From Bacteroidia bacterium (lineage in GTDB: Bacteria > Bacteroidota > Bacteroidia > CAIKAF01): a stretch of 41,658 nt of DNA. Of the stretch, positions 1 through 41,658 are shown piece after piece (within the stretch, counting starts at the first letter, position 1; each line of letters opens with the position of its first letter). The notes under the pieces are model-generated. The model searched no databases, was not told where the DNA came from, and worked only from the letters and a program-made list of their open reading frames with translations. The translations under genes and the position numbers were made by a program. The stretch spans positions 1-41,658 of the forward strand of contig JACVCJ010000031.1 of assembly GCA_016742095.1 (NCBI GenBank). Direction: 5' to 3'.

Positions 1-1
1 G

Positions 2-2902
2 GGTATGCCTGTACTGTGTGACACTGCGGTTGTTACTATTAACGTAACACCGGTAAACGATCCTCCGGTGATCGACCTGCCGAACGTAAGTACCCCGGAA
101 GATGTACCGGTAACGATCTGTTCACCGATTGTGGACGCCGATGCAGGCGATACCTTCACGGCTTCGTTCTGCGGTGGCCCATATAATGGAATATCTACGA
201 CTCCGGTAGTATTCAACGGCCAGGTATGCATTACGTATACACCTGCTGCCAACTACAACGGTACGGACAGCGTTTGCATCGTAGTATGTGACCAGAACGG
301 CGCCTGCGATACCTCGGTAAGTGTGATCACCATTACCCCGCTGAACGATCCGCCGGTAGCGAATAACGACAATGCCAATACCGGTTCTTCCACGCCGGTA
401 GTAATTAATGTTACGCCGAACGATACAGACATCGACGGAAACATCGATCCTGCTACGGTAACCATTACCAATGGCCCGGTAAACGGCGGTTCTGTGACCA
501 TCGATCCGGTAACGGGTGCCATTACCTATACCCCGGGTCCGAATACCTGCGGTACCGATCACTTTACCTACCAGGTTTGTGACGACGGTACTCCGCTGCC
601 TGCACTTTGCGATACCGCTGTGGTGACCATCACTATCAGCGACACCGAAGCGCCCGTGATCAGCTGTCCGGCTTCCCTGCCTGCCTTTACGGCCTTTGCA
701 GACATCTGCGGATACCAGATAAGCGGCTCGGCACTCGATGCCACGGCCAGCGACAACTGCGGTGCAGTGACCCTGACACACAACTATTATGCCTGGGCAA
801 ACCCGAACAGTCTGAACGGCGCTACTTTCCCGGTGGGAACAACGGTAGTGACCTGGACGGCTACGGATGCCGCGGGTAATACTTCCAGCTGCAACATCAG
901 TGTAACGGTGCAGGACCAGACGGCTCCGTCCTTCCTGAACTGTGCTTCCGGTGCGGTTTATACCGTAAGTCTCTTCCCGGATGACTGTGAAGGTGGCGTG
1001 ATATGGCCGATCCCCGTAGCTATGGACAACTGCGGCAGCGTAACCGTAACACAGACCTCCGGTCCGGCACACGGCTCCCTGCTTACGGTAGGTTCCTATG
1101 TAATTACGTATACGGCTACCGACGGCAACGGCAATTCCGACAGCTGTTCCTTCACTATTAATGTGATCGACACGGAAGATCCTACCATTACCTGTCCGGG
1201 TAATATCATCGCTGCCAATACCGATCCGGGTACCTGCAGCTGGACATCTCCGGCCGGTTCCCTGACGCCTCTGCTGGTTACCAGTAACTGTGCGGCTACC
1301 GTAGGCTGGTCTGTTCAGAATCCTGACGGTTCCGTAAATACGGGCGCCTCCGACATCAGCGGCTATGCGTTTGCAACGGGACAGTCCGTAGTGACCTACA
1401 CGGTTACCGAAACGGCCAGCGGTCAGAACTGGAGCTGCTCCTTTACCGTAAACGTGGCCGACCACGAAGCTCCTGCCATCAGCGGATGCCTGGGCGATAC
1501 CACGATATCCACCGATGCCGGTCAGTGCGGCGCGGCCTTCAGCTGGACGGCCCCGGTAGCTTCGGACAACTGTACGCTCAGCAGCTTTACATCTACACAT
1601 ACCCCGGGTGCTGTGTTCCCGGTAGGTACCACCACGGTTACCTACACAGCGGTGGACAGCTCCGGCAATACCACTACCTGCAGCTTTACTGTAACGGTTA
1701 ACGATACAGAGGCTCCGCAGATCAGCGATTGTCCGGCCGATATCGTTGTATCCAACGACAGCAGTCTCTGCAGCGCAGCCGTTAACTGGACAGCTCCTAC
1801 AGCTACAGACAACTGTGGTGCTACGCTCAGCGTAAGCTCCAGCCACCAGCCGGGCGATGTGTTCCCGGTAGGTTCTACCGTAGTGACCTATACCTTTACC
1901 GACGGTGCGGGTAACCAGCAGGTGTGCCGCTTTACGGTAACCGTAAATGATACGGAAGCTCCGGTCAGCCTGAACTGTCCTGCCGATATAAACAGCTGTA
2001 ACGAGTACATCAGCTGGACGCCTCCTTCCTTCAGCGATAACTGTAGCAGTATCCTGAACATCAGTTCTAATTATACGCCGGGTTCCCTGTTCCCCGTGGG
2101 CAGTACCCTCGTGATATATACCGCTACGGATGCGGCCGGTAACAGCAGCTCCTGTTCCTTCTACGTACGTCGTTCGGCCATACGCCTTGCCGCTGCCGGT
2201 CAGAACGTACAGTGCGCCGGTGCTGACGATGGAATAGCCGCTGTGATCGTAGACAACGCCATTGCTCCGTTCACGTTCGACTGGAACAACGGCAGCTCAT
2301 CCGACTCGGCATGGGCGGGCCTGGCCCCGGGTACCTACACGGTGACCGTAACCGATGCCATCGGCTGTTCGGCCATGGCCAGCGTGACCATCACAGAACC
2401 GGAACCGCTGCGCCTGGGCATCACTTCGGTGAGCAATGCCATCTGCGGACTGGAAGACGGTACCATTTACAGCGAAACGGCTGGCGGTACCGAACCTTAC
2501 ACGTACCTGTGGAGCAATGGCTATGCCGGACCTGTACTGATCGCCGAAGCCGGTAACTACACCCTGACGGTGACCGATGCCAACGGCTGTACCGATACGG
2601 CGAACGTGGACCTGAACTGCGACTTTAAAGTGCCGCAGCTGGTATCGCCCAACGGCGACGGACACAACGATACCTGGACCATACCGGGCATTGAACTGTA
2701 TCCCGATGCGGTGGTGGAACTGTACAACCGCTGGGGTAACCTGGTGTACAAGGCTTCCCCTTACCTGAACGACTTTGCCGGTTACTCAAACGGTATGGCC
2801 ACGATCGGAAACCAGAAACTGCCCGCAGGGACCTACTTCTATGTGATCATTCTGAAAAAAGGAGAAAAAGCCTACCAGGGTTACATAGAGCTTACCTACT
2901 AA
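2..2902 (+). CDS. Giant HYR/SprB-repeat surface adhesin with T9SS type B sorting domain (5' end missing)
   Basis: The frame is open from the left edge, so the true start lies upstream; residues are numbered here from the ATG at position 5. Residues 1-210 are cadherin/VCBS-like modules with VNDPPV and TPxPxLCDTAVVTI signatures. Residues about 213-725 hold six HYR-type modules, each opening with a D[TH]EAP-like motif and carrying paired cysteines. Residues 729-875 are SprB-type repeats (GLAPGTYTVTVTDAIGC). Residues 876-965 match the gliding-motility-associated C-terminal domain, with SPNGDGHNDTW, LYNRWGNLVY and LPAGTYFYVI. That domain is the type B signal for export and surface attachment by the type IX secretion system. 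The likely role is a secreted or surface adhesin; the ligand cannot be read from sequence. A PorP/SprF gene follows directly, as is usual for this class. Confidence 0.9.
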   Translation, partial: GMPVLCDTAVVTINVTPVNDPPVIDLPNVSTPEDVPVTICSPIVDADAGDTFTASFCGGPYNGISTTPVVFNGQVCITYTPAANYNGTDSVCIVVCDQNGACDTSVSVITITPLNDPPVANNDNANTGSSTPVVINVTPNDTDIDGNIDPATVTITNGPVNGGSVTIDPVTGAITYTPGPNTCGTDHFTYQVCDDGTPLPALCDTAVVTITISDTEAPVISCPASLPAFTAFADICGYQISGSALDATASDNCGAVTLTHNYYAWANPNSLNGATFPVGTTVVTWTATDAAGNTSSCNISVTVQDQTAPSFLNCASGAVYTVSLFPDDCEGGVIWPIPVAMDNCGSVTVTQTSGPAHGSLLTVGSYVITYTATDGNGNSDSCSFTINVIDTEDPTITCPGNIIAANTDPGTCSWTSPAGSLTPLLVTSNCAATVGWSVQNPDGSVNTGASDISGYAFATGQSVVTYTVTETASGQNWSCSFTVNVADHEAPAISGCLGDTTISTDAGQCGAAFSWTAPVASDNCTLSSFTSTHTPGAVFPVGTTTVTYTAVDSSGNTTTCSFTVTVNDTEAPQISDCPADIVVSNDSSLCSAAVNWTAPTATDNCGATLSVSSSHQPGDVFPVGSTVVTYTFTDGAGNQQVCRFTVTVNDTEAPVSLNCPADINSCNEYISWTPPSFSDNCSSILNISSNYTPGSLFPVGSTLVIYTATDAAGNSSSCSFYVRRSAIRLAAAGQNVQCAGADDGIAAVIVDNAIAPFTFDWNNGSSSDSAWAGLAPGTYTVTVTDAIGCSAMASVTITEPEPLRLGITSVSNAICGLEDGTIYSETAGGTEPYTYLWSNGYAGPVLIAEAGNYTLTVTDANGCTDTANVDLNCDFKVPQLVSPNGDGHNDTWTIPGIELYPDAVVELYNRWGNLVYKASPYLNDFAGYSNGMATIGNQKLPAGTYFYVIILKKGEKAYQGYIELTY
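641..2170 (+). repeat. Tandem HYR-type domain repeats in the adhesin
   Basis: About six modules of roughly 80-90 codons recur. Each begins with a D-T-E-A-P or similar box (DTEAP, DQTAP, DTEDP, DHEAP, DTEAP, DTEAP). Each continues through a Cys-Pro pair, a central DNC motif and a PVGTTxVTYT strand, and ends with GNxxxCSFTVTV. Copies have diverged at the nucleotide level, so this is old duplication rather than recent expansion. Confidence 0.8.
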
Positions 2903-2909
2903 AAAAGAC

Positions 2910-2947
2910 GCAGGCCCGTTGGGTTTGTCCGCCGGGCCTGCTTTATC
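2910..2947 (+). terminator. Hairpin terminator after the adhesin gene
   Basis: GCAGGCCCG (2910-2918) pairs perfectly with CGGGCCTGC (2933-2941) across a 14-nt loop, followed by a weak CTTTATC tail. It lies between the adhesin stop and the PorP/SprF start. It could attenuate rather than fully separate the adhesin from the downstream genes. Confidence 0.7.
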
Positions 2948-2983
2948 ATAACATTTTGCATAAAATATAAACAGCATTATACA

Positions 2984-3907
2984 ATGAAAAAACTGGGTTT
3001 AATGGTTTCACTGATCTTACTCTCCCTTTGCCGGGCAGACGTATTCAGCCAGACCGAAGAGCAGGTATCGCTCTACATGTTTAATCCGTTGCTTTTCAAC
3101 CCGGCCTATGCAGGTACGCGGGGTTCCATAAACCTTGTGGCCAGCGGCCGCTTCCAGTGGGTGGGCTTCGAAGGCGCCCCGCGCAGCCAGTTCCTTTCTT
3201 TCAGTGCGCCGGTAGTGGGGCAGAGCCTGGGACTGGGTTTCCACCTCAGTAACGACCAGATCGGTGCGCGTAGCCGTACTTCGGCCTTTGCCGATATCTC
3301 CTACAGCATCAAACTCAACCGCAGGGACCACCGCCTGGCCTTTGGTATGAGCGGCGGAGCCGACTGGCAGGTATACAATTTCTCGCGCCTGTACACCACC
3401 GATCCGGGCGATCCGGCATACGGATATTACGCCAGCCGCGTACGTCCGAACTTCGGAGCGGGTATCTATTACTACGGCGAGCGCCATTACTTCGGGATAT
3501 CGGTGCCGCGCATGCTGCGTAACCGCCTGGGCAACCAGGATATCGGCGAAAACCTGCAGCGCCGCCACTTTTACGTGACCGCCGGTTATGTATTCAAGAT
3601 CAACAGCGTGGTGGACTTTAAGCCGAGCACCCTCGTGAAGATCTCAGAGAATGCACCGCTTACCTTCGATCTCAATGCCAATTTCCTGTTCCATAAAACC
3701 CTGTGGGTAGGTGCCATGTACCGCTTCCACGAGGCCGTGGGTCTGAATATGGCCGTGATCGTTAAAAATACGGTAAGCATCGGTTATGCCTTCGAACTGC
3801 CGGTAAACGGTATGGTGAACGCCCGCCAGTGGGGCAGCCACGAGATCATGGTAGGCTTTGACCTGCGTACGAAGAAAAAACCTGTCCGTTCACCCCGCTA
3901 TTTCTAA
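2984..3907 (+). CDS. PorP/SprF family type IX secretion outer-membrane protein
   Basis: This 307-residue protein starts with a signal peptide (MKKLGLMVSLILLSLCRADVFSQ), then the family hallmark YMFNPLLFNPAYAGTRG. The rest is alternating beta strands typical of an outer-membrane barrel of about 300-340 residues. PorP/SprF proteins sit in the outer membrane, bind type B C-terminal domains and help export or anchor their partner adhesin. The adjacent upstream adhesin has exactly that type of domain, so the two are probably a dedicated pair. The downstream OmpA-type gene begins 16 nt after this stop and is probably co-transcribed. The family call is secure; the pairing is inferred from adjacency. 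Confidence 0.88.
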   Translation: MKKLGLMVSLILLSLCRADVFSQTEEQVSLYMFNPLLFNPAYAGTRGSINLVASGRFQWVGFEGAPRSQFLSFSAPVVGQSLGLGFHLSNDQIGARSRTSAFADISYSIKLNRRDHRLAFGMSGGADWQVYNFSRLYTTDPGDPAYGYYASRVRPNFGAGIYYYGERHYFGISVPRMLRNRLGNQDIGENLQRRHFYVTAGYVFKINSVVDFKPSTLVKISENAPLTFDLNANFLFHKTLWVGAMYRFHEAVGLNMAVIVKNTVSIGYAFELPVNGMVNARQWGSHEIMVGFDLRTKKKPVRSPRYF

Positions 3908-3923
3908 TCAACAAGCAAGCATC

Positions 3924-6179
3924 ATGAAAAAAGTATATATATACGCATGTGTATTCCTGCTGGCTTCGTCGGCACAGGCCCAGACGGCACGCAGGAACCT
4001 GGCCGAGCGCTATTTCGGACTCCTCGACTATACGGCGGCCAGCCCCATCTATAACGAACTGGCCCGCAAGACCGTTAAAAAATCGGGCAAGGGCAGATCG
4101 GCCGACTGGGAAGTGGTACGCAAAGCCGCTCAGTCTGAATTCTATACCCGCGATTACGGCAAGGCTTCGGCCTGGTACCAGTCGCTGGTGAACGGAAAAG
4201 CTGCGGTTGCTGACGATTATACCATGTATTTTGAAGCGCTGCGCTACCAGGGCAAATACGATGAGGCCGCCGCCGTGCTCCGCGATATGAAAGCCCAGGG
4301 ACACGAACTCGGTACCCTGAAGGAGTATGAGCGCAACCTGAACTACCCCGTGTACCTCATGCGCGACAGCACACGCTATACCGTAAAGGAAATGCCTTTC
4401 AACAAAGGACTGGGCGATTTTTCACCGGCCTATTACGAGGATGGGCTCATTTTTGTCTCTACCCGCAAATCACAGGCCCTGATGTCGAAATACGGATGGG
4501 ACAACACCGGTTACCTGAACGTGTATTATGCCCGTCCGAAGAACGGCGAATACCGTAAAAAGGCAAAACTGCAGAAGAAAGAACTGAAGACCCGCGAGCA
4601 CGACGGCCCGGTGTTTTTCAGCAAAGACAACAGACAGGCCTTTATTACCCGCAACCGTACCGAAAAAGACGTGCGTAAGGGAACGATCGTGAACCTGAGT
4701 TTATACATAGCCGAAAAAGGTACCAACGGTAAATGGAGCGTTCCGCAGCCCTTTGCCTACAATTCAGCGGTGTATTCCGTGGGACACGCGGCCCTTTCTC
4801 CGGATGAGAAGACCCTGTACTTTGTAAGCGATATGCCGGGCGGACAGGGTGGAACCGACCTCTGGATGTGCCGCCGTGAAGGCAACGGCTGGTCGGCCCC
4901 GCAGAACATGGGCAAGACCCTCAATACCGAAAAGGACGAAATGTTCCCCTTTGTGGCCGATGACGGTACGCTGTACTACGCATCCAACGGACTGGCCGGT
5001 CTGGGCGGACTCGATATTTTCGAAAGCCGCGCCGGCAGCAACGGGTTCATGGCCCCGCTGAACATGGGTTATCCGCTCAATACCAAAGCCGATGATTTTG
5101 CACTGATCACCCGCGATAATAAAACGGGCTACTTTTCTTCGGACCGCCGCGGGTATACCGACCGCGTAATGGGCGTGGAAATGCGCCGCGTGGTGCTGGA
5201 AGTGGAAGGTACCGTAAGCGATAAGGACGATCCCGCCAAAAAACTGGGCAATGTACAGGTGGTACTCCGCAACAAAACCTTAGGGGATTCCACCGTCGTA
5301 TACACCGATTCCCTGGGGAATTTCACCTTCCCGCTGCTGAAGGACTGCGATTACGAAATTGCCGGTACCAAAGAGAACTTCGACCTGGTAACCCCGGCCA
5401 CACTGAGCACACAGGGTAAAAACACCTCGGAAGTGCTGCGTGCCGACCTGCAGATGGAAGACAACACTCTGCCCAGGGAAAGAGCGTACCGCATGCTGTT
5501 CGTAGTGAAGGACTGCAGTACCGGGAATCCCGTTCCGAACGCCGAAATGAGCGTGAAAGAAGAAGGAGGTAATGAGAAGAAGTTCTATACGTCGAATGCC
5601 GCAGGCGAGATCGAGATCCTGAAAACGGAACCCGTTGTACAGGGCGAAGCGCTGCAGCCGAAACAGTGGAAATACATCATAGAGAACACGGGCGCCGGTT
5701 TCTTCCCGGAGACCAAGAAAATGGCCTTTGAATTCGGCAATACAGAGCCCGGTGCGGAAAAACGCAAGGAGTTCGTGCTGAACAAAGACGTGTGTTTCAA
5801 CCCGATCAGGGAAAATGCCGTATTCGAACTGAAAGATATTTACTATGATTACAACAAGGCCACTCTGCGTCCGCAGAGTATGGTGGAACTGGATAAAGTG
5901 TACGATTTCCTGAAACGGAACCCACAGATCAAGGTGCAGCTGTCTTCGCACACCGACAGCCGCGGTTCCGACTCGTACAACCTGAGCCTGTCGCAGCGCC
6001 GCGCCCAGAGCTGTGTGGATTACCTGATCAAGACCAAGGGTATTTCTGCCGAAAGCCTGGTAGCCAAAGGGTATGGCGAAACCATGCTTGCCAACAAATG
6101 TGCCAACGGGGTCAAGTGTACCGATGAGGAACACCAGGCCAACCGTCGTACCGAGATACGTATTTTAAAAGTACAATAA
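3924..6179 (+). CDS. PorE-like OmpA family protein (TPR, beta-propeller, carboxypeptidase-regulatory-like, OmpA)
   Basis: The ATG at 3924 gives 751 residues starting with a clear signal peptide (MKKVYIYACVFLLASSAQAQ). The longer frame from 3858 overlaps the previous gene and lacks a signal, so I reject it. Residues about 22-150 are helical and TPR-like. Residues 150-430 carry WD40/PD40-type blades (ALSPDEKTLYFVSD, ASNGLAGLGGLDIF). Residues 430-620 hold carboxypeptidase-regulatory-like beta folds. Residues 640-751 form an OmpA peptidoglycan-binding domain (SSHTDSRGSDSYN, then NRRTEIRI). This order matches P. gingivalis PorE, a type IX secretion component linking the machine to peptidoglycan. 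A copy next to an adhesin and a PorP/SprF gene is more likely an accessory paralogue than the core PorE. Confidence 0.85.
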   Translation: MKKVYIYACVFLLASSAQAQTARRNLAERYFGLLDYTAASPIYNELARKTVKKSGKGRSADWEVVRKAAQSEFYTRDYGKASAWYQSLVNGKAAVADDYTMYFEALRYQGKYDEAAAVLRDMKAQGHELGTLKEYERNLNYPVYLMRDSTRYTVKEMPFNKGLGDFSPAYYEDGLIFVSTRKSQALMSKYGWDNTGYLNVYYARPKNGEYRKKAKLQKKELKTREHDGPVFFSKDNRQAFITRNRTEKDVRKGTIVNLSLYIAEKGTNGKWSVPQPFAYNSAVYSVGHAALSPDEKTLYFVSDMPGGQGGTDLWMCRREGNGWSAPQNMGKTLNTEKDEMFPFVADDGTLYYASNGLAGLGGLDIFESRAGSNGFMAPLNMGYPLNTKADDFALITRDNKTGYFSSDRRGYTDRVMGVEMRRVVLEVEGTVSDKDDPAKKLGNVQVVLRNKTLGDSTVVYTDSLGNFTFPLLKDCDYEIAGTKENFDLVTPATLSTQGKNTSEVLRADLQMEDNTLPRERAYRMLFVVKDCSTGNPVPNAEMSVKEEGGNEKKFYTSNAAGEIEILKTEPVVQGEALQPKQWKYIIENTGAGFFPETKKMAFEFGNTEPGAEKRKEFVLNKDVCFNPIRENAVFELKDIYYDYNKATLRPQSMVELDKVYDFLKRNPQIKVQLSSHTDSRGSDSYNLSLSQRRAQSCVDYLIKTKGISAESLVAKGYGETMLANKCANGVKCTDEEHQANRRTEIRILKVQ

Positions 6180-6204
6180 CGCGTTAAGTGGTTAGAGAAA
6201 AAGA

Positions 6205-6277
6205 GGCCGGACCGGGCGTCTGCTTTTGGTCCGGCCGATTTTGGAGGGGAGGTCCTGGGAAGACCTCCCTTTTTTTT
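6205..6277 (+). terminator. Two tandem terminator hairpins after the OmpA gene
   Basis: Hairpin one pairs GGCCGGACC (6205-6213) with GGTCCGGCC (6228-6236). Hairpin two pairs GGGAGGTC (6247-6254) with GACCTCCC (6262-6269) and runs into eight T residues (6270-6277), a textbook intrinsic terminator. Together they close the adhesin cassette against the convergent asd gene. Confidence 0.88.
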
Positions 6278-6283
6278 GTGCAC

Positions 6284-6316
6284 AAAAAAAGGCTCTTACG
6301 GTTACCCGTAAAAGCC
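6284..6316 (-). terminator. Terminator of the thiL-asd transcript
   Basis: On the minus strand an imperfect hairpin formed by 6306-6316 (GGCTTTTACGG) and 6291-6301 (CCGTAAGAGCC) is followed by seven U residues (6290-6284). It sits about 25 nt past the asd stop and back to back with the plus-strand terminator. Confidence 0.8.
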
Positions 6317-6340
6317 CTATATATAAAAAAAACAAGGTAC

Positions 6341-7336
6341 TTATTTTACAAAACCTTTCGATGTGATGTATTCCGCGATCTGTACGGCATTGGTAGCTGC
6401 GCCTTTACGCAGGTTGTCCGAAACGATCCAGCAGTTGAGGGTATTTTCGCGGGTTTCGTCGTAACGTATACGTCCTACAAAGGTATCATCTGAATCTGAC
6501 GCGTGCAAGAGCGGCATGGGATATTGCAGGTGTGCGGGGTCATCGATCACCTTTACGCCGGGCGCTTTCTCAAGCAGGCTGCGGATCTGCTGCAGGTCAA
6601 AAGAATTTTCAAATTCGATGTTCACACTTTCGCTGTGGCCGCCCATTACGGGTACGCGTACGCAGGTGGCCGTAAGCTTTATGGAATCGTCGCCCATGAT
6701 CTTGCGAGTCTCGTTCGTCATCTTCATTTCTTCTTTGGTGTAGCCGTTGTCCATAAAAATGTCGATCTGGGGGATCAGGTTCAGGTCGATGGGGTAGGGA
6801 TAGGCCATGGCGCCCGCCACGCCTTTACGTTCGTTCTGCAGCTGGTCTACGGCTTTTTTGCCGGTACCGGTCACGCTCTGGTAGGTGCTTACCACCACAC
6901 GGCGTATGTGCAGCGCTTCATGCAGGGGTTTCAGCACCAGCACCAGCTGTATGGTACTGCAGTTGGGGTTGGCAATGATCTTATCCTCGGCGCTCAGCAC
7001 ATGACCGTTCACTTCGGGTACCACCAGCTTTTTCGTCGGGTCCATGCGCCAGGCCGAACTGTTGTCGATCACCGTGATACCGGCTTCGGCAAATTTCGGG
7101 GCCCATTCCAGCGAAGTGCTTCCCCCGGCTGAAAAAAGTGCGATGGCCGGCTTTCGCTCTATGGCTTCCGTAGCCGAAACCACCGTATATTCCTTGCCCC
7201 GGAAACGTACCGTTTTTCCCAGGGAGCTTTCACTCGCCACGGGGATCAGTTCACTCACGGGAAAGTTCCGCTCTTCCAGTATCTGTAACATTTTCTGACC
7301 TACCAGCCCGGTAGCGCCTACTACGGCAATTTTCAT
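6341..7336 (-). CDS. asd: Aspartate-semialdehyde dehydrogenase
   Basis: This 331-residue cytoplasmic enzyme makes L-aspartate 4-semialdehyde from aspartyl phosphate with NADPH, for lysine/diaminopimelate, threonine and methionine synthesis. The N-terminus is the NADP-binding GATGLVGQ motif. The catalytic cysteine is C126 in NPNCSTIQL, and the conserved RVPVMGGHSESV segment carries the active-site histidine. Length is normal for the family. It starts 23 nt after the thiL stop on the same strand, so the two are probably one transcript, ended by the hairpin at 6284-6316. Confidence 0.95.
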   Translation of the reverse strand: MKIAVVGATGLVGQKMLQILEERNFPVSELIPVASESSLGKTVRFRGKEYTVVSATEAIERKPAIALFSAGGSTSLEWAPKFAEAGITVIDNSSAWRMDPTKKLVVPEVNGHVLSAEDKIIANPNCSTIQLVLVLKPLHEALHIRRVVVSTYQSVTGTGKKAVDQLQNERKGVAGAMAYPYPIDLNLIPQIDIFMDNGYTKEEMKMTNETRKIMGDDSIKLTATCVRVPVMGGHSESVNIEFENSFDLQQIRSLLEKAPGVKVIDDPAHLQYPMPLLHASDSDDTFVGRIRYDETRENTLNCWIVSDNLRKGAATNAVQIAEYITSKGFVK

Positions 7337-7359
7337 TTTTTATGTAATTTTTTTAGTTT

Positions 7360-8403
7360 TTATTGAAATGCGTTCCACCCGCCGGCCGTCAGGTCACTTA
7401 CGCGGCCGTCCGGGGTTTCGATCTTAATGCCCTCCGAAGCGGCGCTCATGTAGCCGATGATCGTAATATCGGGACTTTTCGAGATCTTTTCGTAGTCGCT
7501 CTGTTTCAGGGTGAACAGCAGTTCGTAATCCTCGCCGCCGTTCAGGGCCGCCACGCCGGGGTGCACCTTCAGTTCTTCGAGGAAGGAGGCCGCCGAAGGG
7601 TCAACCGGTATGCGGTTCAGGTAAATATGCGCTCCCAGCCCGGATGCTTTGCAGATATGCCCGATCTCGGAAGCGAGTCCGTCCGAAATATCCATCATGG
7701 CCGTAGGTTTAATGCCCATTTCGGCCAGTGCGGTAATAATGTCGATGCGGGCTTCGGGTTTCAGCTGGCGTTCCAGTATATAGTCATTGCCGCTCAGGTC
7801 GGGTTGTACGGCCGGGTTGTCCTTGAATATCTGTTTTTCACGTTCCAGCAGGCGCAGCCCGGCATAGGCCGCTCCCAGGTCACCGGTCACACACAGCAGT
7901 TCGCGTTCGGCGGCCCCGCTGCGGTATACGATCTGTTCTTCATCGGCATAACCGATCACCGTGCCGCTGAGTACCATACCGCGTATCGAAGAGGACGTAT
8001 CGCCGCCGATGAGTTCCACGCCGTACTTTTCGCAGGCCGCATGTATGCCTTTGTACAGCTCATCTACCGCTTCCACGGTGAATTTAGCCGAAAGCGCAAT
8101 ATTCATCAGCAGTTGCGCCGGTTTTACGTTCATGGCCAGCATATCGCTGAAGTTCACTACGGCGGCCTTGTAACCCAGGTGTTTCAGGGGTACGTAGGCC
8201 AGGTCGAAATGTACGCCTTCGCACAGCAGATCGGTACTCAGCAATACCTTTTTACCCTGCGGATCGGTCACCGCACAATCGTCCCCGATGCCTTTTATCG
8301 TCTGTTCGTGTACAAATTTCTTCGTTTGGCCGATACGCTCTATCAGCCCGAATTCGCCTATTTGCTGCAGGTTTGTAAGTTCCGGATTCGTTTCTTCGAT
8401 CAT
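7360..8403 (-). CDS. thiL: Thiamine-monophosphate kinase
   Basis: The 347-residue protein has the AIR synthase-type fold of ThiL, which phosphorylates thiamine monophosphate to the active cofactor thiamine diphosphate using ATP. Diagnostic segments are FGLIERI near the N-terminus, GIGDDCAV (Mg/ATP aspartates), LLSTDLLCEGVHFD, then the NFSDMLAMNVKP segment, with MDISDGLASEI in the second half. It is transcribed away from the suf operon and leads into asd. No perfect TAnnTTTG box was found upstream of it on the minus strand. Confidence 0.93.
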   Translation of the reverse strand: MIEETNPELTNLQQIGEFGLIERIGQTKKFVHEQTIKGIGDDCAVTDPQGKKVLLSTDLLCEGVHFDLAYVPLKHLGYKAAVVNFSDMLAMNVKPAQLLMNIALSAKFTVEAVDELYKGIHAACEKYGVELIGGDTSSSIRGMVLSGTVIGYADEEQIVYRSGAAERELLCVTGDLGAAYAGLRLLEREKQIFKDNPAVQPDLSGNDYILERQLKPEARIDIITALAEMGIKPTAMMDISDGLASEIGHICKASGLGAHIYLNRIPVDPSAASFLEELKVHPGVAALNGGEDYELLFTLKQSDYEKISKSPDITIIGYMSAASEGIKIETPDGRVSDLTAGGWNAFQ

Positions 8404-8442
8404 CTTATTAAAAATTTCTATCCCTTATTTAGGGGAATTGAC

Positions 8443-8450
8443 TACCTTTG
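8443..8450 (+). promoter_or_regulatory. Candidate -7 promoter box of the suf operon
   Basis: TACCTTTG is an exact match to the Bacteroidota -7 consensus TAnnTTTG. Transcription would start near 8454, giving a leader of about 77 nt before the first gene at 8531. No convincing -33 TTTG is seen. The box lies in the divergent gap between thiL and the suf genes. Confidence 0.65.
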
Positions 8451-8462
8451 CACCGTGGGAGT

Positions 8463-8485
8463 TTATTTAGACTGATTCTAAATAA
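8463..8485. promoter_or_regulatory. Perfect 9-bp inverted repeat in the suf leader, candidate metalloregulator operator
   Basis: TTATTTAGA (8463-8471) and TCTAAATAA (8477-8485) are exact reverse complements separated by CTGAT. The palindrome lies about 13 nt past the TACCTTTG box and just past the predicted transcription start, where a bound repressor would block the suf operon. Its AT-rich shape resembles operators of Fur- or DtxR-class iron regulators; that assignment is inference. An RNA hairpin role is also possible, although the stem is AT-rich and weak. Confidence 0.55.
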
Positions 8486-8530
8486 TATTCCCCTTCTTAA
8501 AAACACAACAAAAGTAACGCATTCATTGAA

Positions 8531-8857
8531 ATGATTACCGTTTCTGATATAGCAAAAGAAAAATTAGAGGAACTGCGCCGTGCCGAAGGGCATGCCGAGT
8601 CGGCTTTCCTGCGCGTAGGCGTGGAAGGCGGCGGTTGTTCCGGGCTTACCTACCAGCTGAAGTTCGACGATGAAATGAAGGCTGACGATAAGCTGTTCGA
8701 AGATAAAGGAGTACAGATCGTAGTGAGCAAAAAGAGCTTTTTATACCTGGTGGGCACCGAGCTGGACTTCAGCGACGGCCTCAACGGCAAAGGCTTTCAG
8801 TTTAAAAACCCGAACGCTACCCGTACCTGTGGCTGCGGCGAAAGTTTCTCGGTTTAA
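8531..8857 (+). CDS. A-type iron-sulfur carrier protein (IscA/SufA/HesB family)
   Basis: This 108-residue protein has the three conserved cysteines of A-type carriers: C36 in GGGCSGLTY, and C100 and C102 in the C-terminal CGCGESF. Such proteins take Fe-S clusters from the SufBCD scaffold and deliver them to client enzymes in the cytoplasm. It is the first gene of the operon and is followed 18 nt later by sufB, which supports a SufA-like role. IscA, SufA and ErpA cannot be told apart from this sequence alone, so no symbol is given. Confidence 0.92.
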   Translation: MITVSDIAKEKLEELRRAEGHAESAFLRVGVEGGGCSGLTYQLKFDDEMKADDKLFEDKGVQIVVSKKSFLYLVGTELDFSDGLNGKGFQFKNPNATRTCGCGESFSV

Positions 8858-8875
8858 CATTACAACGGTTTCTCC

Positions 8876-10321
8876 ATGTCAGACTCGAATAAAATAATAG
8901 ACCAGGCCGTCAGTTCCGAATACAAGTGGGGTTTTTATACCGATCTTGAGAACGATACGGCGCCTCCGGGCCTCAGCGAGGACACCATACGCTTTATCAG
9001 TGCCCGCAAGGAAGAGCCCGGGTGGATGCTCGACTGGCGCCTGAAGGCTTTCCGCGCCTGGGAACAGATGACGGAGCCGGACTGGGCACACGTTCAGTAC
9101 CCGAAGATCAATTACCAGGACATCATTTACTATTCGGCGCCCCGCAAAGGGCCCAAATACAACTCGCTCGACGAGGTGGACCCCGAGATCCTGGAAACCT
9201 TCAATAAACTGGGGATCTCGCTCGAAGAACAGAAAGTGCTTTCGGGTGTGGCCGTAGACGCGGTGATCGACTCCATTTCGGTAAAGACCACCTTCCGCGA
9301 AAAACTCAGCGAACTGGGCATCGTATTCTGTTCCATGAGCGAGGCAATTAAAGAATATCCCGAACTGGTAAAGAAATACCTGGGTTCGGTAGTGCCCGTG
9401 CGCGATAACTACTTTGCCGCACTCAACTGCGCCGTGTTCAGCGACGGTTCTTTCGTATACATACCGAAAGGCGTACGCTGCCCGATGGAACTGAGTACCT
9501 ATTTCCGCATCAACGCCATTAATACCGGGCAGTTCGAGCGTACGCTCATTGTGGCCGACGAAGGCAGCTATGTAAGTTACCTGGAAGGCTGCACCGCCCC
9601 CATGCGCGACGAGAACCAGCTGCATGCCGCCGTGGTGGAACTGGTAGCCCTGCGCGATGCCGAGATCAAGTACAGCACCGTACAGAACTGGTACCCCGGT
9701 AACAAGGAAGGCAAGGGCGGTATCTACAATTTTGTGACCAAACGCGGTATCTGCAAAGGCGATAACAGTAAAATATCCTGGACGCAGGTAGAGACCGGTT
9801 CGGCCGTTACCTGGAAGTACCCCAGCGTGATCCTGAAAGGCGATCACAGCATCGGGGAGTTCTATTCGGTGGCGCTGACCAATAATTTTCAGCAGGCCGA
9901 CACGGGCACCAAAATGATACACCTGGGCCGCAATACACGCAGTACCATCGTGTCCAAGGGTATATCCGCCGGTAAAAGCAACAACAGTTACCGCGGACTG
10001 GTAAAGATAGGCCGTGAGGCGGAAGGCGCGCGCAATTTCTCACAGTGCGACAGTCTGCTCATCGGCAGCACCTGCGGCGCACATACCTTCCCGTACATCG
10101 AATGCGATAACCCTTCGGCCAAAGTGGAACATGAGGCCACTACCAGCAAAATTGCCGAAGACCAGCTGTTCTACTGCAACCAGCGCGGCATCAATACCGA
10201 AAAGGCCGTAAGCCTTATCGTGAACGGTTATTGTAAGGAAGTATTTAACCAGCTGCCCATGGAATTTGCCGTGGAAGCACAGAAATTACTCAGTATCTCG
10301 CTCGAAGGCAGCGTGGGATAA
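8876..10321 (+). CDS. sufB: Fe-S cluster assembly scaffold protein SufB
   Basis: The 481-residue length is typical of SufB, which with SufC and SufD forms the SufBC2D scaffold that builds Fe-S clusters. Recognisable segments include [15 protein letters not shown], the [18 protein letters not shown] beta-helix entry, and the C-terminal block with [19 protein letters not shown] then [11 protein letters not shown]. The latter contains the cysteine and glutamate/histidine region involved in cluster formation. It lies between the A-type carrier gene and sufC (33-nt gap). Confidence 0.97.
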
Positions 10322-10354
10322 TATATACAGGAAAAAAACAACACGTTACACATC

Positions 10355-11107
10355 ATGCTCACTATAAAAAATTTACATGCATCCATCAATGGCAAGGAGA
10401 TCCTGAAGGGAATCAACCTCGAGATCGCTGCCGGCGAAGTGCATGCCATTATGGGACCCAACGGTTCCGGAAAAAGTACCCTGTCGTCCGTGCTGGCCGG
10501 CAAGGAAGACTATGAGATCACACAGGGCGAAGTGATCTTCCGCGGTAAAGATCTGCTGGAACTTTCGCCCGAAGAACGTGCCGGCGAAGGCATTTTCCTG
10601 GCGTTTCAGTACCCGGTGGAAATTCCCGGTGTTAGTATGACCAATTTTATGCGTACGGCGGTGAACGAAGTACGTGAGTACCGCGGTCTGGACGCACTGG
10701 ACGCCAAAGCTTTCTTGGCGCTGAGCAAGGAAAAACAGGCCCTGGTGGAACTGGATAAAAAACTGGCCGGACGTTCAGTGAATGAAGGCTTTTCGGGCGG
10801 TGAGAAAAAACGCAACGAAATTTACCAGATGGCCATGCTGAATCCCTACCTGTCGATCCTCGACGAAACGGACAGCGGACTCGATATCGACGCCCTGCGC
10901 ATCGTGTCCGAAGGGGTGAACAAGCTGAAAAGCGCGGAGAACGCCTTCCTGGTGATCACGCACTACCAGCGCCTGCTCGATTACATTGTGCCCGATTTTG
11001 TACACGTACTGTACGACGGCCGCATTGTGAAAACGGGACCGAAAGAACTGGCCCTGGAACTCGAAGACAAAGGCTACGACCACATTAAAAAAGAAGTAGA
11101 AGCTTAA
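10355..11107 (+). CDS. sufC: Fe-S cluster assembly ATPase SufC
   Basis: This 250-residue ABC-type ATPase is soluble and drives conformational change of the SufB-SufD scaffold. It has a Walker A motif (GPNGSGKST), a variant ABC signature ([10 protein letters not shown]) and a Walker B motif ([16 protein letters not shown]), the SufC-specific form. It is followed after only 9 nt by sufD, which implies coupled expression. Confidence 0.97.
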
Positions 11108-11116
11108 TCCGGTCCT

Positions 11117-12379
11117 ATGCTTACAGAAACACAGGTAAAAACCGCCGGATGGGGAAACACGGAAGTGCAGGCCCTGCGTGCCCGTGCCCTGGCCTTTTTT
11201 GAGGAAAAAGGCCTGCCCGAGGTGAAGAACGAACTGTATAAATACAGCAATATACAGCGGCTGTTTACGGAGAACGGCTTCCGCGAAACGGAGCTGAAGA
11301 CCGCAACAGATACGCTGAGCCTGCCGGAACTGCCTTTTGCCACTTCCGGTACACTGGTACTGTACAACGGCGTATTTCAGCCGGCTTTGTCCGTACTGCC
11401 CGCGGGCGTGGAAGTACAGGCCGCCGGAACTATACTGAACGGTTCGCTGGCCGCACAGACCTTTGCCCTGCCCGAGCCCGATGCGGTGAAAGCGCTGGCC
11501 CTGGCTACGGCTTCCGAAGGTGTGGCCCTGCTTATCGGGGAAAACGTACAGGTTGCAAAACCGCTCCTGGTATTTTCGTATACAGATGTGGAAGATGCGT
11601 CCTCGCTGGCTTCCCTGCATGTGCTCACAGCCGGTAAAAATGCGTCGGCCTCTGTACTGATGCTGCACGCGCACGCTGCGGAAAAACGTTTCTTTGCGCA
11701 GCAGGTATGGCAGTATTTTACGGCCGAAGGAGCCGCCCTGCGCGTGTACGATATGCAGAACGAAGGCCCGGAAAGCTACACCATTAATCATTTTTCGGCC
11801 CTGCAGGCAGCGAACAGCACTTTTTCGCTCACAACCTCCAGCACCGGTTCTGCCTTTATGCGCAACAACGTGCGTGCTGAACATGCCGGCGAAGGCTGTC
11901 ACACCGAGCTCAACGGGCTTTTTATGCCTTCGGAAGGGCAGCACATCGATAACCGCACCTTTGTAGGGCACATGTTCCCCAACTGTACCAGCGACGAGCT
12001 GTACAAAGGCATTGCCGCTGCGAACGGTAAAGGCGTTTTCAACGGGAAGGTTTACGTGGCCCGCGATGCCCAAAAGACCAATGCCTACCAGAGCAACAAG
12101 AACGTACTGCTGAGCCGCGAGGCCACCATCAATTCCAAACCCGAACTCGAAATTTATGCCGACGACGTAAAATGCAGTCACGGCAGCACCACCGGTCAGC
12201 TCGATGAACAAAGCATTTTTTATATGCAGGCCCGCGGCATACGCCAGGCCGAAGCCCGTAAACTGCTGCTGCTGGCCTTTGCCAACGACGTGTTCGAACG
12301 TATTCCCGATATGGAATTGCGTGCCTTTTTTGAAACAGAGGCCGGACAACGTTTTGCCGCCCTGTACAGGAGTCGTTAA
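11117..12379 (+). CDS. sufD: Fe-S cluster assembly protein SufD
   Basis: The 420-residue protein is a SufB paralogue and the second beta-helix subunit of the SufBC2D complex. The N-terminal helical part contains GLPEVKNELYKYSNI. The C-terminal half has the family block SNKNVLLSREATINSKPELE, then ADDVKCSHGSTTGQLDE with the conserved histidine, then ARGIRQAEARKLLL. It is the last gene of the operon, closed by the hairpin at 12425-12447. The cysteine desulfurase (sufS) and sufE genes, which often follow in Bacteroidota, are not present here. Confidence 0.95.
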   Translation: MLTETQVKTAGWGNTEVQALRARALAFFEEKGLPEVKNELYKYSNIQRLFTENGFRETELKTATDTLSLPELPFATSGTLVLYNGVFQPALSVLPAGVEVQAAGTILNGSLAAQTFALPEPDAVKALALATASEGVALLIGENVQVAKPLLVFSYTDVEDASSLASLHVLTAGKNASASVLMLHAHAAEKRFFAQQVWQYFTAEGAALRVYDMQNEGPESYTINHFSALQAANSTFSLTTSSTGSAFMRNNVRAEHAGEGCHTELNGLFMPSEGQHIDNRTFVGHMFPNCTSDELYKGIAAANGKGVFNGKVYVARDAQKTNAYQSNKNVLLSREATINSKPELEIYADDVKCSHGSTTGQLDEQSIFYMQARGIRQAEARKLLLLAFANDVFERIPDMELRAFFETEAGQRFAALYRSR

Positions 12380-12424
12380 GCAGCGGCGGTTCGTCGCCCG
12401 GAATAGAGTGTATATCTAATTTAG

Positions 12425-12457
12425 GCCCCTGCGTTTGGCAGTGGGGCTTTTGTTTTG
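12425..12457 (+). terminator. Terminator of the suf operon
   Basis: GCCCCTGC (12425-12432) pairs with GCAGTGGGGC (12438-12447) with a two-base bulge and a GTTTG loop, followed by a T-rich run to 12457. A degenerate promoter-like TATACTTTG at 12464-12472 follows at once and may serve the protease gene. Confidence 0.75.
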
Positions 12458-12509
12458 TTACTTTATACTTTGGGGAAGTCCTCAACACGAATTCATTATT
12501 TTATCCGGA

Positions 12510-14084
12510 ATGAAAAAGATTTTTTTAAAAGTATCGATGCTTGTCTACCTGTTCGGCGCAGGCATCACGGTATTTGCCCAGGATGTGGACAAAGCCGTTT
12601 TAAACTGGTATAACACCAAAACGCCGGGAATGAACACCGAAGCCGCCTACAAAATGGTGAAGAAACAAACCCCGAAAACTGTGGTAGTGGGCGTGATCGA
12701 CTCCGGTGTGGACATCGAACACGAAGACCTGAAAGGCCAGATCTGGGTGAACGAGGACGAGATCCCGGGCAACGGTATCGACGACGATAAGAACGGCTAT
12801 ATCGACGATGTACACGGCTGGAACTTCCTCGGAACGTCCAACAACGAGAACCTGGAATACGTACGTATCTATAAGAACGGCAAAGCCCGTTTCGACGGTA
12901 AGACCGCCGAAGAGATCAGCGCTGCCGATAAAGCGGATTTCGCCCTATGGGAAGAATGCCGCGATAAATTACAGATCGAAAGCATCGAAGCCAAACAGGA
13001 ACTGGAAGGCATACAGATGCTGCAGGAACAGCTGCTTCCTATGCTGCCCACCCTGGTAAAAGGCGCCCTGGGCAAGGAATCCTACACGGAAAAAGACCTG
13101 CTGAAATGGAAGCCGAAAGACGATAATGCCAAACAGATCCGGGGTCTGGCCCTGATGGTGGAAACCGGTCAGCTGAGCAAAGAACGCCTGGACGAAGGTG
13201 TAAAACAATACCAGGACCGCCTGGCCTATCACCTGAACCCCGATTTCAACGGACGTACGCCGGTAGGCGATAACCCGGACGATTTCAGCCAGGTACGCTA
13301 CGGGAACAACGATGTGGAAGGCGCCGATGCCCTGCACGGTACACACGTTTCGGGTATCATCGGAGCGGTACGCGGTAACGGTATCGGCGGCGACGGTGTG
13401 GCTGCCCCGGTCAGGATCATGTCGCTGCGTGCCGTACCCAACGGCGATGAATACGATAAAGACATCGCCCTGGCTATTCGCTACGCGGTAGACAACGGCG
13501 CCAGCGTCATCAATATGTCCTTCGGAAAATCGTATTCCCCGCACCAGAAAGAAGTATACGATGCCATGAAATATGCCGAAGAAAAAGGCGTACTGCTGGT
13601 ACACGCGGCCGGTAACGACGCGGCCAACCTCGATAAGGACCCGAATTTCCCGGCGGTACGTTATGCATTCCAGACCGAAGACCTGAAGAACCTGCTCACG
13701 ATCGGGGCTTCAACCCGCGATGCCAAAGGACATCTGGCCGCATCGTTCTCCAATTACGGCAGCGGTTCGGTAGACGTATTTGCCCCTGGTTTCGAAATTT
13801 ACAATACCGTTCCGGACAACAAATACCGCGAGCTGGAAGGCACCAGTATGGCCGCACCCATGGTTTCGGGCGTGGCTGCTTTCCTGAAAGCGTATTTTCC
13901 CGATCTGTCCATGTTCGAGATCCGCGACATCATCCTGAAATCGGCCACCCCGATGGGTACCACCCAGCAGACACTGCCGGGTACCGATGAGCAGGTGCTG
14001 TTCTCGCAGATGAGCCGCAGCGGTTCGGTAGTGAACTTACAGAATGCCGTTAAAATGGCCCAGGCCATGAGCGTAAGCAAATAA
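12510..14084 (+). CDS. Secreted subtilisin-like serine protease (S8 family)
   Basis: The ATG at 12510 gives 524 residues with a signal peptide ending near VFAQ (residue 24); the longer frame from 12435 has no sensible signal and is rejected. The catalytic triad is visible: D64 in VGVIDSGVD, H276 in LHGTHVSGI and S446 in EGTSMAAPM. The oxyanion asparagine region is HAAGNDA. About 210 residues separate Asp and His, against roughly 30-40 in classical subtilisins, so a largely helical insert of about 170 residues sits there. Similar inserts occur in Bacteroidota S8 enzymes of unknown substrate. No C-terminal type IX sorting domain was recognised, so it may stay periplasmic or leave by another route. 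Confidence 0.92.
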   Translation: MKKIFLKVSMLVYLFGAGITVFAQDVDKAVLNWYNTKTPGMNTEAAYKMVKKQTPKTVVVGVIDSGVDIEHEDLKGQIWVNEDEIPGNGIDDDKNGYIDDVHGWNFLGTSNNENLEYVRIYKNGKARFDGKTAEEISAADKADFALWEECRDKLQIESIEAKQELEGIQMLQEQLLPMLPTLVKGALGKESYTEKDLLKWKPKDDNAKQIRGLALMVETGQLSKERLDEGVKQYQDRLAYHLNPDFNGRTPVGDNPDDFSQVRYGNNDVEGADALHGTHVSGIIGAVRGNGIGGDGVAAPVRIMSLRAVPNGDEYDKDIALAIRYAVDNGASVINMSFGKSYSPHQKEVYDAMKYAEEKGVLLVHAAGNDAANLDKDPNFPAVRYAFQTEDLKNLLTIGASTRDAKGHLAASFSNYGSGSVDVFAPGFEIYNTVPDNKYRELEGTSMAAPMVSGVAAFLKAYFPDLSMFEIRDIILKSATPMGTTQQTLPGTDEQVLFSQMSRSGSVVNLQNAVKMAQAMSVSK

Positions 14085-14108
14085 GAAAAAAACATATTTC
14101 TTTAAAAG

Positions 14109-14135
14109 GCCGGCCCGCAAAGCCGGCTTTTTTTT
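14109..14135 (+). terminator. Terminator of the S8 protease gene
   Basis: GCCGGC (14109-14114) pairs with GCCGGC (14122-14127) over a 7-nt loop, followed by eight T residues (14128-14135). The T tract abuts a promoter-like GAACTTTG at 14136-14143 that sits 6 nt before the next start codon. Confidence 0.85.
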
Positions 14136-14149
14136 GAACTTTGTGTACC

Positions 14150-14794
14150 ATGATCTCAAAACCGTATACCATTCCGCGTACGGCCGAAGCCTGCTTCAGT
14201 ACGGAGCCTTCGGCAGAGATACGCAACGTATGGCTGCTGCTGCACGGGTACGGACAGCTGGCCCGTTATTTTATCCGGCATTTTGAACCTTTTTTTACCA
14301 CGGATACCCTGTTTGTGGCCGCGGAAGGTCTTTCCCATTTTTACCTGGAAGGGACTTCGGGCCGGGTAGGCGCTTCCTGGATGACGAAACACGAACGGGA
14401 ACGCGATATCCGGGACATCGGGGCCTGGCTGGATATACTGCAGCAGGACATAGCCGCATCCGTACATCCGCAGGTGCGCTGGAACGTGCTGGCCTTTTCA
14501 CAGGGCTGCGCCGTGGCCCTGCGCTGGCTCTATGCCTCACAGCTGCGGCCCGCAAAAGTGGTGCTCTGGGGCGGTACCCTGCCGCACGACATCGCTATGC
14601 CCCAACAGCAGGCCTGGCTCAACAGGACAGAGCTGCATATCGTGAACGGCGACCAGGACCCTTTTCTGCAGAACGTGAACCTGACCGATATCCGTAAGGT
14701 ATTCGACGGGGAACAGATACGCTACACATGGCATACCTTCGGCGGCGGACATCAGCTGCACGAAGACACGATCAGAACACTTATTCAGGACTAA
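14150..14794 (+). CDS. Alpha/beta-hydrolase, phospholipase/carboxylesterase type
   Basis: The ATG at 14150 yields 214 residues with no signal peptide, so it is probably cytoplasmic. The oxyanion-side motif LLLHGYG is at residues 29-35. The nucleophile S117 lies in AFSQG, the acid is probably D168 or D170 in NGDQDP, and the base is H201 in GGGHQLHED. This layout and size fit the small esterase family with bacterial carboxylesterases and acyl-protein-thioesterase-like enzymes. The substrate is unknown. A hairpin terminator lies directly upstream, so it starts a new transcription unit. Confidence 0.82.
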   Translation: MISKPYTIPRTAEACFSTEPSAEIRNVWLLLHGYGQLARYFIRHFEPFFTTDTLFVAAEGLSHFYLEGTSGRVGASWMTKHERERDIRDIGAWLDILQQDIAASVHPQVRWNVLAFSQGCAVALRWLYASQLRPAKVVLWGGTLPHDIAMPQQQAWLNRTELHIVNGDQDPFLQNVNLTDIRKVFDGEQIRYTWHTFGGGHQLHEDTIRTLIQD

Positions 14795-14800
14795 AATTTG

Positions 14801-14808
14801 TAGGTTTG
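14801..14808 (+). promoter_or_regulatory. Candidate -7 box immediately before the AI-2E transporter gene
   Basis: TAGGTTTG matches TAnnTTTG exactly and ends only 5 nt before the ATG at 14814. A start about 4 nt downstream of the box would give a leaderless or nearly leaderless transcript. It overlaps the intergenic gap after the esterase stop. Confidence 0.5.
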
Positions 14809-14813
14809 TACGT

Positions 14814-15980
14814 ATGGAAACAGCCGGAGAAAAACAGGGACCAGGCCCGCAACCTGCGCGTTCGGGCGAAATAACCATCAACCGCGTACTGCGCTGGGTG
14901 ATCGTGGGTGTAACCGTTGCGGCCATCCTGTATGTACTGTGGTATTTTGCCGACCTGGTGGGCTATATTCTTATTTCCGTAGTGCTCTCGCTCATCGGTA
15001 AACCGCTCATGAACCTTTTTGAACGGGTACGTATCGGTAAATACAATATCCCGAGCTGGATCGGCGCACTGATCACACTCAGTATCATGTGGACCTTTAT
15101 CCTGGGCATTGTGCTGGCCGTGGTGCCCCTGGTAGGCAGCCAGGTGCAGAAATTCTCGGAAGTGGACAGCAGCGCCATCCTGTCCACCCTGCAGGGCCCG
15201 GTAGACAATATGGTACACTGGCTCGAGGATAAGAACATCCATTTCAACAACAACGTTACCCTCGAAGAGTACATCAACGAAGAACTGGCCGACCTGATAC
15301 AGCTGGAAGCCTTCTCCAATATCTTCGGCACCATTTTCAGCTTTATGGGCGACCTGGGCGTGGCGTTCTTCTCCATTTCGTTCATCACCTTCTTTTTCCT
15401 GCGCGACAATACACTGTTCTACAAGGCCATTCTTTCGGCCACACCCAGCCGTTACGAAGACCAGGTGAAAAACATCGTACGCGACAGCCGCCGCCTGCTC
15501 ACCCGCTATTTCGTAGGTATATCCATACAGATATTTCTTATTTCGCTCTGTGTCACCATCGGGGCGCTTATCTGCGGACTGCCCATTACCCTGGCCGTGA
15601 CCATGGGGCTGGCCGCCGGACTTTTCAATATCATTCCTTACGTAGGGCCTATCCTGGGCAGCGCGTTCGGCATCTTGCTGGCACTCAGCAACAACATTCA
15701 CATGGATTTTTATACAGAGACCATGCCCCTGATCATTCACCTGATCATTGCCTATTCCATCACACATGTGCTCGATAACGTACTTTTCCAGCCCATCATT
15801 TTTTCCAACTCCGTAAAAGCCCACCCGCTCGAACTTTTTCTCGTGATCATTGTGGCCGGTAACCTGGCCGGTATCGTAGGCATGATCCTGGCGATACCCG
15901 GTTACACCTTCATCCGCATCATCGCGAAGCAGTTCTTCAGTAATTTCAAGATCGTTCAATCTTTAACCCGCAATATCTGA
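14814..15980 (+). CDS. AI-2E family transporter (membrane permease)
   Basis: This 388-residue integral membrane protein has two N-terminal helices (about residues 24-60), a third helix near 80-105 after a short basic loop, a soluble central region and four to five C-terminal helices. The family-typical segments FFFLRDN and NIIPYVGPILGS are present. Family members export autoinducer-2 or act as Na+/H+ antiporters and ion exporters; the substrate cannot be read here. It is the first gene of four overlapping genes: its TGA stop shares one base with the next ATG. Confidence 0.9.
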   Translation: METAGEKQGPGPQPARSGEITINRVLRWVIVGVTVAAILYVLWYFADLVGYILISVVLSLIGKPLMNLFERVRIGKYNIPSWIGALITLSIMWTFILGIVLAVVPLVGSQVQKFSEVDSSAILSTLQGPVDNMVHWLEDKNIHFNNNVTLEEYINEELADLIQLEAFSNIFGTIFSFMGDLGVAFFSISFITFFFLRDNTLFYKAILSATPSRYEDQVKNIVRDSRRLLTRYFVGISIQIFLISLCVTIGALICGLPITLAVTMGLAAGLFNIIPYVGPILGSAFGILLALSNNIHMDFYTETMPLIIHLIIAYSITHVLDNVLFQPIIFSNSVKAHPLELFLVIIVAGNLAGIVGMILAIPGYTFIRIIAKQFFSNFKIVQSLTRNI

Positions 15981-17542
15981 TGCGTGCTGCGGCATCCAAA
16001 GTCACTATCCGTATCCCCGACGATATTATGGGCACAGGCCTTATGGGGTACGGCATCACTACCAATATCGTACAGGGCATCGAGACCGACCTGCACGTGC
16101 GTACGGCCTGTTTCGAAGACGAGCAGCAACAGCTTTTCCTGTTCGTACATGCCGAGATCGGGCTGATGTTCCCCGAACTGAAAGAGACCCTGCTGGCGGC
16201 ACTGGCCGATCCGCGGGTAACGGAACAGAACCTGATGCTGGTAGCCCAGCATACACACAGCGGTCCGGGTGGTTATACGCATTTTCCGTTCTATAATTTT
16301 ACGCTGGGCGGTTTTAAACCCCATGTGTTCGAAGCCATTTCCGAAGCTATGCTGGCATCGGTAAAGCAGGCCCTGGCCGGGCTGAAACCGGCTGTACTCG
16401 AACAACAGCGCGAACGCATCGCCGACGAAATGCCCATCGGGTACAACCGTTCGCTGCGGGCTTACCTGCGCAATCCGGCCGCGGAAAAACTGATGCCCGA
16501 CCAGACCCACCTGGCCTTTGAACGGGCCATGGACATCTGGAACGTCCGCGACACTTCCGGGAAGTACATCTTCCAGATCAACTGGTTCGGCGTGCATCCT
16601 ACGAGCTGCGGCAATAATTTTAACCGCATCTGTTTCGATAACAAAGGCTATGCGGCCGAACTGCTGGAACGGGAGCGGGGCGACGGTTTTGTAGCCATTT
16701 TCGCCCAGCAGCTCACCGGTGATGTATCGCCGAATTACCACGGCCCCGACCAGAAACTGATCCGCAATACACGCAAGCAGTTACAGAACGCCAAAGACAA
16801 CGGGGCCCTGCAGTACGAAGTGGCACGTTCTTCCTTCCTGCAGCCGGCGCCCATGCCCAATGGCGATAATAAAATTCAATTCAGACTAAAAGAATTCAAT
16901 TTAGGGTCTTTGCCGGTGGCCGCGGAGTTCAGCAACGGAGAGGCCGGAGCGGCTTCGGTATCTGCTGCGCACGGTATGGCCTTTATACAGGGAACGCCGG
17001 TAGACGGTCCGGGTATTCCCGTGGCGCTGGGTAAACTGGCCTCACGCTGGTTCAAACCCCTGGACCCGGGCAATTTTCAGTATCCCAAAGTACCGGTGCT
17101 GGAATCGGGTACGGGCAAAGTGGCCGGCACCAGCGATCTTAGTAAATTCAGGATGCTCGGCCCCTTCGAAAAGACTATGCAGGGTATACTCTGGCATAAA
17201 AAACAGGGCCTGCTCGAAAAACTGCCCTGGACGCCCGCCATACTGCCTTTGCAGGTAGTACGCCTCGGGCATACGGCCATCATCGGGTTCCCGGGAGAGA
17301 TCACCACCACGGCCGGACGTATCCTGCGCAGTATGTGCCTGGAGGCTCTGCGGCCCGCCGGTGTGGAAAAAGTGCTTATCTCCACCTATGCCAACTCCTA
17401 CTTCGGTTACTGTACCACCTACCACGAATATATGGAACAGGCCTACGAAGGCGGCCACACCGTATTCGGACGACATACGCACGGAGCCTTCCTTACTGCC
17501 TATAAACAACTTATACAGGAATTTATTTCGGATGGAAAATAA
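15980..17542 (+). CDS. Neutral/alkaline ceramidase-like hydrolase without signal peptide
   Basis: The 520-residue protein has the zinc-dependent neutral ceramidase signature. QHTHSGPGGY has H91 and H93, and VHPTSCGN has H206. GDVSPN contains S250, which aligns with the ceramidase nucleophile. Neutral ceramidases cleave ceramide to sphingosine and fatty acid and are normally secreted. This one starts MRAAASKVTIRIPDD with no hydrophobic leader and is shorter than typical enzymes of about 650-700 residues, apparently lacking the C-terminal Ig-like domain. The start is fixed by the one-base overlap with the transporter. Many Bacteroidota make sphingolipids, so a lipid substrate is plausible, but another amide is possible. 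Confidence 0.82.
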   Translation: MRAAASKVTIRIPDDIMGTGLMGYGITTNIVQGIETDLHVRTACFEDEQQQLFLFVHAEIGLMFPELKETLLAALADPRVTEQNLMLVAQHTHSGPGGYTHFPFYNFTLGGFKPHVFEAISEAMLASVKQALAGLKPAVLEQQRERIADEMPIGYNRSLRAYLRNPAAEKLMPDQTHLAFERAMDIWNVRDTSGKYIFQINWFGVHPTSCGNNFNRICFDNKGYAAELLERERGDGFVAIFAQQLTGDVSPNYHGPDQKLIRNTRKQLQNAKDNGALQYEVARSSFLQPAPMPNGDNKIQFRLKEFNLGSLPVAAEFSNGEAGAASVSAAHGMAFIQGTPVDGPGIPVALGKLASRWFKPLDPGNFQYPKVPVLESGTGKVAGTSDLSKFRMLGPFEKTMQGILWHKKQGLLEKLPWTPAILPLQVVRLGHTAIIGFPGEITTTAGRILRSMCLEALRPAGVEKVLISTYANSYFGYCTTYHEYMEQAYEGGHTVFGRHTHGAFLTAYKQLIQEFISDGK

Positions 17543-17945
17543 CGCATTACAACACCAGATCGCCTGTGTGGAAGAATTTCACACGGCCTTCGGGATCGAG
17601 AACAACCAGCGCCCCGTGGGCGACCTGGGCCTGGAAGCGGCCATGCTGCGCTACGAACTGATACGCGAAGAGAACGAGGAATACCTCGAAGCCTGCCGCA
17701 ACAAAGACATCGTGGAAATTGCCGATGCCCTGGGCGATCAGCTGTACATTCTCTGCGGTACCATTCTGCGTCACGGCCTGCAACACGTGATCGAAGACGT
17801 GTTTGACGAGATACACCGCAGCAATATGAGCAAACTGGGTGCCGACGGCAAACCTATTTACCGCGAGGATGGTAAGGTGCTGAAAGGCCCGGATTATTTC
17901 AGACCCGACATAGCACGTATCCTGAGTGAAAAAACAGGCGCATAG
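17532..17945 (+). CDS. MazG-like / phosphoribosyl-ATP pyrophosphohydrolase-like NTP pyrophosphatase
   Basis: I use the ATG at 17532, 11 nt inside the end of the ceramidase-like gene, giving 137 residues. Earlier in-frame starts lie deep in that gene. The all-alpha NTP pyrophosphatase motif is present: REENEEY (EExxE) followed by EIADALGD (ExxD), which bind Mg2+ and the triphosphate. Members clear non-canonical or stress-altered nucleotides. The C-terminal tail with NMSKLGADGKPIYREDGKV is typical of a single-domain bacterial and phage subgroup. Confidence 0.85.
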   Translation: MENNALQHQIACVEEFHTAFGIENNQRPVGDLGLEAAMLRYELIREENEEYLEACRNKDIVEIADALGDQLYILCGTILRHGLQHVIEDVFDEIHRSNMSKLGADGKPIYREDGKVLKGPDYFRPDIARILSEKTGA

Positions 17946-18708
17946 TACGTATATACGCGATCTGCTGGAAGAAGCCGTGCTGAAGTACAACCGGCCCGGT
18001 TTTATCGAGGATGATCCCATTTCGGTGCCGCACCTGTTCACGAAAAAAGAAGACCGGGAGATCAGCGGCTTTTTTGCCGCCACCCTGGCCTGGGGACAGC
18101 GCAAGACCATACTGGCCAATGCCACACGCATTGTACGTGTGATGGACATGCAGCCGCACGATTTCGTACTGCATCATTCGGCGGCCGACCTGAAAGCTTT
18201 TGTGGGTTTTGTGCATCGTACCTTTAACGATTCAGACCTGCTTTTCTTTATACAGGCCCTGCGCAATGTATATACGAAAAATGGCGGACTGGAACCGCTC
18301 TTTGCCGAAGGACTGCAACGCACGGGAAATATGAACGATGCCATCGGCTATGTAAAAGATGTGTTTTTCGATACGGAACACCTGCCGCGCAGCCGCAAGC
18401 ACGTTTCCGATCCGCGCAAAGGTTCGGCTGCCAAACGCCTGCACATGTACCTGCGCTGGATGGTGCGTAAAGACGATGCCGGGGTGGATTTTGGTATATG
18501 GAACAGCATACCGCCCGCATTACTGATGCCGCCCCTCGACCTGCACAGCGGACGGGTGGCCCGCCGTCTGGGACTGCTTACCCGCACACAGGATGACCGC
18601 CGTGCCGTGGAAGAACTGTACGCACGCCTGGCTGAACTGGATCCCGAAGATCCGGTCAAATACGATTTTGCCCTGTACGGACTGGGCGTTTTCGAAAAGA
18701 TGAAGTAG
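17926..18708 (+). CDS. TIGR02757 (DUF2400) family protein
   Basis: A GTG at 17926, 20 nt inside the preceding gene, is the only plausible start because the conserved N-terminus (RDLLEEAVLKYN, then ISVPHLFTKKEDREI) begins soon after it. The 260-residue product has the family segments GFFAATLAWGQRKTI and LLMPPLDLHSGRVARRLGLL. The latter resembles helix-hairpin-helix regions of DNA glycosylases, but no function is established for the family. It ends the overlapping operon and converges on the Dcu transporter gene with a 3-nt gap and no visible terminator. Confidence 0.88.
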   Translation: MKKQAHSTYIRDLLEEAVLKYNRPGFIEDDPISVPHLFTKKEDREISGFFAATLAWGQRKTILANATRIVRVMDMQPHDFVLHHSAADLKAFVGFVHRTFNDSDLLFFIQALRNVYTKNGGLEPLFAEGLQRTGNMNDAIGYVKDVFFDTEHLPRSRKHVSDPRKGSAAKRLHMYLRWMVRKDDAGVDFGIWNSIPPALLMPPLDLHSGRVARRLGLLTRTQDDRRAVEELYARLAELDPEDPVKYDFALYGLGVFEKMK

Positions 18709-18711
18709 TCC

Positions 18712-20025
18712 TCAGACCAGGAAGGACAGCAGGAAACCGATGGCCACCGTGGACGCTATACTCACCAGGCCCGGCAGCATAAAACTGTGATCGAATAAAA
18801 ATTTGCCGAATCGGGTACTGCCCGTACGGTCGAAATTGGCGGCGGCCAGCAGGGTAGGATAGCCGGGGATCACAAAATCGCCGTTCACCGCGGGGAACAT
18901 GGCCAGCAGGTAAGGTACGGGTATGCCCAGCGCAATGCCCAGGGGCATCAGGGCCCGTGTGGTAGAGGCCTGCGAAAAGATAATGGCACTGAAAATGAAC
19001 AGGGCCCCCACGAACAGGAAGGGATAATGTGTCACGAGCCCGGAAAGCTGCGCCTGCAGGCTGTCCATATGTTCATGGATGAACGTATCCGTAAGCCATA
19101 CCACTCCGAAAATAGAGACCATCGCTTCCATGCCGGCACGGAACACGCTGCCTCCCGAGACCTGCGCGGGCGTCACCCGTGTAAGCAACAGGATAAGAGC
19201 GGCCGCGCTGAACATCACCAGTTCGATCAGCAGGGGCATGGCCAGTGGCGTACTAACTCCCTTCACATCCGGGAAATGGGGCCGTATGGCCGGTAGTATG
19301 CCCAGCAGGGAAACGGCGATCACCGCCAGTGCAAATACCAGTACCGAAAGTTTCGCTTTACGGTCGGGACGGTAGCCCGCGTAACTCACCGGGGTAATGT
19401 GTTCCGGATCGCGGTATTCACGCAGGATGGGATCTTTATCCCAGGATCTTCCTTTATTCCACATAAAAAGCACACCCACCAGGCTGCCCAGGAAGGTGGC
19501 GGGAATGCACACGGTAAAAATGGCCTCCAGTCCGAAGCCTTTGGGTTCTATGAGCGCGGCCAGAGCGGCGGTGGCTGCGGAAACGGGACTCGCCGTAATA
19601 GCCAGGTGCGAGGCAATGACCGACATGCTCATGGCCCTTTCCGGGCGTATTTTTTTATGGATGGATACTTCAGCGATCACCGGCAGCAGACCGTAAATAA
19701 TGTGCGATGTGCCGGCAAAAAGCGTAAAAAGATAGGTGACCACCGGGCCCAGCAGCGTAATAAAACGCGGGTTGGAACGCAGCAGCTTTTCGGCCAGGAA
19801 CAGCAGGAGGTCGATGCCGCCTGCGGCCTGCATGGCTCCGGAAGCCAGTACCACGGTCACAATGATCAGCATTACGTCGATCGGGGCCTTGCTGGGTTCC
19901 AGTCCGAAACCGAAAACCAGCACCAGGGTACCCAGGGCGCCCATGAGACCCAGCCCGATACCTTTCATGCGCACCCCGGCATAAATGCAGCCGAGGATCA
20001 GTAAGGTCTGTAACACCGTAATCAT
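18712..20025 (-). CDS. Anaerobic C4-dicarboxylate transporter, DcuA/DcuB type
   Basis: The 437-residue protein has about 10-12 hydrophobic helices and the Dcu-family segments GGIDLLLFLAEKLLR, TLFAGTSHIIYGLLPVIAEV and ASHLAITASPVSAAT. DcuA/DcuB exchangers import fumarate, malate or aspartate and export succinate across the inner membrane, mainly under oxygen limitation. DcuA and DcuB cannot be separated by eye. A minus-strand terminator (20050-20087) lies just upstream, so it is transcribed apart from the lipoprotein gene. Confidence 0.9.
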   Translation of the reverse strand: MITVLQTLLILGCIYAGVRMKGIGLGLMGALGTLVLVFGFGLEPSKAPIDVMLIIVTVVLASGAMQAAGGIDLLLFLAEKLLRSNPRFITLLGPVVTYLFTLFAGTSHIIYGLLPVIAEVSIHKKIRPERAMSMSVIASHLAITASPVSAATAALAALIEPKGFGLEAIFTVCIPATFLGSLVGVLFMWNKGRSWDKDPILREYRDPEHITPVSYAGYRPDRKAKLSVLVFALAVIAVSLLGILPAIRPHFPDVKGVSTPLAMPLLIELVMFSAAALILLLTRVTPAQVSGGSVFRAGMEAMVSIFGVVWLTDTFIHEHMDSLQAQLSGLVTHYPFLFVGALFIFSAIIFSQASTTRALMPLGIALGIPVPYLLAMFPAVNGDFVIPGYPTLLAAANFDRTGSTRFGKFLFDHSFMLPGLVSIASTVAIGFLLSFLV

Positions 20026-20049
20026 TGCATAAATAGAAGGATAAAAAAT

Positions 20050-20087
20050 CAGAAAACAAAAAACAGCCGTGTTAATACACGACTGTT
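20050..20087 (-). terminator. Terminator of the small lipoprotein gene
   Basis: On the minus strand AACAGTCGTGT (20087-20077) pairs with ACACGGCTGTT (20072-20062) around an ATTA loop, with one mismatch. A U-rich run (20061-20050) follows. It separates the lipoprotein gene from the Dcu transporter gene. Confidence 0.8.
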
Positions 20088-20130
20088 CCTTAGTGGTAAA
20101 CCGGGCCTAAGGGTGGGCCTTTAGTGGTAA
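20088..20130. repeat. Short direct repeat spanning the stop codon of the lipoprotein gene
   Basis: TTAGTGGTAA occurs at 20090-20099 and again at 20121-20130, with GGGCCTAA/GGGCCTTT-like words between. The second copy encodes the last codons and stop (Tyr-Tyr-His-stop) on the minus strand; the first lies just beyond it. This looks like a small slippage duplication of the gene's 3' end. Confidence 0.5.
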
Positions 20131-20606
20131 TATACCGCGCCGGTAATGATATGCTGTTCTTTTACAAGTATGTCTAATTTCTGATTGTACAGATCGATGC
20201 TGTACCGCAGTTGTTTTTCGGCAACACGAAGGGCGCTGTTACAGTTGTTCGTATCGGCCTTTCCGCAGGAACGGAGGGCGGGTTTGTAGGTGCTTTCGAT
20301 CAGTTTGCAATAGGTAAGCGGAACGTTCATGCCCGATTCACGTATATACGAAAAATCCTCGTCGATCTCGGTTTCCCGTATCTTGTCGAGCGAACGTTCG
20401 GCGCTACGTTCCAGCAGGAGCAGCTGTTCGGCTATTTTCATACTGTCGCCTTCGGCACAGGCCTGTCTGAATTTACGGTCGGCATCCATACAGGCGTCCA
20501 TCTGCTCGGCAATACTGTCGCAGGCCAGGGTAAGTGCCGCCTTGTTCGGAGCGCAGGAAATTCCGGCAAAACAGGAGAGGAAAAGGAGCAGGGACAAGCG
20601 TTGCAT
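20121..20606 (-). CDS. Small putative lipoprotein, unknown function
   Basis: The ATG at 20606 gives 161 residues starting MQRLSLLLFLSCFAGISC, a short signal sequence with a candidate lipidated C18; the lipobox is imperfect. An earlier in-frame ATG at 20657 would bury this signal and is rejected. The mature part is helical with several cysteines (CDSIAEQMDAC, CGKADTNNC). I do not recognise the family. It lies downstream of the sugar transferase gene with a 110-nt gap and has its own terminator. Confidence 0.65.
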   Translation of the reverse strand: MQRLSLLLFLSCFAGISCAPNKAALTLACDSIAEQMDACMDADRKFRQACAEGDSMKIAEQLLLLERSAERSLDKIRETEIDEDFSYIRESGMNVPLTYCKLIESTYKPALRSCGKADTNNCNSALRVAEKQLRYSIDLYNQKLDILVKEQHIITGAVYYH

Positions 20607-20716
20607 CGGACGTATGGTTAGGACATCAAAAAAACGGGATATGCCCGTCCCGTTCAAATAAAAATGCTGAAATGCTCCGGGAAAAGGGTGAACTACATTA
20701 TATGCAGGGTGAAAGT

Positions 20717-21304
20717 CTACCGGAATATTTTAAAGATCGTAAGGAAAATGATCTTCAGATCGGTGAGAAGGCCGGCTTCGCGGATGTAACGGAGGTTCAG
20801 CTCCAGTTTGGCAGGCATGATCTCATGAATATACGTATACTCCGGGTCGCTGCTTTTACCCAGCAGTTCGTTTTCGTCCATGTATTCGATGCTGGCCCAG
20901 TCGGTAAGGCCCGGCCGCACGCTCAGTACCTTTTTCTGTTCGGGCGTGTACAGGTCTACATAGCGTTGTACTTCAGGCCGCGGGCCTACAATGCTCATAT
21001 CGCCGCGGATGATGTTCAGCAGCTGGGGCAGCTCGTCCAACTTGTATTTACGCAGGAAATAGCCTTCGCGGGTAATGCGGTTGTCCCGTCCGCCGATGGT
21101 GATGAGGCTGCCTTTATCGCTCTGCGGGCGCATGCTGCGGAACTTAAAAAGAAGAAAAGGTTTGCCGTTGCGGCCTACGCGCTGCTGCCTGTAGAAAACG
21201 CCGCCCTTACTGCCCAGTAAGATCACCAGGGAGATCAGCAGGAACAGGGGACTCAGCAGGATCAGCGCCGGCAGGCTTGCACAGATGTCAAACAGTCTCT
21301 TCAT
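20717..21304 (-). CDS. PglC-like monotopic phosphoglycosyl transferase (bacterial sugar transferase)
   Basis: Starting at the ATG at 21304 gives 195 residues, the size of minimal PglC-type enzymes. The N-terminus is the KRLFDICAS re-entrant hydrophobic helix, followed by [13 protein letters not shown] and FRSM, the catalytic D90-E91 pair in [10 protein letters not shown], and [11 protein letters not shown]. Such enzymes transfer a sugar phosphate from a UDP-sugar to undecaprenyl phosphate at the inner membrane, the first step of glycan or O-antigen assembly. The start overlaps the aminotransferase gene by 17 nt, so the two are translated from one message. Confidence 0.9.
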
Positions 21305-22526
21305 GCACAATGCCCAGTTCTTCTTCCACACTTTCGATCACGGCGTCCACCACCCAGTTCAGCTGTTCGTCGGTAAGATCGTAGAAAACGGGCAGGGATA
21401 TCTCGCGGCTGTAATTGTCCAGGGCTACGGGGTAGGCATCTATGGAGTATCCCAGGTTCTTATAGGCGGTCATCATCGGCACGGGTTTAAAGTGCACATT
21501 TACACTGATGTCCCGGTCGAAGATCTTTTGTATGATGCGGTTGCGCTGTTCGATGCTGATGTTGCGGATACGCAGCGGAAATACGTGGAACGAAGAGGTT
21601 TTCTCCGCCGTTTCGTATTCCGGCAGTTCGGCCCATTCGTGTTCGCTGAGGCAGGCGGTATAAAAATCGAAGATGTTGCGGCGTTTTTCCAGGGTATCTT
21701 CGCTGTAACGCTGTATCTCTACCAGGCCTATGGCCGCGTGTATATCGGTCATATTGCATTTGTAACCGGCTTCGAGCACATCGTATTCCCAGTTGCCTTT
21801 CCGGCCGAATTTGGCCATGGCGTCCTTGCTTTGTCCATGCAGGCTCAGGCGGTTCAGGATAGCGTATATTTCGTTGTTGTCGAATGCTTCAAAATTCAGG
21901 GCCACAGCGCCGCCTTCGGCCGTGGTCAGGTTCTTTACGGCATGAAAGGAAAAAGCCGACGCGTCGCAGAGTGAACCGGCCGCCTGCCCTTTGTAAATGG
22001 CTCCAAAACTGTGGGCGGCATCGCTCAGGACCATGATACGGCCCAGGGTTTCCTGCTCGCGGGTATGCGGACGGAACTGTGCGCGGATATCCTCCCGTTT
22101 TACCAGGGCGTTCAGGGCTTCGTAATCGCAGGGAAGCCCGGCAAAATCAACCGGTATGATCACTTTGGTGTGCTCCGTAATGGCTTTTTCAACAGCCTCC
22201 ACGGATATATTGAAATCGTGTGCGTTCACGTCCACAAATACCACGCGGGCGCCGCAGTGTACCACCACGTTGGCCGTAGCGCAATAGGTGTATACAGGAA
22301 CGATCACCTCATCGCCCGGACCCACGCCAAACCAGCGTAGTACCAGTTCCAGGCCGGCGGTGGCACTATTGAGACAGATAGTCTTTTTGTTGCCGCAGTA
22401 TTGCGTTACTTTTTCTTCGAGCAGCCTGGTGCGCGGACCCGTGGTGATCCAGCCCGACTGCAGGGCGGCGGTTACTTCCTGTATGATCTCATCATCCATT
22501 CGCGGAGGGGAAAAAGGCACTTTCAT
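21288..22526 (-). CDS. DegT/DnrJ/EryC1/StrS-type PLP sugar aminotransferase
   Basis: This 412-residue enzyme has the family N-terminus (VPFSPPRMDDEIIQEV), the LNSATAGLEL cofactor-binding segment, and the Schiff-base lysine K198 in FSFHAVKNLTTAEGGA. Family members aminate UDP- or dTDP-4-keto sugars. Its overlap with a PglC-like transferase recalls the PglE/PglC pair of bacillosamine-type pathways, but no dehydratase or acetyltransferase lies nearby, so the product sugar is unknown. Confidence 0.92.
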   Translation of the reverse strand: MKVPFSPPRMDDEIIQEVTAALQSGWITTGPRTRLLEEKVTQYCGNKKTICLNSATAGLELVLRWFGVGPGDEVIVPVYTYCATANVVVHCGARVVFVDVNAHDFNISVEAVEKAITEHTKVIIPVDFAGLPCDYEALNALVKREDIRAQFRPHTREQETLGRIMVLSDAAHSFGAIYKGQAAGSLCDASAFSFHAVKNLTTAEGGAVALNFEAFDNNEIYAILNRLSLHGQSKDAMAKFGRKGNWEYDVLEAGYKCNMTDIHAAIGLVEIQRYSEDTLEKRRNIFDFYTACLSEHEWAELPEYETAEKTSSFHVFPLRIRNISIEQRNRIIQKIFDRDISVNVHFKPVPMMTAYKNLGYSIDAYPVALDNYSREISLPVFYDLTDEQLNWVVDAVIESVEEELGIVHEETV

Positions 22527-22530
22527 ACCG

Positions 22531-22538
22531 CAAAGATA
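22531..22538 (-). promoter_or_regulatory. Candidate -7 box abutting the aminotransferase start codon
   Basis: On the minus strand TATCTTTG (22538 to 22531) is an exact TAnnTTTG match and ends 4 nt before the ATG at 22526. Transcription would begin at or next to the start codon, giving a leaderless message. Confidence 0.55.
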
Positions 22539-22593
22539 TTACTTCTTTATTGATATGGGCCTTCTGCCGGATAATGTGCCGGGAGTGTGTATT

Positions 22594-22941
22594 TTACCAG
22601 ATATTGATGCTCTGACTGAGCTCTGCGTCGCCGCGTACGCGCATGTGCAGTTTCGAAGGAATAAAACTGCGGCCTTTGTATTCAGGCTCCGCCGAATAGC
22701 TCAGTTCTTTGTCCTGCTCCAACAGTTCTTCCACCATGGTGTCGAAACGGGCTTTCAGCTCCGTGACCACGGGCAGTACGTACAGGATATTGTGCGGGGC
22801 GTCCTGTCCGCCGAAATTCAGGGGCATCAGGTACAGTTTGGCCAGTACATTCTGTGCATACAGCTGCTGTGCCTTTTCAAGACTGTCTGTTTCAGAGAAA
22901 TCGGGAGCTGTATTGCCCGGTTCGAAGGAATTATGACTCAT
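22594..22941 (-). CDS. Small conserved-looking protein of unknown function
   Basis: The 115-residue soluble protein begins MSHNSFEPGNTAPDF and has a helical middle (SLEKAQQLYAQNVLAKLYLMP, then VVTELKARFDTMVEELLEQ) and a charged end. No signal, membrane segment or known motif is seen. A promoter-like TATATTCG (one mismatch to TAnnTTTG) lies 18 nt upstream at 22967-22960. Codon use matches its neighbours. I do not recognise it. Confidence 0.6.
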   Translation of the reverse strand: MSHNSFEPGNTAPDFSETDSLEKAQQLYAQNVLAKLYLMPLNFGGQDAPHNILYVLPVVTELKARFDTMVEELLEQDKELSYSAEPEYKGRSFIPSKLHMRVRGDAELSQSINIW

Positions 22942-22991
22942 CGGTAATTCTGCGTTAAGCGAATATATGAAAAAAACACTGCGGGGGTCGT

Positions 22992-23474
22992 TCAGCTCCG
23001 GGCAGCCGCGAATTTCAGGGTAATGGCGATCTGTGCCATATGGTAGATATCGTGCTGGATGAGTCCTTCGGCGATCTGTCCGAACGTATGTCCGTCGGGG
23101 ATGCGCTGTTGCAGGAAGCTGTCGTCTTTTTCGTTCAGCAGTTCCGCCAGTTCAGCGGCCTCCCGGTAGAAGGTGTCTTTCAGGGTTTGCCAGCCGCCTT
23201 CCCGGCGCAGGGTCTCGTTGTCCTTCCAGTTTTCCGGACTTTCCATACGCAGGGCGGGCGTTTCGCCCCGGAAGCGCTGCAGTCCGGCCCGGCGCCATAC
23301 CCGCAGGTGCGAGATCAGTTCGGCCGTGCTGTGCAGTTCGGGCAGCGGTTTGGCAAAGGCCTGTTCTTCCGTAAGCCCGTCGATCAGCTGCCGGAGATCG
23401 TTCCCCAGCCAGTTCTCACCCCGCAGTATCTCCTCCTGGCTGCGGACCAGTTTTTGAATGGTATCGTTTTTCAT
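22992..23474 (-). CDS. DinB/YfiT-type four-helix protein
   Basis: The 160-residue protein fits the DinB superfamily, four-helix proteins that usually bind a metal through three histidines. Candidates are H48 in LHSTAELISHLRVWRR and the C-terminal pair in QHDIYHMAQIAITL. Many act as thiol-dependent transferases; the substrate is unknown here. It has its own promoter box (23492-23499), 17 nt before the start. Confidence 0.82.
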   Translation of the reverse strand: MKNDTIQKLVRSQEEILRGENWLGNDLRQLIDGLTEEQAFAKPLPELHSTAELISHLRVWRRAGLQRFRGETPALRMESPENWKDNETLRREGGWQTLKDTFYREAAELAELLNEKDDSFLQQRIPDGHTFGQIAEGLIQHDIYHMAQIAITLKFAAARS

Positions 23475-23491
23475 ACACTACGCTTCTGTTT

Positions 23492-23499
23492 CAAAGGTA
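23492..23499 (-). promoter_or_regulatory. Candidate -7 box of the DinB gene
   Basis: Minus-strand TACCTTTG (23499 to 23492), an exact TAnnTTTG match, ends 17 nt before the ATG at 23474. This belongs to the longer-spaced class of boxes in this window. Confidence 0.6.
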
Positions 23500-23515
23500 G
23501 CGAAAATCGTACGCG

Positions 23516-24154
23516 CTATACCTGTTTTTTAAGACAGAGCAGGTGCGAAAGCAGTACCATCGGCACCACCACAGCGGGCAGCAGGGTATAGGGAAATTCC
23601 AGTATGGCCCGGTTGGGTTGTTCAAAGGCAAATGCCTGCACGGGCAGGGGAGAAGAAAGAATGGCGGTAACTACAATGATGGCCAGCAGTACCACACCCG
23701 CTATATTCCAGAGCCGGAAGAGCATGCCGCCGGGTTGTGTTTTACGTAACAGAAAATACAGCAACAATACCAAGGCCGTAATCCCACTCAGGATATCGAA
23801 ATTCCAGCCTTCGAAGGTCATACCGCGCGGAATGCTGCCAGCGAGATACAGGCGGTAGAGTACCAGCTCCACCGGTATACGTACCGTATGCAGGGCCAGG
23901 AGTGCGGCGGGCCGTATACGTGATACGTCCAGGCTGCGGTACAGGTATACCACAATAGCTATGACAGGCAGCAGTACCAGCAGGAAGCGCGGGGGCATGA
24001 CATCCGTATCCCTGAAAAAGCCCGTGTAGGACAGTACGCCGCAGAACAGGGCCCAGGGAATAAAAACGAAGAGCACTTTACGGGCATTTCCGCTACCATA
24101 ACAGAAGAGTATAAAAGTGACCGCAACAATAGAAAGAAAGCCGGCTTCAAGCAT
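23516..24154 (-). CDS. Multi-pass integral membrane protein of unknown function
   Basis: The 212-residue protein has about seven hydrophobic helices (for example AGFLSIVAVTFILFCYG, FLLVLLPVIAIVVYLY and NIAGVVLLAIIVVTAIL). It has short loops, one carrying RGMTFEGWNFDI, and a basic C-terminus. No catalytic motif was recognised. Similar unassigned proteins occur in Bacteroidota genomes (general impression, not searched). It sits between two DinB-type genes on the same strand with short gaps, so co-transcription is possible. Confidence 0.7.
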   Translation of the reverse strand: MLEAGFLSIVAVTFILFCYGSGNARKVLFVFIPWALFCGVLSYTGFFRDTDVMPPRFLLVLLPVIAIVVYLYRSLDVSRIRPAALLALHTVRIPVELVLYRLYLAGSIPRGMTFEGWNFDILSGITALVLLLYFLLRKTQPGGMLFRLWNIAGVVLLAIIVVTAILSSPLPVQAFAFEQPNRAILEFPYTLLPAVVVPMVLLSHLLCLKKQV

Positions 24155-24185
24155 ATACGCCTTTTGTTTAATTGTGCATTAATGT

Positions 24186-24629
24186 CTATTTTCTGAACTG
24201 GCGCAGGTGATGGTCGGTATGCTTATATACGTAAATACCTACCTGTTGCGCGTCCATAGAGCCAAAGAACGGATGTACGAAATACGGGTTGTTGTAGTCT
24301 GCATATTTTTCAAGCAATGTGAGCCATTTCTGTTTTTCGGCTTCCAGGTCTCCGTTTCCGTTTATTTTGAGTTCGGGGTGAGTGGGCTGGTTTTTCTTCA
24401 GCGGAGCCTCGTTTTTCAATATGCTTTTCAGGGCCATACCACCGAAAATACGTCCTGCGAACAGGCGTTTGTAGCTTTTCATACCGAGGAACATCTCTTC
24501 GCTCAGGGTACAGTGCCGCAGCATCTGCCAGGCGTTCATCTTTCCCCATTGTGCCTTGTCTGTGGCCTGCAGGCGGCTGATCCGGACATACAGTTCCTGT
24601 CGGGTCTGTTCGTCAAAAATGCTTTGCAT
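24186..24629 (-). CDS. DUF1569-like (DinB superfamily) protein
   Basis: From the ATG at 24629 the protein has 147 residues; an in-frame ATG 27 nt upstream is possible. The segment QWGKMNAWQMLRHCTLSEE and the terminal YVYKHTDHHLRQF motif, with histidines positioned as in DinB-fold metal sites, fit the DUF1569 group. The function is unknown. It follows a Crp/Fnr regulator gene on the same strand. Confidence 0.72.
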   Translation of the reverse strand: MQSIFDEQTRQELYVRISRLQATDKAQWGKMNAWQMLRHCTLSEEMFLGMKSYKRLFAGRIFGGMALKSILKNEAPLKKNQPTHPELKINGNGDLEAEKQKWLTLLEKYADYNNPYFVHPFFGSMDAQQVGIYVYKHTDHHLRQFRK

Positions 24630-24707
24630 CGTGTTGTGTATTAAATTACACTGCAATAGTAGGGTGGATATCCCGTCTGTTTCTTGTCATAGGACAGGAA
24701 ATCATTT

Positions 24708-25292
24708 TCAGGATCCCCGGGCAATCTCCCGCCGGATCCGGCTCAGCGAAGTATCCGTGATCCCCAGGTAGGAAGCGATCTGTTTCAGGGACACATTGCG
24801 ACAGATCTCCGGCTTTTCGCGCAGCAGACGTTTATAACGTTCCCTGGCCGGGTCTGTGATCATCGATATGCTCTGGTTTTTCAGTTCAACATAGCTTTGT
24901 ACCAGCCGGGTACGCCCCGCCTCCCGAAAGGCCTCTATCGTGTGAAATAGCCGCTGAAAGGTCTCAAAATCGAGCTGCCAGCAGGTACAGGTGCTCAGGG
25001 CCTGTATGTGCTCACGTGCAGGACTGCGCAGGAAAAAAGAGGTCCAGTCGATCACGATATCACCACTCGTATAAAAGCCCGTGCTGATGTCCCGGCCTTC
25101 GGTATCGGTGGCGTAGGAACGCGCAAGGCCGCTCTCCATAAAATGATAATACCGGGCTGTTTTGCCTTCTTCCTGCAGGTGATCGCCTTTGGCAAACCGC
25201 ACCTGGCGGAAGGCTGTGATGATCTCTGCCTGTTCTGCTGCCGAGAAGGACGGTGTGGGAAATACACGACTTAAAAAATGGGCTTCGGTCAT
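24708..25292 (-). CDS. Crp/Fnr family transcriptional regulator (copy 1)
   Basis: The 194-residue protein has an N-terminal cyclic-nucleotide-binding-like beta barrel (FRQVRFAKGDHLQEEGK, YYHFMESGLAR). The C-terminal helix-turn-helix is SLKQIASYLGITDTSLSRIRR, the form common in Bacteroidota Crp-like regulators. No Fnr-type cysteine cluster is seen, so it probably senses a small molecule rather than oxygen through Fe-S. The targets may be the DinB-type genes downstream. Confidence 0.88.
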   Translation of the reverse strand: MTEAHFLSRVFPTPSFSAAEQAEIITAFRQVRFAKGDHLQEEGKTARYYHFMESGLARSYATDTEGRDISTGFYTSGDIVIDWTSFFLRSPAREHIQALSTCTCWQLDFETFQRLFHTIEAFREAGRTRLVQSYVELKNQSISMITDPARERYKRLLREKPEICRNVSLKQIASYLGITDTSLSRIRREIARGS

Positions 25293-25366
25293 ACGGCGGA
25301 AAATGGGTCTGAATATAAGGAAAATGTTTCGTGGGTCTTCGGCTGCGTGTGCAGCACCTGTGATAA

Positions 25367-26047
25367 CTACGGCTTCCGGCCGAGCAACTGCTCAAAATCA
25401 ATTTTTTCAAACTCGTATTCAAGCTGCTTCATTTCCCGGCAGTAGTTCACAATGATCGGGAAGTTCCTGATGTGGTCGGCGGCTACCATCAGGCGGTAAT
25501 AACCGGGCCCGGTATATTCATCCGCATCGCTTTCGAATACGGCCAGGCGCTTCTCCGCATCTATCATATGTATACGCAGTTTTGTGCGGAAGTTGTCAAA
25601 AGCGGTAAGCCGCAGCTCCCAGGTATTGAGGGCCGGACTGCCTATACTGTCGATCCGGCTGGCATATGCCCCGTCCATATTGAATTCGATCAGGGTAGTG
25701 TCGCTGATGATCAGCCGCGAGTTATTACCCCAGTCGCTCGGCGCATACAGGTAGTACTTTCCCTTATAGGCCCGCAGTTCGCACCATTGCCGGGGCAGGG
25801 TCTTGGAAATGCTGCGTTTCCGGATGCCTTTCAGCGATACCAGCGATTCCCGGTAGGATGCAGAATCCCAGTCGCTGAACGTAAAATCGGCAATGTACCC
25901 GTAATACTTTGAATCCTTATGATCGTCGATGTAAATGGCGTGGTACACATCGTCCACGTATTCGCGCTGAATAAAAACCGTATCGGCCTGGGCATACAGG
26001 AACCTGCCGGCGCTGATCAGCATGGCAGACAGCAGGAACTTTCTCAT
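25367..26047 (-). CDS. Secreted protein of unknown function
   Basis: The ATG at 26047 gives 226 residues with a signal peptide (MRKFLLSAMLISAGRFLYAQ). The mature part is rich in aromatic and charged residues (YIADFTFSDWDSAS, YAPSDWGNNSRLIISDTT) and looks mainly beta. It is not recognised. The upstream gap carries GAAAGATA (26076-26083; minus strand TATCTTTC, one mismatch to the -7 box) and, further out, a striking 17-bp-spaced repeat that may regulate this gene. Confidence 0.65.
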   Translation of the reverse strand: MRKFLLSAMLISAGRFLYAQADTVFIQREYVDDVYHAIYIDDHKDSKYYGYIADFTFSDWDSASYRESLVSLKGIRKRSISKTLPRQWCELRAYKGKYYLYAPSDWGNNSRLIISDTTLIEFNMDGAYASRIDSIGSPALNTWELRLTAFDNFRTKLRIHMIDAEKRLAVFESDADEYTGPGYYRLMVAADHIRNFPIIVNYCREMKQLEYEFEKIDFEQLLGRKP

Positions 26048-26306
26048 ACAAATATCCTTGTTCGTAAACATCTCTGAAAGATAAACGCTTTTGTATAAAA
26101 AAGAGCGCCGTATCTGTTAATTATTGTTTAGCAAAGCTTTAAAATCGGATGTATCGAAACGGAATACAGTAGGAATCCCCATGTCTTATTGCATAATTCG
26201 TATGAAAATTTGATTCATATACGTTTTTAATTCGTATATAAATTAGGTGCTCTGATGTTTGAATGCTTCTTGACAAACCGGGCCAGCGTGAACCCTTTTA
26301 AAAATT
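26048..26306. other. 259-nt AT-rich gap with regularly spaced boxes
   Basis: No coding potential was seen. The segment is more AT-rich than its surroundings. It carries the one-mismatch promoter box at 26076-26083 and the three ATTCRTAT boxes at 26196-26237. It lies upstream of the secreted-protein gene and downstream of the DUF4328 gene, both on the minus strand. Confidence 0.6.
26196..26237. repeat. Three ATTCRTAT boxes at exact 17-bp spacing
   Basis: ATTCGTAT at 26196-26203, ATTCATAT at 26213-26220 and ATTCGTAT at 26230-26237 are each 17 bp apart, start to start. An overlapping inverted repeat pairs CGTATGAA (26199-26206) with TTCATATACG (26214-26223) with bulges. The spacing is about 1.6 helical turns, so successive sites would not face the same side of the DNA. 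Confidence 0.6.
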
Positions 26307-27029
26307 TTACAGTTGTGTCAGGTCTTCTGTGCCTTGTATCCCCGTTTGTGTAGGAATTACTGGAACTACCGGTTCTTCCCGTATTTCGAAGAGCAGGGGC
26401 TCGACGGCGGCATAGTCACGCACTACTTTTATGGCCAGCAGGGCCAGGGGAATACCGATCAGGTTGCTGACCATCCCGATCTGGGATGCGGTAATGAGCT
26501 GGTTAACGGTCTCGGCTTCGAGCGTGACCCGGAATACCAGCTGCCCCATGAAATTATTGATGATCCACAGGGCCCACCACCAGCCGAGCAGGGAAGTGTT
26601 CAGTTCCTGTGCGCCATGGATTCCCTTATCCCCGAGTACTTTCCGGGTCTTTTCGTACAGCTCTTTCATGATCTGGTAGGGCATGTACAGGCTGATGAAG
26701 GGCACAAACCAGGCGCCTGCGGCCCAGCCTTCGGTCTGACTCAGGAATTTTACGCGCTGGTGCAGGTTGTAATAGGCGCGGCGGAACCACATAATGAAGG
26801 TAACGGCCGAAATGATGTACGCCATAATGAAAATAATGCCGATCACCTGTTCGCGCAGGTCGTTGAGCGAGGCGGCCTCATCGGAAACGTTTTCTCCGCC
26901 CGAAATGGCATTGAGCAGGTTGTACTGGAAGAATCCCGAAATAAAGGAGGCGATCTCGAGGGCAAACATGGTCCAGAGCAGGATAACGGCCGCCTGGGCC
27001 CGGGCTTGGTTAGGGCGTAACTGTTGCAT
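26307..27029 (-). CDS. DUF4328 domain membrane protein
   Basis: This 240-residue protein has about five hydrophobic helices. It shows the DUF4328 features: an N-terminal segment beginning RPNQARAQAAVILLW, then VTFIMWFRRAYYNLH, the motif GWAAGAWFVPFISLYMPYQI, and a short cytoplasmic C-terminus rich in proline and valine. The family has no known function. A weak promoter box (TATACTTG, minus strand, 27060 to 27053) lies 23 nt upstream. Confidence 0.82.
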   Translation of the reverse strand: MQQLRPNQARAQAAVILLWTMFALEIASFISGFFQYNLLNAISGGENVSDEAASLNDLREQVIGIIFIMAYIISAVTFIMWFRRAYYNLHQRVKFLSQTEGWAAGAWFVPFISLYMPYQIMKELYEKTRKVLGDKGIHGAQELNTSLLGWWWALWIINNFMGQLVFRVTLEAETVNQLITASQIGMVSNLIGIPLALLAIKVVRDYAAVEPLLFEIREEPVVPVIPTQTGIQGTEDLTQL

Positions 27030-27109
27030 GGTGGTGTGATGGTTTGTTACTGCAAGTATAAGGAACGTAGGCTGATAAGCAAATTTTTACAGCATTTTCC
27101 TCTTGAAGT

Positions 27110-28555
27110 TCACTGCTTCTGTACCGATTCCTCCAGTTCGCGGAAAGGAATGATGGTCTTTACCCCGTAATCGCGTACGGGCCAGGACTGGATAATGGTT
27201 TCCACCTGTATGCCCAGACCCTGTATGGCTTTGTAGAGGCCTTCCTGCCGTGCGCCGGCTTTTGCGGGCGGACCTTCTTTCGGGATCCATACCAGGTCGT
27301 CCTGGAACAGCAGTTTTTCCTGCGGAAAGTAATACAACAGGTAATCATCTGTATGCTGCGAGGCATTGCCGATGAAGTAAATGATCATTTCATAGCCGCC
27401 TTCGCTGATGCGCAGACTGTCTTTGACCAGCTCTGTTCTCAGGGGTTTCGGTTCCTGTTGCAGTTTGTCGGGTTGCAGGGTATGCGGGGCCCTGGCAATG
27501 TACTCAACGTATTCTTTGTTGACATCAGAGCAGATGATCCGGGCGCCCTGGTGTACAAACGCACGCAGTCCGCCCAGGTAATGCGGGTGATGATGCCCGA
27601 AAACGAAGTATTTGACCGGTTTGCCCGGGGCGATCTTTGCCGCTTCGGCCAGGATACGTTCCCCGTTTTCACTGTTGAGCGGCGCCTCGGCCACCAGCAG
27701 GAAATGGTCGAACTCCACCAGCAGGGAACGGTCGTCGGTATGTTCCAGTTCGATAAAGTGAATACGATCGTTGTATTTTTCCGTACGTATATTTATTTCT
27801 TCCAGGGGCGGCTGCCAGAGTGCGTAATCGTCGGGCGGCGTTAGTAAGACCGGGGCTTTCTCACGCAGTTCGGCCCCGTGTACCTGTATTTCGTCCGTTA
27901 GTTTCCCGTTGTACTTTTCCACACGTATCTTCCGCGGGTAATGCAGTTGTCCTTCCAGCTGTGCGTAATCTGAATAATACAGGGTGCTCAGCACATCGCC
28001 GTACAGATCGTCGTGTTCCAGTATGCTGACCTTATCCAGAAGACGGTCGCTTTTTCGTATATACAGGCTTATGTGGCGTCCGTTCAGAACGCTTTTGTAT
28101 ACAGCATATCCGGCAGGCGCATCTTTACTCTCTTCTATTTCTTCGGACAGGAAGTGCTGCAGCAGCAACACAGGCGTGTAACGGGCCAGTGTGTAGGGTT
28201 GTTCTTCCAGCATACCTTGTGTAACGGGTACCTGACCGTCTGTGCCGTAATCCTGGTACAGGAGCTGCCCGGAGCGATAATCGCTCAGCGAAGTGGCTTT
28301 TCGTTTTCCATCGCTCAGGGTATCGGCCTTTGTAACGTGAAATACGCTGCAGTACATATCGCCTTTGCCCGTATAAATGCTGGCCTGCCAGGGCCGGAAA
28401 TTGTGGTCGAGCTCATGCAGGGATTCGGTATACCCGAAATGCAGGTAATTCAGTTGCAGCGGCATGGCCATTTTCGTATAGCATTCGCTGAGAATGCCCG
28501 CGCGGAGCTGCCATGCGGAGAGAAGTACCGTACAGAGTGTCAGGATGTATTTCAT
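27110..28555 (-). CDS. Exported metallo-beta-lactamase-fold protein with altered metal motif
   Basis: Starting at the ATG at 28555 gives 481 residues with a signal peptide ending near residue 19-20 (WQLRAG). Residues 20-250 are a beta-rich domain; the MBL fold follows. The motif, normally HxHxDH, here reads HHHPHY (H321, H323, with H325 and Y326 where Asp and His are usual). Later ligands look intact: the His of QHTDDYLLYYFP and the Asp pair of LLFQDD. One metal site could still form; the second looks degraded. Related exported MBL proteins act as hydrolases of unknown substrate, so enzymatic activity is uncertain. Confidence 0.8.
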   Translation of the reverse strand: MKYILTLCTVLLSAWQLRAGILSECYTKMAMPLQLNYLHFGYTESLHELDHNFRPWQASIYTGKGDMYCSVFHVTKADTLSDGKRKATSLSDYRSGQLLYQDYGTDGQVPVTQGMLEEQPYTLARYTPVLLLQHFLSEEIEESKDAPAGYAVYKSVLNGRHISLYIRKSDRLLDKVSILEHDDLYGDVLSTLYYSDYAQLEGQLHYPRKIRVEKYNGKLTDEIQVHGAELREKAPVLLTPPDDYALWQPPLEEINIRTEKYNDRIHFIELEHTDDRSLLVEFDHFLLVAEAPLNSENGERILAEAAKIAPGKPVKYFVFGHHHPHYLGGLRAFVHQGARIICSDVNKEYVEYIARAPHTLQPDKLQQEPKPLRTELVKDSLRISEGGYEMIIYFIGNASQHTDDYLLYYFPQEKLLFQDDLVWIPKEGPPAKAGARQEGLYKAIQGLGIQVETIIQSWPVRDYGVKTIIPFRELEESVQKQ

Positions 28556-28636
28556 AGCGTTACAGTTTGTTATGCAATGCAATGCTATGTAAAGAGTTCT
28601 TAAAAGGAAGCTAAGGATTCGTTTTTGTTTTGTTAA

Positions 28637-29872
28637 TCAGATGTTTTGAAGGCGTTCGATATTCCGTTCGATGAGCCGGCGTTCGGCTCCGGAATGTGCC
28701 AGCTCCAGTGCCCTGCGGAAATGTTCGAGCGCTTTTGTATTGTCTACATCGGTGTATAAATTTCCCAGGAGGGAAAAATAGAAATGATTGTTGTCCAGGT
28801 CCAGTTTTTTGGCCTCGCGTATGGCTTCCTCCTTGCCGTTGGCCTTACTCAGCGCATAGGTGCGGTTCAGCGCGGCCATGGGCGAATATTCCAGTTGTAG
28901 CAGGCGGTTGTAAAGTTGCAGAATGTTCTCCCATTTTTCGGCGCTGTCCTGCTTGTGGGTATGCCAGTAGGCAATATTGGCCTCCAGGTGGTATTTGCTG
29001 AGTACGGTACCGGTAGAGGAACGTTCCAGCAGGTAGCTGCCATGATCGATCAGCTCGCGGTCCCAACGCGTTTCGTCCTGGTCGTCGTACAGGATGATCT
29101 CACCGTTCTGTCCGCTGCGCGCCTCGAAACGGGAAGCGTGAAAACACATCAGGGCCAGCAGGGCATCTATGGAAGGCCGCGCCGTAAGCGTATTTTCGGA
29201 AAGCAGGTGAACCAGGCGCATGGCTTCGGCACAGAGTTCCTGCCGCAGTATGGTGTTCTGTGAAACGGAATAGTACCCTTCGCTGAAAAGCAGGTACAGG
29301 GTCGTGAGCACATTGTCCAGCCGTGCATCGATCTCTGAGGCTGTGGGCGGAGCAATGGCTATACCGGCCTCCTTTAGTTTTTCGCGGGCCCGGTTCAGGC
29401 GTTTGTAGATCACTTCCCGGTTGCTCAGGAAGGCATCGGCGATCTCCTGTGCCCCGAACCCGCAGAGTAAGTTCAGTGCCAGGGCCACCTGCGACTCCGA
29501 AGAAACCAGGGGATCGCAGACGGCGAAGATCATGGCCAGCTGACTGTCTTCGATGTTCCTTTCGGAAAAATCGGGATCGGGTTCTTCACTTTGCGTACTG
29601 CCGTAACGGATCTCCGGCGAGAGTTTCTGTTCGAACAGCTTGTTGCGTTTAAGATAAGTACGTGTTTTGTTTTTCGCTACGGTGTACAGCCAGGCCACGG
29701 GATTTTCCGGGATGCCTTTCATGCCCCAGGACTCGCTCGCGCTCAGGAAGGTGTCGCTCACAATGTCCTCGGCCGTTTCCATATGCTGTATACCAAAATG
29801 GGAACAGAGTACCGACACCAGTTTGCGGTACTCTGTCCGGAATAAATGCGGGATAAGTTCCTGCCCGTTCAT
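28637..29872 (-). CDS. RNA polymerase ECF sigma factor, ECF42-like with C-terminal TPR-type extension
   Basis: The 411-residue protein has sigma region 2 (TAEDIVSDTFLSASESW, NPVAWLYTVAKNKTRTYLKR), then region 4 (LNLLCGFGAQEIADAFL with the recognition helix that follows). A C-terminal helical domain of about 200 residues has TPR-like segments (LNRTYALSKANGKEEAIREA, LGNLYTDVDNTKALEHFRRA). This layout is typical of group ECF42, which has no anti-sigma factor and is found beside YciI/DGPF genes. The start overlaps the stop of such a gene by one base (TAATG). The inducing signal is unknown. Confidence 0.9.
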   Translation of the reverse strand: MNGQELIPHLFRTEYRKLVSVLCSHFGIQHMETAEDIVSDTFLSASESWGMKGIPENPVAWLYTVAKNKTRTYLKRNKLFEQKLSPEIRYGSTQSEEPDPDFSERNIEDSQLAMIFAVCDPLVSSESQVALALNLLCGFGAQEIADAFLSNREVIYKRLNRAREKLKEAGIAIAPPTASEIDARLDNVLTTLYLLFSEGYYSVSQNTILRQELCAEAMRLVHLLSENTLTARPSIDALLALMCFHASRFEARSGQNGEIILYDDQDETRWDRELIDHGSYLLERSSTGTVLSKYHLEANIAYWHTHKQDSAEKWENILQLYNRLLQLEYSPMAALNRTYALSKANGKEEAIREAKKLDLDNNHFYFSLLGNLYTDVDNTKALEHFRRALELAHSGAERRLIERNIERLQNI

Positions 29873-30228
29873 TAATGATCGGCTTCTTCGGGACTGATGG
29901 CCATGCGGATCTCTACATTACCGCCCCATTGCAGTATGGGACAGCCTTTGGCAATTTCGCCGGCCTCTTCAAAGTCGTTCGCCTTTATAAACAGCAGGCC
30001 GCCTATGGCTTCCTTGATCTCGGCATAAGGGCCGTCGGTCACCAGGTTATCCGGGCGTACCACGCGGGCGTCGGCGCTCCAGCGCTGGGGCTGACGGGCC
30101 AGTTTGTTCTGTGCGGCAATACCGCCGATCCAGTCCTGCCAGTGCTTTACCGAAGCCTGCATCTGTTCGGGTGAAGGCTGGGCCTCTTTGCGGATGTCCC
30201 GGCGGAATATCAAAAGGAATTCTTTCAT
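29872..30228 (-). CDS. YciI/DGPF domain protein
   Basis: From the ATG at 30228 the protein has 118 residues (an earlier in-frame ATG lies at 30249). It has the family start MKEFLLIFR, the RPDNLVTDGPYAE motif (the DGPF-type loop) and the ferredoxin-like end GCPILQWGGNVEIR. The family is associated with ECF42 sigma factors, and this gene is translationally coupled to one. Function is unknown. Confidence 0.88.
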   Translation of the reverse strand: MKEFLLIFRRDIRKEAQPSPEQMQASVKHWQDWIGGIAAQNKLARQPQRWSADARVVRPDNLVTDGPYAEIKEAIGGLLFIKANDFEEAGEIAKGCPILQWGGNVEIRMAISPEEADH

Positions 30229-30269
30229 CGTGTTCGTTTTTGGATACATTAAAAGTATAAAATGTCGGT

Positions 30270-30734
30270 TTAGCCGGCAAACTGTCCTACCACATAACCG
30301 CCGGCCGGGGTACGGAATGCGATGTTGAAACGGTTGTAGGTATTGATGGTGGCAACAGCCAGGGTCAGATCGACCAGTTCGGTCTCGCTGAATTGCGCGC
30401 CTGCCTGCGCAAATACTTCGTCAGACACTTCGCGGTCTTTCAGTACGGTAACGGCTTCGGCCCAGGCCAGGGCGGCACGTTCTCTTTCGCTGTACAGGGG
30501 AGCTTCGCGCCAGGCGTTGAGCAGGTACAGGCGTTGTTCGGTCTCTCCCGCCGCACGCAGCTCTTTGGAGTGCATGTCCAGGCAGAAACCGCAGCCATTG
30601 ATCTGCGATACCCGGAAATATACCAGTTCCAGCAGCTGTTTGCTGAGTCCCGATTTGGAAAGGTGTGCACGGATACCGTACAGGGCTTTGAATGCATTGG
30701 CTCCCGCCTCCATGAAATTGATTCTTGCTTCCAT
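30270..30734 (-). CDS. Carboxymuconolactone decarboxylase / AhpD-like protein
   Basis: This 154-residue protein has the CxxC motif C48-G-F-C51 followed by H55 in NGCGFCLDMHSKELR, the redox site of AhpD-like peroxidase-type members. It also has LVDLTLAVATINTYNRF near the C-terminus, typical of the family. It begins the operon with the YciI gene (41-nt gap) and the ECF sigma factor, which suggests a redox or toxic-compound response. Confidence 0.9.
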   Translation of the reverse strand: MEARINFMEAGANAFKALYGIRAHLSKSGLSKQLLELVYFRVSQINGCGFCLDMHSKELRAAGETEQRLYLLNAWREAPLYSERERAALAWAEAVTVLKDREVSDEVFAQAGAQFSETELVDLTLAVATINTYNRFNIAFRTPAGGYVVGQFAG

Positions 30735-30824
30735 TTGTCTTTATTTTTATGTATTATATATCCATGACAAATGAATCGGCCGGATTGGACAAAAAGAACC
30801 GTTTTTTTTTGAAAAAATATCTTT

Positions 30825-31460
30825 TTAAGGTTTAATTATCTGTTTTACAGGTGTTCGTAAAATGGTCCTGTACGTGTCCGGGCTGCTCCTGCGGAAGTCG
30901 CTGAGGTAAATTTCGTGGTGCGGACCGTTGTGCTGCAGGGCATGTTCCTGCATAAAGGCTTCTATTTTCAGCAGGGTGGAGGGTTCTTCGGAAAAGGGCC
31001 CCTTATGCAGGGCCTGTACGCAAAGTCCTTCTTCGGTCTTATAGAACCCGGTGCGGGCGGCGGCGGCACATTTTTTGTGTTCTACGGCACGTTCTGCAGC
31101 CAGTCTTACGTCCGCAGCCTTTACATAAAGCGGCAGGCGCAGCAGCAGGCGGAATTCCCAGGCCTCCCGGGGCACACGCTTCGGCGCTTCGGCCATGCCG
31201 GGATTTCCGTAGACGTCCATATCGAAACTCCAGAGTCCCTCCAGCCGGGGAATACCAAAATCCCGCCCGTTTTCTTTCCACATGAACTTAAGAATGTAGG
31301 CACTGGTGTACAGGGCCTGTACGGATTCTGCAAAAACGGGACCTGAAGGATCGCCCTGACCGCGGATGGAAATGAACTGTGCTGCTTCGATCGTAACAAA
31401 TCCGGGTGTTTCAGTGGCGGCATAGTAATTTTTGTACAGTTGTGTTAAATCGGTTCTCAT
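30825..31460 (-). CDS. GyrI-like small-molecule-binding domain protein
   Basis: The chosen ATG at 31460 gives 211 residues; an in-frame ATG at 31466 is equally possible. The N-terminus (TPGFVTIEAAQFISIRGQGDP) and the terminal HHEIYLSDFRRSSPDTYRTILR match GyrI-like/AraC effector-binding domains found as stand-alone proteins. No helix-turn-helix is present, so it would bind a ligand or act on small molecules rather than bind DNA. Confidence 0.82.
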   Translation of the reverse strand: MRTDLTQLYKNYYAATETPGFVTIEAAQFISIRGQGDPSGPVFAESVQALYTSAYILKFMWKENGRDFGIPRLEGLWSFDMDVYGNPGMAEAPKRVPREAWEFRLLLRLPLYVKAADVRLAAERAVEHKKCAAAARTGFYKTEEGLCVQALHKGPFSEEPSTLLKIEAFMQEHALQHNGPHHEIYLSDFRRSSPDTYRTILRTPVKQIIKP

Positions 31461-31524
31461 GTGCATATACGAAACAGGCACAAAGAAAAAAAGCCGGACT
31501 GACAGCCCTGTGGCAGTGTGTTTC

Positions 31525-32097
31525 TTAAAATCCGAAACTAAGGAAACGAACGATCCCGAAATCCTTTTCGGTTTCCATACTTTCCGTATGCGTCGTATTG
31601 GCGTTCGGATCTTCCGGGTCTTCGCAGATATACTCTTCCGTTTTCAGGGTATGCAGCAGGAAATCGGCGCTTGCGGCGTCGTAGCGGAAACGGTAGGTCT
31701 GGTATATTTTGTGACATTCGCCTTCATACGTGTCTACTTCAAAAAAGCCTTTCCCGCAGCGCAGTCCCTGGAACGGGTCATGTGCACCTGCGTTGGCACA
31801 GTCCGAACAGGCGATCAGGTTATCGTTATAGCCGAAAAGTTTATAATCGCCGTCCCGTTTCAGGAAAATGGCCGTGCGGCGGCAACGGCTCAGGTTGCTG
31901 GGACTGTCATCCTCTTCTCCGCAGTCTTTTTCATAAACGATGATGCGGTCTGTCTGGCCGTCGGCATCGAGGTCTCCCTCCGAGCGCAGCAGTTCCGTAT
32001 AGCCGGCAAAAGGATCCGTCAGGGGAGCCTTGTCAGCGGGTATCTTCCCGGCCAGGAAGCCAAAAAAGGCAAGTAACAGGTAGAATAGTTTGGGCAT
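31525..32097 (-). CDS. Exported cysteine-containing protein of unknown function
   Basis: The 190-residue protein starts with a signal peptide (MPKLFYLLLAFFGFLAG) and contains a calcium-loop-like GDLDADGQTDRIIVYEKD motif near residue 50, as in FG-GAP-like secreted proteins of Bacteroidota. Cysteines in pairs (SDCANAG, RCGKG, EGECHK) suggest disulfides in the periplasm. The family is not recognised. Codon use fits the neighbourhood. Confidence 0.68.
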   Translation of the reverse strand: MPKLFYLLLAFFGFLAGKIPADKAPLTDPFAGYTELLRSEGDLDADGQTDRIIVYEKDCGEEDDSPSNLSRCRRTAIFLKRDGDYKLFGYNDNLIACSDCANAGAHDPFQGLRCGKGFFEVDTYEGECHKIYQTYRFRYDAASADFLLHTLKTEEYICEDPEDPNANTTHTESMETEKDFGIVRFLSFGF

Positions 32098-32144
32098 TTT
32101 TTACAGGGCCTTTAGCGTGGACAATATACATAAAATTTTATACT

Positions 32145-33035
32145 TCAGGCAGGCATTTCCGTCAGAGGGGACACTTTAGCCGTCGTAGAGGCCGTAGCGT
32201 CCGACGAATTAAAAACCAGGCGATGCACTCTTTTTTCGGTCAGCAGGCCACTGGGTTTCAGGCGTCCGTGCAGCCAGTGCCGGTCGTGCAGCAGATAGCC
32301 CTGTCCTTTCCCGAAACGAATGCGGAACCGCTGTTGTTCACTGCGCCGTTTCAGCTGGTAATACCAGGGATGATAGCGGTTGTTCAGCAGTTCGTAGAAT
32401 TCTTCGTAACGGTCGGTATAACTGCGGTCGCTGAGGATATCGGCTATGTGCTGTTGCGTTTCAGCGGGCATTTTCGTGAGCAGGGGCAGGATATCGCGGC
32501 AGAGCGTATCCGTTCTCAGGAACAGCGAAGCGCCCGAATCGTCGTCCGGTACGGATTCGTATACATTGAAGAGCAGCCGCGGGATGTACAGGTCGCAATG
32601 CAGCGGAAAATATCCCTTGTTGGATACCGTAAGCGGTGTGTAGAGCGCTTCCATTTCATCGCTGCGGTTATGACTGATAAGACTACGAAAAATACTGAAT
32701 ATCTTATGGAATTCTTCGCCGCTGATCTCTGCATCGATCAGGCCGCTGAAAAAGAAGAGCTCTTCTCCGGGTGTTGTGTTGAACAATACATCGGCATAGC
32801 GGGCAAACCGTCCTTCCGGATCAAAGGCACGGATACGTTCCGGGGGCAGCTGCCAGGTATAATTGTATTCGTTGAATCCGTCGATGAAGACCAGTTCGGG
32901 CCTCAGTTCCCGGAAAGCGTCGCAGGTACGTACGCTGCGCAGGAAACTGCGGAATTCCTCCGACCAGGTGTACCAGTGTACGGGGCCGTAAGGACTGATA
33001 AAGGGATCGTGCGGGGCAGGGCTGAATAATTGCAT
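32145..33035 (-). CDS. Probable Fe(II)/2-oxoglutarate-dependent oxygenase (TauD-like fold)
   Basis: From the ATG at 33035 the protein has 296 residues; a start 36 nt upstream is weaker. The evidence is a facial triad-like pattern: an HxD motif (H146 and D148 in PLHCDLY), then a distal His (H256) in DRHWLHGR and an Arg (R272) in HRLVF 16 residues later. This spacing is that of TauD/clavaminate synthase-type enzymes. The overall sequence is divergent and I could not name a family or substrate. No signal peptide is visible, so it is probably cytoplasmic. Confidence 0.5.
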   Translation of the reverse strand: MQLFSPAPHDPFISPYGPVHWYTWSEEFRSFLRSVRTCDAFRELRPELVFIDGFNEYNYTWQLPPERIRAFDPEGRFARYADVLFNTTPGEELFFFSGLIDAEISGEEFHKIFSIFRSLISHNRSDEMEALYTPLTVSNKGYFPLHCDLYIPRLLFNVYESVPDDDSGASLFLRTDTLCRDILPLLTKMPAETQQHIADILSDRSYTDRYEEFYELLNNRYHPWYYQLKRRSEQQRFRIRFGKGQGYLLHDRHWLHGRLKPSGLLTEKRVHRLVFNSSDATASTTAKVSPLTEMPA

Positions 33036-33144
33036 GGTACAAGGTATGGATACGGGATTCAATATACACAATTCCCGGGAATACGGTAAAAATCCGGATG
33101 AATAAAAGCCGGCGCTGTTCCGGGATGCGCTGTTTCTTTTTTCG

Positions 33145-33152
33145 TATATTTG
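33145..33152 (+). promoter_or_regulatory. Candidate -7 box of the 163-residue gene
   Basis: TATATTTG is an exact TAnnTTTG match, ending 20 nt before the ATG at 33173. Confidence 0.6.
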
Positions 33153-33172
33153 AACGTAATACGATACATAAA

Positions 33173-33664
33173 ATGCCCGATTTTATAGCAAAATACCAGG
33201 ACGACCGCTTTGTGGTGTACAAAGGAGACAGTAACGAAGTTTTCGGATCGATCGTTTTTGACGAAGGTCGCCGTGAAAGTGCTTACCTGCAGGCGGAAAA
33301 CGTCCTGTACCGCGCCGAACCGGAAAGCGGGACCGATACGGACATCGTGGTCCGCCGGGACGGAGTTGTACTTTTTAAATTTAAGTTCGACTACGTGTGG
33401 GGTGGGGCAGAACTGTACATGAACGGTGAAGATACGGGCTACGACGTTACCGGCAAGTTCTTTATGCCCGGCACGCGTTTTACCGATAAGGAACACCGGG
33501 ACCTGATCGTGGCCGTTTCGGATGAACAGGAGCCTCCCGAGACCGTGATCGACATCGTGGGCGAGGAAGAGGTGAGTCCGCTCATGGTCATGGCCACGCT
33601 GTACTACCATCTGTATGCGTCGGCGGGCAAACGCCTGGTGAGTTCGCTCACCCGCATTATATAA
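33173..33664 (+). CDS. Small beta-rich protein of unknown function
   Basis: The ATG at 33173, 20 nt after a strong -7 box, gives 163 residues; a start 75 nt earlier would lie upstream of that box and is rejected. The sequence alternates short strands (DRFVVYKGDSNEVFGSIVF, VVRRDGVVLFKFKFD), with an acidic loop and a helical C-terminus (MVMATLYYHLYASAGKRL). The beginning faintly resembles tubby-C-terminal/LURP-one-like barrels, but that is a weak guess. Confidence 0.7.
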   Translation: MPDFIAKYQDDRFVVYKGDSNEVFGSIVFDEGRRESAYLQAENVLYRAEPESGTDTDIVVRRDGVVLFKFKFDYVWGGAELYMNGEDTGYDVTGKFFMPGTRFTDKEHRDLIVAVSDEQEPPETVIDIVGEEEVSPLMVMATLYYHLYASAGKRLVSSLTRII

Positions 33665-33711
33665 GCGGCATTTCTTACCTTAAGTCAACGTGCGGAGTAA
33701 CAGGCGCAGTA

Positions 33712-33719
33712 TACCTTTG
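33712..33719 (+). promoter_or_regulatory. Candidate -7 box close to the DUF4386 start
   Basis: TACCTTTG, exact TAnnTTTG, ends 8 nt before the ATG at 33728, giving an inferred leader of about 4 nt. Confidence 0.55.
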
Positions 33720-33727
33720 TGCCTGTT

Positions 33728-34420
33728 ATGCATTCAGATACATATACTTTTTCGCCCCGACCCGCTACAATACGGCAGGCTGCGCTTACGGCGGGTATTT
33801 TTTCCCTGCTGATGTTTGTGGCGGCCATGGTTGCAGAGTTTTTCATGCGGCAGCGGCTTATTGTGCCGGACAACGCAAGGGAAACGGCGGCAAACATACT
33901 GGCAGAACCTGTGCTTTTCCGCGGCGGCATCCTGGCGTACCTGCTGGTATTGATCTGTGATGTACTGCTGGCCTGGGCCCTGTACATTTTCCTGTACCGG
34001 GTACATCCTGCGTTGTCGCTGCTGTCCGCCTGTTTTCGCCTGGTATATACGGCCCTGTTCGGTATGGCGTTGTCCGGACTGCTCAAAGGGTTCCGCCGCC
34101 TGCAGGACCCGGAGACGGCCCTGGCGTATTTCAACGGCTTTGAGGACGACTGGGCCATAGCGCTGATCTTCTTTGCCCTGCACCTGTTGCTGACGGGTTA
34201 CCTGGTATATAGATCGAATATTATACCAAAATGGATAGGGATTTTACTTGTACTGGCCGGTGTGGCTTATTTTACGGATAATATCTGCAAGCTGATGTTG
34301 CCGGATCATAGTGTATACAAAAACGTTCTTACGCTCCTGGTGGCCGTACCGTCCATCTGCGGTGAGCTGGGACTGGCCCTCTGGATGCTGTTCCGGGGCA
34401 CGCGGGTTACGAATGATTAA
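33728..34420 (+). CDS. DUF4386-type membrane protein
   Basis: This 230-residue protein has five to six hydrophobic helices. Features of the DUF4386 family are the N-terminal helix after TIRQAALTAGIFS, the loop with NILAEPVLFRGGI, LAWALYIFLYRVHPALSLL and the IPKWIGILLVLAGVAYF segment. The function is unknown. It converges on the second Crp/Fnr gene with a 6-nt gap. Confidence 0.8.
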   Translation: MHSDTYTFSPRPATIRQAALTAGIFSLLMFVAAMVAEFFMRQRLIVPDNARETAANILAEPVLFRGGILAYLLVLICDVLLAWALYIFLYRVHPALSLLSACFRLVYTALFGMALSGLLKGFRRLQDPETALAYFNGFEDDWAIALIFFALHLLLTGYLVYRSNIIPKWIGILLVLAGVAYFTDNICKLMLPDHSVYKNVLTLLVAVPSICGELGLALWMLFRGTRVTND

Positions 34421-34426
34421 TATACG

Positions 34427-35005
34427 TTATTTTTTCTGGCTGATGCGTTTTCGTATACGGCTCAGCGATTCGGGCGTAATACCCAGGTAGGATGCTATCT
34501 GGTGTTGCGGGGCACGTTGCAGCAGGTCCGGGCGTTTCTGCAGCAGGTTCAGGTAGCGTTCTTCGGGGCTCAGCAGGATAAAGGCGGTAAAATCGTCGCG
34601 GGTGCGCCCGAAGTCCTGTTCCATCATGTGTCGCGTGATCTGCAGCAGTTTCGGGAAGCGTGCGTACATTTCCTGTTCGATGTCCAGGCGTCCTGCCAGC
34701 AGGCTGCAGTCTTCAAGACACACCCAGTAATGCGGCGAAGACAACTGCTGCGTATACAGGCTGAAATCGGCCACCGCCTGATCTTCCGTGAAAAATGCCG
34801 TGGTCTTTTCTTCACCGTCCAGCAACTGGTACTGCCGTACACAACCTTTCAGTACGAAATAGCATACATCCGGAACCTGTCCTTCCGATAACAGTACCTG
34901 GCCTTTTTTAAAGTCCTGCACGGGCAGGTGTACCGCGATGGCCTCCGCCTCTGCGGGCGTAAGTGTATCGAATTTCGAAAGTAATATCTGCAGCAGCGGA
35001 TGCAT
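34427..35005 (-). CDS. Crp/Fnr family transcriptional regulator (copy 2)
   Basis: Starting at the ATG at 35005 the protein has 192 residues; a longer frame to 35131 contains the promoter box and is rejected. The cyclic-nucleotide-binding-like barrel (FKKGQVLLSEGQVPDVCYFV) and the C-terminal recognition helices (HQIASYLGITPESLSRIRKR) are clear. No Fe-S cysteine cluster is visible. It is a paralogue of the regulator at 24708-25292. Confidence 0.88.
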   Translation of the reverse strand: MHPLLQILLSKFDTLTPAEAEAIAVHLPVQDFKKGQVLLSEGQVPDVCYFVLKGCVRQYQLLDGEEKTTAFFTEDQAVADFSLYTQQLSSPHYWVCLEDCSLLAGRLDIEQEMYARFPKLLQITRHMMEQDFGRTRDDFTAFILLSPEERYLNLLQKRPDLLQRAPQHQIASYLGITPESLSRIRKRISQKK

Positions 35006-35009
35006 GGCA

Positions 35010-35017
35010 CAAAGATA
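35010..35017 (-). promoter_or_regulatory. Candidate -7 box abutting the Crp/Fnr copy 2 start codon
   Basis: Minus-strand TATCTTTG (35017 to 35010) ends 4 nt before the ATG at 35005, the same geometry as at the aminotransferase gene, implying a leaderless message. Confidence 0.55.
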
Positions 35018-35229
35018 CCGAAAATATACCGGCCCGTTCAGCCGGAAACGATCAGGTCCGAACAGGCTCCAGGTCCTTAGGCAAAAGCACTTGGCGGCAG
35101 TTGTATACAAATACATAACAGGAGTTTGCACAGGATGGCGTTGTGCAGGTTCGTTTTAGTATACCTTACAACACAATGTGTGTGCATAGTAGCGTGTTCG
35201 TCCCTGTAAAACGTTAAGAAATGTTCGTA

Positions 35230-35607
35230 TTAACTGATATCCGTAAGCGCGGTAATGGAGTCTCCGGAAAAGCGGAAAACGGAACGTCCCTGCAACAGCA
35301 TTTCGTCGCCTTTTTTCATGCCGTTGGGCAGATCGGCGGCCAGCACCCCGCGGTAGGCGATCTGTACTTCGCTGTGGTCCGGGTGGTGTTCCATGGAAAG
35401 GATCTCCTGGCTTCTTTCTGAAAATATGCCCGCCGCTTTCAGGGCCTGTTCCCGGAAGGCTTCCCGGCCACGCAGTTCCAGATCGGTAATGCCCCCGGAA
35501 ATATTGGTGAAGAGGATGTTCTCGTCCATATGACGCAACATGCCTTCTGTATCGAAACGATTGTAGGCATTTACGTACTCCCGTATGATCTCTTCCCGTT
35601 TTTGCAT
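35230..35607 (-). CDS. SnoaL/NTF2-like small protein
   Basis: From the ATG at 35607 the protein has 125 residues. The N-terminus REEIIREYVNAYNRFDTEGMLRHMDE and following strands (FTNISGGI, DLELRGREAFREQ) are typical of SnoaL-like cone-shaped folds, which serve as small-ligand enzymes or accessory domains. A near-promoter box (TATATTTA, minus strand, 35618 to 35611) lies 3 nt before the start. Confidence 0.72.
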   Translation of the reverse strand: MQKREEIIREYVNAYNRFDTEGMLRHMDENILFTNISGGITDLELRGREAFREQALKAAGIFSERSQEILSMEHHPDHSEVQIAYRGVLAADLPNGMKKGDEMLLQGRSVFRFSGDSITALTDIS

Positions 35608-35696
35608 AGCTAAATATAGAAAAATCTGTCCGGGCGACGGCATAAAAAAAGTGCAGAACGTCCTCCATCCTGCACGTTACACTTGTGTCCAAAAGA

Positions 35697-36458
35697 TCAA
35701 AGCATCATACCTCCGGAAACCTCGATGCGCTGGGCATTGATCCAGCGGGCCTCGTCCGTACACAAAAAGGCCACTACACTGCCAATGTCTTCGGGCAGAC
35801 CGGCACGGCCCAGGGCGGTCACCGATGCGATCTGGCTGTTGAGCGCTTCATTATCGCGTACGGCCCCACCGCCGAAATCGGTGGCAATGGCGCCCGGCGC
35901 TACCGTATTTACGCGAATGCCACGACTTCCCAGTTCCTTGGCCTGGTAGCGGCTCAGGGTTTCCACCGCGCTTTTCATGGATGCATAGGCCGCATGCCCC
36001 GGGAAAGAGAAACGGGCCAGTCCGCTGGAAATATTCACGATACCTCCGCCGTCCTGCAGCAAAGGCAGGGATCGCTGAGCGAGGAGGAAAGGCGCTTTAA
36101 AGTGAATGGCGAACATACTGTCCAGCTCATCGGCCGTAGTTTCGGCAAAAGCCTTGTGCAGGCCCGATCCGGCGTTGTTTACCAGGAAATCGAACGTGGT
36201 CCGGCCGAAATGCTGCTGTAAGGTCTGTTTCAGTGTATCGAAAAAGGTAATGAAGCTGCTGCTGTCATTTACCGAGAGGGCCAGGGCAGCCGCTTTGGCG
36301 CCGTTCTTCTCCAGTTCGGCCACTACGGCGCCGGCATCTTCTTTCCGGGTGTTGTAGGTAATGACCAGGTCCAGTCCTTTCCGGGCGAGGTTGATCGCCA
36401 TATCTTTTCCCAGTCCGCGGCTTCCGCCGGTTACGAGTGCAATTTTACGTTGTGTCAT
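35697..36458 (-). CDS. Short-chain dehydrogenase/reductase (SDR)
   Basis: The 253-residue classical SDR has the NAD(P)-binding TGGSRGLGKD motif near the start and the NNAGSG structural motif. The catalytic Ser sits in GGIVNISSGLA, with the YxxxK pair in AYASMKSAVETL. Such enzymes interconvert alcohols and ketones; the substrate is unknown. The promoter box is at 36478-36485. The AraC gene upstream on the same strand may control it. Confidence 0.92.
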   Translation of the reverse strand: MTQRKIALVTGGSRGLGKDMAINLARKGLDLVITYNTRKEDAGAVVAELEKNGAKAAALALSVNDSSSFITFFDTLKQTLQQHFGRTTFDFLVNNAGSGLHKAFAETTADELDSMFAIHFKAPFLLAQRSLPLLQDGGGIVNISSGLARFSFPGHAAYASMKSAVETLSRYQAKELGSRGIRVNTVAPGAIATDFGGGAVRDNEALNSQIASVTALGRAGLPEDIGSVVAFLCTDEARWINAQRIEVSGGMML

Positions 36459-36477
36459 GTTGTATTTTTTTACGACA

Positions 36478-36485
36478 CAAAGGTA
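36478..36485 (-). promoter_or_regulatory. Candidate -7 box of the SDR gene
   Basis: Minus-strand TACCTTTG (36485 to 36478), exact TAnnTTTG, ends 19 nt before the ATG at 36458. Confidence 0.6.
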
Positions 36486-36523
36486 GGGTGCCTGTTCGGC
36501 AGAAAAATGGTGACTGTTTCAGT

Positions 36524-36934
36524 TTAAATGGTGACAGCTTCAGTTTTTTGGAGCCGCTGTGCTTCCAGGCAGGCTTCCCGGAACTGTTTAGGCGTTTGCC
36601 CGCTGAAGCGTTTAAAGAACTTGGTAAAGTTGGAGGGATCGTAGGTAAGCAGTATCGCGATCTCGCTTATGCTCCGTTTGTTCTCACGCAGCAGTTCCCT
36701 GGAAATGTCCATGATCTTTTCTTCGAAAAAGAAACAGGGTGCCTGGCCCGTGGTGAGCTTAATGGTATTGCTCAGGTGACGCGGATCGATATGCAGGATG
36801 GCGGCAATGTCGCGTATTTCGTACATATCTGTACAGCGACCGGCCAGGATATCGTCCAGGTGCTTATCGATCTCCTGCAGGAAGTCACGGGTGATCTCCT
36901 GCTGGCGGGCGGCTATTTTGCGGGGTATTTTCAT
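36524..36934 (-). CDS. AraC-family DNA-binding protein (single HTH domain)
   Basis: The 136-residue protein consists of a helical N-terminus (ARQQEITRDFLQEIDKHLDD) and an AraC-type double helix-turn-helix (MYEIRDIAAILHIDPRHLSN; SISEIAILLTYDPSNFTKFF; FSGQTPKQFREA). It has no separate ligand domain. It lies upstream of the SDR gene on the same strand with its own promoter box. Confidence 0.88.
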   Translation of the reverse strand: MKIPRKIAARQQEITRDFLQEIDKHLDDILAGRCTDMYEIRDIAAILHIDPRHLSNTIKLTTGQAPCFFFEEKIMDISRELLRENKRSISEIAILLTYDPSNFTKFFKRFSGQTPKQFREACLEAQRLQKTEAVTI

Positions 36935-36954
36935 ATTCCCTGTTTACTATGGTA

Positions 36955-36962
36955 CAAAGGTA
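36955..36962 (-). promoter_or_regulatory. Candidate -7 box of the AraC gene
   Basis: Minus-strand TACCTTTG (36962 to 36955), exact TAnnTTTG, ends 20 nt before the ATG at 36934. Confidence 0.6.
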
Positions 36963-36964
36963 TG

Positions 36965-37474
36965 TTATGGACCAGGTTCCTGCAACTGAAAATATACCAT
37001 TGCAGTATGTACGTTATGGAATACCAGAAAAAGCAGGGCCGGTACGGCAAAATACCAGCGGCGGTAGGGCAGATTGAATGCAAAGGAATTACCCGTAAGG
37101 CAGATGCCCGTGAGCCAGAGCAGGGGCGTCCAGGCGGGAGCGGAGAAGCCGGGCAGGCTCAGGCTCCAGGTACTTTGCGGGGCCAGGATCAGCGGCAGCC
37201 AGGACAGGAAATAGAGCAGCATGCCCGATGCATATACGAAAATTCCGGTTTTTTGTACACCTGTGTTTATGCGTATAGGCATCACGGCAGTAAGTATAAA
37301 GAGCAGGATACGGCTGATGTTCTCGCCCAGCAGGATAAAGGCCGGGATAGAGCGTGTAAAGGTCTCCGGCCGGTACGCCGCCGGGAGGTAAGGCGTAAGC
37401 AGCAGGTTCCAGGCCAGCAGGGGCAGCATAAGCAGGAAGCAGCTGAGCAGGTAGGGGCGGAGTGTATTTTTCAT
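36965..37474 (-). CDS. Small multi-pass membrane protein of unknown function
   Basis: Starting at the ATG at 37474 gives 169 residues; a start 18 nt earlier is possible. There are five to six hydrophobic helices, for example LLSCFLLMLPLLAWNLLL and GIFVYASGMLLYFLSWLPL, with few charges and a short periplasmic-type loop. The family is not recognised. It lies upstream of the AraC gene with only 30 nt between. Confidence 0.65.
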   Translation of the reverse strand: MKNTLRPYLLSCFLLMLPLLAWNLLLTPYLPAAYRPETFTRSIPAFILLGENISRILLFILTAVMPIRINTGVQKTGIFVYASGMLLYFLSWLPLILAPQSTWSLSLPGFSAPAWTPLLWLTGICLTGNSFAFNLPYRRWYFAVPALLFLVFHNVHTAMVYFQLQEPGP

Positions 37475-37517
37475 GGAAAAGGAATAAGTCATATTCTTTG
37501 TAAGAGTATCAACAAAA

Positions 37518-38465
37518 CTATATTTTTTGCATAATTTGCTTTAACTGCCTTAAACAACTTCCATACTCAGTTCTAATTTTTGTAAAATTTTCTGATAAAT
37601 AGTGTTTTTCCATTATCATTTCATTAATAATAATTCGTCCTTCGATCACATAATTAGTAATTTGTGTAACTCTATCATCATGCCTTAATTCGGATAAGAT
37701 TTCAAGCAAAGGAACCAGAAATTCTGCTTGTAAACAATACATATTAAAATTTCCAGATTTGCTGTAAGGTGATATCTGCGCCGTAAACAATTCATACATC
37801 GGTTTTATTCTTGGATCATTATCGGGAGTAGTGCCTATTTCTTTTTCTATCGCGAAGACGTATCGAGTATATTCGCTTGTGATGTTTTGCAATGTTTTAC
37901 TGATTAGAGTATGTCTAAGAGATATTTCTTTCTTGTATTCGTTGAATTTTTCTTTTAAGCTTTCATGTTGACTTTTTAGTATAGCAATAAAAGTGTTTAT
38001 CTCACTGGATAATATCGTTGCATTCTCATATTTTTCTCGATTTATTTTTTCAAAGTATTTAACCAGGTCTGATTTGTCAAGAAGTTTAAAGTCTTCACAG
38101 TCTAATGGCTTAATAATAGATAAGTCAGGTGTAAGGAAATTTTCTTTATTGTTTTCTTTCAGGAAATCGTCCAGTATATTTATTTGATTTTTGATTGGAA
38201 GTTCAAGATGCGTCAACTCAGTAATCCACCTTTTTCCGGCCTTTCTGATTTTGCGCTTGTTGGAAAAGTAATCTAGTCCACGATTCAATCCTATACCTAA
38301 AAGTAGAGTTAGAATAGGTAACACATCTTTGAACATTGTTGTTGCAACCTTAGGCGTTGACGGCCCTTGATTATAGTAAACAGTAAATTGAGTTTTCGCA
38401 GAAGAGTCGGCCCTTTCTATAGGTACAGGTGTTAGTTGGAGATTTGTATTTGTGTCAATTATCAT
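37518..38465 (-). CDS. AT-rich orphan gene, 315-residue protein with one membrane segment
   Basis: The coding sequence is unusually AT-rich: two sampled 60-nt lines are 23% and 28% G+C, against a little over 50% in the surroundings. The codons are correspondingly A/T-ending. The product has a hydrophilic N-terminus, one hydrophobic segment near residues 46-60 (LPILTLLLGIGLNRGL) and a long charged helical region that may form coiled coil (residues 70-230). No domain is recognised. Composition and isolation suggest recent horizontal acquisition. The frame is intact. Confidence 0.7.
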   Translation of the reverse strand: MIIDTNTNLQLTPVPIERADSSAKTQFTVYYNQGPSTPKVATTMFKDVLPILTLLLGIGLNRGLDYFSNKRKIRKAGKRWITELTHLELPIKNQINILDDFLKENNKENFLTPDLSIIKPLDCEDFKLLDKSDLVKYFEKINREKYENATILSSEINTFIAILKSQHESLKEKFNEYKKEISLRHTLISKTLQNITSEYTRYVFAIEKEIGTTPDNDPRIKPMYELFTAQISPYSKSGNFNMYCLQAEFLVPLLEILSELRHDDRVTQITNYVIEGRIIINEMIMEKHYLSENFTKIRTEYGSCLRQLKQIMQKI

Positions 38466-38523
38466 GTGAAAAATGGTATTTTAAGAAATTGTTTCAGTAT
38501 TGATGCATTTCCATAGTCAATTC

Positions 38524-38742
38524 TTATGATGCGTTTTTCTCCATCGCCCTTCGTGCCACCAGTTCGTCTACAAACTCGGCAAAGCGCTGGATATCGATCA
38601 TTTCCTGGTTGTACATGCGCGTAATGGCTCGGATATACTCCGGTGAAGAACCGAAGCCTTTGTACGGTTTTTTGTTATCCCGGAAGCGTTTCAGGCGCTG
38701 GAAATAGGGTGTTTTTTTCCTGTTTTTTGATCTTTTATTCAT
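38524..38742 (-). CDS. Small basic protein of unknown function
   Basis: The 72-residue protein has a very basic N-terminus (MNKRSKNRKKTPYFQRLKRF) and an amphipathic C-terminal helix (IQRFAEFVDELVARRAMEK). Such a composition fits nucleic-acid or partner binding, but nothing specific is recognised. It lies just downstream of a frameshifted gene and upstream of the AT-rich gene, all on the minus strand. Confidence 0.5.
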   Translation of the reverse strand: MNKRSKNRKKTPYFQRLKRFRDNKKPYKGFGSSPEYIRAITRMYNQEMIDIQRFAEFVDELVARRAMEKNAS

Positions 38743-38753
38743 GTGTCTGTTAT

Positions 38754-39024
38754 TTAGTCAGGTTTAAAAAGTAGGGAAACGGGACTCTTTTCATCCGCGT
38801 AAATAAGTTCCGGAAGCCTGCCTTTTTCTACGTCGGCAGGAAGTTTGGTGAACGTATCGATATAGGAATCCGGGAGCAACATCGTAGTTCTTCAGTTCGG
38901 CCTCGCCGGAACGTATCCTGTTCAGAAGCGCCGAATCCTGCGCTCCTTCATGGCCGATGGCTGCCGAAAGAAAGTGCTCGATCAGATCAAGATTGTCTAA
39001 TTTCCTGGAGTAAGGGTGTTGCAT
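38754..39024 (-). pseudogene. Frameshifted small gene, unknown function
   Basis: An ATG at 39024 starts MQHPYSRKLDNLDLIEHF and runs well until about KNYDVAP. There this frame becomes implausible (CRRRKRQ) and stops near 38791. The next frame continues naturally with DSYIDTFTKLPADVEKG and ends at TAA 38754-38756 after KSPVSLLFKPD. One extra base near 38870 (a CCCGG run) accounts for the shift, and a coherent product of about 90 residues results. It may be a real mutation or a sequencing error. An ATG also lies in the second frame close to the shift, so a separate small gene is less likely but possible. Confidence 0.6.
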
Positions 39025-39189
39025 AAAAACGATGGTAAAAAAAGGCTTTGCCTCTGTCGCTAAGATATGCATTTTCTCCGGGTTTTTTCATCATTTTTCT
39101 CTGTTTTTTTTTACGTTATCTATAAAAATAAAAGCCCCGGAAATTCGTATACAAATGCATATTTTCTCCCTGAATCTCCTCATACTGAT

Positions 39190-39197
39190 TATATTTG
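39190..39197 (+). promoter_or_regulatory. Candidate -7 box of the sensor kinase gene
   Basis: TATATTTG, exact TAnnTTTG, ends 21 nt before the ATG at 39219. Confidence 0.6.
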
Positions 39198-39218
39198 CAC
39201 AAACAACGCTGCCTGACT

Positions 39219-41138
39219 ATGTACACCCCGCTCCGCCCCGCCCGGATAAAGACCCTGTTTGCCTGTATTTTCGTATATGTATCGTTTTTCGTGCTGCCCG
39301 CCGTGGCACAGACCGACTCCCTCGAGAAAGTACTGCCCACCCTGCAGGGACGCGAAAAAGTGGTCATGCTCGGCGAACTCACTTTCCAGTATTCCTATAT
39401 GGATGTGAACAGGGCGATGGACTACGGACGGCAGGAACTGGCCCTGGCCCGGCAGCTGAATGAACCCGACCTCATCGCCCTGGCCTACAACGACCTCAGT
39501 ATCGCCTATTATTACAAAGGCCGCTTCGATACCGTAGTGGACCTGAATAAAAAAGCCTATGCCATCCGCAGTAAGCTGGACGATAAAAAAGGTATGGCGG
39601 CCTCGCTGAACAAAATGGGCAGCGCCTATTACGAACTGGGCGACCTGGACAATGCCATGCGCGTACAGATGCGTACCCTGCAGGTATACGAAAGCATGCG
39701 CGATACCTTCGGGATGGAGAATACACTGAACAACATCGGTAATATCCTGCACCGCAATAAGAACTACACCCAGGCCATTCCCTTTTTTGAGACCGCGCAG
39801 AACTTTGCTGCAAAGATCGGGCACGATAAAGGCGTGATCGCCGCCAAGGGAAACCACGCCAATGCGCTGCTTTCGCTCAAACGCCTCGATGAAGCGGAGA
39901 AAGAGTTCATAGAACTGATCGACCTGATCGAGACCAGCGGACATTCCGAACAGCTGGCCGTGGCCTACCAGGCGCTGGGCGTCATCTACCGGGACCGCAA
40001 ACAACATCAGAAAGGCGTGGACTATTACCTGAAAGCCCTCGAGATTTATGAGAACATGCACAGCCAGGTGGGTATGGGCACCATGTACATTAACCTGGGC
40101 AATGCCTACAAAGACCTGGGCGATGATGCCAAAGCCGCTTATTACCTTGGCAAGGGCCTGCAGATATCCGAGAACCAGGCCACGCCCTACCAGCTGAAAC
40201 TGGCCTACAACGGGATGTACGATTATGAGAAGCAACGCGGCAATACCGGACTGGCACTGGAATACCTGGAAAAACTGAATGCCGTAAAAGACTCGATCTA
40301 CACTACGGAGACCAATTCCCTGCTCGCAGAAATGAACGCCCGCTACCAGACGGAACGCAGCCGCAAGGAAGTGGCTGAACGCGACCTGGCCCTGGCCGAT
40401 TCCCGGCTGAAAGTGCGTAATGTGACCATACTGGCCCTGCTTTTGATAGGCGGACTGGCCTTTATGCTGGTACTTTTCTACTTTTTCTATAAAAGACAAC
40501 AGGCCCGTAGGAAAATTATGGAGCAGGAAAGCCGCATCCGCCTGGAAAAAGAACGTTTCCGTATCTCGCGCGACCTGCACGATAACCTGGGCGCAGAACT
40601 CACGCTCATTTCCTTTTTGGTTGACGGTCGTGTCCAAAAAAACGAAGGCAGTACCGAGAACGAAGACCTGGAGAACATCGGCAAACACACCCGCAGCGCC
40701 ATGGCACAACTGCGCGAGACCATCTGGGCCATACACGAGGAAAACACCGAGATCTGGCAACTGGCCGACAAGGTGCGCGACCATGCCCGCAAAATGTTCA
40801 GCGGAGCGGATACCGAAATACGTGTAAAGGCAGACGAATCGGCAGCTACCCTGAAACCGCACCAGACCCTGCATATTTACCGCGTATGCCAGGAAGTGAT
40901 CAACAACGCCGCCAAATACGCCGGATGTTCCCTGTTTATGGCCGACATGGAAGTACGCGACGGCATTTTACGTATACACCTCCGCGATGACGGAAAGGGA
41001 TTTGACACTTCTGTTCAAAAAACGGGCTACGGCCTGCAGAATATGAAAAGCCGTATGGCCGAACTCGGCGGCAGCTGCGACCTGGAAAGCACACCGGGCC
41101 GGGGCACCCATGTATGGCTCACAATTCCCGTGCAATAG
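39219..41138 (+). CDS. TPR-containing sensor histidine kinase (HisKA_3/NarL-type)
   Basis: The ATG at 39219 gives 639 residues with a signal peptide (residues 1-30, ending LPAVAQ). Residues 35-390 are a series of TPR repeats with Asn/Tyr-rich helices, placed in the periplasm. One membrane helix lies at 402-425 (VTILALLLIGGLAFMLVLFY). The dimerisation/phospho-acceptor helix has H454 in RISRDLHDNLGAEL, and the ATPase domain has VCQEVINNAAKYA (N-box), LRDDGKGFD (G1) and GYGLQNMKSRM (G2). Such kinases signal to a LuxR-type response regulator, which is not encoded next to it here. The TPR domain probably senses a peptide or protein. Confidence 0.92.
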   Translation: MYTPLRPARIKTLFACIFVYVSFFVLPAVAQTDSLEKVLPTLQGREKVVMLGELTFQYSYMDVNRAMDYGRQELALARQLNEPDLIALAYNDLSIAYYYKGRFDTVVDLNKKAYAIRSKLDDKKGMAASLNKMGSAYYELGDLDNAMRVQMRTLQVYESMRDTFGMENTLNNIGNILHRNKNYTQAIPFFETAQNFAAKIGHDKGVIAAKGNHANALLSLKRLDEAEKEFIELIDLIETSGHSEQLAVAYQALGVIYRDRKQHQKGVDYYLKALEIYENMHSQVGMGTMYINLGNAYKDLGDDAKAAYYLGKGLQISENQATPYQLKLAYNGMYDYEKQRGNTGLALEYLEKLNAVKDSIYTTETNSLLAEMNARYQTERSRKEVAERDLALADSRLKVRNVTILALLLIGGLAFMLVLFYFFYKRQQARRKIMEQESRIRLEKERFRISRDLHDNLGAELTLISFLVDGRVQKNEGSTENEDLENIGKHTRSAMAQLRETIWAIHEENTEIWQLADKVRDHARKMFSGADTEIRVKADESAATLKPHQTLHIYRVCQEVINNAAKYAGCSLFMADMEVRDGILRIHLRDDGKGFDTSVQKTGYGLQNMKSRMAELGGSCDLESTPGRGTHVWLTIPVQ

Positions 41139-41151
41139 CCGCGCTTTTGTG

Positions 41152-41159
41152 TATATTTG
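41152..41159 (+). promoter_or_regulatory. Candidate -7 box of lpxK
   Basis: TATATTTG, exact TAnnTTTG, ends 18 nt before the ATG at 41178, so lpxK can be transcribed apart from the kinase gene. Confidence 0.6.
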
Positions 41160-41177
41160 CCTGCAATCCCCGGGCTG

Positions 41178-41658
41178 ATGAATGCACGTATACTACTGAT
41201 CCCCTTTTCCGGCATTTTTCGTCTGGTCGTTGAACTGAGGAATTACCTGTACGACCGGAAAATACTGAAAAGTACCTCTTTTGATGTACCCGTGCTGGTG
41301 GTGGGCAACCTTTCGGCGGGCGGCAGCGGTAAAACGCCGGTGTGCGAATACATCATCCGCCTGTACAGGGAAGAAGGGATACAGCCCCTGGTGCTGAGCC
41401 GCGGCTATGGAAGGAACACCCGTGGTTTTCGTGAGGTACTGCCGGGCGATACCGCCGGACTTTCGGGCGACGAACCCCTGCAGATGAAGCGGAAGTTCCC
41501 GGATGTGCCCGTTTTTGTCTGCGAAAATCGCGTAAAAGGCATCCGTAAAATCCTGGAAGAATATAAACCTGCTGGACCTTTCTGCATTATCTGTGACGAT
41601 GCCTTTCAGCACCGCCGCCTCAAAGCCGGTTTCTACGTACTGCTCTGGACCCTGGAAC
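41178..41658 (+). CDS. lpxK: Tetraacyldisaccharide 4'-kinase LpxK (3' end cut off)
   Basis: The frame is open to the right edge, so only the first 160 residues are present. LpxK phosphorylates the 4' position of lipid A disaccharide at the inner membrane. The start has a membrane-interacting helix (LLIPFSGIFRLVVELRNYLY), then the P-loop GNLSAGGSGKTP, LSRGYGRNTRGF, and CDDAFQHRRL, which corresponds to the conserved DDGFQH motif with Gly replaced by Ala. The first 160 residues fit the family closely. Confidence 0.95.
   Translation, partial: MNARILLIPFSGIFRLVVELRNYLYDRKILKSTSFDVPVLVVGNLSAGGSGKTPVCEYIIRLYREEGIQPLVLSRGYGRNTRGFREVLPGDTAGLSGDEPLQMKRKFPDVPVFVCENRVKGIRKILEEYKPAGPFCIICDDAFQHRRLKAGFYVLLWTLE

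Follow-up and report, generated by a model that had tools for sequence, protein, structure and literature searches.

A predicted Fur box below the suf promoter of a Bacteroidia bacterium and related boxes upstream of respiratory operons

What is the role of a perfect palindrome lying between the promoter and the first gene of an iron-sulfur cluster assembly operon, and which regulator is likely to read it? The question is raised by a 41,658-nucleotide stretch of DNA from a Bacteroidia bacterium (contig JACVCJ010000031.1; the whole stretch is hereafter called the window), which carries such a palindrome ahead of a sufABCD operon.

The palindrome and the suf promoter

Direct reading places the palindrome, TTATTTAGA-CTGAT-TCTAAATAA, at 8463-8485, with arms at 8463-8471 and 8477-8485 on either side of the CTGAT spacer (8472-8476). 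We annotate these 23 bp, on neither strand in particular, as a predicted Fur box, a palindromic operator TTATTTAGACTGATTCTAAATAA, on the basis of its sequence, recurrence and conservation and of the R. anatipestifer Fur box given in PMC5609570. Upstream, on the plus strand, lies an exact TACCTTTG (8443-8450), read directly as the Bacteroidota-type -7 box of the suf operon (consensus TAnnTTTG), and no clear -33 TTG was found upstream of it. An earlier note on this DNA had described perfect 9-bp arms around a 5-nt loop in front of the Fe-S operon, about 13 nt after an exact promoter box; arms, loop, position and box are all confirmed, while the gap is in fact 12 nt.

The ATG of sufA follows at 8531, 45 nt 3' of the palindrome. 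All four genes are on the plus strand: sufA (8531-8857), the first of the operon and coding for a HesB/IscA-type carrier (TIGR00049, 122 bits); sufB (8876-10321; NF008773 SufB, 918 bits, above the curated cut-off); the ABC ATPase gene sufC (10355-11107), assigned from operon position and with relatives found by similarity; and sufD (11117-12379), assigned by position, the SufB query also matching G000:C14:11801-12313 in the host genome. The divergent neighbour on the minus strand is thiL, for thiamine-phosphate kinase (7360-8403; TIGR01379, 300 bits). Control of thiL was considered as well, yet this gene is probably not the target of the palindrome, as the conserved -7-box geometry belongs to suf.

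Whether such a repeat could be fortuitous depends on what is counted. Counting inverted repeats whose arms measure 9 nt or more within 20 nt gives 60 in the window, among them a second 9-5-9 repeat at 11191-11213, so that the hairpin geometry alone is not special, a caveat on the chance argument of the earlier note. The palindrome pattern itself, on the other hand, has a single match in the window at up to three mismatches, and none in 100 dinucleotide shuffles. What lies beyond chance is the exact sequence together with its recurrence in the host genome and its conservation at the suf promoter of relatives. A chance palindrome was rejected on the unique window match, the lack of reversed-control matches in the genome and the conservation in relatives.

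Recurrence and conservation of the site

Genome-wide scans, carried out with the pattern under mismatch limits and not with a matrix, found five sites at no more than two mismatches in the host genome, against none for the reversed control. Besides the suf site (window 8463-8485), they lie at actA, which codes for a cytochrome c subunit and is first in the alternative complex III operon (L146:2693), at sufE (L147:5099; SufE from a family scan, below the models' cut-offs), at a NarL/LuxR-type response regulator gene (L148:5516-5538, contig C69; regulator from a family scan) and at sdhCAB (L149:7597; SdhC from a family scan). The act operon was called from a multihaem cytochrome c gene, below NCBIfam cut-offs, followed by one for a large subunit with a TAT-like start, recognised by eye. 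The genome-wide search proposed in the earlier note thus led to iron and Fe-S genes and not to random sites.

The comparison of suf leaders among related species, proposed there too, showed the arms to be conserved. SufB homologues occur in 58 of 60 relatives, and a matrix score of at least 10 is reached upstream of suf in 45 of 55, of act in 41 of 54 and of sdh in 23 of 55; several of the negatives are truncated by contig ends (e.g. G001, G007 and G010), and the 66 sites from which the matrix was built, first picked by simple mismatch count, are included among the scored positives. The host suf site scores 31.9 of a maximum of 34.0, and none of 76,680 positions in a coding control, where DNA is less AT-rich than between genes, reached even a score of 6.

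The same comparison bears on the idea that the palindrome works as RNA, with a hairpin in the 5' leader of suf making the message more stable or governing its translation. The leader does fold well, at -15.6 kcal/mol (z -3.3), and pairing between the flanking GGGAGU and AUUCCC adds to the fold. However, arm changes at the suf sites of relatives break pairing in 46 cells and compensate in one (compensated to broken cells are 4 to 56 at act and 6 to 42 at sdh), the flanking stem is missing in the relative G005, and the copies at act and sdh stand upstream of the promoter, from which they would not be transcribed. With no Rfam match for the suf leader and arms that do not covary, a hairpin or riboswitch was rejected, and we regard the RNA reading as hardly credible.

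Searching 84,980 species genomes for the exact pattern gave at least 120 stretches. Among the matches listed, nearly all belong to Bacteroidota and close kin (Ignavibacteria, Balneolaceae, Chloroherpetonaceae), with a few strays in other phyla. Adjoining genes in named genomes, again among the matches listed, code for TonB-dependent receptors and FeoB (both named by similarity or by eye), or are fur, sufA/B/C, actA, nqrA and hemA; others listed are genes for solute-binding proteins of iron-ABC type and for LuxR-type regulators.

Some of these contexts merit separate mention. The box lies about 1-50 nt from the start of a LuxR/NarL-type response regulator gene in several families (L148, L154, L158, L215, L222, L246), pointing to a further level of regulation below Fur. 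In Flavobacteriaceae it is found between hemA and a divergent AraC-type gene (L188, L192, L256, L263, L267, L280), with the hemA-side TAnnTTTG 152-154 nt from the box; hemA serves the first step of haem synthesis, and two-way control of this pathway is possible. Three Flavobacteriaceae carry an exact box 28-31 nt before the gene of a 114-119-aa protein (L184:4430-4786, L185:6441-6794, L211:4837-5178), whose L185 copy has no Pfam match. Finally, in G005 a box immediately precedes the start of a 350-aa haem-handling protein with ChuX/HutX and HemS domains (L153:3936-4985).

Fur as the probable regulator of suf

We take the palindrome to be, very probably, a Fur site of the type found throughout the Bacteroidota. 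Its 19-bp core, ATTTAGACTGATTCTAAAT, is identical at 17 of 19 positions to the R. anatipestifer Fur box ATTTAGAATTATTCTAAAT, both arms being perfect (PMC5609570), and Fur of that species binds promoters with ATTTAGAATTATTCTAAAT-like boxes in gel shifts (PMC5609570, PMC10986502). The host site shares with this published box the palindrome, the phylum and the closeness to a start codon, lying at a promoter and less than about 100 bp from the sufA ATG. The earlier note had proposed an iron- or redox-responsive operator controlling suf, whose iron-responsive form conservation and the iron and Fe-S gene contexts strongly support at the level of sequence, and had named both Fur- and DtxR-family proteins as candidates, of which Fur is favoured and DtxR is not. 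Its remark that such sites are poorly described in this phylum does not hold, given the box already published for R. anatipestifer (PMC5609570, PMC10986502). The Fur box as a site type is thus already described in Bacteroidota, and its placement at suf is an instance of it, which now ties this known site type to Fe-S assembly in most of the sampled families of the class.

At G000:C62:81661-82020 the host genome carries a gene for Fur, whose product matches PF01475 at 103 bits and has Fur proteins as its closest solved structures. No NCBIfam equivalog (Fur, PerR, Zur) reaches its cut-off on this protein, and the assignment therefore rests on Pfam, PDB neighbours and co-occurrence. Concerning the last, among 197 genomes of the class the site is absent in 7 of 10 without a strong Fur and in 18 of 187 with one (p = 2e-5, kinship ignored, and with the strong/weak cut, E about 1e-15, set after the table had been seen). 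Under a plain cut, no PF01475 match at all, it is absent in four of five genomes against 21 of 192 (p = 0.001); the Fur-less set spans few lineages and three of its genomes share a genus, which leaves only a small number of independent losses. Exceptions occur in both directions: G043 has well-placed boxes at suf and act and no Fur gene was found in it, perhaps through an assembly gap or a replaced regulator, while all sampled members of family f43, as well as G032, G075 and G084, have Fur and no box at up to two mismatches, and in these the operator specificity may have shifted. As to autoregulation, no site scoring at least 10 was found at fur in the host genome or at the other fur loci fetched; in two named genomes a box precedes a fur gene (L167, L212).

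Presence and absence also allow other regulators to be weighed. An operator for a DtxR/IdeR/MntR-family repressor sensing iron or manganese would suit an AT-rich palindrome before an iron-related operon, and DtxR-family proteins are encoded in the host genome. Yet 11 of 60 relatives lack DtxR and 10 of these 11 retain sites (e.g. G001, G006, G022, G047, G054; Fisher p = 1), and the sequence fits the Bacteroidota Fur box backed by gel shifts (PMC5609570). As site presence does not track DtxR presence, DtxR was rejected, and we consider this reading quite improbable; from sequence and co-occurrence, the regulator is best identified as Fur. An Rrf2-family Fe-S sensor of IscR/RirA type, which would act here as at suf or isc of Proteobacteria, appears highly improbable: although IscR governs Fe-S assembly operons elsewhere and three Rrf2 matches occur in the host genome, there is no match in 28 of 60 relatives, many of which keep the suf site (G002, G004, G005, G008, G009, G011, G013), and the same site also stands at uptake receptors and respiratory genes. 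Rrf2/IscR was rejected on this presence/absence pattern.

With Fur as the preferred regulator, the most likely role of the palindrome is to shut down iron-sulfur cluster assembly in iron-replete cells. When iron is ample, an Fe2+-loaded Fur dimer would bind just downstream of the suf -7 box, the operator covering about +6 to +28 if transcription starts some 7 nt after that box, and would block initiation or promoter escape, keeping suf low; upon iron starvation Fur would be released and suf induced. In 38 of 45 suf sites of relatives a TAnnTTTG box starts 1-24 nt before the operator, which puts the operator where a repressor acting by roadblock or occlusion is expected to sit. Binding by Fur, the iron signal and the direction of control are what we infer from sequence, conservation, gene contexts, spacing and Fur co-occurrence, all of which are observed.

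Expression data from the phylum can be set beside this model. In R. anatipestifer at low iron, suf transcripts rise, and those of sdh and of the quinone-binding subunit of a cytochrome c oxidoreductase fall (PMC5609570); a low-iron decrease of sdh is also reported for P. gingivalis, P. intermedia and B. thetaiotaomicron (PMC10434189). Both directions fit Fe-Fur repressing suf and activating sdh and act. The suf and sdh response persists, however, in the R. anatipestifer fur deletion strain (Tables 2 and 3 of PMC5609570), which counts against Fur as sole regulator in that species; as the genes are iron-responsive without fur, either another input acts there or the promoters lack the box.

Respiratory operons and comparison with known systems

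At act and sdh the box stands above the promoter. Measured from box start to TAnnTTTG, 59 of the 60 offsets between 40 and 90 amount to 52-55, 63-68 or 75-78 nt, with windows centred near 54, 65.5 and 76.5, about one helical turn apart; at a few promoters the sole TAnnTTTG lies farther off than this range. Reduced to one value per gene and family, the 39 values have a best-fitting period of 11.2 and are more phased than every one of 20,000 uniform simulations. Spacer identity between families averages 27-43%; the distance is therefore kept, the spacer sequence largely not. One between-family value of 1.0, involving G018 and G056, is to be disregarded, as their identical-letter sites are possibly one DNA stretch. 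Among the matches listed, independent named genomes have actA offsets of 65-67 and nqrA offsets of 76-78 (NqrA by Pfam). This nqrA box, which precedes the Na+-NQR gene at an act-like spacing (L166, L182, L247, L249), makes Na+-NQR a probable further Fur-activated respiratory complex.

If the -7 box starts near -12, box centres fall near -54, -65 and -76, positions that the alpha C-terminal domain of the polymerase can reach, as established for other activators (review PMC3788343). Fur bound upstream of the act and sdhCAB promoters, and of the nqrA promoter in other members of the phylum, would probably activate these iron-rich respiratory complexes, and the spacing statistics, which support such an activator mode well, imply that Fe-Fur may do so directly while repressing suf. 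We consider it reasonably probable that Bacteroidota Fur acts two ways with the sign set by position: at or below the promoter it would repress iron uptake and suf, and from one face of the helix, about 54, 65 or 76 bp upstream, it would directly activate alternative complex III, succinate dehydrogenase and Na+-NQR. It would do so probably by touching RNA polymerase, a contact which we infer from the spacing.

Fur might instead serve at the act, sdh and nqr boxes as an anti-repressor, or act indirectly, making no contact with RNA polymerase, an account that competes with the activation half only. Anti-repression is an established Fur mode (ftnA, norB; PMC3788343), and the sdh iron response outlasting the loss of Fur in R. 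anatipestifer (PMC5609570) would suit it. On the other hand, helical-turn spacings over unconserved spacers at two unrelated promoters, and again at nqrA, argue for stereospecific polymerase contact, and we hold anti-repression to be a serious but rather unlikely competitor. Taken as a whole, the best explanation, with a probability of roughly 0.87, is that the palindrome is a Fur box, that Fe-Fur represses suf, and that upstream boxes activate act, sdhCAB and nqrA. The palindrome would thereby lead to a phylum-wide iron regulon, in which a box below the suf promoter represses and boxes above respiratory promoters apparently activate.

The part that is new here are the helically spaced upstream activator boxes predicted at act, sdh and nqrA, within the scope of the open-access literature, where we found no work joining Fur, alternative complex III and Bacteroidetes. 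Contact between Fur and RNA polymerase has been stated to be not known (review PMC3788343), and the helical series makes it directly testable. The boxes are also a candidate cause of the low-iron drop of sdh in gut and oral Bacteroidota (PMC10434189). A different spacing, with the box starting 47-50 nt before TAnnTTTG, is found at a number of receptor and suf genes (L234, L236, L206, L271, L239, L197). It departs from the 52-55 activator position by about half a turn of the helix, and the boxes concerned may be repressor sites that adjoin the -33 element.

Among known systems, the ICE box of alphaproteobacterial Irr, itself a Fur-family protein, reads TTTAGAA-N3-TTCTAAA, and its half-sites are very similar to those of the palindrome. 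The host Fur, however, scores 38 bits where the Irr models have a cut-off of 170, and so falls far short of it. Within the phylum, the Fur-box list of PMC5609570 has no suf, sufE, sdh, act or nqr, unlike the boxes described here, and the upstream activator position, a predicted feature of the host and its relatives, is not described for R. anatipestifer in the passages considered. Neisseria, Helicobacter and Vibrio offer a closer parallel, in that one Fur box, by its location, decides between repression, when overlapping the polymerase site, and activation, when upstream (nuoA/norB, oorDABC, ompT; PMC3788343). Their activator sites, however, lie about 90-130 bp upstream of single promoters, and nearly 200 bp at Salmonella hilD (PMC3788343), whereas the Bacteroidota boxes form a helical series that recurs in dozens of families, at about 54-76 bp upstream as estimated from -7 boxes. 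In outcome, the arrangement would resemble the iron-sparing small RNAs RyhB, FsrA and NrrF, which reduce iron-rich enzymes such as succinate dehydrogenase when iron is short. There, Fur acts via a small RNA that it represses, while here a Fur box stands directly at the sdh and act promoters; if our reading is true, Bacteroidota would possess a direct transcriptional iron-sparing response that dispenses with a RyhB-like small RNA.
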